This document shows, piece by piece, positions 1-64,000 of a DNA stretch of 64,000 nucleotides. The notes beneath the pieces are model-generated. The model was not told where the DNA came from and did no database searches. It worked only from the letters and a program-made list of their open reading frames with translations. The stretch spans positions 124,001 to 188,000 of the forward strand of contig NZ_BAJV01000004.1 in assembly GCF_000613885.1 (NCBI RefSeq), given 5' to 3'. The translations under genes and the position numbers were made by a program. The DNA is from Asaia prunellae JCM 25354 (lineage in GTDB: Bacteria > Pseudomonadota > Alphaproteobacteria > Acetobacterales > Acetobacteraceae). Position 1 is the first letter of the stretch. Each line of letters starts with the position of its first letter.

Positions 1-1
1 G

Positions 2-1000
2 TGCCGTAACGAGCTTCTCACTCCCCCGGCTTCCAACCGCCAGACACGGCTGATCGGCTTCGATATCAGCGGGGCCGACCTCTCCTATGAACCGGGTGAT
101 GCTCTGGGCGTATGGCCGCGAAACAAGGCAGAAATCGTCGAGCGCGTACTGGAGGCTCTTGGTCATCCGGAAGAAGAGGAGATTGTCTTTCATCCATCTG
201 GCAGCATGACGCTACGCGAAGCCCTGACAAGCCATTTCGATCTCTCGCGGGCCAATGCTGCCATGCAGGCGCATCTCGGAATGGACGCAGGCTATCTACC
301 GGATATGCTTGCCACTTCACGGAGCACTATCGCTCTGACAGATATTTCCCGGTTGTTCCGCAAGCTTCAGCCACGTTTTTACTCTATTGCTTCCTCGCCG
401 AGCGCGTATCCAGATGAAGTACATCTGACAATGGGCGTTGCAAACACTCCCTATCCCGGAACCTGCTCTACGTGGCTGGCTGGCCTGATACCCGGCGCTG
501 AGGCACAAATCTTCATTCAGAAAACCGGGCATTTCCGACTGCCACCCGACGGAACAACCCCGGTCATCATGATCGGGCCGGGCACGGGCATTGCGCCTTT
601 CCGCGGCTTCCTGCAACACCGTGCCGCCCTGAGCGCAACCGGTGGAGCCTGGCTGTTCTTTGGCGAGCGGCATGCACTCTCCGGGTTTTACTTTCGCGAA
701 GAGCTGGAAACACTGCACTCAAAAGGTGTGCTGACGCGTCTCGATCTGGCATTTTCACGTGATCAGGAGGATCGTATCTATGTTCAGGATCGCATGAACG
801 CTGCAGGAGCAGATCTTTGGGAATGGATCTCACGAGGTGCACATGTGTATGTCTGTGGCGATGCTGCACGCATGGCGCGTGATGTCGATGCCACTCTGCG
901 TGGAATCGTGGAGCTGCATGGGCAAATGAAACCCGAGCAAGCCGCGGAATACGTGAACGATATGAGCCGATGCGGACGCTACGCACGGGACGTTTACTGA
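2..1000 (+). CDS. C-terminal part of CysJ-like reductase flavoprotein (probably nitrate/sulfite reductase flavoprotein), 5' truncated
   Basis: The frame is open from the window edge, so the N-terminus lies outside. What remains is a diflavin-reductase FAD/NADPH module. An FAD-binding RFYS motif is followed by a GTCSTW segment, a GPGTGIAPFRGF NADPH-pyrophosphate loop, a CGDAARMARDV nicotinamide-site segment and the typical family end RYARDVY. Such modules pass electrons from NADPH through FAD (and FMN) to a sulfite, nitrite or nitrate reductase centre. The next genes, 3 and about 580 bases downstream, are nasT and nasS, so a nitrate-assimilation role is more likely than plain sulfite reduction. 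Related bacteria carry a fused nitrate reductase/CysJ-type flavoprotein. Whether this is that fusion cannot be seen here. Family call is firm; substrate is inferred. Confidence 0.8.
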   Translation, partial: CRNELLTPPASNRQTRLIGFDISGADLSYEPGDALGVWPRNKAEIVERVLEALGHPEEEEIVFHPSGSMTLREALTSHFDLSRANAAMQAHLGMDAGYLPDMLATSRSTIALTDISRLFRKLQPRFYSIASSPSAYPDEVHLTMGVANTPYPGTCSTWLAGLIPGAEAQIFIQKTGHFRLPPDGTTPVIMIGPGTGIAPFRGFLQHRAALSATGGAWLFFGERHALSGFYFREELETLHSKGVLTRLDLAFSRDQEDRIYVQDRMNAAGADLWEWISRGAHVYVCGDAARMARDVDATLRGIVELHGQMKPEQAAEYVNDMSRCGRYARDVY

Positions 1001-1003
1001 AAT

Positions 1004-1585
1004 ATGCGTGTCCTGATTGCTGATTCCAATCCACGACGTGCCATCGCCCTCTCAGACATGCTGGCATCTGACACAGCGCTCGATATCATGCGTCCGGAGC
1101 CGGATATGACACTGATCGAGGCTGTGCGCATGATGAAGCCGGACATTGTGCTAGTCGATCTGGGTATGGCGGATCGCGATGCACTTGACAGCGTGCTTGC
1201 ACTGGCAAGATCAAAGCTCAACCCGCCGGTCGCACTTTTTGTCGATCAGGACGACGAAACCCTGATGCGTGATGCCTTCGATGCCGGCATCTGCTCCTAC
1301 AACCTGATCGACACACTTCCGCGGGACGTCAAGCCGGTGTTACGCGCTGCAATTGCGCTCTATGAACGGTTTCAGATGCAGGCCCAGGCCCTGAGCGAAG
1401 CGCAACGCCATCTCTCCGAACGCGAAACAATCGATCGTGCTAAAAGGCTGTTTATGAAGCGCGAAAATACGAGCGAGGCCGCTGCTCATCGCTGGTTCCA
1501 GAAACGTGCCATGCAGGAGGGACGACGCATGGTCGATCTTTGCAGGCAGTATATAGATCTCAATACCTCAGGAGCAGGTTCATGA
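1004..1585 (+). CDS. nasT: NasT-type ANTAR response regulator (nitrate antiterminator)
   Basis: A 193-residue protein with an N-terminal receiver-like domain (MRVLIADSNPRRAIAL; VLVDLGMADRDA near residues 50-60) and a C-terminal ANTAR RNA-binding domain (about 125-185: LSERETIDRAKRLFMK, AAHRWFQKRAM). In known systems NasT binds a two-hairpin leader RNA and prevents termination ahead of nitrate/nitrite assimilation genes, unless NasS holds it. The ATG lies three bases after the flavoprotein stop. Its own stop overlaps the nasS start as ATGA, so the two are translationally coupled. The flavoprotein, nasT and nasS probably form one transcript. The target leader RNA is not visible in this window. 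Confidence 0.85.
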   Translation: MRVLIADSNPRRAIALSDMLASDTALDIMRPEPDMTLIEAVRMMKPDIVLVDLGMADRDALDSVLALARSKLNPPVALFVDQDDETLMRDAFDAGICSYNLIDTLPRDVKPVLRAAIALYERFQMQAQALSEAQRHLSERETIDRAKRLFMKRENTSEAAAHRWFQKRAMQEGRRMVDLCRQYIDLNTSGAGS

Positions 1586-2466
1586 GCACCCCTCTCCGTA
1601 TCGGGCTCCTGCGTCTGGCTGACAGCCTGCCCGTTCTGATGGCGAGAGAACTGGGACTGTTCGAGCAGGCCGGAATCACAGCAGAGATCGTGGTCGAACC
1701 TTCCTGGGCCAATATTGCAGATGGTCTGAGCTGGGGTCGTCTGGATGCTGCTGTCGTATTTCCGCCGCTCGCAATCATGACCTATCTGGGAAAACGGGGG
1801 CGCCCGACGCCAATGCGGGTCGTGGCAAACCTGTCTTATGGCGGGAACACAATCGTTCTGCGTAACGGAGCTCTTACAACCAAGGCCGAGCCACGACTGG
1901 CGGTCGTCCATGCCCATTCAACACACTTTCTTCTCCTGCGCCATTTCTTGCTTACGCATTGTCCAGCTGCTCTCGATCAACTGGTGATCATGCCGCCGGA
2001 CAGGATGCTTGATGCGCTGGCTAATGGAACAATCGACGGTTTCTGCGCAGGACCTCCCTGGGGGGCGGCGGCAGAAGACGCGAGGCTAGGGCACATTGTC
2101 AGCGGTTCGGTCACAATCCGGCCGGGCCACCTCGAAAAACAGTTTGTTGTTACCGAGACCTGGACAGAAAGGTATCCTGATCAGGCTGTAAAACTGGAAA
2201 GCATTCTCGCTGCGTCGATTACCCGATGTCTTGATCCTGCAAAACAGAAGGCGATCACTGACGTGCTGACCCGCCCTCTGGTCGATGGGGGTTTTGCCTT
2301 GCCATCACAAGCCGTTCGGACGACGATGCCCGGTAGCGACTACCCTCATAATTTTGAACTGACGCCCCGGCATGGCACGTCCATTGACTGGATTATTGCA
2401 GAAATGCGGACACTAGGCTGGATCAGCCCAGAGGAACAGCTTCGTCCATGGACGGCATCGTACTGA
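1582..2466 (+). CDS. nasS: NasS-like nitrate/nitrite sensor (NrtA-family binding protein without signal peptide)
   Basis: A 294-residue protein of the NrtA/SsuA substrate-binding fold. It starts MSTPLRIGLLRLADSLPVLM and contains LGLFEQAGITAEIVVEPSW and the later GFCAGPPWG segment typical of nitrate-binding relatives. There is no signal peptide or lipobox, so it should be cytoplasmic, as NasS is, rather than an ABC-transporter component. In characterised NasT/NasS pairs, NasS sequesters NasT until nitrate or nitrite binds. The ATGA overlap with nasT supports that pairing. It converges on the ribokinase gene with only 38 bases between them and no obvious terminator hairpin there. Confidence 0.8.
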   Translation: MSTPLRIGLLRLADSLPVLMARELGLFEQAGITAEIVVEPSWANIADGLSWGRLDAAVVFPPLAIMTYLGKRGRPTPMRVVANLSYGGNTIVLRNGALTTKAEPRLAVVHAHSTHFLLLRHFLLTHCPAALDQLVIMPPDRMLDALANGTIDGFCAGPPWGAAAEDARLGHIVSGSVTIRPGHLEKQFVVTETWTERYPDQAVKLESILAASITRCLDPAKQKAITDVLTRPLVDGGFALPSQAVRTTMPGSDYPHNFELTPRHGTSIDWIIAEMRTLGWISPEEQLRPWTASY

Positions 2467-2504
2467 AGTCTGTCACGTCCAATGGGACTGTTCATAGATA
2501 GCGA

Positions 2505-3428
2505 TCAGGACCGAAGCAACTGCTCCATCCTGTGACGCATTTGTTCTGTTCCGAGAGAGGCGCGTTCCTCATCCGGGGTCGAGACAATGACAGCCGCAGC
2601 AGCGTTGGCACGTGTGACGGCACGACGCAGGGTTTCTCCCGCAGCCATCTCCGCAGCCAAGGCCCCGATGAAAGCATCGCCCGCACCATGAGTGCTGACA
2701 AGCCTGACAGAATGAGACGCCATACTCCCCTCGTCATTGGCGGAGCAAAATGCCACCCCGGCTTCCCCTGCCGTGACAATTACCGCCGGAAATTCACGTG
2801 CGAGCATACGCGCAGCCTGAAGAGCCATTGCACGATCAGTCACCGCGCAGCTTCCAAACCCCTCCGCCTCAAGACTATTGACCACGAGAATATCGACGAG
2901 CGCTTTCAAAGAATCACTCATAGCGCGGCTGGGCGCAGCATTGAGAATAATTTTCCCGCCAGACCGACGTCCTATTCGCGCGGCTAGCAGATTGATTGTC
3001 TCAGGTATTTCGTTCTGGAGCACGACAACCGAGGCACCGTCAAAGAGAGAGGATGCTTTTTCGATCTGTGCCTCATTCAGGAAAGTATTCACGCCGGAAA
3101 TAATGACAGCGGCATAATCCCCCCCTGCTTCGGAAAGAGCGACGCTTAGCCCGGTCTCGCCTTCAAGGGTTGCAATATGAGTCGTATCGACCCTGGAACG
3201 CCTGAGATGCTCCAGCAGAACACCACCAAATTCGTCATTTCCGACGCAGCCGATCATCGCTACTGCAAGGCCATAGCGTGCAGCATCTACCGCCTGATTG
3301 CCCCCCTTCCCCCCGGGTTTGTACCGCCAGGAAGATCCCGGGAGCGTTTCCCCCAGAAGAGGCAGGCGCGGAGCTGCGATCATGAGATCGTAATGGAGAC
3401 TTCCAACAACAAGCACGGCCGGCGGCAT
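2505..3428 (-). CDS. Ribokinase-family (PfkB) sugar kinase
   Basis: A 307-residue PfkB-fold kinase. PfkB signature 1 is seen as KPGGKGGNQAVDAARYG, and signature 2 as STHGAGDAFIGAL, whose GAGD carries the catalytic aspartate. It probably phosphorylates ribose or a related sugar delivered by the divergent ABC importer. The ATG at 3428 is chosen because GGAGG lies just upstream and because the preceding 58 in-frame residues lie inside the rpiR gene and look non-protein. The RpiR-family stop is only two bases upstream, so the two are in one operon with the isomerase/epimerase gene. Exact substrate is not determined by the sequence. Confidence 0.85.
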   Translation of the reverse strand: MPPAVLVVGSLHYDLMIAAPRLPLLGETLPGSSWRYKPGGKGGNQAVDAARYGLAVAMIGCVGNDEFGGVLLEHLRRSRVDTTHIATLEGETGLSVALSEAGGDYAAVIISGVNTFLNEAQIEKASSLFDGASVVVLQNEIPETINLLAARIGRRSGGKIILNAAPSRAMSDSLKALVDILVVNSLEAEGFGSCAVTDRAMALQAARMLAREFPAVIVTAGEAGVAFCSANDEGSMASHSVRLVSTHGAGDAFIGALAAEMAAGETLRRAVTRANAAAAVIVSTPDEERASLGTEQMRHRMEQLLRS

Positions 3429-3430
3429 GG

Positions 3431-4294
3431 TTATTTCCTCCGTTTTTCGGAAACGGCTTCTGATGTTTTCTGCAGGTTTCGTTCCGCAGAATCGAAATCC
3501 TTCTGCGCAAGAGCGGCGAATATGGCGTCCATGATATTGAGCTGCGCCACACGTGCGGCGGCATTTTCTCCCAGTAACGGCGACCCCCGTGCCGTTGAGC
3601 ACAGAACCAGATCAGCTGCCTTGGAAAGAGGGGATTCCTCATAATTTGTGACAGCGATTGTGGTCGCTCCGGCCCGTCGTGCCTGCATCAGGGCGTCGAT
3701 GACCATTCCGGTACGGCCAGAATGCGAGAAGCCGATTGCCACATCACCCTGCTGCAACAGCGAAGACGACATGAGCATCATGTGAGCATCGTCGTAGACT
3801 GACGCTCTGACACCAATACGCAACAGCTTGTGTGCGACGTCACGGGCGATCTGGGCCGAACCACCAATTCCGTATAAATCACGGTTACGCGCAAGATGCA
3901 GAGCACTGACTACTTTCTCGAAGCACGTAACATCTAGAATAGCCAGTGTCTCCTGCAGGGCCTGAATAGACGTATTGAAGACCTTGGACAGGATTTCCTT
4001 CGTCGAATCCTGGGGTTCGATCTCCTGAAACAACGCTGTGGAAGGGAGGGCATTATAAGCCTGAAGAAACTTCCGGCACTCACGATAGCCGGAAAAACCG
4101 AGCTTCTGCGTTGTCTTGACGACGAGCGGCTCCGACACGCCGATAATCTCTGCGAGATCCTTTAGCTTGATACTCGCCGCCATATCAGGACGGGTCAGCA
4201 TATCGACGACTTTGAGTTCTGAGGGACTGAGACCGGGGCGCAGCATTCTTATCCTGGCGCCAATTGCATAGATATCCATAACCTCGCCGTTCAT
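3431..4294 (-). CDS. RpiR/MurR-family transcriptional regulator (HTH + SIS domain)
   Basis: A 287-residue regulator. The N-terminal HTH spans about residues 15-75 (SPSELKVVDMLTR, LKDLAEIIGVSEPLVVKTTQ). The C-terminal SIS domain, about 115-260, binds sugar phosphates (YGIGGSAQIARDVAHKL; GFSHSGRTGMVIDAL). Such proteins repress or activate sugar catabolic genes according to a phosphosugar. It sits between a TIM-barrel isomerase and a ribokinase and near two matching palindromes at 5410 and 5667, which are its likely operators (inference). The start at ATG 4294 follows a GGGAGCAGG stretch. A GTG at 4327 in the same frame would add 11 residues. Confidence 0.85.
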   Translation of the reverse strand: MNGEVMDIYAIGARIRMLRPGLSPSELKVVDMLTRPDMAASIKLKDLAEIIGVSEPLVVKTTQKLGFSGYRECRKFLQAYNALPSTALFQEIEPQDSTKEILSKVFNTSIQALQETLAILDVTCFEKVVSALHLARNRDLYGIGGSAQIARDVAHKLLRIGVRASVYDDAHMMLMSSSLLQQGDVAIGFSHSGRTGMVIDALMQARRAGATTIAVTNYEESPLSKAADLVLCSTARGSPLLGENAAARVAQLNIMDAIFAALAQKDFDSAERNLQKTSEAVSEKRRK

Positions 4295-4359
4295 CCTGCT
4301 CCCGCCCACTGCCTCATCTCTCTTCACAAAAATACGCCTTTGGCTGCGCCAGAAACAGA

Positions 4360-5367
4360 CTAGCGCTGACCGGACTGCAACATGATTTCCTGCAGAATAC
4401 GATTGGAGGCGACAGCATCCTGACGATCGATCGCATCGACCAGTCCATTACGCGCGTCGAGACGATCAACAACCGCAATCATGTGTCTGACCGTTCGGAT
4501 ATTGGCCTCGCATTCGGCCACCGGATCGAGACCTGTCACATCCGGGAACGTATCGAAATAGAGCGCGCCCCTATATCCGTCCTTCTTGATCTGACGCAGC
4601 AACTCGATTGTCTGTACCGTATGAACGGCGCCGACCATCAACCCGTCATCGCGCTTCGAATACCCGTCATTGAGGTGAATACCGAGCAGCTTGCTATGAC
4701 GGGCTATCAGGGCCGCTGCAAAGGCAGGCTGTTCATCCGCGTAAAGGACATGAGCAAAATCGAGAGTCACACCGAGATTAGGCAGACCGACATCACGGAT
4801 TGCCAGAAGCGTGGTCGCAGCATCAGGCATAAGCGCATAGGATCGCGGCTCATTGGGTTTGTATTCGATACTGATCATCACGTCGGGATTGTGCAAGGCA
4901 ACCTCGCGTATCGCCTCGATCTCGGCTTCCCAGGCCCTGGCATAATCCACCTGGAAAGCATAATCGAAACCATCTTGCCCCATCCAGAGCGTCAACTGAG
5001 GCGCTCCGCACAGGCAGGCCGCATCAACACCTTTTTTTGTCAGATCGATTGCCTGCCGTCTCACAACAGGGTCGGGGTTGGTGAACGCACCCAGACGAAA
5101 TTGGGGAACGCTGTAATAGCGCATCGCAACACCACTGATATCCAGACCTGCGTCGCGTATCACGCGCGCCAGTTCGCCGGGATCGTGCCCTATGAAATGA
5201 TCCGGATAATTCAGGTCGAGAACGGTAAGCCCCTCCACAGTTGCGGCACGTTGCGCCATTTGCAGTGGGGTCGGCTTGCCCACCAGTTCAGGCCAGAATG
5301 TTTCAGGACTGGAAGCAAAGGAATTGAGGCGGGTCGCGAATGGCAGGGAATGCAGACTGTGAGACAT
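4360..5367 (-). CDS. Sugar isomerase/epimerase-like TIM-barrel protein
   Basis: A 335-residue protein of the xylose-isomerase-like/AP-endonuclease-2 fold. Metal- and substrate-site segments include MISIEYKPNEPRSYAL (Glu), GVTLDFAHVLYA (Asp, His), LLGIHLNDGY (His) and ALYFDTFP. Family members isomerise or epimerise free sugars or sugar phosphates, or act on inositol derivatives, using a divalent metal. There is no signal peptide. It is first in the leftward operon with the RpiR regulator and the kinase, and its start is 42 bases from a palindromic operator-like site. A route from imported sugar through isomerase/epimerase to kinase is reasonable. The specific sugar is unknown; I cannot assign a gene name. 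Confidence 0.7.
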   Translation of the reverse strand: MSHSLHSLPFATRLNSFASSPETFWPELVGKPTPLQMAQRAATVEGLTVLDLNYPDHFIGHDPGELARVIRDAGLDISGVAMRYYSVPQFRLGAFTNPDPVVRRQAIDLTKKGVDAACLCGAPQLTLWMGQDGFDYAFQVDYARAWEAEIEAIREVALHNPDVMISIEYKPNEPRSYALMPDAATTLLAIRDVGLPNLGVTLDFAHVLYADEQPAFAAALIARHSKLLGIHLNDGYSKRDDGLMVGAVHTVQTIELLRQIKKDGYRGALYFDTFPDVTGLDPVAECEANIRTVRHMIAVVDRLDARNGLVDAIDRQDAVASNRILQEIMLQSGQR

Positions 5368-5409
5368 AGGGAAAATCTCCTCTCTTTCTTCACAGGTATA
5401 AGTTTTTTT

Positions 5410-5426
5410 GTGAAGTTTCTAATCAC
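5410..5426. promoter_or_regulatory. Putative RpiR operator, site 1
   Basis: The 17 bases read GTGAAGTTTCTAATCAC, an inverted repeat GTGA-N9-TCAC. It lies 42 bases upstream of the isomerase start at 5367. Read on the opposite strand, site 2 matches it at 14 of 17 positions. Assignment to the RpiR protein is inference from location. Confidence 0.5.
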
Positions 5427-5666
5427 GACTTCTTGCCCTTCTCTTCTTCATCCCCCTGAAGAAGCGGCGATTGTTACCTGCGCAGGCTAGCATCGCATCA
5501 CTGTCCACGATCCGGAGATGATGACACCCCGTTCCACTGAACAGAGCCTGCAAGACAGACAAGAGCGCCCCATTCAGCCTTCAAGGGGCAAATGCCCTGC
5601 AGCAATATCTTCATAAAGAGCAGGCCTAAAGCCATGAGACAGATACGGACAAAGAAACACTCTTTT

Positions 5667-5683
5667 GTGATTTATAACTTCAC
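5667..5683. promoter_or_regulatory. Putative RpiR operator, site 2
   Basis: The bases GTGATTTATAACTTCAC form the same GTGA-N9-TCAC inverted repeat as site 1, in the opposite orientation, 240 bases away. It sits just before the AT-rich segment that may be the promoter of the ABC importer genes. Confidence 0.5.
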
Positions 5684-5910
5684 GAATTAACATATATGTA
5701 GAAATCAAGGAGGTCAGCTTCCTGCTTGCCGGCAATCCGGCCACCCATAGTGGCCGCCTGTGTCGGGAAACAGAATGTCAATGATGCATTGAGAAGACAG
5801 GGCTTTTCTGGACGACCACGGAATTATGCCACTGACCAACAGCCTGTCTTGCTTTCGTCTTTTTCAGAGGCCGACCAACGCGACAACCTTCATTATATCG
5901 GGCGCGTATC

Positions 5911-6962
5911 ATGCGGAAAACAGTTGTTTTAGGTCTGACACTCGGCGCATTACTCTCGTCAAGCGTCCTTGCGGCGGATTTGCCGCCACTCAACCCCGAT
6001 AGCGAGCCCGATCGGATCACCTGGTTCCAGGTCCCCCAGAAATTCGGACCGGCACCTCAGGTCAAGGGCCAGAAATACGGCGTCGTTTTAAAAACGCTGA
6101 CGAATGATTTCTGGCGTCTCTGGCCGAAGGCTATCGTACCGCTGCATCCCGCGTCGGGGCAAAAGTTGATGTTCAGGCAGCACAGGGCGAGTCAGACCAG
6201 ATGGGACAGCTCGCCATGATGGAGAATATGGTCGGACCGCAATACAAGGCGCTTTTGATTTCTCCACAGACAGATGCCAATTTGCAGCCTGCCATTGATG
6301 AAGCTGAAAAAGCCGGAATTCCGGTCATCAATGTGGATGATGCCGTTGTAAGCTCAATCGGCCATTTTGTAGGCGTTGTACAACGCGAAAATGGTGTCCG
6401 GGTCGCAAAATGGTTCATCGAGCATTATCCCGATGGTGGCGAAGTGGCTATCATTGAAGGTCAGGCAGGTGTCTTTGCTGCGTTGCAACGCACGATAGGT
6501 TTCAAGGAAACGATTGCAGCCTCTGGCAAGCTCAAGGTTGTCGCCAGTGTTCCTGGCAACTGGGATCGTCAGCAATCCTACGACGCCGCCACCAATATTC
6601 TTCAGACCCACCCGAAGCTGGTCGGCATCTATGCCAGTAACGACACCATGGCTCTCGGGGCGGTCGAGGCAGTCAAATCACTTGGCCTTGCCAAGCAGGT
6701 GCACGTCTTTGGCACTGACGGTACCACAGATGCCTATAGTTCGATCAAGGCCGGCGATATGGAAGGCACCGTTGACAGCTTTCCTGTCCTGACAGGTGAG
6801 ATTGCCTTTGACGTCGCGACAAGGCTGACCGCAGGCCAGAAACTGCCGCGCGTCGTCGCCACCCCCCAGGTTCTGGTAACGCGCGAAAACATGGCCAAAT
6901 TCAAGGGTGATGAAAAAAGCGTCCGGGCAGCCCTGATCGAGGATGCGACTTCGTCCCATTGA
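5911..6962 (+). CDS. Sugar ABC transporter periplasmic binding protein, frameshifted near 6118
   Basis: The product starts with a clear signal peptide (MRKTVVLGLTLGALLSSSVLA) and is a ribose-type (periplasmic-binding-protein class B) receptor: KYGVVLKTLTNDFW, ISPQTDANLQPAIDEAEKAGIPVINVDD, GIYASNDTMALGAVEAV, VFGTDGTTDAY. The frame changes between about 6117 and 6120. One missing base after the cgt codon at 6115 restores a continuous LAEGYRTAASR segment and a protein of about 350 residues, normal for the family. As written the product would stop at 6219. It heads an operon with the ATPase (start 22 bases on) and permease. The break is probably a sequencing error. Confidence 0.8.
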
Positions 6963-6984
6963 CGAATGACAGCAGGAGTTGACC

Positions 6985-8504
6985 ATGGACGGCTACCCCC
7001 TCCCCCGGCTGACGCTCGAAAAACTCGTCAAATGCTACGGCGAGACGCGGGTGGTGGATGAGATCAGCATCACAATCGAGCCGGGCGCCGCCCATGCTCT
7101 CCTTGGAGAGAATGGTGCGGGAAAATCCACACTTCTCAAGATGATCTCCGGTGTCGTACGTCCGACTTCCGGAATCATACGCGTCGATGGCGTGGAACTG
7201 CCAAGCTATACCATGAACGGCGCCCGCTCAGCCGGGGTGGCGATGATCCACCAGGAACTGCAGCAGGTTCCTGAACTTACCGTGGTTCAGAACATGTTTC
7301 TGGGCCGCCCTCTCCAACGCGGCCCCGTTCTGGCCAAAGCTGAGATGGAGACACGTGCCAGAGAGGTGCTCGCACGCCTGGATCCGGCCATTGACGTCAG
7401 GGCACCGATTTCAACATTGCGCGTAGCAAGCCGCCAGCTTATCGAAATTGCCCGGGCACTGCTCTTCAAAGCCAAGATCATTGCCATGGATGAGCCCACA
7501 TCAAGCCTTATGCCGACCGAAGTGGCCAGGTTGAACAGGTGATCGGCGATCTCTGCCGACAGGGTGTGTCTGTCGTCTATGTTTCGCATAAACTCGATGA
7601 AGTGATGCGTATCTGCAAAAGAGGGACGATACTGCGCGATGGACGTCATATCTCGGAGGTCACCCTTCAGGATCTGGGCGAGCGCGATCTGGTTTCCATG
7701 ATGGTTGGACGCGAGATTTCCACTCTCGCACATGAATCGTTCCAGACGACAGACATCGCTCTGACCGCGCGCAATCTTTGCTGGGGCAAGAAAGTCAGCA
7801 ATGTCTCCCTCGACCTTCACAAGGGGGAGGTTCTGGGCATTGCCGGTCTGGTAGGCGCAGGACGGACCGAGCTGCTGCAACTGCTCGCAGGGGCAGAGAA
7901 GCCCGATTCCGGGGAAATCAGAGTCAACGGAAAAATCACGCATTTTCGCAACACGCGCGATGCGATTGCTCTGGGTATCGGTCTTGTACCGGAAGAACGA
8001 AAGCGTGATGGCATCATTCCGCTGCGCTCTGCCCTTTCCAACACGGCCATTACCTCTCTCGGGCGCTTCACCCGTCTGGGACAAATCAGAAACAGGCAGA
8101 TGCGCAAGCGCATTACGGCTCTTTATGGTGACCTGCAACTGCGCCCTATGGATCCGGACAAACCAGTACGCCTTTTCAGTGGCGGTAATCAGCAAAAGGT
8201 CATCCTTGCGCGCTGGATGCTGGCAGATACCGAGATACTGCTGCTCGACGAGCCGACACGGGGGATCGATGTCGGGGCGAAGCAGGAGATCTACCGCCTT
8301 ATCCGCATGCTGGCCTCCGAAGGCAAAGCCATTATCGTGGTGTCATCGGAACTGCTGGAGATCATGACCGTGAGCGACCGGGTGCTTGTCATGCGCGCCG
8401 GCCATGTTGCCGCCACTCTGGAACGCAACGCCCTGTCTGAGGAAAGTATAGCCCATTACGCCGCCGAAACCCTTAAGACAGTCGATACGGAGCTCGCATC
8501 ATGA
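6985..8504 (+). CDS. Sugar ABC transporter ATP-binding protein (two ATPase domains), frameshifted near 7534
   Basis: A RbsA/MglA-type fused double ATPase of about 506 residues when one missing base is restored at 7533-7535. Domain 1 has Walker A GENGAGKST and Walker B IIAMDEPTSSL. Domain 2 has a GLVGAGRTELL Walker A variant, signature SGGNQQKVILARWM and Walker B ILLLDEPTRGID. As written, domain 1 ends at 7542 and domain 2 reopens at 7539. The ATG at 6985 is preceded by AGGAG. It energises import of the sugar bound by the upstream receptor, and the stop overlaps the permease start as ATGA. Confidence 0.85.
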
Positions 8505-9484
8505 GCCAACAGAAAATTCTTCACGCTGCTCCCGGAGCCAGTCAGAAATGGCGCTGGCTTCCGAATGTGCGGGATGCAGGCACCCTGATCGGTCTTGTGG
8601 TGATTGCCACCGTCTTCACCCTTTCGACCCCATTATTCATGACGGCGCATAATGCCATCAACATCCTGCAACAATCGAGCATCAATACCTGTGTCGCCCT
8701 TGGCATGACGCTTGTCATCATTGCAGGCGGGATCGATCTTTCCGTAGGACCGGTCGCAGCACTTTCTGCCGTTATCACGGCAAGCGCCCTGCATGCTGGC
8801 GTGCCTATACCACTTGCCCTGTGCGCCGGCCTCGGCATTGGGCTTTTTTGCGGATTCTGCAATGGCGCCCTTATCGCCTTTGCAGGATTGCAACCGTTTA
8901 TCGTCACTCTTGGCACGCTGAGCCTTTTTCGTGCCCTTGCCCTGATCTATACGGGCGGCAATCCGATCATCGGCCTTGAAAGCGGATTTCGTACGCTCTT
9001 CAACGGCTCGATCGGACCGATACCGGTACCTGTGGTAATTGCCGGCGTCATAGGGATCGTCGCGTGGTTCATTCTGCGCAAAATGCCGCTGGGTGAGTAT
9101 ATTCTTGCTGTGGGAGGCAATGAAGAGGCCGCCCGGATCGCGGGTGTTCCAATCGCGAGAACCAAGATTGCCACCTATATGATCTCGGGTTGCGTCACCT
9201 CCATTGCCGCCATGATCCTTATTGGCAGACTTGGAGCTGCGGAACCTGTTCTGGGCAATCTCTGGGAGCTGGATGCCATCGCTGCCGCTGCAATCGGTGG
9301 GGCCTCTCTTATGGGAGGCAAAGGCAGTATCGTAGGCACGATACTGGGGGCAATCGTGCTGGGTGAAATGCGCAACGGCCTGACTCTGCTCAATGTTCAG
9401 GCTTTTTATCAGCTTCTGGCAACCGGCCTCATCATTATCGTCGCGATGCTGGTGGATCGTTTCACACGGGGACGGCAACAATAG
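8501..9484 (+). CDS. Sugar ABC transporter permease (RbsC family)
   Basis: A 327-residue membrane protein with about eight to ten hydrophobic segments. It carries the family hallmarks GMTLVIIAGGIDLSVGPVAAL, LQPFIVTLGTLSL, GGNEEAARIAGVPIARTK (the loop that contacts the ATPase) and AIGGASLMGGKGSIVGTILGA. It forms the inner-membrane channel of the ribose/galactose-type importer with the two preceding genes. The start overlaps the ATPase stop by four bases. It is the last gene of this operon, and convergent gene 9543-11453 follows after 58 bases. Confidence 0.88.
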   Translation: MSQQKILHAAPGASQKWRWLPNVRDAGTLIGLVVIATVFTLSTPLFMTAHNAINILQQSSINTCVALGMTLVIIAGGIDLSVGPVAALSAVITASALHAGVPIPLALCAGLGIGLFCGFCNGALIAFAGLQPFIVTLGTLSLFRALALIYTGGNPIIGLESGFRTLFNGSIGPIPVPVVIAGVIGIVAWFILRKMPLGEYILAVGGNEEAARIAGVPIARTKIATYMISGCVTSIAAMILIGRLGAAEPVLGNLWELDAIAAAAIGGASLMGGKGSIVGTILGAIVLGEMRNGLTLLNVQAFYQLLATGLIIIVAMLVDRFTRGRQQ

Positions 9485-9542
9485 CCGTCCTTTTCTTACC
9501 CAGGCGCAGATCTTCAGCAAACATAGTCAGGTTATAATCCAC

Positions 9543-11453
9543 TTAACGTTTCCTGCGGGATCGCAGGAAATCGCGCCTTTGCATACCGGAAGATCGGCAT
9601 GCTATCCCCGTCTGCTTAACAGACTCAATACCCGGCTCAAGAGCAGGCAGGTCAATCGGTTCGACAATGTATGGTCCTGAAGCCAGTATCTCGAGACACA
9701 GGATACCGAAAGAATGGGCATTGCGATCCGGCAGCTCCAGCAAGGCGCGCCCATCCGTCCAGCGTGCACCCGGTCCTTCGACATCATGCCATCCGGTGAT
9801 CTGCCTGTCCGCCAGATGAGCCTCCATTTCCTGCGCCGCATTGGCCTCGAACAGGATAACCTTGCCTATGAGCACACCAAGACAGCGACGATCATCGACA
9901 AAGGGGCCAATTGTATCAGATGGTTTGGATGCATTCGATTCTATCCAGACCGACTGGATCTTCGGCGGAAGATAGAAGGTTACCATGCCCGCACTGTAAC
10001 GGTGTGGCCGGATAACGATGTTTCTGCCTACGACCAGTCTGATATGTGGATCAGCTTCGAGAGATTGGTCGGAGTTACCGGAAAGGTGTCCCATATCGAC
10101 CGCACGTTCCTTGCACCATTTATGAATGGGCTCGACAAAAGAACGATCAACACACACTGATGCTGCAGGGCACAGATTTCTGCGGAGAGTATGGTAATCG
10201 TCTGAGTTTCTTGTAGATGTAAAAGCACTTCGATTACCCGTATCGAGGTAACTCTCTGTCTGTATACCATTGGCAAAAATCACAGAATGATCTTCGACCT
10301 CAATGTGATAATATGTGAAGTAACTGATGGAAATATCGTAAAATATACTCCCCCCGTTGACCAGCATTCTTGCCGGAACGAACTTCCCATTCATGTAAAG
10401 ACAATGTTCTGGGGTAATAAGAAGATCCTGGTAAGGCGCAGCTTCCCCAAATGCATCTTTCCGGACCCTGATCGGAAAACCTGCCTCATCGACCGGTTTC
10501 TCTGCTCTTGTTATAGTATGCCTGCTCCCGACCCAGATGATCTTCCTTGTTTTCAGCTTATCGTTGATCAGGACGATCACTTCGTCTCCGTCTTTGAGCA
10601 TTTCGACCGGACACTCACCACCAGGAGTGCGGATCATCGTCCCTGCCAGAAAACAGACACTCGCCAGAGCCTCAACCGACAACGTTCCTCCATCCTTGCT
10701 CATCGTCAAAGGGCCACGACCTGAAACAGAGAACTGGCCTGTAGTAAAATTGATGCCTGAAACGGTGAAGCTTGCGAGTGTGTTCCCGGCCTCGTCCAAC
10801 GCGGTGATGATCTGTGATCCATTCAGGCTGACAACTGTATAAGTGTCAGGATTTCCTGCCAGATTGGTAAACCGCACAATATCGCGCGCTGCATCGAACC
10901 CGTTGATCGTCACGCTTGAAAGGTTGATCAGGGCGCCACCAGCATTGGCAACGAAAATACCGCCGCCCTGGCCAAAATTTATTGTACTTCCCGAAAGGGC
11001 GCTCAGAAGTCCGGATCCATTACTGAATGACCCGCCAGCTCTGAGATTGATGGTTGTGCCACTCAATGCATTTCCCAGCACTCCTGAGGCCAGGGTTACA
11101 ACCCCACCGTCAACATTGACCTTCATTCCGCTAAGGAGTGATGCCCCAGTGGAGATAACCGCACTTCCTCCAACATTGATTGTCGCTCCGGTGAGGGCAC
11201 TCAGGACTGTCGATACCTTACCCGAATATCCAGGAGGAATTACATATATTCCTCCACCCAAGCCAAGAAGAGACAAGATATTCAATGTACCATTCAATGT
11301 AGTAAGAACATTTCCTGCGGGTATTCCTGACACATAGGACGTTGATCCATCCGTATAAGTAACACGAAGGTCGTAATTTGCTCCTATGCCCAATATTCCT
11401 GAATGATAAGTAAGGCTGTAGATAATCCCGTTCGAATTCGAATAATCTGTCAC
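9543..11453 (-). CDS. Hint-domain surface protein with beta-helix-like N-terminal repeats
   Basis: A 636-residue protein. Residues 45-250 are glycine/serine-rich short repeats (LSALTGATINVGGSAVI, LSGSTINFGQGGG) resembling a beta-helical passenger. A Hint (hedgehog/intein) domain starts at Cys267 in VCFLAGTMIRTPGG and includes LLITPEHCLYMNG, whose T347-x-x-H350 is the usual catalytic block, followed by YHIEVEDHSVIFANG. A further 230-residue region has no name I know. Hint domains can cleave or splice the chain at the Cys; whether this one does is unknown. No classical signal peptide is seen. The C-terminal QRRDFLRSRRKR lies in a hairpin and differs from the end of its relative at 18276-20363, so the true stop is uncertain. 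Confidence 0.75.
   Translation of the reverse strand: MTDYSNSNGIIYSLTYHSGILGIGANYDLRVTYTDGSTSYVSGIPAGNVLTTLNGTLNILSLLGLGGGIYVIPPGYSGKVSTVLSALTGATINVGGSAVISTGASLLSGMKVNVDGGVVTLASGVLGNALSGTTINLRAGGSFSNGSGLLSALSGSTINFGQGGGIFVANAGGALINLSSVTINGFDAARDIVRFTNLAGNPDTYTVVSLNGSQIITALDEAGNTLASFTVSGINFTTGQFSVSGRGPLTMSKDGGTLSVEALASVCFLAGTMIRTPGGECPVEMLKDGDEVIVLINDKLKTRKIIWVGSRHTITRAEKPVDEAGFPIRVRKDAFGEAAPYQDLLITPEHCLYMNGKFVPARMLVNGGSIFYDISISYFTYYHIEVEDHSVIFANGIQTESYLDTGNRSAFTSTRNSDDYHTLRRNLCPAASVCVDRSFVEPIHKWCKERAVDMGHLSGNSDQSLEADPHIRLVVGRNIVIRPHRYSAGMVTFYLPPKIQSVWIESNASKPSDTIGPFVDDRRCLGVLIGKVILFEANAAQEMEAHLADRQITGWHDVEGPGARWTDGRALLELPDRNAHSFGILCLEILASGPYIVEPIDLPALEPGIESVKQTGIACRSSGMQRRDFLRSRRKR
9549..9570. 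terminator. Hairpin between convergent operons
   Basis: Perfect 9-base arms TTTCCTGCG and CGCAGGAAA enclose a GGAT loop. It lies 64 bases after the permease stop and inside the last codons of the convergent Hint gene. It could terminate transcription from either side; no strong T tract follows. Confidence 0.4.
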
Positions 11454-12158
11454 ACCGCAAACCCCTTAAAAAACATGCAAACAAATATCATTTCGATTAA
11501 ATTACAATTTGCGGTCCAATCTGATAATGAACTGTTTCCCGCTCATAGATAGGCCGTCACAATCACGATGCTGCTTTCACCTGCGTACAGGTCACCCACA
11601 AGGAGCAAAAACACGTTTCTGCTTCCGCCTCCTTATCAAAGAAATGCATCTATAGTTGTGGTCAGCGCGCTATCAGTATGAATCGCAACACCATTATAAC
11701 CGCTGAAAGATCGATCCAATGTGGAAAGATCGTCCATTTCGCTTCTTTCATCTGCCCTGATTGATTGTGCAGCTGCTATCTTCGTTTAAAAAATATAATA
11801 GATCGTAAAAAAATGCAGATATCGCGGAAAGCTTTTACCCTGACGAAGCGGGAGATGATGCCGCCTCTGCCAAATGTCTCAGAGAACCAATCAAACGCTT
11901 CGGTCAGTTTCGTGAGACGTACTTCATTACCACTTTTTTTTCTTATTTCCAGCTACGCAAGACGAAACAGCAGAGATGATCCGCTATCCATCAGACATTA
12001 TGGCACGACGCCCAGTCTTAAACTTTCCCAATCTTGAACCTTATTCGTGTTTCTGAGAATCATTTGCATATAATCACAACACAAATTGGCGCATCGGCCT
12101 CTCTTAAATCCTGCACGCAAAATGCGTAGAGGCCGCCACTCGTCATTTGTGGAGTGTT
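11454..12158. other. Non-coding gap with shared TonB-receptor upstream motif
   Basis: These 705 bases lie between the divergent Hint and receptor genes and are AT-rich in places. I see no convincing gene. They contain the 12018-12043 motif shared with the second receptor gene. A Fur-box-like stretch, gagaatcatttgcata (about 12055-12070), could give iron control, but the match is loose. Confidence 0.4.
12018..12043 (+). promoter_or_regulatory. Shared upstream motif, copy 1
   Basis: The core CTTTCCCAATCTTG is identical to copy 2 at 15289-15313, with TTAA before it and AC..TTA after it also shared. This copy is about 115 bases upstream of the first TonB-receptor start. Joint control of the two receptor genes is inferred. 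Confidence 0.45.
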
Positions 12159-14413
12159 ATGAAAAAATATTGCTTTTCCCTCCTTTGCCTCAGCGTAACG
12201 TCCTCTCCCGCGATGGCAGACTCATCGTCACCAGTCTTTTCCGAGGCAACAGGGGCATCAAACAACGGAAAGGTACAGACTGATACCCCAGTATCCGCCT
12301 CTGCTGCCACTCATCCTGCCTTGCCGCTGGCAAAGTCCGGCACGGATGAGCTGATTACCGTCACAGGACGAGCGACACCGCCTCCGGAAGTCACGGATAC
12401 ACGCTATCAACCTACGCCGGATGCTTCGACCCTGCGTACCACCACGTCGGTGCTGAATATTCCGCAGGTCGTCAATATTGTATCTCAGCAGGTGATACGT
12501 GATCAGGAACCGCGCAATCTGGATGATGCCCTGGCCAATGTAAGCGGTATTACACAGGGTAATACGCTGGCCGGGACTCAGGATACGATCATGAAACGTG
12601 GCTTCGGCGGCAATCGTGACGGCTCGATCATGCATAACGGGATGCCTCTGATACAGGGACGCGGTTTCAATGCTGCTGCCAACAGTGTCGAGGTACTCAA
12701 AGGGCCGTCTTCTCTGCTTTATGGCATCATGGATCCTGGCGGCGTCATCAATATCGTCAGCAAAAAGCCACGTCTGCAAGCCAGGACCACAGCATCGGTC
12801 ATGGGCTGGACCTATGGGCGGGGCAAGGATGGCTTTGAAGGAATGCTCGATTCAACCGGTCCAATCGGCAAGGGGAAGCTCGCCTATCGGTTGGTACTGG
12901 ATCGTATCGCCGAGGATTACTGGCGCAATTTCGGCATGCATCAGGAAACGCTGATCGCCCCGTCACTGGCCTGGCTGGGCAAGAAGACGCAGATCATCGC
13001 CTGGTACGAATTTCGCGACTATCTCTATCCTTTCGATCGCGGTACGGCGCTGGACCCGCGTACTGGCAAACCGCTCGATATTCCCTCCACCCGACGCCTG
13101 GACGAAAACTTCAATCGCATGACCGGGCAAAGCCATCTGGCCAGCTATCGCTCGATCATCGCTTCGGTGCCGGATGGTCTGCTCATGTCAATTTCAGTTA
13201 TAATCAGGAGACTTACGATGCCAACCAGCTGCGTGTAACAGGCGTCAACGTTGCCAGAGGCACACTGAGCCGCAGTAATGACGCCACCCATGGAGCGTTC
13301 AGCTCGGATACGTATGGCACCGCCTATCTGGATGGGCCGGTCAAAATCGGCAATTTCAAACAGACAATCCAGATTGGCATGGATGGTGAATACAGATTGA
13401 TCTACCGAAAAGATCTTCTGCGACAATCGAGCAAATATACGTTCAACTACATCAAACCGGTCTACGGTCTCGAAAATCCTTCAACGACAATATCGCCAAG
13501 CGATAGCGACCAGACTGACGATCTGCACGATTATTCCGGCTTCTTACGCGACACCTTCAAGCTCGGTGAACGCTGGGTAGTCGTCGGCGGGCTGCGCTAT
13601 CTCAGCTATCGCCAGATCGCAGGCCGCGGGCGGCCTTTCAAGGCCAATACCAATATCGGAGACGGCGCCTTTTTGCCCCAGGCTGGGCTTGTCTACCGCC
13701 TTGCCCCCTCCTGGTCGCTTTATGCCAGCTATACACAGTCACTCAAACCAGCCTCGACCATTGCACCGCTTTCCAGCGGGCTCGTGCTTGATTCAGGATT
13801 TCAGCCGGAAAAAGGCCGCTCCTATGAATTCGGAGCGAAAATGGCGCTACATGATCGTCTGACCGGCACGCTTGCATTCTACGATATTCACAAGCGCAAC
13901 GTACTTGTCTCCCAATACAACACGACGACCAACCAGACAGACTACCGTACAGCAGGCGCCGCTCGCTCACGCGGCATAGAGCTCGATCTGTCCGGACAGG
14001 TAACAGGACATCTCAGCATGATTGGCAGCTATGCCTATCTCGACGGTGCAACGACAAAAGACCCACTATATGCAGGCAAGCAGCTCTGGAATGCCGCACG
14101 CCATACAGCATCGCTGGGGATCGTTTACGATCTCGGCCCTGTCTTCGGCGAGGACAGGCTGCGCTTTGGTGGCGATGCCCATTATGTCGGACGTCGCGCG
14201 GGCGATTCAGCCAACAGCTTCTTTCTGCCCAGCTATGTCACGGGCGATCTGTTCGCAACCTATGACCGGGTGATCGCGCACCATATGGTCAATTTCCAGT
14301 TCAATATCAAGAATATCTCCAATCTCGTTTATTATCCTTCGTCAGTAAACAGCTATTTCGTCTCTCTCGGCGAGGCGCGACGCTTCTCTCTGCGCACCAT
14401 GGTGGCTTTCTGA
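12159..14413 (+). CDS. TonB-dependent siderophore-type receptor, frameshifted near 13162
   Basis: The ATG at 12159 follows GGAG and begins a signal peptide (MKKYCFSLLCLSVTSSPAMA). The plug domain is recognisable: NIPQVVNIVSQQVIRDQ, RNLDDALANVSGI, VEVLKGPSSLLYG and GGVINIVSKKP. The long beta-barrel ends in RRFSLRTMVAF, with a terminal Phe as in outer-membrane proteins. The frame breaks at 13161-13163. One extra T restores AFGAGWSAHVNFSYN and a 751-residue protein. Such receptors take up ferric siderophores or similar ligands using TonB energy. Ligand is unknown. The stop overlaps the next ATG (TGATG), so the secreted protein is coupled to it. Confidence 0.85.
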
Positions 14414-15168
14414 TGAAAAACCGTATCCTTCTGCCTCTTGCTATTTGCATCACAGGATTCATCTCGCAAGCGACGGCACAGATTTCGCCTCCTGCAGCAG
14501 AAGCGAGAAGCATCGCCTATCTCTGCAAGCTAAAAGGCCCTAATCGTGCCATCGATGACGCCGCCATTGCTCATATCTCCAGCCTCGGTTTTACCGTTCA
14601 CCCCATGGAGGACACGACAAGACCGGAGGAAGTGAAAGACGATCTGGTCGTGCTGTCCTCTACGGTCTCAGGGAAGAATGTCAGTCCGGCCTGGCGCTAC
14701 GCCGCCAAACCGCTTTTGACATGGGAAAATGACAGTCTCGACGACCTTGCCATGACGGGTAAACGCCATGATGTCGACTTTGGAGAAACTGAGAAAGAAC
14801 GTTATCTCTGGCTCGTCAATGCGCCGCACCCGATGAGTGGCGGTCTCTCGGCCGGATTGGCCAATGTCTATACAAAGCAGAGCCCCATGAGTTGGGGTAA
14901 ACCGGGGCTCGGCGCAACCGTGATCGCCACAGTCTATGGTCAGCCGAAAAAATCCGCCATCTTCGGCTATGAAAAAGGCGCGACGATGGATTATGAATCC
15001 CTTGCTCCCGCCAGACGGGTCATGGTTTTTCTGGATAACGCGACCTTTACGATGCTTTCCCCTCAGGGAGAGTGCCTGTTCGACTCTGCCCTGCTCTGGG
15101 CAAGCAGCCAACAGGGGCAGGCTGCGTCCTGTGCTGCAACGCGTGGCAGCAAGATCTCCAAACCCTGA
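14413..15168 (+). CDS. Secreted protein of unknown function, coupled to TonB receptor
   Basis: A 251-residue protein with a signal peptide (MKNRILLPLAICITGFISQATA). The mature part contains DDLVVLSSTVSGKNVSPAWRY and KPLLTWENDSLDDLAMTG. This arrangement recalls a small alpha/beta domain seen in secreted ThuA/amidotransferase-like proteins, but I cannot name the family with confidence. Its ATG overlaps the receptor stop, so it is probably made with the receptor and acts in the periplasm or outside the cell on the same ligand. That link is inferred only from coupling. Confidence 0.6.
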   Translation: MKNRILLPLAICITGFISQATAQISPPAAEARSIAYLCKLKGPNRAIDDAAIAHISSLGFTVHPMEDTTRPEEVKDDLVVLSSTVSGKNVSPAWRYAAKPLLTWENDSLDDLAMTGKRHDVDFGETEKERYLWLVNAPHPMSGGLSAGLANVYTKQSPMSWGKPGLGATVIATVYGQPKKSAIFGYEKGATMDYESLAPARRVMVFLDNATFTMLSPQGECLFDSALLWASSQQGQAASCAATRGSKISKP

Positions 15169-15288
15169 ATTTATCCAAAACATAGATAGTCAGGCTGTCT
15201 CAGCGCCCTGAAAACGGGAGGCAGTCTGTTCGTGACGTCAAATTGCGAGGTTACTGGCAGGAAAACCTGTTCGCAGAAACAGTTTAAA

Positions 15289-15313
15289 TTAAGCTTTCCC
15301 AATCTTGGACTTA
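15289..15313 (+). promoter_or_regulatory. Shared upstream motif, copy 2
   Basis: TTAA, one variable base, CTTTCCCAATCTTG, one variable base, then AC and TTA match copy 1. This copy lies about 65 bases before the start of the second receptor gene. The regulator is unknown. Confidence 0.45.
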
Positions 15314-15377
15314 ACCATTTGCCAGGAAATAGAAAGACAAATAGCAATTGCGACGCGTTCTCATCATGTAGGTTGTC

Positions 15378-17666
15378 ATGCTGTCTGTTCTTTGCCCCAA
15401 GCGCTTCGCGACGCGCTCTCTCCTTTCCTTGTGTTTGATCAATACTGCTCTCTCGACCTCGGCTCTGGCCTCTACTTCCCAGAGCGAGGAAAAGACGCGG
15501 CCTGTCTATAATAATGCGTCAAAAAAAAAGGCATTACCGCACCAGGATGCAAAAGCGGCGAATGACAAGGCACAAAACGGGAAGCCGGGAGATGAACATC
15601 TGACCGTCATCGGCAAATCACATCCTCTGCTGACAGCCCTCTCCCCCAACCACAAATTCACGGCCTCTTTGCTTGATACACCACGCTCGGTCTCAGTTGT
15701 GACGAAAGAGCAGATGAAGCTGGTCAACGCCACCTCCTTTGAAGACGCCATGCGGACCGTGCCCGGCGTCAGCTTTCGCGGCGGCGATGCCTATGCCATT
15801 CCGGGCGGCAACTACCCCGTCATTCGCGGCTTTGGCTCATACAGCAACATGTTCATCGACGGGCTGCGTGATAGCGGCGTGAGCCAGCGTGAAGTCTTCG
15901 ATGTCGAGGAAATGGAAGTCCTCAAGGGGCCGGGTTCGGTCTATGGCGGTCGTGGTGGCCTTGGCGGGCAGATCAATATCACCAGCAAGAAAGCACAGCT
16001 CGGCAATCTGACCTCCGGGCAGATCGGCTTTGGTACAGCCGCCTACAAGCGGGGCACGATCGATATCAACCGCCAGATTGGCTCCTCAACAGCGTTCCGC
16101 CTCAATGCCATGGGTGCCGATGGCGATACGGCTGGTCGCGCACCTGTTGGCGGGCATAAATGGGGCGTCTCACCGTCACTTGCTTTCGGCCTCGGCACGA
16201 AAACGCGGCTGACGCTCGGCTATTACCATCTCTATTCGTTCGACATGCCTGATTACTCTGCGCCGTACAGCAAGGTCACGCATGAGCCTCTGAAGATACC
16301 ACGCAGCACAGTACTCGGGCTTGCAGATCGCGATTTCGAGCGCAGCACCACCGATCTGGGGCAGATCATTCTGGAGCGTGACCTGTTCAAGGATTTCGTT
16401 TTCCGGAACACGCTGCAATGGACCAGTACGCAATATGACTATGTTGCCACCAACCCCCAGTGGCAGAGCGCGGCGCTCAATAACCAGACCATCCTGCTCG
16501 AAGCCAAATCCGGCAAGTTCCATACGGATAATTTCCAGGAACAGGCCATGGTTTCAGGAACGTTCGACACCGGACCGGTCCATCACGCCATCAATACCGG
16601 CATTGAAGTCTCGCGCGAGCGCCTGACGCGCAACGAGTATTACGTAGTCGATTCAGGTGGGCATAATCTTCGTAATGGTGGCCCCTGCACCATTGCCTAT
16701 AACTGCATCTCGGCCACCAATCTCGGCAGCTGGAGCGCCCATAATCCCTGGCTTGGCTCCTATACGCTGGGCGAGCCGGGTATTGCGCCGCTCAATACCA
16801 ATGTCACCACAGGTTCTGCCTATGCGTTCGATACGATGAGCATGTTGCGCGATCATCTGCTGATCAATGGCGGCGTGCGTTTCGACCGCTTCATGACCTC
16901 TGCGGTTCAGGGTAATGTCGGGCTCAGCAACAACCAGAGCTTCATCAACTATCAGGCGGGCGCGGTCTATAAGCCAGTAAAGCCCGTCAGCCTCTATTTC
17001 TCCTACGCCACCGCGTCCAATCCGGTCGGCGTCGATGCCGGCGCAGACGGACAGATCGCACTCTCGGCCGCGAATACAAAACTCAACCCTCAGAACGGCA
17101 AGAATATCGAAGTCGGTGCCAAGGCCGATCTGTTCAACGGGCGCTTTTCCGTCACCGGCTCGCTTTTCGACGGCAAGATGACAAATGCCCAGGTGTCGGA
17201 TGGCTATGGCAACCAGATCAATGCAGGAACGCAGCGTGTGCGTGGTGCCGAAATCAACGTTGCAGGCAGCATCACGCCGAAATGGGAGATGTTCGGCGGC
17301 TGGACCTATCTCGACAGTACCGTCATCAATGGGGGGCCGACCAGGGCCAACGTAGGCAAACGGTTCCCCTACACACCGGGCAATTCGATCGCGCTATGGA
17401 GCACCTACAAGATTCTGCCACGCCTGAAAGCAGGTGGTGGCCTGACCTATATGAGCAAGCGCTATACCAATGTGAACAACCAGACCTGGGTGCCTAGCTA
17501 TGTCCGTCTGGACATGGTGGCCGATTATCAGATTACCCGCACGCTTGATCTGCAGGCCAACCTCCAGAACCTGACCAACAAACGCTATTACGACCGGGTT
17601 TATGTCAATTATTCACGCATAGCTGCAGGCCGGGCTGTTACCTTCCAGCTGACGCTCAAGATGTAG
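15378..17666 (+). CDS. TonB-dependent siderophore receptor (Fiu/FhuE-like)
   Basis: An intact 762-residue outer-membrane receptor. A signal peptide ends near ALAS. A linker rich in Lys/Asp precedes the TonB-box-like HLTVIG and the plug (TPRSVSVVTKEQM, FEDAMRTVPGVSFRGGDAY, RGFGSYSNMFIDGLRDSG, VEVLKGPGSVYGGRGGLGGQINITSK), similar to catecholate-siderophore receptors. The barrel ends AVTFQLTLKM, with LQANLQNLTNKRYY typical of the last strands. It is probably transcribed alone from the region carrying the shared motif. No TonB/ExbBD or siderophore synthesis genes are in the window. Confidence 0.88.
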   Translation: MLSVLCPKRFATRSLLSLCLINTALSTSALASTSQSEEKTRPVYNNASKKKALPHQDAKAANDKAQNGKPGDEHLTVIGKSHPLLTALSPNHKFTASLLDTPRSVSVVTKEQMKLVNATSFEDAMRTVPGVSFRGGDAYAIPGGNYPVIRGFGSYSNMFIDGLRDSGVSQREVFDVEEMEVLKGPGSVYGGRGGLGGQINITSKKAQLGNLTSGQIGFGTAAYKRGTIDINRQIGSSTAFRLNAMGADGDTAGRAPVGGHKWGVSPSLAFGLGTKTRLTLGYYHLYSFDMPDYSAPYSKVTHEPLKIPRSTVLGLADRDFERSTTDLGQIILERDLFKDFVFRNTLQWTSTQYDYVATNPQWQSAALNNQTILLEAKSGKFHTDNFQEQAMVSGTFDTGPVHHAINTGIEVSRERLTRNEYYVVDSGGHNLRNGGPCTIAYNCISATNLGSWSAHNPWLGSYTLGEPGIAPLNTNVTTGSAYAFDTMSMLRDHLLINGGVRFDRFMTSAVQGNVGLSNNQSFINYQAGAVYKPVKPVSLYFSYATASNPVGVDAGADGQIALSAANTKLNPQNGKNIEVGAKADLFNGRFSVTGSLFDGKMTNAQVSDGYGNQINAGTQRVRGAEINVAGSITPKWEMFGGWTYLDSTVINGGPTRANVGKRFPYTPGNSIALWSTYKILPRLKAGGGLTYMSKRYTNVNNQTWVPSYVRLDMVADYQITRTLDLQANLQNLTNKRYYDRVYVNYSRIAAGRAVTFQLTLKM

Positions 17667-18275
17667 CCAATAGAAGTAAAAACAGACGTAATTCACTATA
17701 CAGGCCGGGTCTGGTAGCCAATGATATCGCGCCAGACAAGGCCTCGTCGACTGACGAGATAAAACCGCCAGTTATAAGCTTTCATCTTGCTATTAACGGG
17801 ATACTGCTCAGTTGAAGGCTCATCGTCTCCTGTGTGACGATGAGCCGGCAGAGCGTGAAACTCGATGCACTTCATGCCTGCTCTCTGCATCAAAAGGCAG
17901 TAAGATTGCCCGATATCTGATCAGGCAGGACGTACAGGTCATAGACCGTGACAAACCCCGAGACTGTAGCGTGCTACTGATCAGGATGGGTATATCCTCG
18001 TCGATAGTCTGCAGACTGACCGGAACACCCAAACAGCAAGGCATTTCCCAATGCGATAACACAGACCGGTTCAATTACCATGAAGACAACAACTAATATC
18101 ATCCTAAAATGACAAACAATTATCCTTTTTCAACTTAATATTACATATCGTCCACAATCAAGTACCCCTCCGTATCACTCTCCACAGGGAAATATCTGAT
18201 CCCTGACAGGGAAAACGGAGAGTTTTTTCAGCCTGAGCGCTCGCAAGAACTTTTCAAAGCGGAAAGGGAAACAGG
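17667..18275. other. Non-coding gap, possible lipoprotein remnant on the minus strand
   Basis: In 609 bases I find no intact gene. On the minus strand from about 18080 downward, a lipoprotein-like start (ALGNALLFGCSGQSADYRRG) is stopped by TAG. Further protein-like pieces (ATVSGFVTVYDLYVLPD; YNWRFYLVSRRGLVWRD, ending at 17696) appear in other frames. This could be a decayed small lipoprotein gene or chance. The last 100 bases before 18276 hold a palindrome TCCCTG-A-CAGGGA at 18200-18212. Confidence 0.3.
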
Positions 18276-20363
18276 ATGTCGGACGGAAGCAGCAATTTAG
18301 TAACACCTACCAACATACTTGGCAGAACATTTGGATATCTTCAATCTGCTTCTGTATATGATGAGAGCAACGCGGACGAAGACCAAAACAAGTCTTCCGT
18401 ACAAAACGGTACGCCCTATCCTGTACCCCCTCTCTCGCTGGCTGCTGATGATGTCGATAACACTCAACAGACAAACAATGCCTCCACAACGAACGACTAC
18501 TCACGCTCGGCCAATGTGGACATCTCTTCGAGACTGTTCAACTCATATGAAACAAGAGCCACAGGCGGAACAATTGTAAATGGTACCCTGAAAATAGGAT
18601 CGGCCGGTGAGGCCGTGACTCTCTCTGGCGCTCAGGTGAAATCAGGCGGCAATCTGAATGTTTATCGGAATGCCTCAACGGTTTCTGCCGTTGTCTCCTC
18701 AGGAGGGTATATAAATCTAGCCCCCCGCACTGACACGGTTCCTGGGGGAACGGCAATTGCTACCACGCTCCTGTGGGGTGGTACAATGAACGTCTATAAT
18801 TCCGGATTTGCCCAAGATACGACAATTTCTGCCGGCGGCGTTGCAATGGTCAATAACGGCGGCGTGCTAACAGGCGCTCAAGTTTATTCTGGTGGTCTGA
18901 TCTCTGCAATCGGTGGTGACCAGACCAAGCCCCCCGGTGTCGTCAGCGGTGCCACGATATATAGCCGCGGTGTATTGCGTATGAGACAGGGGGTAGCAAG
19001 CAGGGTCGAAGCTACCGGCTCAAATAATGTCATTATGAGCGGTGGTACAATTGTTGTCGGCCTGGGATCGGTTGATACGGGGTCGGTTATCAGCAGCGGA
19101 GGATCTGCCATCCTTGCGTGGTCTGGTGGCCTGGTCAATACGCGGCTCGAACCGCATGGATCGTTGGATTTCGACTATCTTGGGGGGAACCTGGTTGGCG
19201 CGTACATGACATCGGACGGGCTCCTCACTGTCTACAGCGACAATGGTAAAAACGCGACCATACAACTGGCCGGGAAGTACGATCATAATGAATTCAAATT
19301 CAGTGGTGATACGCTTGAATACTTATGCTTTCTCAAAGGAACACGCATATCAACCCCCGATGGCCATATTGCAGTCGAAAACATTTCATGCGGTGACGAA
19401 GTTCTGACCTGGGACACGAATGCAAAGACACAGAAGATCTCGAAAGTCAGCTGGGCTGGTGTAAAGACCATTACCCCCAGACCAGGTCTTCCCGACGACT
19501 CATGTGGCTTTCCTGTGATTGTCAAAGCCGGAGCTCTGGATAACAGTATTCCCGAAAGAGATCTCCAAATAACGCCCGAGCACTGCCTTTATATTGACGG
19601 ATATTTTATTCCATCGAGAATGTTGGTTAATGGAAAAAATATATATTACGACAGAACCGTCAAGGCATATGATGTCTATCACATTGAAACGGAAAACCAC
19701 TCCGTACTGTGGGCCGAAGGCGCAATGTCAGAAAGCTATCTTGACACGAACAACAGGCACAGCTTCACCCAGTGCGGTGCCGTGCTCAACTTGAGCAGGA
19801 ACAAAAATCTTAGCTGGGAAAATGATGCCGCAGCGCCTCTCACAACAATACGCTCTGTTGTAGAGCCAATCTATCAACGCATTCTGGCTCGCGTCGGGAT
19901 GCCTGTCGCAAAACCTGACACAATAGATGACCCTGATATTAAGATTGCGTTGAACGGTAACAAGACAGTTGAACCGTGCAGAATTTCGGGAAACAAATAC
20001 GTTTTCATGATTGAAGGTGAGGTGCGTGATATCTCGATAGCAAGCCGATCGAGTAGACCGTGCGACGTCATCGGAAATTTCGTCGATGACAGGCGCAACC
20101 TGGGTGTTCTCGTAGGAAGTATCGTGGTTTTCGACAGTCTTAGGACATACTCTCTGACTGAACATCTGACGAATAAAGATCTTGAGGGGTGGCACGCAGC
20201 AGAAGGAGAGGCGAGCCGATGGACAGACGGATGTGCCAGCCTTCCGATCAAAGCCCGCGACGCCCATAGTATTCTGATAATCGCAGTAGAGATCCTGTCC
20301 GCCGGACCCTATCTGGTGAAAAAATTGTGTGACGACAATATCCAACGTCTCTCGGCACTATAG
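18276..20363 (+). CDS. Hint-domain surface protein with AIDA-like repeats
   Basis: A 695-residue protein. Residues 90-320 are degenerate repeats such as GGTIVNGTLKIGSAGEAVTL, AQVKSGGNLNVYRN, TISAGGVAMVNNGGVLTGAQVYSGG, like AIDA-type beta-helix passengers. The Hint domain begins at Cys351 (CFLKGTRISTPDG), with T433-P-E-H436 in LQITPEHCLYIDGYF and YHIETENHSVLWAEG. The C-terminal 230 residues align by eye with those of the other Hint protein (NFVDDRRNLGVLVGS; EGEASRWTDG; ILSAGPYLV). AAAGGGAAACAGG precedes the ATG. No signal peptide is apparent. Secretion route and whether it self-cleaves are unknown. Confidence 0.78.
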   Translation: MSDGSSNLVTPTNILGRTFGYLQSASVYDESNADEDQNKSSVQNGTPYPVPPLSLAADDVDNTQQTNNASTTNDYSRSANVDISSRLFNSYETRATGGTIVNGTLKIGSAGEAVTLSGAQVKSGGNLNVYRNASTVSAVVSSGGYINLAPRTDTVPGGTAIATTLLWGGTMNVYNSGFAQDTTISAGGVAMVNNGGVLTGAQVYSGGLISAIGGDQTKPPGVVSGATIYSRGVLRMRQGVASRVEATGSNNVIMSGGTIVVGLGSVDTGSVISSGGSAILAWSGGLVNTRLEPHGSLDFDYLGGNLVGAYMTSDGLLTVYSDNGKNATIQLAGKYDHNEFKFSGDTLEYLCFLKGTRISTPDGHIAVENISCGDEVLTWDTNAKTQKISKVSWAGVKTITPRPGLPDDSCGFPVIVKAGALDNSIPERDLQITPEHCLYIDGYFIPSRMLVNGKNIYYDRTVKAYDVYHIETENHSVLWAEGAMSESYLDTNNRHSFTQCGAVLNLSRNKNLSWENDAAAPLTTIRSVVEPIYQRILARVGMPVAKPDTIDDPDIKIALNGNKTVEPCRISGNKYVFMIEGEVRDISIASRSSRPCDVIGNFVDDRRNLGVLVGSIVVFDSLRTYSLTEHLTNKDLEGWHAAEGEASRWTDGCASLPIKARDAHSILIIAVEILSAGPYLVKKLCDDNIQRLSAL

Positions 20364-20378
20364 GTCTGAATTATCATC

Positions 20379-20424
20379 CATCATTCACACTCCCTTATGC
20401 GTAGCTTCGGGGGTGTGAATGATG
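20379..20424 (+). terminator. Strong hairpin terminator after Hint gene
   Basis: Arms CATCATTCACACTCCC and GGGGGTGTGAATGATG pair over 16 bases with one G-T wobble around a 14-base loop, starting 15 bases after the Hint stop at 20363. It argues against translation of the methyltransferase starting at 20397. Confidence 0.65.
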
Positions 20425-20495
20425 AGCTGACCATTATTTGGTTATTTCTCCTGGAAGCAAACGACAACTGGCGCCTGAAAACCGTTTCTGCCGGA

Positions 20496-21311
20496 ATGAA
20501 AGATTTTTCTATGCACTATCATATCAGTACGCCTCGAAAAGCGGCGTATATTCTCGCGGCGACAGACCACGGGACAATGATTATCAACAGATTCGATTAC
20601 CATAGGATAGTTAATCAGGACTTCGCATATGGCGTCGGTCATAGCTTACTGGAATCAGGCTGTTTCGATCCACAGGATATTCTATGCCTGAAAGATATTC
20701 TTTCTGTTCTGCGCAAGCTTCGTGGTGAAGGCGTCGTAGCCGTTGATATCGGCGCCAATCTGGGCGTGCACACGATTGAATGGGCCAAACATATGACGGG
20801 TTGGGGATACGTCACCGCCGTTGAAGCCCAAGAACGCATTTATTATGCGCTTGGTGGAAACATCGCCCTGAATAACTGTTTCAATGCACGCGCGCTCAAT
20901 ATCGCCATCGCAGACACAAATACGACCATAAAAATACCGAAGCCGGATTATTGTTCTCCCGGTAGTTTCGGTAGCCTCGAATTACAGGAAGGACCCAGAA
21001 ACGAATTTATCGGCCAGTCAATAAGTTACAATAACGATTCGATGGTTGAAATCGACGTCAGAACCATCGACTCATTTACACTGCCACGGCTCGATTTGCT
21101 TAAAATCGATGTTGAAGGGATGGAAATGGCCGTTTTACAAGGCGCGATAGAAACCATAAAAAAGCAACGCCCGGTCATGTTCATTGAACATATCAAGATT
21201 GATATGGATGTCCTGACCAGATTCATGGATACGATTGACTATAAGATTATCTGTGTCGGCATGAATAGTATCGCGTTTCACATCGACGACCCGGTATCTT
21301 CCTATCTCTAG
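20496..21311 (+). CDS. FkbM-family methyltransferase
   Basis: A SAM-dependent methyltransferase. Motif I is AVDIGANLGVHTIEWAK, then VTAVEAQERIYYAL and the family-typical LLKIDVEGMEMAVLQGA and RPVMFIEH. FkbM-type enzymes usually O-methylate sugars or secondary metabolites. The frame is open from 20397, but that ATG lies inside a strong hairpin. I chose ATG 20496 (MKDFSMHYHI), giving about 271 residues; ATG 20511 is possible too. It follows the Hint protein and precedes the convergent sensor kinase. A role in modifying surface glycans is only a guess. Confidence 0.75.
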   Translation: MKDFSMHYHISTPRKAAYILAATDHGTMIINRFDYHRIVNQDFAYGVGHSLLESGCFDPQDILCLKDILSVLRKLRGEGVVAVDIGANLGVHTIEWAKHMTGWGYVTAVEAQERIYYALGGNIALNNCFNARALNIAIADTNTTIKIPKPDYCSPGSFGSLELQEGPRNEFIGQSISYNNDSMVEIDVRTIDSFTLPRLDLLKIDVEGMEMAVLQGAIETIKKQRPVMFIEHIKIDMDVLTRFMDTIDYKIICVGMNSIAFHIDDPVSSYL

Positions 21312-21382
21312 AAATCATTGGGCCAGAACCACCGCAAAAGGATTTTCTTCGAGGGATCTGGCTGACACAGCTCGACTGACAT

Positions 21383-22773
21383 TCAAGTTGAAGCCAAGAG
21401 AGGCAGGCGCACCTCACAACGCAGGCCGGATGATTGTCCCTCAACTGGATAGTCCCGTCATGCAGCTGCGCCACGACACGAACAAGACTCAGACCGATCC
21501 CGGTTCCAGGCACATGCCGGCTGCTATCCAGTCGTACCATCTTCTCGAAAACACGCTCACGGTCTTCCGCAGCAATACCTGGCCCCGTGTCATCAATCCG
21601 GATTACGCCAGTATTATCCTCTCTGAAGGCTGAAAGCGTGATGACGCTTCCAGCCGGCCCATGCAGCGTGGCATTCTCTACGAGGTTGGACAGCATCTGC
21701 ATCAGCAAGACCTGATTGCCCTGCATAATCATGGGCTGGCAGGCAGGAATATAATGCCAGCTCTGACCATTATGTTCTACGGTCGGGCGATAAAGTCCAT
21801 CAAGCATATCCAGTATCTGCTGCAGATCGACCCTCTGCATGTCAGGAATCTGTTTGCATGATTCCAGCTGCGCCAGTTTGAGCAGGGACGCAAAAATTTC
21901 CAGGGCCTCGTCCAGGCTGGCTCTAGCCTGATCAAGAGACTGTCTTGCCTCGAAACCCGTCATCTTGCTCTCTGCCATTTCAAGATGACGCCCTAGATGC
22001 GCCAGAGGACGACGCATGTCATGGGCAATATCATCCGTCACCTGCCTGATGCGCGCCATAAGCGCCTCGTTGCGATCAAGCATGGCATTAAGACTGCTGG
22101 AAAGATGGTTGAACTCATCGTCCATTTCCGTCAGAGGAAGCCGGCGTGAAAGATCGCCTTGCATGATCTCTCGTGCCGTGTTGCTGATCACATCGATGCG
22201 CCGTAGCAGCAACCGGCTCATGGCAAAGCCCCCGGCCACACCAATGACGACAAACCCGCTGCCGCACCAGAACAGTGTCATGAAAAACCCATGACGCAAT
22301 GTCTGGAGGGGGGTGCCTCCTATCCCGACAAAAAGATACCCACCATCATCAAGCACAATACCATAACCAAGCACCGGATGATGATCCGGCGGCGAGGTAC
22401 GATGCGTCCATGAAAGCATGCGCCAGCCAGGCTGAGGTCGCAGATGAAACATATTCCCTACCACCACGACCTGCTCGGCATTCTGGAGAAGGTAATAAAA
22501 GCCGGGCTCATTCTGCACAAAATCATGCATCACAGGCATCAGATGCATCACATCCTTATAACGCGCATCCGCCAGCGCCTCATTGCGCTCATTCATTACC
22601 GTCTGACGCATCTGGTGATCAAGCAGACTGATACCGCGCGTTCCCGACCAGGTGACACCTGCCAGTCCGCAAATCACAAGACAGCTGGCGAAGGAGGCAA
22701 TGATACGAAACGAGGAACTTTTGAAAACCGATAGTGATCTGTTCGCCGTCACTTCAGCCTTGCCCGTGCGCAC
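21383..22773 (-). CDS. Two-component sensor histidine kinase, frameshifted near its 3' end
   Basis: About 463 residues. An N-terminal membrane segment (IIASFASCLVICGLAGVTW), a periplasmic domain, a second segment (MTLFWCGSGFVVIGVAGGFAM) and HAMP are followed by HisKA with DDIAHDMRRPLAHLG and HATPase_c with NLVENATLHG, DDTGPGI and GTGIGLSLV. The frame breaks at 21428-21429. One more G on the plus strand gives the end GLRCEVRLPLLAST and a stop at 21383; as written it runs to 21247. The upstream response regulator gene overlaps or abuts it. The GTG at 22773 overlaps that gene by 20 bases; a GTG at 22752 directly after its stop is equally possible. Stimulus unknown. Confidence 0.82.
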
Positions 22774-23491
22774 GCAGGACGTAGCCCTGCCCCTTCACCG
22801 TATGCAGCAAGGCGGGTGCATCGCGCCCCAGGCGTTCACGCAAACGACTGATATGGGTCTCGACGAGATTGGTATGGACAGGAAAATCAATACCCCAGAC
22901 ATGCTCCAACAGCATGGTGCGGGATATGACGATCAGCGGATGCCGCATGAAATATTCCAGGAGTCTCATTTCCTGGGACTGGATATAAAGCTTCACACCA
23001 CGACGAAACACTTCGCGTCTGACCAGATCAAGTTCCAGATCACCAAAGACAAGCCGCGTGACATTGGAAGGTTGATCGGCGCGCCGCAAAAGGGTCTCGA
23101 TACGCGCCTTGAGTTCAGGCAGGGCAAAAGGCTTGACGAGATAGTCATCAGCCCCGCTTCGCAGCCCTTCAACCCTGTCACGCACACCATCCATAGTGGT
23201 GAGGAACAGCACCGGACAATCTCCTCCAGAGAGCCGTATCTCCTTCAGGATAGACAGACCATCAACACCGGGAAGACGGCGGTCGAGCACAATGCAGTCC
23301 CATCCCCCCTGCACCGCCAGCGCTTTACCCTTGTGACCGTCTTCTGCATAGACAACCTGAAATCCCCAGCTTTCCATGGCACTCCCGGCATGCACACGAA
23401 GTGCCTGATCATCCTCGGCAAACAGCAAGCGTCTTGCAGGCTGGTATATCTGACCAATCGATGAGCAGGGGGCATGAGGCAAAACGTACAT
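22754..23491 (-). CDS. OmpR/QseB-family response regulator
   Basis: The receiver domain has FAEDDQALRVH (acidic pair), IVLDRRLPGVDG (phospho-accepting Asp), FLTTMDG and DDYLVKPF (Lys). The winged-helix DNA-binding domain ends with NLVETHISRLRERLG and LHTVKGQGYVLR. It should be phosphorylated by the adjacent kinase. The start is uncertain: ATG 23491 (MYVLPHAP) has a GGAG nearby, and in-frame GTG 23530 and ATG 23506 would add 13 or 5 residues. The conserved domain begins at about residue 22 of this choice, so an extra N-terminal stretch is present in any case. Target genes not identified. Confidence 0.82.
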   Translation of the reverse strand: MYVLPHAPCSSIGQIYQPARRLLFAEDDQALRVHAGSAMESWGFQVVYAEDGHKGKALAVQGGWDCIVLDRRLPGVDGLSILKEIRLSGGDCPVLFLTTMDGVRDRVEGLRSGADDYLVKPFALPELKARIETLLRRADQPSNVTRLVFGDLELDLVRREVFRRGVKLYIQSQEMRLLEYFMRHPLIVISRTMLLEHVWGIDFPVHTNLVETHISRLRERLGRDAPALLHTVKGQGYVLRAHGQG

Positions 23492-23667
23492 ACTCCAATA
23501 CGACATACCGTCCACCGGATCGACGATCACAGGACGCTATGACCATATTACCGTGTCTGCGCGTCATGGACATAGGACACAGGTACAATTGGACGTAAGC
23601 GAAGCCTCATCATGACGTCGCCCCCTTCCCCGGCCCTTGAGGTACCCTCGGGGGAGACGCAAGGAAT

Positions 23668-25449
23668 TTACTGAGCAAGCTTGAAGAAAGAGATACGCTC
23701 CCTGAGGACAGAAGCTGCCTGATCAAGAGAGGAAATCGCAGCAGTATTTTCTTCGACCATTGCTGCATTTTGCTGCGTGGACTTGGTCATTTCCCCCACG
23801 GCCAGGTTGATTTCCTGCATGGCTGAAAACTGTCCTGTCGCGGAATGAGCAATCTCAGCCACAAGTTTGTCAATTTCTGATACCTGTCCCAGGATGATCC
23901 CCAGAGCGCCACCGGCCTCACGCACCAGTCTGACACCATCAGTGACGTAATCGCTCGAACTCGAAACCATTTCCTTGACGCGACGCGCACCCTCGGTTGA
24001 GCGCTGAGCCAGGGTTCGGACTTCTGTTGCGACAACGGCAAACCCTCTGCCTGCATCTCCTGCACGGGCAGCTTCAATACCGGCATTGAGCGCCAGAAGA
24101 TTGGTCTGGAACGCAATCTCGTCGATAAGACCGATTACCTGACTGATCTGGGAGAAGCTGCTCTCGATCTGGCTCATGGCATTGACGGCATTATGAACCA
24201 TGGTCCCGGATTTTTCCGCACCTGCACGGGTTTCGTCCGTTACCGTAGCCGCTTTACGGGCGCTGTCCGCAGCGTCACGCAACATACTGACCACACGTTC
24301 GATAGCGGCAGAGGATTGCTCAATACTGGCTGCCTGCTGTTCGGTCCGACGTGACATATCGTTGGAAGCGACTGAAATCTCTCCCGCGCCAGACCCAATA
24401 GCCATAACACTTTGCTGAATGACGGCAAAAGTCTGGTTCAGACGTTCGAAAGACTCATTGAAATCGGTCTTCATGACCTGGAGCCTCTGCGGTAGCTGTG
24501 CCTCGATACGATAGACCAGATTACCGCCTGAGGCTGCCGCAAGCCCCCCGCGTATCGCATCGACCGCCCGAGACTCCTCTTCCAGCTCCCGGGCAATACG
24601 GTCGGCATTCTCTGCGCGCTCTCTGGCGACGATTTCCCGTTCAGCTTCCTGCTCTGCTTCCTGGCTTCTGGCTTTCTGCAGCCCTGCCTGAATCGTGCTG
24701 AGTGCTTTGGCCATATCCCCCACCTCATCGCCACGATCAATGCACGGGATCGAGCCATCAAGCTTGCCCTTGGCAATACCCAGCATCCGGTCGCGAACAG
24801 AAAGCAGAGGATCGACAATGGTTTTCTGGCTCATGATCAATGTGGCAACCAATATGAGGATCTGAACAATCACCAGGCCGAGCACACAGTTTCTTATGGA
24901 GACACGCGCCGCCTGAGCCAGTCTCTGCGACGCGGCCTCGACCTGGGTAATGCGCTGCCCGGTAATCGCACCGATATCGATCGCCAGATGAACACCATCC
25001 TGATCCGAAGCCTGCATGATCGTGCGCATACGTGACACGTCACCTTTGGTCTGCGCCGCCAGAATAGCGTTGAGCTGCTGCTCGAATGAGTCATAACGCC
25101 CTGCTAACGGAGCAAGTGTTACCTCCAGCTTGGGATCAGTTTTTTCCGCCTCTCTAAAAAGCTCGCGCGTGCCCTGCATGTCTTTCTGGAACCGCGCTAT
25201 GATCTCGCCCACGAAAGGGCTTTGGGCCTGATCGGTCACAAGATGAGAAGCATAAAGAAGTGCGTTAAGCTTGTCTGTAATACGCGCGAGGAGAATAGTG
25301 CCCCGATCATCTGCGTTGATAAAACTGCGATAACGCGTATCGGTCGTCATCTGGTTCTGCACCAGAAAGGCGGCAGCTGCAAAAGTAACCAATGTCAATG
25401 TGATCGCCACAAGGGCAATCTTGGTCTTGAAGCGAAGAACACTGAACAT
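23668..25449 (-). CDS. Methyl-accepting chemotaxis protein (membrane chemoreceptor)
   Basis: A 593-residue receptor. TM1 is at about residues 10-30 (IALVAITLTLVTFAAAAFLV), the ligand domain spans about 32-185, and TM2 about 190-207 (VLGLVIVQILILVATLI). HAMP follows, then a signalling domain with the highly conserved hairpin tip GLIDEIAFQTNLLALNAGIEAARAGDAGRGFAVVATEVRTLAQRS. It senses an extracellular cue and controls CheA. No pentapeptide CheR tether (such as NWETF) is at the end (FFKLAQ). It stands alone, facing left, between the two-component system and the flagellar genes. Ligand unknown. Confidence 0.88.
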   Translation of the reverse strand: MFSVLRFKTKIALVAITLTLVTFAAAAFLVQNQMTTDTRYRSFINADDRGTILLARITDKLNALLYASHLVTDQAQSPFVGEIIARFQKDMQGTRELFREAEKTDPKLEVTLAPLAGRYDSFEQQLNAILAAQTKGDVSRMRTIMQASDQDGVHLAIDIGAITGQRITQVEAASQRLAQAARVSIRNCVLGLVIVQILILVATLIMSQKTIVDPLLSVRDRMLGIAKGKLDGSIPCIDRGDEVGDMAKALSTIQAGLQKARSQEAEQEAEREIVARERAENADRIARELEEESRAVDAIRGGLAAASGGNLVYRIEAQLPQRLQVMKTDFNESFERLNQTFAVIQQSVMAIGSGAGEISVASNDMSRRTEQQAASIEQSSAAIERVVSMLRDAADSARKAATVTDETRAGAEKSGTMVHNAVNAMSQIESSFSQISQVIGLIDEIAFQTNLLALNAGIEAARAGDAGRGFAVVATEVRTLAQRSTEGARRVKEMVSSSSDYVTDGVRLVREAGGALGIILGQVSEIDKLVAEIAHSATGQFSAMQEINLAVGEMTKSTQQNAAMVEENTAAISSLDQAASVLRERISFFKLAQ

Positions 25450-25798
25450 AAAAGGGAGAGCCTTATCTCAAGGTGTCCCCTACCATTCGAAGGCAAGCGT
25501 TAAAAAATCCTTTCCACTCAAACATATTGGATATCATACCATTGTAGCAGCTGGTCAGTCAGACATGCCTTCAATGCGGAATTTACTCTAAAAGTATAAT
25601 ATCCGTAGTTTTTTGATTTAAGAACTTATTGCATCTTAAGTAGAAATATTAACTTTTTCTTAGATAGATATTCTCAAGAAATATACTTGCGAAATTTTCT
25701 TTCTCGAAAACTCCACCCTGAAAATAAACCGTAACAAGAAGCCGGAACAACGCTATTGCGCCAGGAATCATAACCGTAACAATCAGAGGATCATATCA
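25450..25798. other. AT-rich intergenic region
   Basis: These 349 bases separate the chemoreceptor start from the end of flgH. No gene is seen. An 11-base direct repeat AACCGTAACAA occurs at 25727-25737 and 25772-25782. The AT-rich stretch 25590-25700 may carry the chemoreceptor promoter. Confidence 0.4.
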
Positions 25799-26521
25799 TC
25801 AGAAAGGCAGCACGCCATCCATGATCTGCTGACCGTAACGCGCAGTCTGCGCTTTGGTCAGTTGGCCACGACCACCGTAGGAAATGCGGGCTTCAGCAAT
25901 ACGGTCATGCGTTACAATATTACCTTCAGTGATATCTTGCGGCCGCACCACGCCACTGACCATCAACTGACGCAGCTCGCCATTCACTCGTACCTCCTGC
26001 CTGGCAACGATCACAAAATTACCATTAGGAAGAACCTGTGTAATCGTCCCTGCCAAAGCAAGGGTGACAATTTCGTTCCTGCGTATAACGCCCGCACCTG
26101 TATTGGCACTTGCACTGCTCGTATCAAGAGCACTTGAACTCGAAAGCACCTTGCCCTGAGCACCGAAAAAACTCGGAATGCCAAAAGTCTGCGATCCGCT
26201 CCCCGCGATAGTCGTATTATCGTTGACGGCTGCGTTATCGGAAATATTCACGTTAATCGTAATGAGATCGCCCACCTGAGAGGCACGCTGATCCTTGAAA
26301 AAAGCCCGACTCCCCGGGCGCCAGAGACTGCCTACTTCAGTCGGTGGAGGCTGCAATGGCGGCATCGGCATCGTGATGGGGCGATAATCCGGTGCCTGTG
26401 TAGGATCAGAAGTGCGTGTCATCCGGGGCGGATGGCCTATTTCTGTCAGATCTGCCAGCGACGTACAAGCGCTCAAGGAGATCGAAAGAAAAAGACAACG
26501 AAATACCGTCATATATTTCAT
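25799..26521 (-). CDS. flgH: Flagellar L-ring lipoprotein FlgH
   Basis: A 240-residue outer-membrane lipoprotein. A short signal with lipobox SLSAC ends at Cys18. FlgH family features follow: SLWRPGSRAFFKDQRASQVGDLITINVNISDNA, RRNEIVTLALAGTITQVLPNGNFVIVARQEVRVNGE, and VVRPQDITEGNIVTHDRIAEARISYGGRG. It forms the L ring around the flagellar rod. ATG 26521 is chosen because the signal and lipobox follow directly and GAGG lies ten bases upstream. The open frame extends to 26662, but that part overlaps flgA. It is the last gene of the flgG-flgA-flgH run. Confidence 0.92.
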   Translation of the reverse strand: MKYMTVFRCLFLSISLSACTSLADLTEIGHPPRMTRTSDPTQAPDYRPITMPMPPLQPPPTEVGSLWRPGSRAFFKDQRASQVGDLITINVNISDNAAVNDNTTIAGSGSQTFGIPSFFGAQGKVLSSSSALDTSSASANTGAGVIRRNEIVTLALAGTITQVLPNGNFVIVARQEVRVNGELRQLMVSGVVRPQDITEGNIVTHDRIAEARISYGGRGQLTKAQTARYGQQIMDGVLPF

Positions 26522-26552
26522 TGTCCAGAACCTCGCAGAGAAAAAATAACCG

Positions 26553-27549
26553 TCATGGCATCGTATTACGTGCCGACATTGCCAGACGTCGCGTCGTAAC
26601 GGGATCTGCCTGTACAGGATGGCTGCTGAGTTCAACGACAATATTCGAGCCATCGACCACATGACCGCTCACGATCATGCCACTCGACTCATTCAGGCTT
26701 TAATCTGTTGTCTGATCCCGGCATCCTCCATCGCGCGCCCTGCAATGGCCAGCTTCAGCCCTGGTGCGGTATAGGTAATCATCACTGGATCGCCCTTATG
26801 CATGACCAGACTGCGTTGCAGATCCTGCATGACCACAGCAGCACCCGCCACAACGCCGCGCGTTACGCTTAAACCATCGATATCGGCCTCATTTGTAACC
26901 GCCCTGGCGGAAAGATGTCCCGCAAAGGAATCATCATGCGTGTATCGGCAGCCGTCAGTACACTGCCCGCAGGGAGAGCCCGGGCATAAACGAGTACGCG
27001 TTGGGTCGCATGCACAACCCCTGTCAGCATAAACGAATCTGAAGCAAGATCACCGGTAGGGTGAGCTCTGTAGACCGTTGACGAAAACCAGCCACTGCGC
27101 TGGTCCCATTTCACATCGGACAGGATGACAGGGTCAAGCTCGTTTGTTGAAACCGTCAGAGGGTGGAAATCCCGCAATGTAATGGAAATCGGCCCCTCAC
27201 CAAGCTCAGGCAGATTTTTGCGGATCAAGGCGTCAAAATAAGCCTCATCAAGAAGGCGTCCTGCCCGCGTTATCGTCATGGATGCAGATGCCGACTGATC
27301 TTCCCAGTCAACGCCATACTGATCTGCAATAGCAATCAGTTGCTGACCACTCACTTCTATTGAACGACCCGGTGCAGGTCCCGCACCCAGAATACGGTCC
27401 TGCCCCTCCTCCAGTCCGAGAAAAATATCAGACAGCCGGACAGTATCGGACGCAATCATTGTTGTATGACGCAAGGTCGCTGCATAAGACAATGACGGAA
27501 CTGTCAACAGAAGCAGTGCCGCAGCAAGACCTCCCGAAAGCCAGCACAT
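26553..27549 (-). CDS. flgA: P-ring assembly chaperone FlgA, broken by two frameshifts
   Basis: The signal peptide is MCWLSGGLAAALLLLTVPSLSYA, then an SAF-like domain (YARALPAGSVLTAADTRM). The frame is lost twice: an AAA run at 26911-26913 (plus strand) and a GG at 26696-26697 each seem one base short. Repairing both gives RDIFSARAVTNEADIDGL, then KGDPVMITYTAPGLKLAIAGRAMEDAG and LNESSGMIVSGHVVDGSNIVV, the usual FlgA end, for about 332 residues. FlgA is the periplasmic chaperone for FlgI polymerisation. The start is eight bases after flgG. An in-frame ATG at 27591 would overlap flgG and delay the signal peptide. Confidence 0.85.
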
Positions 27550-27556
27550 GGCAGCA

Positions 27557-28345
27557 TTACCGGAGGTTGGTAAGAGTCTGAAGCATTTCATTCGAGGCCG
27601 TTATGACCTTGCTGTTCATCTCATAAGCGCGCTGGGCCGTAATCAGGGCTGTAATTTCGGTCACTACATTGACCGATGATTCCTCGACGAATCCCTGGCG
27701 AACCGACCCATACCCTTCGCTTTGTGGCGTACTCAGATTGGGCGTACCTGAAGAGGTGGTCTCGGTGAAAAGGTTCTGCCCCATAGCCGCAAGACCGTTC
27801 TCGTTCTGGAATGTTGCAAGCTGAACCTGACCAGCCACCTGGGCCGTTGTCTGACCGGAAAGCGTATATTGCACCTGCCCTGATTGATCGATCGTGATAT
27901 TCTCGGCGTTATTGGGCACGGTAATATTAGGTGAAAGAGGATAACCGTCAGCAGAGACGATCGTACCATCCTGAGAAAGGGAAAATGTTCCGTCTCGGGT
28001 ATAAGCGTAATCCCCGGAAGGCAGGGTCACGCGAAAATAACCACGTCCTTCAATCGCGAGATCAAGAGAATTACCCGTCTGCTCAAGCGTACCCTGTTCA
28101 TTGATCCGATAAATGCCAGCCGTGCGCACACCCAGACCCACCTGCGCTCCTGCAGGGACCAGATCGCCTGTATCCGAACTCATCGTGCCGGCACGACGCA
28201 GATCCTGATAGATAAGATCTTGGAATTCTGCCCGGCGACGCTTGTATCCGGTTGTTGTCATATTGGCGATATTGTTGGAAATCGTCTCGACATTCGTCGT
28301 CTGAGCCTGCATGCCCGTATTCGCAATATCAAGCGATCGCATCAT
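27557..28345 (-). CDS. flgG: Flagellar distal-rod protein FlgG
   Basis: A 262-residue axial protein. The N-terminal rod signature is LDIANTGMQAQTTNVETISNNIANMTTTGYKRRRAEFQDL. The D1 region includes LDLAIEGRGYFRVTLPSGDYAYTRDGTF, and the C-terminal heptad region is VNVVTEITALITAQRAYEMNSKVITASNEMLQTL. Length and the extended L-stretch region (QDLRRAGTMSSDTGDLVPAG) fit FlgG rather than FlgF. It forms the distal rod crossing the P and L rings. It heads flgG-flgA-flgH, with a 243-base gap upstream that may hold the promoter. Confidence 0.95.
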   Translation of the reverse strand: MMRSLDIANTGMQAQTTNVETISNNIANMTTTGYKRRRAEFQDLIYQDLRRAGTMSSDTGDLVPAGAQVGLGVRTAGIYRINEQGTLEQTGNSLDLAIEGRGYFRVTLPSGDYAYTRDGTFSLSQDGTIVSADGYPLSPNITVPNNAENITIDQSGQVQYTLSGQTTAQVAGQVQLATFQNENGLAAMGQNLFTETTSSGTPNLSTPQSEGYGSVRQGFVEESSVNVVTEITALITAQRAYEMNSKVITASNEMLQTLTNLR

Positions 28346-28588
28346 TTTGTGACGTGCTCCTGAGGCCCTGACTGAAAACGACCTATGTCGAATATCCTGA
28401 CAGCGCCATACGCCTTGAACAGCGAAAACACATCAAGTCAGGTAAAATGAGAGTAGCGGCAATTCCTTTTGGAAACGTAAATCGCGCCCGGCTTTCTGAA
28501 AGCCTTTCACATGCCCACGTACCGATTGCACCCTACAACGTTCCGTTTCATATTGCGAGCGTTCTGCACAAAGCTTTTCGGGATTTTT

Positions 28589-29991
28589 TCAAACTTTTCC
28601 CATGCACGGGGATATGTGACAATCGCGAAAGAGAATGAGCGCCTCCCGAACGGCGGAGACTGGTCCGGACCAGTCCAGAGGTGTGTCCTGTTGAAAAATC
28701 CTGACTGACCTGTACCAGGGGGAATCGATGCGACCCGAAAGCCATCGCCAGCACTGGTCATAACGTGAAAGCAGAAATGTCGGCTTGCCCAAGGCAGCTG
28801 CCACATGGCAGGTCGAGGTATCAACCGAAATAACAACATCCAGAGCAGAAACAAGAGCAGCCGTGTCACTGAAATCATGCAGATACGACGTATGATCGAT
28901 CATGACCATGCCGCCCGGTGGCGTCTGCACCTGCAATGTCCTCTCGCCGATCTGAAGACTGTAGAACACGACCCCGCTCACATCTGCCAAAGGCGCAAAG
29001 CACGCCAGATCTGTTGAGCGACGACGATCAGCCAGAAACGCCGCCTGTATCTCGGGATGCGGCGCACCTGCCCAGACCAGACCCACACGCAAGGGAACAG
29101 CCTCGCTCGCCCCCTTGTCCTCTTCCAGTTTGCGCCGCCAGAAATCTTCCTTTGCAGGATCCGTGGTGAGGTAGCCTTCCGGCAAAGGGATCGTTTCAAG
29201 TGTCGTACCCAGTGCCATGGGCAGACTGAGCACAGGACATTCGAGATCATGGGCGGGCATCGCTTCTTCTTCACTCGATACCACCTGATCGGGGAAAGCA
29301 CGCTGCATAAGAGAAACCAGCTCACGCCGGACGCGCAAGATCACCTGCCCGACATGCTGCGCCGCCTGAGGAAGAAAGCGCGAAAACTGTATAACATCCC
29401 CAAATCCGCCTTCCGTGGAGACAAGCAGGATCTGATCTGGTGCAGGCTCACCTTTCCACCGGGGTTTTCTCAGGTCAAAACTCTGGTAATCATGAGCCGT
29501 CCAGCGATATTCATATTCACGGAATCCTGCGGTGTACGCACCTGCCTGCAACAGGGAAACCGCATGATTGATGCGGCTATACGCATTTTCAGGCGCTAAC
29601 GTGATAGCGGCTTCATGAAACTGCTGTGCCAGAGCATGCTGCCCCCTGTGATCAAGAGCCACCCCCATATTGCTGAGGGCCAGAGCGTGGTGCGGGTCCA
29701 GCTGAAGGCTGTTGCGATAGCATGCAATGGCATTCTCATACTGGCTGAGGTGAAGAAAGCTATTGCCCATATTAGACCAGCTGTCAGCCTGGGAAGGAGC
29801 AAGCTGCACCGCGCGTGAGAGAACGATTACCGCCTCGTCAAACCGGTTGAGGAGGTTGAGCAGCCTCCGTAATTGCTCAGGGTTCTTGCATCATCCGGCG
29901 CTATACCCAGCCTCGCCTCATAAGCCTTCCTTGCCTCATCAAGACGTCCTGCCAGCTGGAGGGATTCGGCGCTCCCGTCCGGATGGAACAT
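28589..29991 (-). CDS. TPR protein with glycosyltransferase-like C-terminal domain, frameshifted near 29865
   Basis: About 467 residues after adding one G in the run at 29864-29865. The N-terminal 150 residues are TPR repeats (ARTLSNYGGLLNLLNRFDEAVIVLSRAVQLAP; SWSNMGNSFLHLSQYENAIACYRNSLQLDP; LSNMGVALDHRG). The rest resembles family-9/41-type glycosyltransferases: LLVSTEGGFGDVIQFSRFLP, LRVGLVWAGAPHPE, ALDVVISVDTSTCHVAAALGKPTFLLSRYDQCWRW. The ATG at 29991 overlaps the flgL stop (TGATG). Position in the flgK-flgL operon suggests it glycosylates flagellin or another filament protein (inference). A second gene of this architecture is at 43023-44629. Confidence 0.7.
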
Positions 29992-31074
29992 CACAGATAA
30001 TCCGCCAGTGTCATGCCCTTCATATTTGAAACAAGAATATAGGAAGCATTCAGACTTGTTTTGATATTCGAGGCGTTTGTCGCAACAGTCGCCATGTCGG
30101 CATCACGATTATTTCCCAGCTGCGTCTCCAGCATGGTGCTGACCCCGTTCAGCAGTGTCGTTTGCGCTGTCAGACTGTTCTGTGTTGCGCCTATTGTGCC
30201 CTCCTGCTCGGATAGCTGGCTGATAGTCGTACCAAGCGACGTATAGAGTTGCTTTGTCAGATCCGCAAAGCCGGGAGTCTCGGAAGACATACCGCTCATG
30301 GCAGACACGGCCATAAGATCACGCATGAGATCGCGTATGGGCGACCCTGTCGAGGTCGGGGATACCGATGATGTCGATGACGATTGCGTAGCAACAAGAC
30401 CTAGCGTCGTGAATGTATTTGCCCCGCTCATAATCGAACGCTGCCTGTCCGCTGCGAGGGAAGCCGGGACTGCGAGCGTATCCGAAAAACGGAGAGAGAT
30501 GTATCGTTTGATCCCGCGAGGTCGTCAGGTGCGTCAGAAGGGTGCTGGCATTTGTTCCATCGAGCGTTTTCACTCCTTCGGCAATCTGTTGCGCAAGTGT
30601 CGAAGTGGAGAGAGAGCCCTGTCCCTTGATCGGCGCCGTCGTGGTATCGGTCCCTGCGAATACGTAATTCGTGCCATCGCTCGTATTCAAAAGGGTCTTC
30701 ATACTCTCAAGCGCGCTCTGGGCCGAAGACGCCGCTGCCGCAACCTGACTGGTTGTCGCAGTACCAGACACGCCCAGAAGGTTTGTCGCCAGACTTTGAG
30801 CCTCGGCCACAAACTGGTTCAGAGCCGTCGCCGTCACAGAAAGCGTGGTCTGCCCGGCGGATATATTGGATTGCCAGGATTGAACCTGTGTGATCTTCGG
30901 TGTGAGATTCAGCACGGTGGCGCGAGACGCTCCAAGATCGGCATAGGTTGCCCCGACCACGCCTGTACTGCTCTGCCATGTTGCTGCTTCCTGTTGCGCA
31001 GAAAGCGTCCTTACTCCGGCCTCGAGAATGAGCGATAGCGCAGAACCGCCATACTGATTTATCGCATTGCTCAT
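29991..31074 (-). CDS. flgL: Hook-filament junction protein FlgL, frameshifted near 30487
   Basis: About 360 residues. The flagellin-like N-terminus is MSNAINQYGGSALSLILEAGVRTLSAQQEAATW and the C-terminal helix is IKTSLNASYILVSNMKGMTLADYL. As written the frame is lost in a run of five A on the plus strand (30485-30489). Removing one gives LSPFSDTLAVPASLAADRQRSIMSGANTFTTLGLV and one continuous protein. FlgL (HAP3) joins hook and filament. It starts 18 bases after flgK and its stop overlaps the TPR/glycosyltransferase start. Confidence 0.85.
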
Positions 31075-31092
31075 CGCCTGCTCCTGGAATGA

Positions 31093-32655
31093 TTACTGTA
31101 TGGCGCCGAGAAGGGCGTTGAACATGGTCTGGACTGCCGAAATAATTTTGGCGTTGGCTGTATAGGCGTTCTGGAGTGCGACCGTCTTGGCCATTTCGTC
31201 ATTCACATTCACACCCGAAACATCGGCCACCTTTGTCTGCAGCAAGGTCAGTACGGCAGAACTCGATGTGACACCGGCATTAGCCGCCGCAATCGTGGCG
31301 CCCTGGTTGGATGTCAGCGAGGAAGAGAGCGCCAGCAGTCCCTGGTTGCCAGAATACCCGGTCGAAAAGCTGCCATCAGGACCCAGCCCTGTCGTGGGCG
31401 CTGCCAGCGTTCCTCCTACCTGATCGGCATCTGAACCAAAACCTGCCGACAGAACCGTACTTATGACACTCGTATCGCTCGAACTGGTTGTGCCGTCGCT
31501 CTTGGTTATTGTGGTCAGAAGCGAAGGCTTTGCCGTATACGCCGCGCTCACACTCAGGCCAGAAGAAAGACCGACAATGCCGTCCGGGGCAGGTTTGGTC
31601 AGATCGGATCCACTGATAACGGACGAACTCCCTGCGCCCGTTGTAAACAGGGGAAGACCGGCACTGCTGAAACGGTTCATGACTGTATAAGAGAACGAGT
31701 CGAGCTGGGTCTGCATCTGAGGATAGACCGTATCTCTGAGGCTGATATCAGCTCCCAGACTGCCACCCGTCAGACTGGACGTGATATCCTGTCCGGCAAG
31801 GGTGATAGCTGGTACGGATGTTTTGCTGTCCTGTTTGCTGTAAGCCATACTGGCACTGAGCGTTGCACTGGATGTTACCAGCGGCCATGTCGAGCTGGGC
31901 AAGGTCTGACTGCTGTTTTCCTGGCCCACCTGATCCGGTCGCGTTGGAAGCCGCGTGCCGTCAGCCGTCTGCACCATCATGTCGCCGTTGCTGTCGGACG
32001 CAAAGGATACATTCAGGTTTGTCGATAGATCGGCCATGACCCCGAGACGCTGGTTTTCAAGGTCGGCAGTGTTCTGTCCCAGCCCCTTGAATTTCATGAT
32101 CTGCTGCGAGAGAGCACCAATCTGCGTAAGGTCTGAATTCACTGAGGATACTGTTGAAACAACATTATCTGCTGCTTCCTGCCTCTGGGTTGCATAGGTT
32201 GAGGCCAGAGTATGTATTGTATCGACAAATGCCGTCGCCTTGTTGAGGACGGCAGATTGCGAAGCCGCCTGAGACGGGGTTGATGTAAGAGAAATCAGAG
32301 CGCTCTGCAGATTACCCAGCTGATCAGTGAGCGAAGTCGTGCTGCCTGAATCCGCTGAGGTGGAACCCTGTACCGCCGAAAGAGCCGCCAGAGAATTGCT
32401 CATTGTAGTATAGGAGGAGGACGCGGCATTCTGCCGATATAGCGACGACTGAAGAGCCTGATTGATCGAAAGCTGTGTTGCCCCCAACCGCACACCAGCC
32501 CCGACGCCCCCGGCAACCGAGGATAATGTCGCGATAGTTTCCTTTACATAGCCGGCCGTGCTTGCATTAGCGACATTATTCGCCGTGACGGCATATTGTG
32601 CCTCGATGACGTTCAGGCTACCCGATGCAATGGAGAGAGAAGCCAGAAGATTCAT
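31093..32655 (-). CDS. flgK: Hook-filament junction protein FlgK
   Basis: A 520-residue HAP1. The N-terminus MNLLASLSIASGSLNVIEAQYAVTANNVANASTAGYVKE and the C-terminal VNVNDEMAKTVALQNAYTANAKIISAVQTMFNALLG are the coiled-coil parts typical of FlgK. The centre is serine/threonine-rich. The ATG at 32655 is where homology starts; the frame is open to 32742. It heads an operon with flgL and the TPR/glycosyltransferase. An inverted repeat at 32764-32785 lies about 110 bases upstream. Confidence 0.92.
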   Translation of the reverse strand: MNLLASLSIASGSLNVIEAQYAVTANNVANASTAGYVKETIATLSSVAGGVGAGVRLGATQLSINQALQSSLYRQNAASSSYTTMSNSLAALSAVQGSTSADSGSTTSLTDQLGNLQSALISLTSTPSQAASQSAVLNKATAFVDTIHTLASTYATQRQEAADNVVSTVSSVNSDLTQIGALSQQIMKFKGLGQNTADLENQRLGVMADLSTNLNVSFASDSNGDMMVQTADGTRLPTRPDQVGQENSSQTLPSSTWPLVTSSATLSASMAYSKQDSKTSVPAITLAGQDITSSLTGGSLGADISLRDTVYPQMQTQLDSFSYTVMNRFSSAGLPLFTTGAGSSSVISGSDLTKPAPDGIVGLSSGLSVSAAYTAKPSLLTTITKSDGTTSSSDTSVISTVLSAGFGSDADQVGGTLAAPTTGLGPDGSFSTGYSGNQGLLALSSSLTSNQGATIAAANAGVTSSSAVLTLLQTKVADVSGVNVNDEMAKTVALQNAYTANAKIISAVQTMFNALLGAIQ

Positions 32656-32763
32656 CTTTATCCGTTCCGCAAGATAACATGACCGCTTACGGCCCGATCG
32701 ACGGGTTTCGTCACATTGCCGCATCATGAAAACTGGCGACACCCCGGGCTTTAACGGGAAATG

Positions 32764-32785
32764 GTTTCTGAAAGGTTTCAGAAAC
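32764..32785. promoter_or_regulatory. 22-base inverted repeat upstream of flgK
   Basis: The arms GTTTCTGAAA and TTTCAGAAAC are perfect complements around a GG centre. It lies 21 bases past the chemoreceptor stop and about 110 bases before flgK. It could be a terminator for the former, though no T tract follows, or an operator for flgK. Confidence 0.4.
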
Positions 32786-32805
32786 GGTCAGCGTAGCGAC
32801 CTGAT

Positions 32806-34494
32806 TTACAGACCACCAACCGCCCTGAGCTGAACATGCGGGTCAGCCGTCAGAGTGAACTCATTCACAAGCTCCTTGAGACGACCCGCCTCACCTTTCA
32901 GACCATTTGCGGCCGCATTCGTCTCTTCAACCATTGCTGCATTCTGTTGGGTAACGTGATCAAGCTGCCCCACAGCCTGATTGATGCGGCCAAGTCCCTC
33001 AGCCTGTTCTTCGGCACTATGGGCAATTTCCGTGAGAGTCGTGTCGATTCCGGAAATCTGGCTGACGATCCCCTTCAACGCGGTCCCGGCATCGGCAATG
33101 AGCCTCGCTCCCTGATCGGACTGCTCAACGCCTCGGGCAATCAGAACACGTATCTCCTGCGATGCCCTTGCAGATCGCTCGGCAAGGTTGCGCACTTCAG
33201 TCGCCACAACAGAAAAACCCTTCCCGGCCTCACCGGCTCTGGCCGCCTCTACGGCCGCGTTCAATGCCAGAAGATTCGTCTGAAAAGCGATCTGTTCAAT
33301 CATGGCTGTAATCTGGGAGATCGCTTTTGAGGATTCTTTCATCTTCTCCATGGCTGCCACAGCTTCATCAACGACGCTGTTCGCCTGCAAGGCATCCACG
33401 CGCGCCTCCGAAGCTGAAATCGCGGCGTTTTTTGCACTACGGGCACTTCGCGCCACTCTGACTGTGATTTCATCCAGCGTCGCTGCGGCCTTCTCGAGAC
33501 TGCCCGCCTGCACTTCAGTTCGTCCGGCAAGCTCGGTAAACGCCTCGACAATTTCACTGGCGCCCCTGGCAACGACTTCCACCGCTGACGAGACATCACG
33601 CAGCGTCATATCAAGCTTTTCGATTGCCTGGTTGAAATGCTCCCGCAATTTCTCATAGACGAGATCAACAGTCCCACTCATGCGGAAACTCAGGACATTA
33701 TCGGCGAGCTTCGCCAAGGCCCTGCCAATACCATCGATTGCCTGTACACGCCCGGTTATTACAGTTGCATATTTGACAACCTTGACAACATGACCATGAA
33801 TATCAAAGATTGGGTTATATGACGCCTGCAGCCAGACATACTGGCCGGTTTTATCAAGACGTCTGCATTCAAGTGGTACATATTCTCCACCCTGCAGACG
33901 ATTCCAGAAATCAGTATATTCCGGGCTATCGACCATCTTCCGGTCAAGAAATATACGATGGTTTTTCCCCACTAATTCTGGGAGCGTATACGACAAAGCA
34001 ACCAGAAAATTATCGTTTGCCGTTATGATGGTACCGTCTGGCATAAACTCGATAACAGCCAGGGCACGCGAAATTGCATCAAGCTTACCCTTCGTGTCGG
34101 CACGAAGCATGGCTGCCTCTGTCACAACGGCCGCCACCTTGACGATCTTGTATATCCGCCCCGAAACATCGCGCACCGGATTATAGCTCGCATGCAACAA
34201 CACTTCGTTACCTTTTTTGGTAAACCTTGTGCATTCCTGAGAATAAGCTTCTCCGGATGCCAGCTTCTGCCAGAAACCGGCATATTCCACCGTCCTGGCG
34301 TAGGCATCGCCTACGAAAATGGCATGATGTCGCCCGACAATCTCTTGCAGCGTGTATCCCATAGCCGAGCAGAAATTGGCATTGGCTTCGAGGATCTTGC
34401 CATCAAGATCAAACTCAATGAAGGCAAGAGCCTGCTCCAAAGCACCGAGCTTGGCCTTGGAATCCGCCCAACCACCGGGCCACGACTTCAGCAT
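32806..34494 (-). CDS. Soluble PAS-PAS methyl-accepting chemotaxis protein
   Basis: A 562-residue receptor with no transmembrane segments. Two PAS domains (about 15-125: FIEFDLDGKILEANANFCSAMGYTLQEIVGRHHAIFV; and 140-250: VIEFMPDGTIITANDNFLVALSYTLPELVGKNHRIFL) each end in a PAC-like YKIVK/HVVKVVKYAT. The signalling domain has IEQIAFQTNLLALNAAVEAARAGEAGKGFSVVATEVRNLAERS. It resembles cytoplasmic energy/redox sensors such as BdlA or Aer-like proteins. PAS cofactors cannot be read from sequence. ATG 34494 follows GGGGA. It is transcribed away from flgE. Confidence 0.88.
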   Translation of the reverse strand: MLKSWPGGWADSKAKLGALEQALAFIEFDLDGKILEANANFCSAMGYTLQEIVGRHHAIFVGDAYARTVEYAGFWQKLASGEAYSQECTRFTKKGNEVLLHASYNPVRDVSGRIYKIVKVAAVVTEAAMLRADTKGKLDAISRALAVIEFMPDGTIITANDNFLVALSYTLPELVGKNHRIFLDRKMVDSPEYTDFWNRLQGGEYVPLECRRLDKTGQYVWLQASYNPIFDIHGHVVKVVKYATVITGRVQAIDGIGRALAKLADNVLSFRMSGTVDLVYEKLREHFNQAIEKLDMTLRDVSSAVEVVARGASEIVEAFTELAGRTEVQAGSLEKAAATLDEITVRVARSARSAKNAAISASEARVDALQANSVVDEAVAAMEKMKESSKAISQITAMIEQIAFQTNLLALNAAVEAARAGEAGKGFSVVATEVRNLAERSARASQEIRVLIARGVEQSDQGARLIADAGTALKGIVSQISGIDTTLTEIAHSAEEQAEGLGRINQAVGQLDHVTQQNAAMVEETNAAANGLKGEAGRLKELVNEFTLTADPHVQLRAVGGL

Positions 34495-35145
34495 CACAGT
34501 GATTCCCCACAACCAGCATGCGAAATCGCCTGGAAACTTGATATTCCTGTTAATCTCATTTTTTCAGATTTTCTGCCTGCTTAACGTTTCTTTTTCGCAA
34601 TATATTTGCTGGTAGTCTCTTCTTTCGTCAGAAATCATACCTGAATTTCAACCCATATATTTTCTTGCGGACGAGACATCTGCAATCCTCACGTTTCTCA
34701 GTAGCGGCTATAGAGACGAATAGGCGAATTTTCTTGACCTGATTGCATGATGATAGCTTCTTTCCATTCTGGCATTCTCCTTCTGGGATGCCTTCTGGTT
34801 AACAGAAGGTTTCATTAACCAATATTTCATAAATCATTCTTCAGGCTAATGGATTTCTGCCTTTTCTGACGGAGAAGCTTGCTTTCGCATTTCTGCCTCA
34901 TCAGATCACCTGACTACGCAACAACGCTTGCTTTTCCCTCCATCCATGCTACCCATGGCCCTGCTAGGCTTCGTATCGAAAAAGGAATATTCACCTCGCT
35001 GGATAGGGTGAAGGCAGAAAACCTGATCTCTGCGGGGCAAGTCGATTTTCAGATGATCTCCCTCCGTTTCATTTCAGGATGCCTCGCGTTTTCATCTCCT
35101 GCGGACAGGTGAAGCAACCGGCGGCGCACCAGTCGAGGATACCAA
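34495..35145. promoter_or_regulatory. Divergent flgE/chemoreceptor regulatory gap
   Basis: These 651 bases carry no convincing gene. They include an inverted repeat GGTTAA-N12-TTAACC at 34797-34820, which resembles paired CtrA-type TTAACC half-sites. I found no clear sigma-54 promoter (TGGCAC-N5-TTGC). Confidence 0.4.
34797..34820. promoter_or_regulatory. TTAACC inverted repeat upstream of flgE
   Basis: GGTTAA and TTAACC form perfect 6-base inverted arms 12 bases apart, about 330 bases before flgE. CtrA-type regulators recognise TTAA-containing half-sites. A CtrA/FtcR-like gene at 57097 could act here, but the spacing is not the canonical TTAA-N7-TTAA. Confidence 0.3.
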
Positions 35146-36867
35146 ATGTCAGTTTTCAATGCTCTTACGACAGCGGTCAGCGGCATCAACGCGCAATCAA
35201 CGGCCTTTACCAATCTGAGCAATAACATCGCGAACAGCCAGACTGTCGGCTACAAGGCGGATACGACTGCTTTTCAGGATTTTGTAGCTGGTTCACTTGT
35301 CGGCAGCACGGCTTCTGCCGACGTGTCTGACTCGGTCTCGGCCGTTACAGTGCAGCATGTCGATAATCAGGGTACGCCGACAAGCAGCAGCAATAGTCTG
35401 GCTTCAGCCATCTCAGGCAACGGCCTGTTCGTTGTCTCAAAGCCGACAGGCGCAACAAATAGCAGCACGACTCAATTCCAGGATCGGAATTATTTTACCC
35501 GCAACGGCGAATTCAGCAAAAACAGCCAAGGGTATCTGGTCAATACAAGCGGTTATTACCTGAACGGCTATATGGTCGACCCAGCCACAGGGCAACTCGG
35601 CAATTCGCTCAGCGCCATCAATGTCGATAATGTTGACTATCGTCCGCCCCAGACAAGTGCGATAACGCTGACAGCTACCGTGGGTAAGATTCCTGCAGAT
35701 ACCTCAAAATATGAGGCCGAGAGCTACACTACTGCACCTGCAACAGTTTACGATGCCAATGCAACGGCGCATCACGTCGCCCTGACCTGGAACCAAAGTG
35801 AAACCAACCCTCTCGTGTGGACCGTAAGCGCCTACGATACGGACGGCAAGAACACGATCAATCTGGCTGACAATACCTATAATGTCACCTTCAACAGCAA
35901 TGGCACGCTTGCAGATGTAACCGATTCATCAGGCAAGAGCATAGGCTCTACAACGAGCGGGGCCGCCGTCACATTACCGATCACGGCATCATACGATGCC
36001 ACTTCCACCCAGACGATGACCCTGTCTCTTGGGACAATCGGTGGCACCAGTGGTACCATTATGACGTCATCGACAGGAACGGCCAGCAAAAGTGCCGCAT
36101 CGGGTCTCGTACTGACCACTGACACCACGACCGGCGCCAAGACCCTTACCCAGAGTGATGCGCAAATCGGTACAACAACCGGCTCAAATCAGAGTTACAT
36201 GACAGCGCCAACAACAGTATCCGGCGTTCCTGTCTCCATGCTCTGGACACAGACCTCTGCCTCACCTCCGCGCTGGGATGTATCAGCCGTTAATATGTCT
36301 GACGGCAGTGCTTTAAGCGGAAAAACGTCGATCACTTTCAACGCTGACGGTACCGCCAACGGAGCACCAACATCGATTGCCACCACAATCAATGGCACAG
36401 CATATACAATCTCACTTCCTGCGATGAACAACTCGAAGAGCCCGCTTCTCTCAACCTCAAGCACACTTGGTACGGACACAACCGCACTGACCTCGGACAG
36501 CGTCAATGCAGGCAGCTACGAAGGCGTCCAGATCCAGAGCGACGGTTCGGTCACGGCGCAATTCAGCAATGGTGCGTCCCAGCTCGTGGGGAAAATTGCA
36601 CTTGCGAACTTCAACAACGTCAACGGCCTGAATGCCGTTGATGGCCAGGCCTACACTGCTACCGTAGCTTCAGGTAATCCGACGATCGGCGTTGCCGGTG
36701 CAAATGGTACAGGCACATTATCAGTTGGCTATACGGAATCCTCCACTACCAATCTGACGAGCGATCTTTCTGCACTGATCGTCGCACAAGAGGCTTATTC
36801 GGCCAATACCAAAGTCATTACGACCGCCGATACACTACTCCAGGCTACGATTGCCATGAAGCAATAG
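35146..36867 (+). CDS. flgE: Flagellar hook protein FlgE with two D2-like modules
   Basis: A 573-residue hook protein. The N-terminus is MSVFNALTTAVSGINAQSTAFTNLSNNIANSQTVGYKADTTAFQ with D1 segments (YFTRNGEFSKNSQGYLVNTSGYYLNGYM), and the C-terminus is YTESSTTNLTSDLSALIVAQEAYSANTKVITTADTLLQATIAMKQ. Between them, residues about 171-308 and 339-452 look like two related beta domains (HHVALTWNQSETNPLVWTVSAYDTDG; VPVSMLWTQTSASPPRWDVSAVNMSDG). This makes it longer than the common 400-residue FlgE. GAGG lies eight bases before ATG. The same two-module unit recurs in the protein at 47249-49000. A hairpin follows the stop. Confidence 0.93.
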   Translation: MSVFNALTTAVSGINAQSTAFTNLSNNIANSQTVGYKADTTAFQDFVAGSLVGSTASADVSDSVSAVTVQHVDNQGTPTSSSNSLASAISGNGLFVVSKPTGATNSSTTQFQDRNYFTRNGEFSKNSQGYLVNTSGYYLNGYMVDPATGQLGNSLSAINVDNVDYRPPQTSAITLTATVGKIPADTSKYEAESYTTAPATVYDANATAHHVALTWNQSETNPLVWTVSAYDTDGKNTINLADNTYNVTFNSNGTLADVTDSSGKSIGSTTSGAAVTLPITASYDATSTQTMTLSLGTIGGTSGTIMTSSTGTASKSAASGLVLTTDTTTGAKTLTQSDAQIGTTTGSNQSYMTAPTTVSGVPVSMLWTQTSASPPRWDVSAVNMSDGSALSGKTSITFNADGTANGAPTSIATTINGTAYTISLPAMNNSKSPLLSTSSTLGTDTTALTSDSVNAGSYEGVQIQSDGSVTAQFSNGASQLVGKIALANFNNVNGLNAVDGQAYTATVASGNPTIGVAGANGTGTLSVGYTESSTTNLTSDLSALIVAQEAYSANTKVITTADTLLQATIAMKQ

Positions 36868-36884
36868 TGCGCGCCCTGACTGCG

Positions 36885-36933
36885 CCTTTTGCCGCCCCGG
36901 GTTTCGCAACAGCTCACCCGGTCAGGCAAAAGG
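36885..36933 (+). terminator. Hairpin after flgE
   Basis: CCTTTTGCC (36885-36893) pairs with GGCAAAAGG (36925-36933), with inner CCGGGT/ACCCGG also able to pair. It begins 18 bases after the flgE stop. No long T tract follows. Confidence 0.55.
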
Positions 36934-37105
36934 TACAGCGCCATCAGTGAAAGTGAACCAACCGTTTCATAATCCTGCGGACCTGATGTCGGATCCTGAC
37001 TTGTATCACGGTCGGGCTTACACTTTCTTCATCAGCTGTTCATAATTTTATTGAAGCCGGGCGATGCTGCGCCCATCAGCCTCTCTTGTTTCGAGCTTTG
37101 ATCCT

Positions 37106-37630
37106 ATGAGTGAATCCCAATTCGATGACAGTCTCGACATGAAACCTGTCGGTAACGACCGGTTGGGCCAAAGCACACAGCCAAACAAGAAACGACGTCT
37201 CCTGATCATAACCTTCCTGCTTGTGTTGTGCCTTATTGGAGGAGGAAGCTATCTGGCCATTCAGAAAGGATGGCTTTTCGGGCAAGCTTCATCAGGAAAA
37301 ATTGCCGGAACTGCCGACGCCCCGCCCAGGACAACGCTTCTGGCGATCCCTCCGGTCATTTCAAGTCTGGATAACGGCGATGCGCGCCCTGTCTATGTCA
37401 AGATGACAACAAGAATCGAGATCGAAGGCAAGGAAAGCGAGGCCTCGCTCAGGCCCTATATTCCGGCCATCCAGGATATTTTTCAAACCTATCTTCATGA
37501 GACACGTCCTCAGGAAATCAGGGGAAATGGTGTTTATCGCTTGCGTGAAACACTCTTGCGTCGAATTCGCATACAAGTGGCACCACTTAAAGTAACCAAT
37601 ATCTATATCACCGAGTTTCTGATCCAGTAA
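37106..37630 (+). CDS. fliL: Flagellar basal-body protein FliL
   Basis: A 174-residue single-pass inner-membrane protein. A short cytoplasmic part (MSESQFDDSLDMKP...KKRR) is followed by the TM segment LLIITFLLVLCLIGGGSYLAI. A periplasmic domain with KMTTRIEIEGKESEASLRPYIPAIQDIF and the end LKVTNIYITEFLIQ is typical of FliL. It associates with the stator units. The ATG at 37106 is taken as the start because upstream in-frame residues look unrelated; an in-frame ATG at 37064 would add 14. It is followed by fliM, 48 bases on. Confidence 0.88.
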   Translation: MSESQFDDSLDMKPVGNDRLGQSTQPNKKRRLLIITFLLVLCLIGGGSYLAIQKGWLFGQASSGKIAGTADAPPRTTLLAIPPVISSLDNGDARPVYVKMTTRIEIEGKESEASLRPYIPAIQDIFQTYLHETRPQEIRGNGVYRLRETLLRRIRIQVAPLKVTNIYITEFLIQ

Positions 37631-37678
37631 TCAACTGCGCCGGAATACTTCTATAATAAATTTCGGACAAACCAGATA

Positions 37679-38800
37679 ATGACAGACAAAGCCGCACCTT
37701 TTTCCAGAGCCAATGGTGATTTCGACAGGGAGTTCCTGCATGCCTCGGGGGAAAAAGGGCATTCGACTGACACCCCCCCTGATAACGAAACACTGCATGA
37801 AATGCTTGACCAATCGGAAATCGATAATCTGCTTGGAGGCGCCTTCAGCAAGATATCTGAACGTCATGAAACCGGGATGGAGCGCATCATACGGGCAGGT
37901 TTTGTGGCTTATGAGCGTATGCCCATGCTCGAGATCGTGCTCGATCGTCTCGTTCGCCTTCTGACAACCGGTCTGCGCAATTTTACCAACGACAACGTCG
38001 AAATCACCATGGAATATACCCGTTCCATGTGTTTTGGTGACTATGTCAACAGTGTACCTTCTTCTTCACTGTTTGCCGTATTCAAGGCAGTGCAATGGGA
38101 GAATTTCGGTCTTGTCGTGATCGACTCAGCTCTCGCCTATTCGGTCATCGATATTCTCATGGGAGGACAGCGTGGCAGAGGCCACTCTGGCGTCGAGGGC
38201 CGACCCCATACGGCTATCGAACGCGCCTTGCTTGAAAAGCTCGTAACACTCGCTCTCAGGGAGCTCTCTTTCGCATTTGGACCTGTCTGCGAAGTCGATC
38301 TCGTTTTCGAGCGGCTTGAAGTCAGCTCCCGCTTTGCAGCCATTGCCCGGGCGTCAAATGCTGTCGTAACGTCTAAAATGCATATCGACATGGAAGACAG
38401 AACCGGCAATATGGACTTGGTCATTCCTTATGCCACACTTGAACCTGTACGTGATCTTCTCTCACAGCAATTCATGGGAGAGCGCTTCGGTCGCGATTCG
38501 GTCTGGGAAGATCATCTTATTGCCGAAATCATGGAAACTGATGCAGAGATCCTTGCGGTTCTGGAGGAACAATCAATCCCCCTGTCGCGCCTGCTGGATA
38601 TAAAACCCGGAATGCAGATACTTTTTCCGCAAAAAAACAAAGGGGGCCTTCCGGTAAGCCTGCAGTGCAATCAGACGCCGCTTTTTGAAGGACATCTTGG
38701 TCAGACGAACGGTAAAGCTGCTGTCAGAATAGACCAGAGGCTGGTACCAGATGACAGTCCCCATACGCACAACCCAGATCCGTCGCACCCATCTGATTGA
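37679..38800 (+). CDS. fliM: Flagellar motor switch protein FliM
   Basis: A 373-residue switch protein. The FliG-binding middle domain includes LRNFTNDNVEITMEYTRSMCFGDYVNSVPSSSLFAVF, LIDS-like LVVIDSALAYSVIDILMGGQRG and FGPVCEVDLVFERLEVSSRFAAIA. A C-terminal SpoA-like region follows (IMETDAEILAVLEEQSIPLSRLLDIKPGMQILF). The N-terminal LSQDEIDALL motif that binds CheY-P is seen as LDQSEIDNLLGGAF near residue 43, after an unusually long leader of about 40 residues. It sits between fliL and a DUF6468-like gene. fliN and fliG are not in the window. Confidence 0.93.
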   Translation: MTDKAAPFSRANGDFDREFLHASGEKGHSTDTPPDNETLHEMLDQSEIDNLLGGAFSKISERHETGMERIIRAGFVAYERMPMLEIVLDRLVRLLTTGLRNFTNDNVEITMEYTRSMCFGDYVNSVPSSSLFAVFKAVQWENFGLVVIDSALAYSVIDILMGGQRGRGHSGVEGRPHTAIERALLEKLVTLALRELSFAFGPVCEVDLVFERLEVSSRFAAIARASNAVVTSKMHIDMEDRTGNMDLVIPYATLEPVRDLLSQQFMGERFGRDSVWEDHLIAEIMETDAEILAVLEEQSIPLSRLLDIKPGMQILFPQKNKGGLPVSLQCNQTPLFEGHLGQTNGKAAVRIDQRLVPDDSPHTHNPDPSHPSD

Positions 38801-38861
38801 GCGACACAGAAATGCATTATGTGGCCCGGTTCAGGCCCAATCATGAGAAGGATAGCCCATC

Positions 38862-39491
38862 ATGCTGGCGCAGATACAGATATTCATAGAAATTGCGCTG
38901 TCCGCTTTGCTTCTACTGGGTATTGCATTCAATTTTCATATCAGCAAAACACTTTCGTCGCTCAAGAATGACAGAGCCAACCTGCTGAAATTGATTGAAA
39001 AGCTCGAGACAAGCATCAAGAATGCTCATGATGGTGTCGAGAAACTGCGTGTGGCCGGACAGGTCAGCGGTCGACCTCTGACAAGAACGATCGAGCAGGC
39101 AAGAATTGTCAGCTCTGAACTCGATACTCTGGTCGATCGTGCCGAATCCAAAGCTGATAAGCTGACAGAAGTGACCAACAAGGCGTCTGCGCGTGAGCAG
39201 ATTCTTGGCAAACTTCTGGATGACGCTGCCGATCTGAAACTCGATTTGCTTCGCAGAACAGAAGCACCTCTCATAGAGGAACCCGAAAACGAGGGGACGT
39301 CTTCATCCTTCGGGGCAGACGAGACTGGAATGACAACCCTGCCCCCAGACATGCAAGACAGGAAAATATCACCCATAAAACAGAGTCAGCCAGACCTTCT
39401 CAAACACAAGGAGAAAGTCTCGGATATGAGAAGTTCCACCCCCTTCAAACAGCGATATGAGAAGACTTTTCTGGGTGGCCCCGTCCGGTAG
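38862..39491 (+). CDS. DUF6468-like membrane-anchored coiled-coil protein
   Basis: A 209-residue protein. The N-terminal TM segment is IQIFIEIALSALLLLGIAFNFHI, followed by a long helical, charged region (LSSLKNDRANLLKLIEKLETSIKNAHDGVEKLR; ARIVSSELDTLVDRAESKADKL) and a low-complexity tail. Proteins of this kind, which I recall as DUF6468, are found next to fliM in alphaproteobacteria. Function is unknown. Position after fliL-fliM suggests a role at the basal body, cytoplasmic side. The family name is from memory and should be treated as tentative. Confidence 0.65.
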   Translation: MLAQIQIFIEIALSALLLLGIAFNFHISKTLSSLKNDRANLLKLIEKLETSIKNAHDGVEKLRVAGQVSGRPLTRTIEQARIVSSELDTLVDRAESKADKLTEVTNKASAREQILGKLLDDAADLKLDLLRRTEAPLIEEPENEGTSSSFGADETGMTTLPPDMQDRKISPIKQSQPDLLKHKEKVSDMRSSTPFKQRYEKTFLGGPVR

Positions 39492-39497
39492 ACGAAC

Positions 39498-39959
39498 TTA
39501 CCAGTAAGCCCCGCTGACATAACGGGGCTGGCTTGCCCCCGGATCCGCCTTGTGGGACCAGGCGCTCCAGTCCCAGATGGCCGTATCACGCCGGTTTTCC
39601 GCTGACATCTCAGGAACAGACGGCACATTCCGGATGGGTTTGTGTCGCCCCTTTTCGAGGGGAGTCGAGTTTACGAGGTAAGCGTAGGCAATGTCGGTCC
39701 CCATATAAACGCACCCGCAGCCAATAGGATCTGCATACAGATAGACCAGACCAGATGGCGATTCCCTGTAGGTCATGACACCCGGAGGGAGTGTGTTCAT
39801 CATGGCATAACGGGCAGTGGTATCTGCCGGGTAGGCTATAAACCCGGCATCAGAAATGCGCTTGCCCATCGCAAGATAGGGTCTGGCAGGTGACTGACAG
39901 GCAAGCAGGGCAATCGACAGGGGCCACGACAGCAGAAAGAATCGTTGGATGGCATTCAT
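39498..39959 (-). CDS. Predicted lipoprotein of unknown function
   Basis: A 153-residue protein with a lipoprotein signal (MNAIQRFFLLSWPLSIALLAC, lipobox LLAC). The mature part contains GKRISDAGFIAYPADTTARYAMMNTLPPGVMTYRESPSGLVYLYADPIGCGCVYMGTDIAY, with three close Cys/Gly positions (GCGC). Its start overlaps the end of flgN by four bases, so it is probably in the flgI-flgJ-flgN operon. I do not recognise the family. An envelope role near the rings is only a guess. Confidence 0.6.
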   Translation of the reverse strand: MNAIQRFFLLSWPLSIALLACQSPARPYLAMGKRISDAGFIAYPADTTARYAMMNTLPPGVMTYRESPSGLVYLYADPIGCGCVYMGTDIAYAYLVNSTPLEKGRHKPIRNVPSVPEMSAENRRDTAIWDWSAWSHKADPGASQPRYVSGAYW

Positions 39960-40362
39960 ATATCGCTTCGCAAAGTCAGCGCCTCCCCTTGCGCAGACGT
40001 CATTGCATAACGCCCGGTCGCACTGTACCCTTTTGGACCTTCATCTTCCGCATTGCTGAAGACCAGTTGTATGAACTGCGTCTGGGCTTCGACAGAGCAC
40101 TCAAGCAGAGACTGATTCTCTTTGATCAGCTTTCCGAATGGCGACAAAACCTCTTCAATCTGCTGTTTACTCCCTCCGCTTCGCCAAAATGCTTCAGATG
40201 CTGATCTACCTCCTCGATTTCTTTTGTTTTGCGAGGGAGTATCTCGATAACCTTTCCAGGACATCCCGCCCGAAGTGCCGCGTTCTCGTCTTCCAGCGTC
40301 TTCATCAGACGCGCCACGGCATGCAGAACGTCTGCGAGCATCTTCTCTGCCTCTGTGTTCAT
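39956..40362 (-). CDS. flgN: FlgN-like flagellar export chaperone, frameshifted near 40173
   Basis: A small helical protein (about 135 residues after repair). MNTEAEKMLADVLHAVARLMKTLEDENAALRAG matches the FlgN N-terminal helix, followed by IEILPRKTKEIEEVDQHLKHF. One missing base in the CCC run at 40172-40174 (plus strand) restores EGSKQQIEEVLSPFGKLIKENQSLLECSVEAQTQFIQLVFSNAE, typical of FlgN, and an end at 39956. FlgN chaperones FlgK and FlgL. The start overlaps flgJ by four bases and its stop overlaps the lipoprotein start. Confidence 0.7.
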
Positions 40363-40691
40363 GAAGAGGCTTTTTCCTGCATGGCCAGTATCTGACGATA
40401 GACACTATCGGCAATACCAATACCGCCTCCCCTGGCAATCTCCTTCCCCATCTCCAGCACCTGCAACGAGCGAAACTGCTTTTCCGCGGCACCGCCACCG
40501 AACGCGTTGTCAGATGTATCAACGGTATCGAACATAGGCTGAAGCAACTCTCCCAGAGTGACGCCCTCAAAGGAAATGGCCGTCTCACGAGCCTTGTCCA
40601 GCTTGGCTTGGTCCGTGGCCTGACGCGCAGCACTCTGCGCAACATCCCTTCTGGCAGATACGGCATTGATCAGGGAGAAACTGTCACTCAT
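40359..40691 (-). CDS. flgJ: FlgJ-like rod-capping protein, no muramidase domain
   Basis: A 110-residue protein with only the rod-binding domain: ARETAISFEGVTLGELLQPMFDTVD, and EKQFRSLQVLEMGKEIARGGGIGIADSVYRQILAMQ. The C-terminal peptidoglycan hydrolase of enterobacterial FlgJ is absent, as is usual in alphaproteobacteria. The separate lytic transglycosylase gene at 42214 may take that role. ATG 40691 is chosen because the family region begins there and flgI ends four bases upstream. It is coupled to flgN by a four-base overlap. Confidence 0.85.
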   Translation of the reverse strand: MSDSFSLINAVSARRDVAQSAARQATDQAKLDKARETAISFEGVTLGELLQPMFDTVDTSDNAFGGGAAEKQFRSLQVLEMGKEIARGGGIGIADSVYRQILAMQEKASS

Positions 40692-40695
40692 GACT

Positions 40696-41817
40696 CTATC
40701 GAACCTCCAGATCTGCCTGCAGGGCGCCATCGGCCTTGATGGCTTGCAAAATGGCAATCATGTCACGTGGACCCATCCCGAGCGCATTGAGCCCTGAAAC
40801 AAGGCTCGCCAGGGTTGGTCCTTCGCGCAGAATACCAAGACGATGAGAACTGTCCGTACTGGCATCAATCTGTGTTCTCGGGACAATCGCTGTCGTACCG
40901 TTCGAAAAAGGAGCGGGTTGCGCGACGAGCGGTGTCTCTGTCACCTGAATTGTCAGATTGCCCTGAGCAATTGCCACCGTGCTGATACGTACATTATCAC
41001 CCATGACGATCGTCCCGCTTGCCTCATCGACAATCACCTTGGCCATCGTATCGGGTTCTACCGTCAGATCGCCTATACGATAGAGCAATGAAGGCGCATC
41101 ACGCCCGGCCATGTTGACGGCGATCGTGCGAGGATCGTCCATACGCGCCATTCCACGTCCGATCGATCTGTTGATGGCGTTGACGATACGGTTGGCAGTT
41201 GTGAAATTGGGGTTACGAAGAGACAGGTGAATAATACCGCCATTACCCAATACAACCGGGACTTCGCGCTCCACTACGGCACCATTGGCAATATGACCCG
41301 TTGTCGGAATATTACGCGTTGCCGAAGCGGCAGCGCCACCTACAGCGAAGGCATTGGTAACAAGGGAGCCTTGGGCAACGGCATACACCTCGCCATCGGC
41401 GGCCTGGAGGGGCGTGACCAGCAAAGTACCGCCAGCAAGATCACGCGAATCACCAACAGCGGAAACAGTCACATCGATACGCCCGCCACCATGAGAGAAA
41501 GGAGGCAGCGTCGCGGTTACCATAACAGCGGCAACGTCATGTGTTTGCAGCTGGATCTCACGATCACGGATATTCACGCCAAGCCGGTTGAGCATGCTGA
41601 TCAGGGTTTCACGCGTGAAGATCGTATTCGTCAGCCTGTCACCCGTTCCTCTCAGACCGACAACCAGACCGTAACCAACCAGCTGGTTGTCACGTACGCC
41701 TTCATAATCGACAATATCCTTGATCCGCACAGATGTTGCCCAAGAAGGAGGAGCATATCCCAGCAATGGCAGAACCATTGCCAGCAACAGCGCAAAACCT
41801 GTCCGGCGCTTCAGCAA
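40696..41817 (-). CDS. flgI: Flagellar P-ring protein FlgI
   Basis: About 373 residues. The signal peptide (LLKRRTGFALLLAMVLPLLGYAPPSWA) precedes VRIKDIVDYEGVRDNQLVGYGLVVGLRGTGD and the typical LISMLNRLGVNI, HDVAAVMVTATLPPF, RIDVTVSAVGDSRDLAGGTLLVTPL and C-terminal LASLVSGLNALGMGPRDMIAILQAIKADGALQADLEV. It builds the periplasmic P ring, with FlgA as chaperone. The start is uncertain: TTG at 41817 after a GGGTGGGGG stretch seems best; GTG 41829 is an alternative. First gene of flgI-flgJ-flgN-lipoprotein. Confidence 0.92.
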   Translation of the reverse strand: MLKRRTGFALLLAMVLPLLGYAPPSWATSVRIKDIVDYEGVRDNQLVGYGLVVGLRGTGDRLTNTIFTRETLISMLNRLGVNIRDREIQLQTHDVAAVMVTATLPPFSHGGGRIDVTVSAVGDSRDLAGGTLLVTPLQAADGEVYAVAQGSLVTNAFAVGGAAASATRNIPTTGHIANGAVVEREVPVVLGNGGIIHLSLRNPNFTTANRIVNAINRSIGRGMARMDDPRTIAVNMAGRDAPSLLYRIGDLTVEPDTMAKVIVDEASGTIVMGDNVRISTVAIAQGNLTIQVTETPLVAQPAPFSNGTTAIVPRTQIDASTDSSHRLGILREGPTLASLVSGLNALGMGPRDMIAILQAIKADGALQADLEVR

Positions 41818-42213
41818 GATGACCCCCACCCATATTGTCTCCGAGGTTACTCCTCGTACGACCGGACAGCGATATGAGCCGGCATCTCGCGACAATAATA
41901 TCTATGCAGATTGATAATATTCCGTAAACCGCATGACAATTCCAGCCAGCGTGTATCTGCTCCAACCCTACGATACGTTCGTGCAACTTTCAACAGCGCC
42001 TGCCCACATCATCTGATCACCAGCTTTCTCTTCATGAGATTTTTACGTGACACATGCGATGGAGCGTATCAAAGTGGAGGGCAACCTTGTAGCATTGCGA
42101 TACACAGGCCCAGGATTGGCTTGATATCTCACCTCAGGGACAGCTTTTTTGTTGTCTTCGACGAGGTCAGGCGCAGCCTTGCGCAAATTCATACTCTGAG
42201 TGCCGTCGTAATC
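41818..42213. other. Divergent gap between flgI and the transglycosylase gene
   Basis: These 396 bases should hold two divergent promoters. An open frame on the plus strand runs from 41911 into the transglycosylase gene but does not look protein-like before 42214. No repeat or hairpin stands out. Confidence 0.35.
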
Positions 42214-43020
42214 ATGCGCATCTTTTTTTCTGTCTCCACTCTAGGTGTGATCTTGCTGGCACAAAACCCATGCTCGCACGCATTCGCTCAGAATGGAGAG
42301 ACAGAGCGCTGCCGCGAAGCAGCCAGTCAGGCCGAACGTACTTATCATATTCCTGACGGGTTCCTGTATGCGATCAGTCGGGTAGAGAGCGGCAAAAAAG
42401 ATGGAGACGGACGACTCACTGCCTGGCCCTGGACAATCATGGCCAACGGAACCGGTCATTATTATACAACCCGATCTGACGCCATCAATGCAGCCGCTGA
42501 ATTTCGCCAACAAGGCATTACTTCCATTGATGTTGGCTGCATGCAGATCAATCTGCAACAACATCCCGAAGCGTTCTCTTCCCTTGATCAGGCTTTTGAT
42601 CCTGTGAGCAATGCCCTGTTCGCCGGACATTTTCTCGTTCAGTTGCATGACAAGACAGGCAGCTGGCCAAGAGCAGCAGCAGCCTATCATTCCCAGACCC
42701 CCGGTCTGGGTACGCCCTATCAATGGAAGGTTCTGGAAACCTGGGCCATTCCACAGGATGAGGTTATCACCCCCCGGGCCTCGACAAAGCACCCGGGCAG
42801 GGCGACACAGGGCAACTCAGAGGAAGAACCATCCTCCAATACCCTTGCGGCTGCGGAGGAATCTCCATCAGCTCCTGTCATCAGGAATTTTCATCCTTTT
42901 ACGGGGTTTTCCCATATCACCCAGCCTCTGGCCCATCACTCCGGAATGACAGGCATGAAAGGACGCGGTCTTGCCTCCTATCGAAGCATGCCTACCCCCC
43001 TGGCCAGACCAACGGGCTGA
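42214..43020 (+). CDS. Secreted lytic transglycosylase (SLT-type)
   Basis: A 268-residue protein with a signal peptide (MRIFFSVSTLGVILLAQNPCSHAFA). The SLT domain shows YHIPDGFLYAISRVESGK (catalytic Glu in VES), SIDVGCMQINLQQHPEAFSSLDQAFDPVSNALFAGHFL and WPRAAAAYHSQTPGLGTPY. The tail, about residues 195-268, is low complexity. It probably opens peptidoglycan for the rod, complementing the muramidase-free FlgJ. The start is the ATG directly before the signal peptide. Substrate specificity beyond peptidoglycan strands cannot be read. Confidence 0.82.
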   Translation: MRIFFSVSTLGVILLAQNPCSHAFAQNGETERCREAASQAERTYHIPDGFLYAISRVESGKKDGDGRLTAWPWTIMANGTGHYYTTRSDAINAAAEFRQQGITSIDVGCMQINLQQHPEAFSSLDQAFDPVSNALFAGHFLVQLHDKTGSWPRAAAAYHSQTPGLGTPYQWKVLETWAIPQDEVITPRASTKHPGRATQGNSEEEPSSNTLAAAEESPSAPVIRNFHPFTGFSHITQPLAHHSGMTGMKGRGLASYRSMPTPLARPTG

Positions 43021-43022
43021 CA

Positions 43023-44629
43023 TTATCGGGATTGCCTCATCTCAACCCAGAGACGGAGGGCCCTTCCTACCTCCTGCAGCACAGGGGCAAAAGAACGTTC
43101 ACGCGAACGAAAAATACGCATGGTCGGATACCAGGGGCTTCCTTGACCGTCATCGCCCCAGCGCCAGCAGGCATCCCAGCGGCTGATCAACCAGACCGGA
43201 CAGCCTAGCGCACCGGCAAGATGAACAGGAGAGGTATCAACCGATATAATCAGATCGAGTGTCTGCATGATTGCCGCAGTATCAGCCATATCAGAAACCG
43301 CATCCATCGGATCGACAATTTCCTGGCCCTCCCACTCCTTCAACGCATCGCGCGCAGGACCAAACTGCAAACTGACCACAGTCGCGTCAACCGGCAGCAT
43401 CTCAGCTACCATTTCCTCAAAACTGATCGAACGACGCTTGTCGGCCAGCGCAAATTCCGATCGTGTGCGGCGTTCACCTGCCCAGACCAGTCCAATACGA
43501 GGCTTGTCGGTAGGAAGTGTTGTCTTGATCTGCGCCACTGCCAATGGATCAGCTTTCAGGTACGGTACGTTTACCGGAATATCCTGTACCGTATGCATCC
43601 CTGACAGATAAGGCAGATCGGGAATCGGAGCGACATAGTCAAATATTTCCAGATCAGGAGAAACCGTCGCGTCGAGCACGGTCAGATTGGCAAAGGACTG
43701 ACGAAACAAGCGGGTAAGACTGGCGGGAACATGGACAGTAATACGTGCCCCACGTCGCACCAGATCCGTTGCAAACCTGATAAACTGTATCGTATCGCCA
43801 AGCCCCTGCTCCTGGAACAGCAGCACATGCCTGCCTGTCAGCACATGTTCCGGCCGGAGTCTTTTTCGGGCCAGCAAGTCACTCTGACGGGCAGATATCT
43901 GTAACTCACGCTCGAAGTAGAGAGGCCATCCCTTCTCGAACTGTCCTGCCTTGATCAAGCGCAAGCATGACCGAAAGCAACTTCCTTGCGTCCGGGATTG
44001 ATCTGGAGAGCTTTCTCGTAAAAGGCCAACGCCTCATCCGAACGATTGAGTCGCTCAAGCGCGCACCCAGCGTTGTTCAGAAGAGAGTCACTGATATTCC
44101 CCTCGCGCAACAGGGACATCGTCACGTTGAGCGCCTCGACAGGATACCCGACCTCCAGAAGGGACATGGAGACGAATTCCCCGATCTCGGTTCTCTGATC
44201 CGGATGACGGTTCATGAGAGTGGCAAAAGAGGCGCACCCCTCGGCTACATCCCCCCGGACAATACTGACATAAGCCAGAAAGCATTGCGCCACCACGTGA
44301 TCAGCGTCGATACGCAGAACATTCCGGAGGAGCAATTCTACGATCTCGTATCTGGACGTATGACGCAAAACGAGCGTGGCGCCTGCCAGAGACAGAAGAA
44401 TGGCCTCCTGATGAACTGACACTGTCTCGAGGATACGCTGAAGCCCGGAAACACCATTGCCTGCCAGAAATAATGTTTCGCATGACTGAGAGAACCGGGC
44501 CGCATCAGGTGGCGAGCCGGCAATCTTCCACCATTCCTCTTCAACTGAAGAGCCATTCTCCGGGCCGTCGACATTTTCAGTACCCTGGCTCATCTGGTCA
44601 TCCATCTCTTTCTGCATATCAGCCCCCAT
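43023..44629 (-). CDS. Second TPR protein with glycosyltransferase-like C-terminal domain, frameshifted near 43963
   Basis: About 530 residues once one A is added at 43963-43964. The N-terminal half is TPR-like (EIVELLLRNVLRIDADHVVAQCFLAYVSIVRGDVAEGCASF; LNNAGCALERLNRSDEALAFYEKALQINP). The C-terminal half resembles the gene at 28589-29991: VLLFQEQGLGDTIQFIRFATDL, RIGLVWAGERRTRS, DLIISVDTSPVHLAGALGCPVWLISRWDACWRW. As written the TPR part ends at 43955 and the transferase part is open to 43964. Start codon is uncertain among ATGs at 44629, 44617 and 44605. A role in flagellin glycosylation is inferred. Confidence 0.7.
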
Positions 44630-44816
44630 CCAAAAGGAGGAACAGGCGTCTCGTACTTAATATCTTGCTTCCCCCCGGAACTCAGGATACCTGTCTCGGG
44701 AAATGCACGTGCCGGATAAGGCACAGACTACCTCACCAGACACAACATAATCCTGCTGACTGTGTGTTCATCGCCCGGTAAAATGCACCCCAGTCCAGGG
44801 AAGGGAAACGGATATC

Positions 44817-47003
44817 TTGGATACCGCGAAAGGCTCTCCTGACCCCGGATCTCACAAGGCATATCCCGGCAAAGCTGTCACAACCAAGCTTTTTTCGGCG
44901 CTTTCAGGCCAGATGACACGCGCTTCGTCATCATGGCGCAGCGGCAGCTACAAATCCTCATGGCGAGCGCCATTCCTGGCACCGATGTGGGTCTTGCTAT
45001 CGGTGTTCTGTTACTTTTATCCATTCTGATCATTCCACTTCCGACATTTATTCTGGATATGGGTCTTTCATTATCCATAACCTCTTCCGTCCTTGTACTG
45101 ATGGTGTCGCTGTTCCTGGAACGCCCTATCGAATTCACCTCATTTCCAACCCTGTTGCTTCTGACAACGCTTTTGCGCCTCTCTCTGGAAATTGCGACCA
45201 CACGTCTCATTCTCAGCCATGGCAGCGAGAACCTACGCCGCTGGCCATGTGGTGGCAGCATTTGGCGGCTTTCTGATGGGTGGCGATGTCGTTATCGGCG
45301 GTATTGTTTTCAGCATTCTGCTTGTTGTGAATTTCATGGTCATTACGAAGGGATCAGGACGTATTGCAGAAGTTGCAGCACGCTTCTTTCTCGACTCAAT
45401 GCCAGGCAAACAGATGGCCATTGACGCAGAGCTCTCCTCTGGTGCCATCAATGACCGTACGGCCCGCCTGCGACGCAGGGAGCTGGAAGATGAAAGTTCG
45501 TTCTACGGTGCCATGGATGGTGCAGCGAAATTCGTACGCGGCGATGCTATCGCAGCACTTATCATCACAGCCATCAATATCGTAGGCGGCCTTGCCATTG
45601 GTGTGCTGCGCCACGGTATGCCAATAAGTGATGCCGCCAGCACTTTCACGACACTGACAGTGGGTGACGGGCTTGTCTCGCAAATCCCGGCACTCCTCGT
45701 TTCAACAGCGTCAGGTATCGTGGTCACCAAAGGCGGTACCGCCGGCTCTGCTGACGTCACCCTGGTCCGACAGCTTGGTGGCAACCCGAAACCCATGGCG
45801 ATGGCCGCAATTCTTTCAGGCTGTTTCGCCCTGATGCCTGGCCTGCCCGCCTTGCCTTTCCTCGCCATTTCAGGATTGGCCGGCACGGCTGCCTGGTGGC
45901 GATGGAAAGTACCGGTTCAGGACAGTGCAGAAAGCGAGGCAAGCGAGGTCGCTCCTCCTCCAAATGCCACACCGATTTCGGAAGTGCTCAAGCTGGATCT
46001 TCTCCGTCTCGAACTCGGCTTCGGCCTGCTGCCCATGACCAATGGTGATAATGCCCAGCTCACCGAACAGATCAAGGCATTGAGGCGTACCATTGCTGCA
46101 GAAATGGGGTTCATCACACCACCGATACGCATACAGGATAATATCCTTCTGCCTTCAGAACGCTACGTCATCAAACTCAAGGAAATCGCGATTGGTTCGG
46201 GAGAAGTCAAACCCGGTCGGCTGATGGCCATGACCCCCTCGGGTGGGATCCCGGAGCTTGAAGGCGAACGAACGACAGAACCGGCTTTTGGCCTGCCTGC
46301 CGTCTGGATTGCACCGGCACTCAAGCCACGCGCTGTGGCCATGAAATGTACCGTTGTCGATCCGGCCAGCGTACTCGTGACCCATCTCAGTGAACTCGTC
46401 AGGCAGAACCTGCCTGATCTGCTGACCTATGTAGCAACCCAGGCCTTGCTCGACGAACTGCCACGCGATCAGCAGAAACTGGTCAGTGATCTGATCCCGT
46501 CCCAGGTGACTCTCAGCACGGTACAACGTGTGCTGCAATCGCTTCTGGCCGAGCGTGTGTCCATACGTGACCTTCCTACAATCCTTGAAAGCATTCAGGA
46601 AGGGAGCGGTCTCGGCATGCGCGGGATCCAGGCATTGACCAGCCACGTACGCATCCGCCTGTCGAGACAGATATGCAGCGGACTGGAAGGCCCCGGGGGC
46701 TATATCCCGATGGTCACCCTCTCTCCGGAATGGGAGAATGATTTTGCGACGCATATTGCCGGTCAGGGAGACGAAAGACGTCTGGCCATGCCGCCATCAA
46801 TGCTGAACCGTTTTGTCGGCAAGCTGCGCGATGCCTTTAATACCGTTTCGGCAAGCGGCGAGGTTCCTGTCATTGTTGTTTCGTCAACCGTGCGAGATCC
46901 CATGCGCTCTATCGTCGAGCGGGTTCGCCCGACCGTACCAGTCCTTTCCCAGGCTGAAATCTATCCACGCGCCCGGATCAAAACGATCGAGACAATAAGC
47001 TGA
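44817..47003 (+). CDS. flhA: Flagellar export gate protein FlhA, broken by two frameshifts
   Basis: About 728 residues after repair. TTG at 44817 (after AGGGAAACGG) leads a short N-terminus. A T6 run at 44890-44895 seems one base short; correcting it joins to FRPDDTRFVIMAQRQLQ and the membrane part (GLAIGVLLLLSILIIPLPTFILDMGLSLSITSSVLVLMVSLFLERPIEFTSFPTLLLLTTLLRLSLEIATTRLIL). A second shift at 45230-45231 (one extra A) returns to TYAAGHVVAAFGGFLMGGDVVIG, VITKGSGRIAEVAARFFLDSMPGKQMAIDAELSSG (FHIPEP region) and the cytoplasmic domain. FlhA forms the export gate and docks FliI and chaperones. Confidence 0.9.
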
Positions 47004-47248
47004 TGTGTGTTGGTGACCGGGTGGCACAGGACTGATACCGAGGGCATTTTTTCGCCTCCGGAAACCTCTTGGTAATCATCTTGGCCTAATTAGACATCAA
47101 ACCAGCATGACTTGCTGGATCATCATCGTGTCCCCTGCAACACCCCTTCTCATATGACAGAGAGGGCCCCTCATCCCGCAAAGGGAAAGCTCGGCGCCCA
47201 TCTCGTCCGGTCACTGGGAAACCGGGCAGAAATTCGAGGATCAGTCTC

Positions 47249-49000
47249 ATGACCATCACGAATGTCTCCCCGGTAGCGAGCTATCTATCAGCGATCAAGG
47301 ACGAAGCTCTAGCCGCGTCCAATTATGCCAAGACTGATATTGCCACCAAACAGGCTGTAGCCGCTTTCGAGAAGAAAGCATCAGGCATTACATCTGCAGA
47401 TGCCCTTCTGAAGGATTATTCCTCACTCAAACTCGTTCTTGGGGCTTTCGGGATGGAGGGCTACAGCAATGCAACCGCTCTCATCAAGGACCTGCTGACA
47501 CAGGACCCGAGCTCAAGCACTTCACTGGCACGCACGTCCCAGAACGCAACCTGGCTCGCTTTTGCTGATGCTTTCAAGGTCTGGGGGCAAAACAAGGGCG
47601 GCGCCTCACAGACAACTTTTATCAATGGCAGCGGTTCCACCGCTCTGAGTACCACCTACACGCCAACAGACACGATTACTCTTACCGCTACCCTTCCTTC
47701 TGCAAGCGGGAAAGGGCAGAGTTACCTATCCCCGAGCATTACGGCCTATGATGACCTCTCAGCTCCCCATCAGATCGCCCTCAAATGGCTTCAGAGCAGC
47801 ACAGATCCTCTGAGCTGGAATGTGTCTGCCTATGATGCAGAGGGCAATGCCCTCGTCAGTAACAACGCTTTCCAGGTCACATTCAATCAGGATGGCACAC
47901 TGGCTTCAGCAACGAATGCCCTGACAGGTGCCGCCGTTTCTGCCAGCACCTCCGGCACTCTATCCCTTCCGATCACACTGAACGATGCCAATGGAACGGC
48001 TCAGGCGATCTCTCTTTCCCTTGGCAAGGTGGGTACAACGGACGGCGTCTCGATGGCGGGAAGCAGCTTTCAATCAAGCAGCACAAGCCAGACCGTCAGT
48101 CTGCAGAATGCAGGTTCTTCAGGCACAACCCTGACCATGCCTTCAGCAACAATCGGCACCCTCGGGGGGACGGGCCAGACCTATCTTACGGCCCCGTTTG
48201 ACCCTAGCCAGTCCTTTAATGACGCAAATAACGTGACACTTGGCCGTACCTATCTGTCCGTGAAATGGGCGCAGGATCCAACCTCGTCCGACACCTGGAA
48301 CGCCTACATTGTCGATCCGTTCGGCTCCAGCGTCAGCAGTACACTGGTCTCGGCGAATTTCGACGATTCTGGCAATCTTCTCAAGGTCAATGGTCAATAT
48401 ACTCACGATATTCCTGCACTCACGGCAACGGTCAATGGCGTTCGCTATACCGTCTCACTGCAAGCGCCGTCTCTGTCGACCAGCGCAGCACCGGTCCAGA
48501 CAGCATTGACCACAGACAGTACCGTCAAAAGTACGATCAATGGTGTTTCCGTAAATCAGATCATCTCGGATTATGAGAAACAGCAATTCGAGACAAATGA
48601 CGATAATACCGATAGCGGCGTTGGCAATGCTCTGTATTTTACCAGAAAAATGTCAGGCGTCACATCAATGAACCAGTTGATGTCAGACAAGACATTGCTG
48701 AAAGTGGTCGAAACAGTGTCAGGATACGATCCCGCCACATTCGGCGCGCTTAACTATACTCAGCAGCTACGCATGTTGTCTTCGAAAATTGATTTCAGCA
48801 AACTCAAGACACCGGAGCAGATACAGAAATACGCCGAACAATATCTGACAATGCTGCAAATAACCCCTCAACCTGCCGATACGCCTGCCAATATGCTGGA
48901 TCTGTTTGGAGGCGACACGTCGAAATCCGGCATACTCGCCCTCTTCAGCGACAATGACTCGTCCTCATCCTCCTCAAGCATTTACTCGGGCCTGTTTTGA
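47249..49000 (+). CDS. DUF1217 flagellar protein with two hook-like (FlgE D2) modules inserted
   Basis: A 583-residue protein. Residues 1-115 (YLSAIKDEALAASNYAKTDIATKQAVAAFEKKASGITSADALLKDYSSLKLVLGAFGME) and 440-555 (VNQIISDYEKQQFE; ALYFTRKMSGVTSMNQLMSDKTLLKVVETVSGYDP) are the two halves of a DUF1217 domain. Between them lie two beta modules (about 141-272 and 307-432). These match those of FlgE: IALKWLQSSTDPLSWNVSAYDAEG against FlgE VALTWNQSETNPLVWTVSAYDTDG. DUF1217 proteins occur in alphaproteobacterial flagellar loci, function unknown. The hook-like modules suggest contact with the hook. It runs directly into fliI. Confidence 0.78.
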   Translation: MTITNVSPVASYLSAIKDEALAASNYAKTDIATKQAVAAFEKKASGITSADALLKDYSSLKLVLGAFGMEGYSNATALIKDLLTQDPSSSTSLARTSQNATWLAFADAFKVWGQNKGGASQTTFINGSGSTALSTTYTPTDTITLTATLPSASGKGQSYLSPSITAYDDLSAPHQIALKWLQSSTDPLSWNVSAYDAEGNALVSNNAFQVTFNQDGTLASATNALTGAAVSASTSGTLSLPITLNDANGTAQAISLSLGKVGTTDGVSMAGSSFQSSSTSQTVSLQNAGSSGTTLTMPSATIGTLGGTGQTYLTAPFDPSQSFNDANNVTLGRTYLSVKWAQDPTSSDTWNAYIVDPFGSSVSSTLVSANFDDSGNLLKVNGQYTHDIPALTATVNGVRYTVSLQAPSLSTSAAPVQTALTTDSTVKSTINGVSVNQIISDYEKQQFETNDDNTDSGVGNALYFTRKMSGVTSMNQLMSDKTLLKVVETVSGYDPATFGALNYTQQLRMLSSKIDFSKLKTPEQIQKYAEQYLTMLQITPQPADTPANMLDLFGGDTSKSGILALFSDNDSSSSSSSIYSGLF

Positions 49001-50475
49001 CCTCCTTACAAGACGATACGCCCCCGCACCTCCATCAGGCAGATTTACACGATGCTTCAGGCAGGGAAGCGGTTTTTTCCGATGCGATCTCTACTCTGAA
49101 AACAATTGCCAGCAATATTCATGTGTCCCTCGATGATGTTCCCGTAGCCATTCTCGAGGGGCGCATTACAGCAGTTATCGGCCTTTCGGTTACAATTGAA
49201 GGCATGAGCCATCTCACAGGAATTGGAGACCGCCTCACTCTGATGGGTCTTGATGGCCGAGAAACCGATGCCGAGATCATCGGCTTTCGTGGCAAGGAAG
49301 CCATCGCCATGCCATTTGGCCCGCTGGATGGACTGGGTGCAGGATGCAAGGCAGTATTTCATCTGTATCCAACAGCCCAACGATCGGTCAGAGCCGGTGC
49401 TGCCCTGACCCTCAATGACGGGCTGATCGGACGTGTCATCGATCCTATTGGGTGCCCGATTGACGGTAGACAGCCTCTTTCACCCAAAGGCAGGGCATGC
49501 AATCTCCGAGCCAGGCCACCGGAAGCGGCGTTACGGGCACGGCTGGGGCCGCGCCTGACCCTCGGCGTCAGCGCGCTCGACCTGTTTACGACGTGTCGTG
49601 AAGGCCAGAGACTGGGACTTTTTGCAGGGTCGGGAGTAGGCAAATCGACCTTGATGGGCATGCTGGCCCGCAACTGCGACTGCGATGTTGCCGTCATTGC
49701 CCTTGTCGGTGAAAGAGGACGGGAAGTCCGCGAATTTCTGGAAGATGACCTTGGTTCAGAAGGTCTGGCCAAAGCTGTAGTCGTCGTCGCTACCTCCGAC
49801 GCCCCTCCCCTGATGCGTCGTGAAGCTGCCTATACGGCCACTACAATCGCAGAGTATTTTCGTGACCAGGGAAAGTCCGTCCTCATTCTTATGGACAGCG
49901 TCACGCGGTTCTGCCACGCCCTGCGTGAAATCGGCCTTTCTTCGGGAGAGCCCCCTGCAACACGAGGGTACCCGCCAAGCGTGTTTGCCGAGCTTCCGCG
50001 GCTGCTGGAAAGAGCTGGCCCCGGATTACCACTCGATGGAAAGCCAGCCGGACAAATTACGGCAATCTATTCGGTTCTGGTTGAAGGCGACGATCACAAT
50101 GAACCTGTCGCTGATGCCGTACGGGGCATACTCGACGGCCATGTCGTCATGGACAGAAGAATTGCCGAAGCAGGCCGGTATCCCGCTATCAATGTCCTGC
50201 GCTCCCTTTCCAGAACAGCCTCGGGATGCAACACCCCGGAAGAAAATTTTCTTGTGCAGGAAGCTCGGGCCAATATGGCTATCTGGGACGATATCCAGGA
50301 TGTCGTTCAGCTTGGAGCCTATCGCGAAGGCAATGATGCACGCTCTGACCTGGCGCTTCGCCTAGCTCCCCAACTCGAAACAATCCTCCGGCAATCGCGT
50401 CCCGAGTACCGATCGCTGGAAGACAGCTTTCTGGCTCTTCGCAATGTTCTGGCATCACAGGGGATACATCAATGA
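48997..50475 (+). CDS. fliI: Flagellum-specific ATPase FliI
   Basis: A 492-residue F1-beta-like ATPase. Walker A GLFAGSGVGKSTL, Walker B region SVLILMDSVTRFCHALREI, VIALVGERGREVREFLEDDL and SLSRTASGCNTPEE are all clear. The C-terminal region includes YREGNDARSDLALRLAPQLE. It powers unfolding and entry of flagellar export substrates at the membrane with FliH, FliJ and FlhA; no fliH is seen here. The TTG at 48997 overlaps the upstream stop (TTGA), and an ATGA overlap couples it to fliJ. The first about 30 residues are poorly conserved, so the start may lie a little downstream. Confidence 0.93.
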   Translation: MTSLQDDTPPHLHQADLHDASGREAVFSDAISTLKTIASNIHVSLDDVPVAILEGRITAVIGLSVTIEGMSHLTGIGDRLTLMGLDGRETDAEIIGFRGKEAIAMPFGPLDGLGAGCKAVFHLYPTAQRSVRAGAALTLNDGLIGRVIDPIGCPIDGRQPLSPKGRACNLRARPPEAALRARLGPRLTLGVSALDLFTTCREGQRLGLFAGSGVGKSTLMGMLARNCDCDVAVIALVGERGREVREFLEDDLGSEGLAKAVVVVATSDAPPLMRREAAYTATTIAEYFRDQGKSVLILMDSVTRFCHALREIGLSSGEPPATRGYPPSVFAELPRLLERAGPGLPLDGKPAGQITAIYSVLVEGDDHNEPVADAVRGILDGHVVMDRRIAEAGRYPAINVLRSLSRTASGCNTPEENFLVQEARANMAIWDDIQDVVQLGAYREGNDARSDLALRLAPQLETILRQSRPEYRSLEDSFLALRNVLASQGIHQ

Positions 50476-50906
50476 CCCGACAGATGCGCGCCCTGCATGG
50501 CCTGATCAGGATACAGGAATCAGAAAAAACACGCGCTGCCAGAGAGCTTTTGGCAACGCGCGAGATCGAGCACCAGGCGCGGGCAGCACTGCAACAGGCC
50601 GAAACCACAATGATGCAGGAACGTCAGATCGCGCAGACAGGCCAAAGCGAGCTCGACGATTTCCGGGCCTGGTTCCCGACAGGCCTCAATACCATAGGCG
50701 CAGCCCGGGAAATGCACGATCAAACCCTGAGAGGGGTTGAAAAAGCACGACTTGAAGCCCTGCAGGTGACGATGACCCTCAAAGCCACACAAGGTGTCTT
50801 TCAGCGTCGGGTAAAAGAGCGTAATGATCTTGCATGCCGCCGGGAAAATGCCGAGCTTGATGAACTCGCCCGATACAGGCACGGAATCAAAACATTCATT
50901 TCCTGA
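50472..50906 (+). CDS. fliJ: FliJ-like flagellar export protein
   Basis: A 144-residue, almost wholly helical coiled-coil protein (LHGLIRIQESEKTRAARELLATREIEHQARAALQQAETTMMQERQIAQTGQSEL; FQRRVKERNDLACRRENAELDELA). Sequence conservation in FliJ is low, so the call rests mainly on size, helix pattern and the ATGA overlap with fliI. FliJ sits in the FliI ring and links it to FlhA. It is followed after 108 bases by a glycosyltransferase gene. Confidence 0.78.
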   Translation: MTRQMRALHGLIRIQESEKTRAARELLATREIEHQARAALQQAETTMMQERQIAQTGQSELDDFRAWFPTGLNTIGAAREMHDQTLRGVEKARLEALQVTMTLKATQGVFQRRVKERNDLACRRENAELDELARYRHGIKTFIS

Positions 50907-51014
50907 AACAAATAATCCAACAGGTCTGATACGACAGGCCCGCACTTGCCTTCCTTTGGTTTATCCCCGTCATTTTGACGGATATTTCATATCCTTTGAG
51001 CGATCAGGACGATC

Positions 51015-51778
51015 ATGCAGCCTACAGAAAACCAGACCGCGAAAATATTTATCGCCACTCCCTGTTTTGGCGGCCTAGTCACCCAGGAATATATGGAATC
51101 CATTATCGCGTGCACGAGCATCATCCGGATTCCGATGACGCTTTCCCTTCTGGGCGATGACGCATGATCAGTCGGGCACGCAATACGCTCGTGCATCAGT
51201 TCTATACCCGCTCGGATGCCTCTCACCTTCTTTTCGTCGATGCTGATATTGGCTTCCCTGCCGAAGCCCCGGCACGCCTGCTGGCCGCCGGCAAGGATGT
51301 CATTGCCGGCCTCTATCCGATCAAGGACCGTTTCTGGGATCGTGGAACCCAAGAGAATCTTAATCGTGGAGAGGGGATGGAAACCGCGTCATTGCGCTAC
51401 GTAGGCGAAACCGACGCCATGCATTCCAGCTGGGAAAAAGGTCCCCTTTTCAGAACCCATTATGCCGGCACCGGCTTCATGATGATCAGCCGCCAGGCGA
51501 TCAGCGCAATGATCAGACATCACCCTGAAACAGCTTATCGTCGCATCGATGCCGCTTCTGGCGATCAGGGCGGCGAATGTCATGCTCTTTTCGACGGAAG
51601 CATAGATCAGGAAACAGGTACCTATCTGAGCGAAGATTTCACCTTCTGCAAACGCTGGCGTGATCTGGGCGGAGAGATCTGGCTTGATACTTCGGTGGAA
51701 CTCACCCACGCAGGCCGTGCTTCTTTCAACGGCAAGCCGTCCTCACGACTTGGCATGATGCATTTCAAGAGCGCCTGA
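51015..51778 (+). CDS. GT-A-type glycosyltransferase, frameshifted near 51165
   Basis: About 254 residues when one base is added between the gca and tga codons at 51162-51167. The first 50 residues (MQPTENQTAKIFIATPCFGGLVTQEYMESIIACTSI) then join LISRARNTLVHQFYTRSDASHLLFVDADIGFPAEAPARLLAAGKDVIAG. VDADIGF is the DxD metal/nucleotide-sugar motif. GTGFMMISRQAI and LSEDFTFCKRWRDLGGEIWLD follow, as in small family-2-like transferases. Lying between fliJ and motB, it may decorate flagellar proteins along with the two TPR/glycosyltransferases (inference). As written it would end at 51167 and restart. Confidence 0.72.
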
Positions 51779-51797
51779 CAGACTCGGCTAGACATTC

Positions 51798-52841
51798 ATG
51801 GCAAAGAAAAACCGTCCCTCTGTCATCATCCGGCGCAAGCGGGACGGAGATCACGAGGCCCATCATGGCGGCGCATGGAAAATCGCCTATGCGGATTTCA
51901 TGACCGCAATGATGGCGTTTTTTCTCGTCATGTGGCTGCTGAATGCAACAACGGACGAACAGAGGCGCGGCATCGCTTCCTATTTCAATCCGCTTGCCGA
52001 TGAAAAATCAGCCGCCCCACCGACCAAACCGATCGACACCCCACCCGCACCAGCCACCTCCGGCAGCAGTTTCGACCGTCTCGTCGATGAGGATCGTTTC
52101 GATACGACGGGCCCCGTACCTGTACCAACCCATAGCCATGGCGCCTCCTCCCCCCGGGAGGACCTTCCACAGACGGATCAGCACAGACACACAGGATATC
52201 GTGAGGCAGTCGCGGCGATCGTACCGATCGGGGGGCCTATGACCGGCGCGGCAAAGGAAACCGGAATTATCGGTTCCGATGCCGCTAACGCTGAGCAGGC
52301 CGCCCTGCAGAACATGGCCGCCAGTATCGGGAAAGCCGTCGGAGCCAACCCCGAAATTGCCACGCATAATGCCAACCTGAACATTTCCTACGGACAGAAC
52401 GAAGTCAGGATCGAACTGCACGATACTGACAACGTACCGATGTTTGATCTGGGATCATCTGTACCGAACAAGGCAGGGCGCGCCATGCTGGATGAAATTG
52501 CCAGATGGCTTGCTCCGATGCCCGAGCAGATCTCCGTTGTCGGATATACAGACGCGGCGCCCTATCATGGCAAGGTCGACAACGCGATGTCGAACTGGAC
52601 CCTCTCTGCAATGCGCGCCGACAGAGCGCGCGAAGTTCTGGTCAGGGCCGGCTATCCTGACACCCGGATTGTCAATGTCTCAGGTGGGGCAGATCGCTCT
52701 TTGGCGGATGAGGCCAATCCTGCCGCAGCAGCCAACCGACGCGTGGTGATTGTCATGCACAGACTTCACCCTTTCACAGGATCACCCTACACCCCCCCTG
52801 TTATCGCGCCATCCAGCCAGGCCAGCCAGGCCAGCCATTAG
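51798..52841 (+). CDS. motB: Flagellar stator protein MotB
   Basis: A 347-residue protein. The N-terminal HGGAWKIAYADFMTAMMAFFLVMWLLNATTDEQRRGIASYFNP has the conserved membrane helix with the proton-binding Asp (YADFMTAMM). A long proline/serine-rich linker (about 65-165) is followed by an OmpA/MotB peptidoglycan-binding domain: FDLGSSVPNKAGRAMLDEIARWLA, ISVVGYTDAAPY, NWTLSAMRADRAREVLVRAG, ANRRVVIVM. It anchors the stator to the wall. Here motB precedes motA, unlike the common motA-motB order. Confidence 0.93.
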   Translation: MAKKNRPSVIIRRKRDGDHEAHHGGAWKIAYADFMTAMMAFFLVMWLLNATTDEQRRGIASYFNPLADEKSAAPPTKPIDTPPAPATSGSSFDRLVDEDRFDTTGPVPVPTHSHGASSPREDLPQTDQHRHTGYREAVAAIVPIGGPMTGAAKETGIIGSDAANAEQAALQNMAASIGKAVGANPEIATHNANLNISYGQNEVRIELHDTDNVPMFDLGSSVPNKAGRAMLDEIARWLAPMPEQISVVGYTDAAPYHGKVDNAMSNWTLSAMRADRAREVLVRAGYPDTRIVNVSGGADRSLADEANPAAAANRRVVIVMHRLHPFTGSPYTPPVIAPSSQASQASH

Positions 52842-52968
52842 AGACACCACCCAATGCCAGCATTGCCACAACAGTAAAAGCCAGGACGCAGATCGATCCC
52901 GGTTGAGATCCAGGAAGCATCGCATCCTGTTATGAAACGACATCTGAGATAGAAACGGACATTACAAG

Positions 52969-53837
52969 ATGCTTTTCCTCGGAGGGCTCCTCTTTTCCCT
53001 GATCTGCGTTTTCGGCTCCTTCGCTGCCTCGGGAGGAGTACTCGGCCCTCTGCTTGCGTCAATGCCTTTCGAGCTTCTGACCATACTCGGATCAGCGCTG
53101 GGCATTTTCGTGATGTCGAATTCCCTCGATGCTCTCAAGGAATTGCCCCATAACTTCAAGCTGGTGCTCAAAGGGCCGCGACATGACAAGGCTTCTTATG
53201 TCGGCCTTCTGGTCATTTTGTTCAGACTCACTCGGCTGGCCAGCTCCAAGGGCGCCATGGCTCTTGAAGCCCATATCGAAAGTCCCGAAGAAAGCACGAT
53301 CTTTTCCCTCTCTCCGGCAGTCAGAGATGATCAGGAGACACGCAATCTTATCTGCGATTATCTCCGGCTGGTCAGCCTCAATCTTGAAGACGCCTATCAA
53401 CTCGATGAGGTCATGGCACGCGAACTCGCCAAGAATGAATCGGAAAAGCTCCATATCCCGGGGAGTCTGACAGAAATTGCAGACGCCCTGCCTGCTCTTG
53501 GCATTGTGGCTGCCGTACTCGGTGTTATCAAAACCATGGCCTCCATCAGCAAACCACCCGCGATCCTGGGAGAAATGATTTCCGGTGCGCTCGTCGGCAC
53601 CTTTCTTGGAGTGCTGCTCTCCTACGGCGTTGTCGCTCCACTTGCCTCCCGTATGAAGCGGTCATCATTCAGGATGGGCGTTATCAGGGCATCATCAAGA
53701 CCGTGCTTGTGGCGCATCTGCAGGGAAATCCGCCACAAGTCAGTGCAGAAATAGGCCGTAAAGACATTCCTCCCCAATTTATGCCAACCTTCTTCGAACT
53801 GGATATGGCATTGTCCGAAGCGCAGGCTGCAAACTGA
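52969..53837 (+). CDS. motA: Flagellar stator protein MotA, frameshifted near 53660
   Basis: About 289 residues after adding one base at 53659-53661. Four membrane helices include LLFSLICVFGSFAASGG and the pair ADALPALGIVAAVLGVIKTMASI and LGEMISGALVGTFLGVLLSYGVVAPLASRM. The repaired C-terminus reads VIIQDGRYYQ-like QDGRYQGIIKTVLVAHLQGNPPQVSAEIGRKDIPPQFMPTFFELD, the usual MotA tail. As written it ends aberrantly at 53754. With MotB it makes the proton-driven stator. It starts 127 bases after motB. Confidence 0.9.
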
Positions 53838-53868
53838 CCATGAGCCGAAACTCCAGAGCCGAAAGTTC

Positions 53869-56197
53869 ATGATGAGAGTTCGTACCAACTCATCGCTTGC
53901 AGACGACCTCACGCAAGGTGTGAAGACTGGCCCTTATTCAGGGACCAGCCCGATCACGCTCACTCAGGCAAGCCTCACCACGAAGGATTCCGGGTCTTTC
54001 AGCGCACAGTTACAGGTTGCCCGTGGAACAGACAGTTCGGAAGAGCCAGACCTGGGCAAGGAAATCTCCGCACCAACTCATTCTGGGTCAAGAACATTTA
54101 ATATCCTGAACAGTAATACCATTAGTACAACCAGTCTTGGTTACGTCATTTCCGGATACGCCTCCCCCGGTACACAGGCGACAGCCCAAAATCCCAGCCA
54201 GATGGGAGAGCCTGCTTCATCACACACTCAACCGTGCCCGTGCAAACGGGAAAAACACATCATGCTGTTTCTGACAAGCTGACGCATACCGGATCTGAAA
54301 GCGTCAATTCCGGCATAGTCGATCCCGGTGACGTCGCCGTTATTGCCACCCCGGGGATCAGTGCAGAAATTTCCGTTCTGTCGTCGCAGATCCAGAATCC
54401 TGTCTCACAGAGTCCCTTGTCTGGTTCCGACACTTTGCCCATGACAGTCAGTGATTGCCCGGACTACCCTTTCTCATCGACAGTATCCTGCTTCAGGCCT
54501 CTCCCAGCTACAGGCAACGTCACTTCTCTTGGTTCACCGGGTATTCCGGCCGGAAAATCACTTCCTTTTCACGTATCAGATGCCGCGCCCCTTGCGTTGT
54601 CACAAACACAACCTTCGAACCGGGACGATTTTTCCTCGACATTGAAGCAAACTGAACCAGATGCGTCGCAGACCATTTCCAGAACCGTGAGGCCTGGCTC
54701 GTTATTGCCCGTGCCTGATGGAATCAGCATTGCAAATGTCATGCTGAGCAAGAGCGGGACAGCATCTCCAAACGCCCCGGTCCAGACTGGCTGGGCGGCG
54801 ATCACGGATGAGAATAAAAAGCTTGTGGCTCCGGCAGGGTCACATGCTCCCGAGGACAGCACGACGGCCCCAGTGGCACAGACATCTTTTACCCCCCAGG
54901 TTTCCGGGTCCTCCCTGTCAGGGAACGAACATCAGGAGCTACCCGGAAACAGCTTTCCGGCCTCGCTCCCGTCAATGGCAACGGCGACACGTTCCACAGT
55001 GACCTTTTCTCCATCCATAGCCGAGGCGGGAGGCAGAACCTCACCCTCATCTCAAGTGATGCAAACGAACCAGACATCGGCTCAGGAGAAGAGTGTTTCT
55101 GATGTATCCACTTCATCCTGCATGTTAACAGAGTCGCATGTTACACCCGTCACCAACCTTGCCGCGACCATTTCCGGCCAGACAGAGGCAGGCATCAACA
55201 CAGCTGGGGCTTCCGCTCTTGCATCACCGCAGTCTGCCCTCAAGCGGCAAAATGCCACTCAGTCAAATGTTCCTCTGAATCCCCCCCTGCCACGGCGCCA
55301 ACAGTGACAGAAGCCAACGGGCAACCAGTTACACATCCCGCTTCCGGCAGAACCGCAGCAAAAAGTCAGGCTTCGGACAGTTCTGTCATCAAATCACCAG
55401 CGCTCCCCCTGTCAGTATTCTCACCCGAGATATTTCCCGTTTCGACCTCCCAAGAGGCTCAGAAAACTGTTCCGCCCGCGATGGCTGTCAACGACGGCAC
55501 AGCGCAGGATACCCCATCAGACCGAAGTGCTGCTGAGGCTTCGGATGAGCGGTCGAGGTCGGCTATGCCGACTAGTACGCCGGTCGCAACGATCTCGGCA
55601 ATCGTTCACAGCCTTTCCGAATTTCAGTCCTACGTCGCAAATCACGTAAGCCCTGCAAATCCTGCGCCTGGTGCGCAAGAATCATCTGGCGAAACATTTT
55701 CGTCGACCAGTTCAGATTCCTACGGAAAGAAAGCTCTGCCTGCGACGCCCAGCACTCTCTCTATGATAGTGCAGACAGACGACAATATCCCTGTGCGCCT
55801 CACTCTTGGAGCAGAAGGAGGCGTGGCGACGAGTATTACGCTTGAAAGTCAGGATGATCTGATGACACAGCGTCTGACCAACAGCAAAAAAGAGCTTCTC
55901 GATGCGATGAACTCTGCCGGGGTGGATACAAGCCTGATCACAATCAACATCGTGACAATGCCGCTCCAGACAAGCGATATTCATGCTGGTCACACATATC
56001 ATGACTTTTCAGGCCAACCGAATTTTTCCGGAGGTTTTACGGGAAGTAATGCCCAGCAGAACCAGCAGAACGGCTCATCAAACCCACGTTTCTGGCAGGA
56101 GACGCAGTCATCTGACAGGTCCGTTTCGCCAGGCATACGCTCTACGCCTTCCCCATTGGCAACAAGGGCTAACGGCGGCGTCAACATAACCGCCTGA
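53869..56197 (+). CDS. fliK: Flagellar hook-length control protein FliK, broken by two frameshifts
   Basis: About 776 residues once two C runs are each lengthened by one (54232-54233 and the C7 at 55281-55287). The N-terminal about 600 residues are Ser/Thr/Pro-rich and low complexity, as expected for the secreted ruler. The C-terminal domain has VQTDDNIPVRLTLGAEGGVATSITLESQDDLMTQRLTNSKKELLDAMNSAGVDTSLITINIV, like the Flg_hook domain that switches export specificity. As written there are three separate frames (to 54282, 54234-55307, 55304-56197). Location between motA and flgD agrees. Confidence 0.78.
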
Positions 56198-56230
56198 CCC
56201 CTCGCAATCGCTTATCAAAGGGTATGACCT

Positions 56231-57004
56231 ATGAGTACATCAACGATCAGCAACGAGACCAAGCTGATACAGGCAGCAGAAGCAACAGCAAAAGCTTCAG
56301 CCAATTCCTCGTCATCAGGCAGCTCGTCAGACTCCAGCTCCGCAGCCAGTCTTGGCCTTTCCTCTCTGGCCAGTAACTACACGACATTTCTGACCTTGTT
56401 GACGACCCAGCTTCAGCACCAGGATCCGAGCAGTCCCATGAGTTCGGATTCCTTTACATCAGAACTGGTACAGTTTGCCGGAACGGAGCAGCAGGTCCAG
56501 ACCAACACCAAGCTTTCCTCCCTGATTTCGCTCAACGAAAGCAGTCAGCTAAGCGCCGGGAGCCAATGGATCGGACAGGTGGCCACGGCAACCTCAACGA
56601 CACTACCCCTGCAAAACAGCTCTGCTTCTCTGAGCTTTTCAGCAACAAAAGGTCAGACGGTCGCAATCGCCATCAGCGATTCCAGCGGCAAAATTGTCAA
56701 AACCGATACAGGTACAGCGGCATCCAGCACCAATAACTGGAGCTGGAATGGTACAGATAATTCCGGTACCCAACTTGCTGATGGCGCCTATAGCGTCTCG
56801 GTCAAAACAATCGATTCAACCGGTACCACGTCTGACCTTCCCTTTACGATCAAGGGAACGGTGACAGGTGTCCATAAAGGAAGCTCAGATCTCGAAGTGG
56901 AAATGGGTCAGACTTCTATCCCACTAGCAAACATCACCAATTTCACAGCGGCCACAACGAGCGGTTCAAAAAGCAGCACCGACACCGGAAGCACTGCAAG
57001 CTGA
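56231..57004 (+). CDS. flgD: Flagellar hook-capping protein FlgD
   Basis: A 257-residue hook scaffold. After a Ser-rich N-terminus come LASNYTTFLTLLTTQLQHQDPSSPMSSDSFTSELVQFAGTEQQVQTNTKLSSLI (FlgD signature), then IGQVATATSTTLPLQ, a tudor/FnIII-like region (WSWNGTDNSGTQLADGAYSVSVKTID) and an end with VEMGQTSIPLANITNF. It caps the growing hook and guides FlgE addition. It follows fliK by 33 bases and ends at a perfect hairpin. Confidence 0.92.
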   Translation: MSTSTISNETKLIQAAEATAKASANSSSSGSSSDSSSAASLGLSSLASNYTTFLTLLTTQLQHQDPSSPMSSDSFTSELVQFAGTEQQVQTNTKLSSLISLNESSQLSAGSQWIGQVATATSTTLPLQNSSASLSFSATKGQTVAIAISDSSGKIVKTDTGTAASSTNNWSWNGTDNSGTQLADGAYSVSVKTIDSTGTTSDLPFTIKGTVTGVHKGSSDLEVEMGQTSIPLANITNFTAATTSGSKSSTDTGSTAS

Positions 57005-57012
57005 AAACATTC

Positions 57013-57042
57013 TCCTCGCGACAAGGTCTGTTGTCGCGAGGA
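57013..57042. terminator. Bidirectional hairpin between flgD and the CtrA-like regulator
   Basis: Perfect 12-base arms TCCTCGCGACAA and TTGTCGCGAGGA enclose a GGTCTG loop nine bases after the flgD stop and about 55 bases from the convergent gene's stop. Confidence 0.65.
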
Positions 57043-57096
57043 ACAGTGACTGAAGATACCCGACCCCTCTATGGAGCAGATTCCACCTGATGCAGG

Positions 57097-57906
57097 TCAG
57101 ATCCTCTCTCCAGGCGTCGACACTTCGAGCATGTTGATCCCCGAGAGAACGGGTATGCAATTTTCGCGTACGGACGGGCGTACATGATAATCATCTTTGG
57201 GCAAGGTCACCGTCACAGGTGCAAAAGCCGTTTCATTCAGGCGATAGCCAATTCCCCACTGAGTGGTAAATGGCTCCCGGATGCCAAAAGCCCGTATTTT
57301 CTTTCTGATCTTGCAGATCATGACATCAATCACCTTGCCGAAAGGTTCATCCTCACCGCTGTAGAGACTGTCGAGAAGAACCTCCTTGCTCAGAACCTGC
57401 GTCTTTCTCATGGCAAGCAGGACAAACAAATCATATTCCTTGCGCGTCAATGGCACAACAGTGCTGTCAATATGCACCTCGCGACGCTCAATACCAACGT
57501 GCAGGCGACCAATATGCAATGTCGGGCTATCATGTCCCCCTGCGCGACGGATAACGGCCCTGAGACGCGCCAGAAGCACGTTGTGATCGGTATTTTCAGC
57601 GACGCAATCATCTGCACCAGCTGTAAAGAGATCAACTTCCCCTTCATCAGTCCCATTTTGACGCATGACGATGATCGGTGCCGAGATTTTACCTTTTCGG
57701 ATCTGGCGCACGATACGCACATCAGATGACGATTGTTGCACAACGACAATATCGTAATGTGATCTTCTCAGCGTTTCCACAATACCGGAAGCCTCACCCG
57801 TGCTGAGAGAAAATGAGCCTGCGATAGCCGCTCTGGAAAGCCCCTCAGTAGGACGCCCGCATGAGGCATTCTCACCGACACACAATACACGCATCGCATT
57901 CACCAC
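57097..57906 (-). CDS. CtrA/FtcR-like flagellar response regulator with degenerate receiver
   Basis: A 269-residue OmpR-type regulator. The winged-helix part (LHIGRLHVGIERREVHI, VPLTRKEYDLFVLLAMRKTQVLSKEVLLDSLYSGEDEPFGKVIDVMICKIRKKIRAFGI, WGIGYRLNE) follows CtrA closely. The receiver part keeps the fold (MRVLCVGEN; KISAPIIVMRQNG; DLFTAGADD) but lacks the phosphoacceptor: YDIVVVQ has Gln57 where CtrA has Asp. The active-site Lys is replaced by Glu104, and the acidic pair is only GEN. A 45-residue tail follows the DNA-binding domain. ATG 57894 (MRVL) is an alternative start. It probably controls flagellar genes without phosphorylation (inference). Confidence 0.78.
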   Translation of the reverse strand: MVNAMRVLCVGENASCGRPTEGLSRAAIAGSFSLSTGEASGIVETLRRSHYDIVVVQQSSSDVRIVRQIRKGKISAPIIVMRQNGTDEGEVDLFTAGADDCVAENTDHNVLLARLRAVIRRAGGHDSPTLHIGRLHVGIERREVHIDSTVVPLTRKEYDLFVLLAMRKTQVLSKEVLLDSLYSGEDEPFGKVIDVMICKIRKKIRAFGIREPFTTQWGIGYRLNETAFAPVTVTLPKDDYHVRPSVRENCIPVLSGINMLEVSTPGERI

Positions 57907-58359
57907 CAGATTTCAGAACGAACAGTAAAAATTAATATTCTGTTTATTTTTTTTACTTATATTATGATTTTTATACATTTATTTCGAATATATTTATAAT
58001 ATCTTTACATATTACACCAGCAGTCTTCCAAGTTCGATTGGAATCCTACATCACTCCTACTATGAACACCACCTCTTTGTTGCGAAACAAGACAAGATTC
58101 TCGCAATCTGACAAGGGTAACAAGACCCTCTCGTGTGGCGACAACAGAGTATCTGGATATGACGGAATGTCGGGTGCGACACATTCTGAAAAAAATATAT
58201 CTCCTTGTGTTTTTCCATGCTAGGCAGCTCAGACCCGTGCCGGATAATGAAGTGTCTCTCATAAATGACGCTCCCCTGTCTTCCATAGGACACAAGATCA
58301 GGGTGATCGGCACCTCGCTTTGTTCTGATCGTTTCAACTGGTCATATATCTGGAGAAGC
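57907..58359. other. AT-rich gap upstream of the regulator
   Basis: These 453 bases include a strongly AT-rich stretch (about 57925-58015), likely the promoter/UP region of the leftward regulator. Short open frames on both strands in 58038-58293 do not look like proteins. Confidence 0.4.
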
Positions 58360-58605
58360 ATGGTCATCATGACGGACATCACTGCTGCATCGTCACTCTC
58401 CGCTGTTCTGCATCAAACAACGGTTGCCGCTTCACATGAGGCCTATAGCGCTGCCAGAAGCGGTCATAATGTGCCCCTCCATTCCGCGAGTGGCACAAAT
58501 AACGTGCCGGATAATCTGTTTTCCGCAGACGGCACCTTCCTGGGCTCGAATGATACAAATAAAAAAACATCACCCCTTAGTCAGGCCATTGACTTCCTCG
58601 TCTGA
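58360..58605 (+). CDS. Small hypothetical protein (81 residues)
   Basis: ATG 58360 follows GGAGAAGC and opens an 81-residue frame (MVIMTDITAASSLSAVLHQTT... ending SPLSQAIDFLV). ATG 58369 is an alternative. Composition is rich in Ser, Ala, Asn and Thr, with no membrane segment or signal peptide. It lies between the regulator promoter and the secreted solenoid gene, in a flagellar context. I do not recognise it; it may be a secreted flagellar accessory or not real. Confidence 0.4.
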   Translation: MVIMTDITAASSLSAVLHQTTVAASHEAYSAARSGHNVPLHSASGTNNVPDNLFSADGTFLGSNDTNKKTSPLSQAIDFLV

Positions 58606-58689
58606 CTTCCCCGGAAAGTATATATTTTCATTGATACACCCTGAAAATCTATTTTCAGAAAAAACTGTCCCAGGTATTTCAGAACGGCA

Positions 58690-61293
58690 ATGCGAATAGT
58701 GTTTCCGACGATCAGCATGTCCAGCACCAGAACGCATTGCGTCCGATCAGGCGCTATAGCCGTACTTGCTGTTCTTTCCCTTCAGACGGCAAGCGCAGCA
58801 CATTCATCACATCCTTTGCACAGACATGCCGCAGCACATAATCAGAAGAATTCAGCGCGTACCGCTCCGCCACCAGCCATACCCCCCACACAAAACGGTC
58901 CGGGCGGACAACAGGAAGCGCTTGTAAGTGGCTTGCCGGCTTCGTGGCGGGCCAAAGTGCTGGATATTTCACCCGGCGAGGCAAAACCCCATTCTCCTGA
59001 AATACCGCAACAAGCAAAACCGGGAACTGTTCCCACCTCATCCGTCAGGGAACAGGATCAAACCCGGACCCTATCCGGCATGCCAAATTCTCCTCCTGAA
59101 ATGGTGGATCATATTCTTTTGCCGATTCCTCCCCAAATCGGTATCGCAGCCTTTGAAAGCGGCGATCGCTTTCTGATCGTCGTGGACAATGCCTTTCCGA
59201 TGGACACGCAAGCGATCCACGGAACGGGTTTTTTCTCTTCCCTGACTGTCAATCTGCTTCCCGACGCAACAGTCATTCAGCTGCATCGTCCTGATACGCG
59301 TCGCCTGTATCTGTCACAGCAGGCAAATGGCTGGATTCTGGGCGACAAGCCTCCAGCTGGAATACCGGACGGCCATGTGATCAACCCCCTCCCGGTAACC
59401 GACGGTATATTATATCCCCTGCGCCGCAGCGGACGCGTATTGTCTCTTGCCGACCCGGCCTCGGGCGCACGACTTCTGATTGGAACATCCCTGCTTGATG
59501 AAGGCGGGATTCTCGCAATGAGGCACGCAGACGGCTACGATGTATGGCCGACACTGGAAGGGGTGGTCATTGCTGCGCATGATCCTGATGTTTCACTGGT
59601 GACCGTATCTTCGGGTCTGCTCCTGAACAGGGATGGCCAGAAATTCGTGGATGACGGACAAGCAGTCTATGCCAATGATGTCGATCTCAGATGGCTCGAT
59701 CTGCAGGACTTGCCCAATCAGGATCTGCTGAAACGCTACCGGAAAAATCTTCTGAGAGCCGCTGATTCCCAGCCTGCCGACCGCTTTGGTGTCCGCCTAG
59801 CTCTCGCACGTACTGCTCTCAACATGGGAGCATTCAGGGAAGCGCGCGGGATTCTTTCGATTGCACTGCGCGACGACCCCGAGGAAATCGGCCGCCCTGA
59901 GGTCAGGTTCCTGATAACCGCAACCGAATTACTGGCAGGCTCTCCGGAAAATGCCAGCGCTCTGAATGGCCCCTGGCCTCAACAACAGCAACGTGCCCTC
60001 CAGCTCTGGCGCGCCTTGTATCTCGAAGCACTCGATCAGAGTAATGAGCAGAGCCTTCATCGCCTCGCCCTGGATATGAACCGGCTACGCGCCTATCCTG
60101 CAAATCTCAGAGATATCCTCATGCCCCTTGCCGCCGAAGCCATTGCGCGACGGGGCAGGGTTGCCGATCTGCCTGTTCTGGACAATCTGCCTGATCAGCC
60201 CGCTTATCAGTTCACCAGGGCTCTTGCAGCCCGGCGACTGGGACAGAAAGATCATGCCTATGATGTGCTGAAAATGCTTTCGAACAGCCGTGATGTCATT
60301 ATTGCCGAAAAAGCTGCCGAGGAAAAAACAAGGATCGATCAAGAGCGCGGAACCCTTACAACAGAGCAAGAGGTCAGGGCACTGGACGATCTCGTGCTCG
60401 ATGCACGTCTTGCCGGTCGGGAAAAACAACTGCGATTAAGGCAGGCCGAGGCCTATATCCAGGACAAACAATGGCAAAAAGCTGCCGACATTATCGATCA
60501 GGGCGTCCCTGAGAGCGGGCCGTCTCATTATACCACGCTTCGCCATACTCTTCTTTTGCAGGCTTTGACGGGTATCGCCAGCCAGGATAGCACCACACTC
60601 GACAGATCCCGGCAAATACGGAATGCCGCTCTTCTGAAGGCTCACATACCCGCCCTCCCCCCCGGGGAGGAACGCGCGGCTCTCCTTGCTGCCTATGGAG
60701 AAACGATGCTTTCCCTCGGGCTGCCAGGCGATGCTGTCAAGGCACTTTCCCAGGCTGTCCCCTTTCTGGTATCCCCGCCCGCCAGAGCAGCAGCCGGGGC
60801 CTCTCTGGCACAGGCTGCATTGGCAGAACAGCAGCCTTCTCTGGCCGCCAGCGCACTGAGCGAAACAGAAAACCCGGAAATTCCTGCCGTCTTGCAAGCC
60901 AGACGAACTCTTCTCAAGGCCAGAATCGCCTTCGCAAACGGCGATCGTTCCACAGGACTTGCCTTGCTCAAAACCAGCTCCCTGCCCGAAGCACGCCTCC
61001 TGAGCGCACAGGATCATGAAAACCGGAATGAATGGATGGCTGCCACAGCTGAGCTCCAGAGACTGGCAGAAGAAACGATCCAACCCGATGGATCACTGGA
61101 AAAGGACAAGCAGGATCTGGCACTTCGGCTCGCTTCTGACGCCACCCGTGCAGGTAATGATGCAGCATTGCGCTGGATTTCCGAGCTGGTCGGCACGCGC
61201 AGCCTGGATGATAGACATGCCCGCCTCTTCTCGCTCCTGCGGCAGAGCCATCTTCAAGGCGGAGCCATTCACCAAAATGATACCATTCGATGA
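58690..61293 (+). CDS. Secreted alpha-solenoid (TPR-like) protein in the flagellar cluster
   Basis: An 867-residue protein with an N-terminal export signal (GAIAVLAVLSLQTASA; start ATG 58690 or 58717). A His/Pro-rich linker follows, then a beta-rich domain (about 140-350: RFLIVVDNAFPMD, ATVIQLHRPDTRRLYL, RVLSLADPASGARLLIG). A long helical array of degenerate TPR-like repeats covers about 360-860 (RLALARTALNMGAFREARGILSIALRDDP; LLAAYGETMLSLGLPGDAVKALSQAVPF; AELQRLAEETIQPD). I know no name for it. The repeat scaffold suggests protein binding in the periplasm or envelope, perhaps at the basal body. Confidence 0.6.
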   Translation: MRIVFPTISMSSTRTHCVRSGAIAVLAVLSLQTASAAHSSHPLHRHAAAHNQKNSARTAPPPAIPPTQNGPGGQQEALVSGLPASWRAKVLDISPGEAKPHSPEIPQQAKPGTVPTSSVREQDQTRTLSGMPNSPPEMVDHILLPIPPQIGIAAFESGDRFLIVVDNAFPMDTQAIHGTGFFSSLTVNLLPDATVIQLHRPDTRRLYLSQQANGWILGDKPPAGIPDGHVINPLPVTDGILYPLRRSGRVLSLADPASGARLLIGTSLLDEGGILAMRHADGYDVWPTLEGVVIAAHDPDVSLVTVSSGLLLNRDGQKFVDDGQAVYANDVDLRWLDLQDLPNQDLLKRYRKNLLRAADSQPADRFGVRLALARTALNMGAFREARGILSIALRDDPEEIGRPEVRFLITATELLAGSPENASALNGPWPQQQQRALQLWRALYLEALDQSNEQSLHRLALDMNRLRAYPANLRDILMPLAAEAIARRGRVADLPVLDNLPDQPAYQFTRALAARRLGQKDHAYDVLKMLSNSRDVIIAEKAAEEKTRIDQERGTLTTEQEVRALDDLVLDARLAGREKQLRLRQAEAYIQDKQWQKAADIIDQGVPESGPSHYTTLRHTLLLQALTGIASQDSTTLDRSRQIRNAALLKAHIPALPPGEERAALLAAYGETMLSLGLPGDAVKALSQAVPFLVSPPARAAAGASLAQAALAEQQPSLAASALSETENPEIPAVLQARRTLLKARIAFANGDRSTGLALLKTSSLPEARLLSAQDHENRNEWMAATAELQRLAEETIQPDGSLEKDKQDLALRLASDATRAGNDAALRWISELVGTRSLDDRHARLFSLLRQSHLQGGAIHQNDTIR

Positions 61294-61425
61294 TATACAG
61301 TCGGAAATTTTTTGTTACAGGCAAGAGTTCCGCTTCTCATGCGAAAGGTTGCGCACTAAACTCTTTCCATAGTCAAAAATATCTTGCGGTCCCACAGATA
61401 CCGCCACAGGAACGGTGAGAGACCC

Positions 61426-61836
61426 ATGCTGCAGGCAGACCTGGCACGATTTACCACTCATGATTCCGGCACGGATGTACTGGATCTCGCAACAAGACGT
61501 ATGAAATGGCTTCAGAACCGCGAATCGGTTCTGGCAGGAAATATTGCGAATGCGAATACACCTGGCTATGCCGCACACGATGTCTCACAGTTTGCCGGCA
61601 TTCTGAACGATCATCTGTCGGTATCTCTTGCGCGCACAGAAACAGATCACCTTGCTGGAACGGCTCCCCGGAGCAGCATAACGCTCAATGCCGGGAATAA
61701 TTCTCTGGACGGTAATCAGGTCGATCTCGAAACAGAGCTTGAGAAAATCACCGCCACCGACGATCAGCAGCGTCTGGCCACAAATACCTACAGTACATAC
61801 ATGTCGATGTTTTCCATTGTACTCGGCTCGTCATAA
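61426..61836 (+). CDS. flgB: Flagellar proximal-rod protein FlgB
   Basis: A 136-residue rod protein. LDLATRRMKWLQNRESVLAGNIANANTPGYAAHDVSQFAGIL is the FlgB N-terminal signature, and VDLETELEKITATDDQQRLATNTYSTYMSMFSIVLGSS the C-terminal. ATG 61426 is chosen where the family region starts; the frame is open to 61384. It is followed by flgC after 23 bases. fliE, often third in this run, is not seen between flgC and flgF. Confidence 0.92.
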   Translation: MLQADLARFTTHDSGTDVLDLATRRMKWLQNRESVLAGNIANANTPGYAAHDVSQFAGILNDHLSVSLARTETDHLAGTAPRSSITLNAGNNSLDGNQVDLETELEKITATDDQQRLATNTYSTYMSMFSIVLGSS

Positions 61837-61859
61837 CTTCGACCGGATAGATATTTATC

Positions 61860-62267
61860 ATGAATTTTTCTGAAACGATCGGAATCTCCGCAGCCGGCAT
61901 GCAGGTCCAGTCGAAACGGCTGCAAGTCGCGGCCGAGAATCTGGCAAACGCCGAAACGACAGGCGCGTCACCTGGTTCCGACCCTTACCGCCGAAAAACC
62001 ATTACTTTCAGGGAAATGCTTGATCGCGATACAGGCGCATCATCTGTCAGTGTCAGGGAGATCGGTCAGGATCAGTCAGCCTTCGAAACACGTTATGACC
62101 CCTCTCACCCTGCTGCCGATACGAGCGGACTGGTCAAGATGCCGAATGTCGATTCAATGACCGAAATCCTCGATACCCATGAAGCACAGCATTCCTATGA
62201 AGCCAATCTGAACACAATGCAGATCACCCGGTCGATGCTTACACGCACAATCAATCTGATGAAGTGA
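61860..62267 (+). CDS. flgC: Flagellar proximal-rod protein FlgC
   Basis: A 135-residue rod protein. MNFSETIGISAAGMQVQSKRLQVAAENLANAETTGASPGSDPYRRKTITF is the FlgC N-terminus, then YDPSHPAADTSGLVKMPNVDSMTEILDTHEAQHSYEANLNTMQITRSMLTRTINLMK. It stacks with FlgB, FlgF and FliE in the proximal rod. It follows flgB closely and precedes flgF by 76 bases. Confidence 0.94.
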   Translation: MNFSETIGISAAGMQVQSKRLQVAAENLANAETTGASPGSDPYRRKTITFREMLDRDTGASSVSVREIGQDQSAFETRYDPSHPAADTSGLVKMPNVDSMTEILDTHEAQHSYEANLNTMQITRSMLTRTINLMK

Positions 62268-62343
62268 TTTCCGCCAGCACACCAGAACAAGAAACAGCAC
62301 GTCGATTTCCCCGGCGTCATGATCAAAGCCCGGATGGATTATC

Positions 62344-63087
62344 ATGGATAGTACGGCCTATATTGCCCTTTCAAGGTTAGACGTCCTGAAACGTGGTCTT
62401 GAAATTACCGCCAATAACCTCGCGAACGAGAATACAGACGGCTTCAAAACCTCCCGGCAGCTATTTTCACAATATCTGGTTCATCAGAAGGGTGCCGGGC
62501 AGATTTCTGGCGATAAAGAACAGGTTTATGCGCAGGACAAGGCCACATTTCGCGACACCATCCAGGGACCATTACGCAGCACAGGTAATCCGACTGATGT
62601 GGCGATAAATGGAGAGGGTTATTTCGCCGTGCGCACGACGCAGGGTGTTCGCCTGACAAGAAATGGTCAGTTTACGCGTCGACTTGATGGAACAATTACT
62701 GACGGTTCAGGAAACCCTGTTCTTGATCGAAACAGCCGTAATCTGGTGTTACGACAGGAAAATGAGGATTTCACGATTGCAAAAGATGGTACTATTTCCA
62801 CACAGGACGGTGCTCTGGGAATGCTTGGTGTTGTCACCGTCAAAAATCCCCAGACCCTGATCGCTGAAGGGCAGTATCTCCTGAAACCAACGACACCAAC
62901 CCAGCCTGTTCTTACACCGGAGCTGCATCAGGCAATGCTTGAAAGCAGCAATGTCAATGCCGTCTCGGAAACCACCCATCTTGTCGAGATCCAGAGAGAT
63001 TACGACCTCGCCTTCCAGCTCATCCAGACGGAGTCGACGCGCAATCAGAACGCAATCGACAAGATTACAGCAGAACCGGCTACCTGA
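62344..63087 (+). CDS. flgF: Flagellar proximal-rod protein FlgF
   Basis: A 247-residue protein. The N-terminus YIALSRLDVLKRGLEITANNLANENTDGFKTSRQLFSQYL differs from FlgG in the way usual for FlgF. PTDVAINGEGYFAVRTTQGVRLTRNGQFTRRLDGTITDGSGNPVLDR and the C-terminal ESSNVNAVSETTHLVEIQRDYDLAFQLIQTESTRNQNAIDKI follow. It forms part of the rod below FlgG. The lipoprotein gene begins two bases after its stop. Confidence 0.93.
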   Translation: MDSTAYIALSRLDVLKRGLEITANNLANENTDGFKTSRQLFSQYLVHQKGAGQISGDKEQVYAQDKATFRDTIQGPLRSTGNPTDVAINGEGYFAVRTTQGVRLTRNGQFTRRLDGTITDGSGNPVLDRNSRNLVLRQENEDFTIAKDGTISTQDGALGMLGVVTVKNPQTLIAEGQYLLKPTTPTQPVLTPELHQAMLESSNVNAVSETTHLVEIQRDYDLAFQLIQTESTRNQNAIDKITAEPAT

Positions 63088-63089
63088 TC

Positions 63090-63539
63090 ATGACGTACGC
63101 TTTTTGGCCGCTACGCTTTCGCCTGCTCTGCTCCCTGTCACTGGCACACGCGTCAGAGGACAGCACGCATGTCATGATTTCACGACACCATCACGCAGCG
63201 ACCCGGATTTCTGTCATGATCGGGCTGTTTCTGCTCGAAAGTATGGTAAGCGGCTGCGCTGTCGATGACGTGGCACGCCATCTTACGGGACGTGACTGTA
63301 ATGCCGGCTATATCCAGCAGGGCGAAGACTGGTGCGCACCACCTGAGCGCCCACCCGCACCTCAGCCCTATTGCACGAAAAGCTGGAATGGAGTCGATTG
63401 CTGGAGTCGACCGGACCTTATGCCCAATGTGGCACGACAGGTTGCAGAAGGCCCGACCGGCCTGACACAAGACCAGAACGCAAACCGCCTGAACCTGCCC
63501 CTCAAACAGACCCCTCCTACAAATGCCTATCTGCCCTGA
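63090..63539 (+). CDS. Predicted cysteine-rich lipoprotein
   Basis: Open to 149 residues. A lipoprotein signal is best read from ATG 63216 (MIGLFLLESMVSGC, lipobox VSGC) or ATG 63174, rather than the first ATG at 63090. The mature part has DCNAGYIQQGEDWCAPPERPPAPQPYCTKSWNGVDCWSRPD, with four cysteines that could form disulfides in the envelope. It stands between flgF and fliF. I do not recognise the family. Similar small lipoproteins in flagellar loci have no fixed role. Confidence 0.5.
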   Translation: MTYAFWPLRFRLLCSLSLAHASEDSTHVMISRHHHAATRISVMIGLFLLESMVSGCAVDDVARHLTGRDCNAGYIQQGEDWCAPPERPPAPQPYCTKSWNGVDCWSRPDLMPNVARQVAEGPTGLTQDQNANRLNLPLKQTPPTNAYLP

Positions 63540-63673
63540 TCCAAAATAAATAGAAACCAATGTAATAATTGATCATTACCAATTAACCTGGCGTATTATT
63601 TAATATACTTTTTTCTGGAGATTATCGTGAATACTGACTCTTGCATGGCCCGGGCCTGACAAACAAAAATCGA

Positions 63674-64000
63674 TGAAAGATTTTCTCTCATCACTCAGGG
63701 CACTGGGCCGCACGCGACTGATCGCCCTCGGCGCTGTCGGGGTAACACTTGTTGCCTTTCTCGGATTCCTGGTTTTTGGCAAGGCCCAACAGCCTACGGC
63801 GCTGCTGTATGGCAATCTCGATCTGACCGAGGCGGCCAGAATGGTAGAAGATCTTACAAAAGCCCATATCGGGTCTTCTACCTCTCCGGATGGGGCAAGC
63901 CTTTACGTTGCGCCGGATGAGGTCGCCAAGCACGTCTGTTACTCGCCCGGGACGGATTACCCAATGGCGGCAGCGTCGGCTATGAGCTCTTTGATAAAAG
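63674..64000 (+). CDS. fliF: Flagellar MS-ring protein FliF, 3' truncated by window end, frameshifted near 63930
   Basis: MKDFLSSLRALGRTRLIALGAVGVTLVAFLGFLVFG gives a cytoplasmic tip and the first membrane helix, and LLYGNLDLTEAARMVEDL and GASLYVAPDEVAK match the FliF periplasmic domain. After 63930 one base is missing; adding it restores RLLLARDGLPNGGSVGYELFDK, the strongly conserved FliF motif. FliF forms the MS ring on which the motor is built. TTAACC (63583-63588) lies about 90 bases upstream. The rest lies outside the window. Confidence 0.9.

Follow-up and report, generated by a model that had tools for sequence, protein, structure and literature searches.

The DUF1217 gene and its neighborhood

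The window analyzed here, a stretch of 64,000 nucleotides from Asaia prunellae JCM 25354, contains on its forward strand a gene (47249–49000) for a flagellar protein of the DUF1217 family that carries an insert of hook-protein modules. All features of the window described below lie on the same strand. The protein is 583 residues long and was assigned to the family by Pfam (PF06748, E = 1.8e-37), with a score of 129.2 bits against a cut-off of 22.9, in two separate stretches. The N-terminal helical half (residues 1–120; 47249–47608) was delimited by alignment to uninserted relatives, and helices were present there in a low-confidence model. The C-terminal helical half (residues 434–583; 48548–48997) matched both PF06748 and the structure 2o8s. 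The inserted block, comprising approximately residues 126–432 (47624–48544), is missing from the uninserted relatives and is homologous to FlgE. It consists of module A (residues 137–285; 47657–48103), which corresponds to the D2 domain of FlgE, and module B (residues 286–432; 48104–48544), a second FlgE-derived module. The linker between the two DUF1217 halves has 313 residues in the window protein, compared to 7 residues in 10 of 11 uninserted relatives and 24 in the other one (G143).

The structure 2o8s (AGR_C_984p), itself a DUF1217 protein, matched residues 433–557 of the window protein with an E-value of 2.7e-10, and a profile of four uninserted relatives with an E-value of 6.8e-27 across both halves. 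The window protein thus shares with other members of PF06748 both helical halves as well as the location of its gene beside fliI, and differs from the uninserted members in that its linker contains hook-derived modules totalling about 305 residues. We also considered an internal duplication as the origin of the two halves, which received no support: BLASTP found no match between the N and C halves, and hhalign gave a probability of 28% (E = 6e-4) over 26 columns. There were no tandem DNA repeats in the gene at the default score. A promoter scan returned 3 sites compared to a shuffle mean of 1.6, and a terminator scan returned 2 compared to 1.7.

The gene for the export ATPase, fliI (48997–50475), follows directly on the 3′ side, with its called ORF overlapping the stop codon of DUF1217. 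The same neighbor was found in all 25 loci compared, with the fliI start located between −60 and +178 nt from the DUF1217 stop. On the upstream side lies flhA (44933–47003). In 10 of the 13 loci that carry the FlgE-type insert, flhA ends 149–255 nt upstream of the DUF1217 gene, while the distance is ≈1.8–1.9 kb in the other three, all of which are Asaia (G008, G002 and G005). Among the non-carriers, flhA was found 168 nt upstream in one genome (G387) and was not found upstream in the other 11, for which 0.4 to >11 kb was compared, except in G361, where it is ≈9 kb away on the opposite strand. In Asaia G002, flhA and the DUF1217 gene are separated by an ORF of ≈557 residues (L085, 14127–15915) that by eye resembles a chemotaxis-type sensor, and the gap is of a similar size in G008 and G005.

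In the window, flhA is read in two frames, with a frameshift near position 45230, whereas it occupies a single frame in ten relatives. Either the gene is broken in this strain or the assembly contains an error. If the frameshift is real, the strain would probably be unable to export flagellar proteins.

Homology of the inserted block to FlgE

The hook protein FlgE, which represents the family from which the block came, is encoded in the same window (35146–36867; 573 residues). Its two middle modules, A (residues 165–330; 35638–36135) and B (residues 331–466; 36136–36543), were delimited by BLASTP and profile–profile comparison. BLASTP aligned residues 137–441 of the DUF1217 protein with residues 165–466 of FlgE, with 36% identity over 328 columns and E = 2e-32, corresponding to a homologous block of about 305 residues. 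As a control, the block scored 115 bits against the real FlgE middle, but only 19 bits against the reversed sequence and a maximum of 22 bits against 300 shuffled FlgE middles, 183 of which gave any match.

For a more sensitive comparison of the individual modules, profiles comprising 12 DUF1217 inserts and 19 FlgE middles were aligned with hhalign. Module A matched FlgE module A with E = 2.3e-47, and module B matched FlgE module B with E = 2.4e-23, while the cross pairs were weaker (1e-15 and 4e-7), which shows that the order of the modules in FlgE has been kept in the insert. Modules A and B are also similar to each other, both within the DUF1217 protein (E = 6e-10 for module B against module A) and within FlgE. 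Together with the conserved order, this resemblance indicates that the duplication of the modules preceded the capture, and that both were taken up together and in order.

The FlgE_D2 domain (PF07559) was recognized by Pfam at residues 161–282 of the DUF1217 protein (32.7 bits; cut-off 22.7). The NCBIfam model for FlgE matched in the same place with 37.8 bits, far under its own cut-off of 365. In the window FlgE, PF07559 did not show in the same Pfam run but did so in module A in the genome search. FlgE and the DUF1217 gene are the only carriers of the modules in the genome of the window. The remainder of the DUF1217 protein is distinct from FlgE: the terminal domains Flg_bb_rod (PF00460), Flg_bbr_C (PF06429) and D1 (PF22692), all of which Pfam detected in the window FlgE, are absent, and the modules are instead located between the two DUF1217 halves.

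The homology of the insert to the middle of FlgE is firm. The first-pass annotation of this DNA, made by eye, had described a non-hook DUF1217 protein split by about 300 residues that form two modules alignable with the two middle modules of FlgE. This description held in every part, including the significant profile–profile match of each module, and the residue ranges that had been given for the modules were correct to within a few residues.

Structure models

The model of the whole protein was weak, with a mean pLDDT of 50, and yielded no usable result for the fold of the DUF1217 core. Residues 137–270 of this model matched FlgE D2 structures with Z = 10.6, and the first 17 rows of the fold search were FlgE, hook, or flagellar complexes with hook, rod or filament tip in their titles. 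When the insert was modeled alone, the mean pLDDT was 60, and ten-residue blocks within the modules mostly ranged from 60 to 83, with some lower. Module A from this model matched FlgE D2 with Z = 11.7; the first 16 rows were flagellar or hook entries, and the next row had a Z of 3.8. For module B, nothing was found above Z = 4.3 in the whole model or Z = 3.8 in the insert model, so the FlgE origin of this module rests on sequence. Structure prediction, which had been put forward in the first-pass annotation as a check on the hook origin, agreed with it for module A and gave no clear fold match for module B. A search of a viral fold library returned no match at E = 0.001.

The window protein therefore has two homologous modules in the same order as the middle of FlgE, one of them with the D2 fold. 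Extra outer domains have reportedly been added to the hook subunit in the FlgE proteins of Campylobacter and Caulobacter. As in the DUF1217 protein, these outer modules sit between conserved terminal parts; unlike in the DUF1217 protein, they are additions to the hook subunit itself.

Distribution of the insert

DUF1217 proteins were surveyed for such inserts, as had been proposed at the outset, in 397 Acetobacteraceae genomes. DUF1217 was present in 300 of these, and the FlgE-type insert was found in at least 13, six belonging to Asaia and seven to a second genus (g43). In g43, 7 of the 12 genomes with a match carried the insert, among the matches listed. Six of nine Asaia genomes have DUF1217, and all six carry the insert. 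These six each contain two FlgE_D2 (PF07559) genes, FlgE and DUF1217, while the three Asaia genomes without DUF1217 contain none. The same architecture was observed in four named Asaia records (A. siamensis, Asaia sp. W19, A. lannensis and A. astilbis). DUF1217 occurred in 11 of 106 genomes of different genera sampled across the class.

The number of modules varies. The DUF1217 protein of one g43 genome, G050, has 1014 residues (L093, 2191–5235, reverse strand) and contains five hook-type modules in succession, four of A type and one of B type, while the FlgE of the same genome has only 468 residues. In all, four carriers (G180, G280, G363 and G050) have such a short FlgE with about one middle module, as judged from the lengths and, for G180 and G050, by alignment. 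The DUF1217 proteins of these genomes nevertheless keep two modules or, in G050, five. The number of modules in FlgE does not track that in the insert. A simple motif count found the modules of the inserts but missed many of those in FlgE, and was not used to count the latter. From the FlgE ORFs of three loci (L087, L090 and L198), FlgE in these genera is ≈440 to 590 residues long, with one or two middle modules by alignment.

Other inserts in the linker

The same linker is occupied by different sequences in other genera. An insert of ≈340 residues is found in g57, g72 and g50, and repeats of another kind are found in g17 and g77. The linker of g95 contains ALTTAQ repeats, detected as PF20080 in G200 (L130, 487–1902, forward strand) and seen by eye in G235 and G289. 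In place of a foreign insert, the 715-residue DUF1217 protein of G361 (L097, 9260–11407, reverse strand) contains extra copies of its own N half, making five N-type stretches in all, and the DUF1217 proteins of g102 are longer still. With such different inserts at the same point in other Acetobacteraceae, the linker looks like a general socket for exchangeable modules. In 12 of the 25 loci compared, the core occurs without such a block: 11 have no large insert, and the twelfth is G361 with its extra DUF1217 stretches.

A hook origin of the inserts of other genera was not supported at the BLAST level. Thirteen inserts were compared with the ORFs at 17 loci that surround FlgE-family matches in 14 genomes, and with low-complexity filtering no match reached E = 0.01, a level at which remote similarity could be missed. 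For the inserts of G064 and G210, searches of the genome of origin and of related ones (6 genomes for G064 and 5 for G210) yielded no convincing other copy, and the stray matches had E-values of 0.03–0.22.

History of the capture

The tree built from 12 inserts and 19 FlgE middles places all the inserts on one side of a branch (100/100). A second branch (100/99) divides the inserts and the FlgE of Asaia, g43 and g61 from four FlgE that are more distant. This tree left out the DUF1217 proteins of G050 and G361, as well as six FlgE of less than 540 residues (G001, G180, G280, G363, G050 and G361). A grouping of the inserts with Asaia FlgE alone was not rejected (p-AU = 0.24), so the exact donor within the FlgE group is not fixed.

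We considered the possibility that the arrangement is an artefact, either an assembly chimera or a recent gene conversion from flgE. The chance of this is close to nil: the same architecture is present in 13 genomes of two genera and in the four named Asaia records, and the window insert matches some FlgE of other genera more strongly than the FlgE of its own genome (5.9e-41 in G362 compared to 2.6e-23). Recent copying or gene conversion from the resident flgE is ruled out by the tree, in which a single branch holds the inserts and none of the FlgE middles compared.

The 13 carriers also lie on one side of a branch in a tree of FliI (72/96, not starred). A tree of the DUF1217 core, from which G361 was omitted, required two changes, but the carriers as one clade were not rejected (p-AU = 0.35). 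The same was true of a tree of the FlgE ends without G001, which also required two changes (p-AU = 0.5 for one clade). The best reading of the trees is one old capture that was passed on with the flagellar locus, and we infer a single gain before the carriers split. The dN/dS of the modules was 0.05–0.43 where dS could be computed, synonymous sites being near saturation in most Asaia pairs; these values indicate that the modules are constrained by purifying selection. This is a real domain capture in an uncharacterized flagellar protein, and no described case of hook modules in a DUF1217 protein was found in the open-licence PMC literature.

Probable export of the DUF1217 protein

FlgB, FlgD, FlgG, FliE, FlgE, FlgK and flagellin are all of exported types. 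According to the main text of Manges and Lampe, the proteins released by A. bogorensis SF2.1 include a “Flagellar hook protein FlgE D2 domain-containing protein” (A0AAN4R0D8) in both conditions, alongside FlgE, hook-associated protein 1 (FlgK) and flagellin, while FlgB, FlgD, FlgG and FliE were released on minimal medium only; the name parts Fli (except FliE), Flh, MotA, MotB and “motor” are absent from that text (PMC12502724). Scraped cells were the source of the sample, a 9,000 × g supernatant, which also contained an ATP synthase subunit as well as ribosomal proteins and others from the cytosol (PMC12502724). Lysis can thus place proteins in this sample, and release is support for export rather than proof of it. 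Since FlgE and DUF1217 are the only two FlgE_D2 genes in each of the Asaia genomes that contain any, A0AAN4R0D8 is very probably the DUF1217 protein, an identity that comes from gene counts and not from sequence. The DUF1217 protein is therefore probably exported, as judged from the main text of the release study.

Possible role of the DUF1217 protein

We consider it reasonably probable that the DUF1217 protein is exported and serves the flagellum as an accessory protein whose surface modules can be exchanged, its FlgE block having been acquired in one old capture. The protein would work through its two conserved helical halves, and the linker that joins them would serve as a socket whose surface modules differ from lineage to lineage. 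The ancestor of the Asaia and g43 flagellar loci would have received two modules from the middle of a FlgE at this point in a single insertion, and the block would have been inherited and kept since, growing to five modules in one genome. Export would occur through the flagellar system, presumably placing the block on the outside of the rod–hook region. This proposal draws on the FlgE homology, the separate branch of the inserts, the purifying selection, the other inserts in the socket and the linkage to fliI. The captured hook domain and the other exchangeable inserts at the same point suggest work outside the cell, on the flagellar axis.

A stronger form of this proposal, and one compatible with it, is that the protein co-assembles with the hook, one of the roles suggested in the first-pass annotation, whose interpretation is borne out in part. 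The block would then pack into or onto the outer D2 layer, and the protein would be a hook-associated part using hook–hook contacts, such as a collar, a sheath patch or an aid to length control or assembly. Both modules are in the FlgE order, module A keeps the D2 fold, the block is under purifying selection, and the protein was probably released with FlgE and FlgK, judging from the main text cited above; docking of the block on the hook is plausible. However, the linker domains of other genera are unlike their own FlgE, and the FlgE of G180, G280, G363 and G050 has about one middle module compared to two or five in the insert. These mismatches weaken a strict hook-matching role. Furthermore, the insert and FlgE form separate branches, with no sign of co-copying. 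On balance, co-assembly is possible but somewhat unlikely. A still bolder reading, which we regard as doubtful, is that DUF1217 is an unrecognized class of exported chassis with an open socket, and that the hook block of Asaia and its relatives joins the hook surface, so that two different proteins with an outer domain in common would build or cap the hook.

The location of the gene, next to fliI in all 25 loci and, in 10 of the 13 carriers, no more than 255 nt from flhA, would also be consistent with a cytoplasmic protein that presents its block to the export machine as a mimic of hook subunits, acting as a checkpoint, decoy or chaperone. We find this improbable, given the probable presence of the protein among released flagellar proteins in the main text of the release study and the very different make-up of the inserts, which fits poorly with mimicry of one partner. 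In addition, hook-type subunits require N-terminal signals for their export, and not D2. It is equally improbable that the modules serve as an adhesin or spacer on the flagellar surface, without a role in assembly, and that the core does nothing but anchor them. The unrelated repeats in the same linker, such as those of PF20080 in g95, and the five-module array of G050 are consistent with such a function, but the 12 loci that have the core without such a block imply that the core must do something alone.

No function for DUF1217 was found described in the open-licence PMC literature, even though the family is common in the Acetobacteraceae and its gene adjoins fliI in the loci compared. SMc03023 of Sinorhizobium meliloti is, we presume, a member of the family. 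This gene is placed among co-regulated flagellar genes of unknown function in the relevant passage of PMC2848241, and the corresponding passage on Brucella locates a DUF1217 gene between motA and flgF and gives its function as unknown (PMC7410920). The hook-derived block provides a concrete route to the function of this uncharacterized family, and would exemplify the movement of a flagellar surface domain from the hook into another protein family. Proteins with no insert, two modules, five modules or other domains constitute natural variants with which the role of DUF1217 could be probed.

By eye, the C-terminus of many DUF1217 proteins, both inserted and uninserted, consists of a tail rich in serine with a short hydrophobic tip after it (-SGLF, -SMF or -LSLFA). 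In the window, this tail is encoded at 48929–48997.
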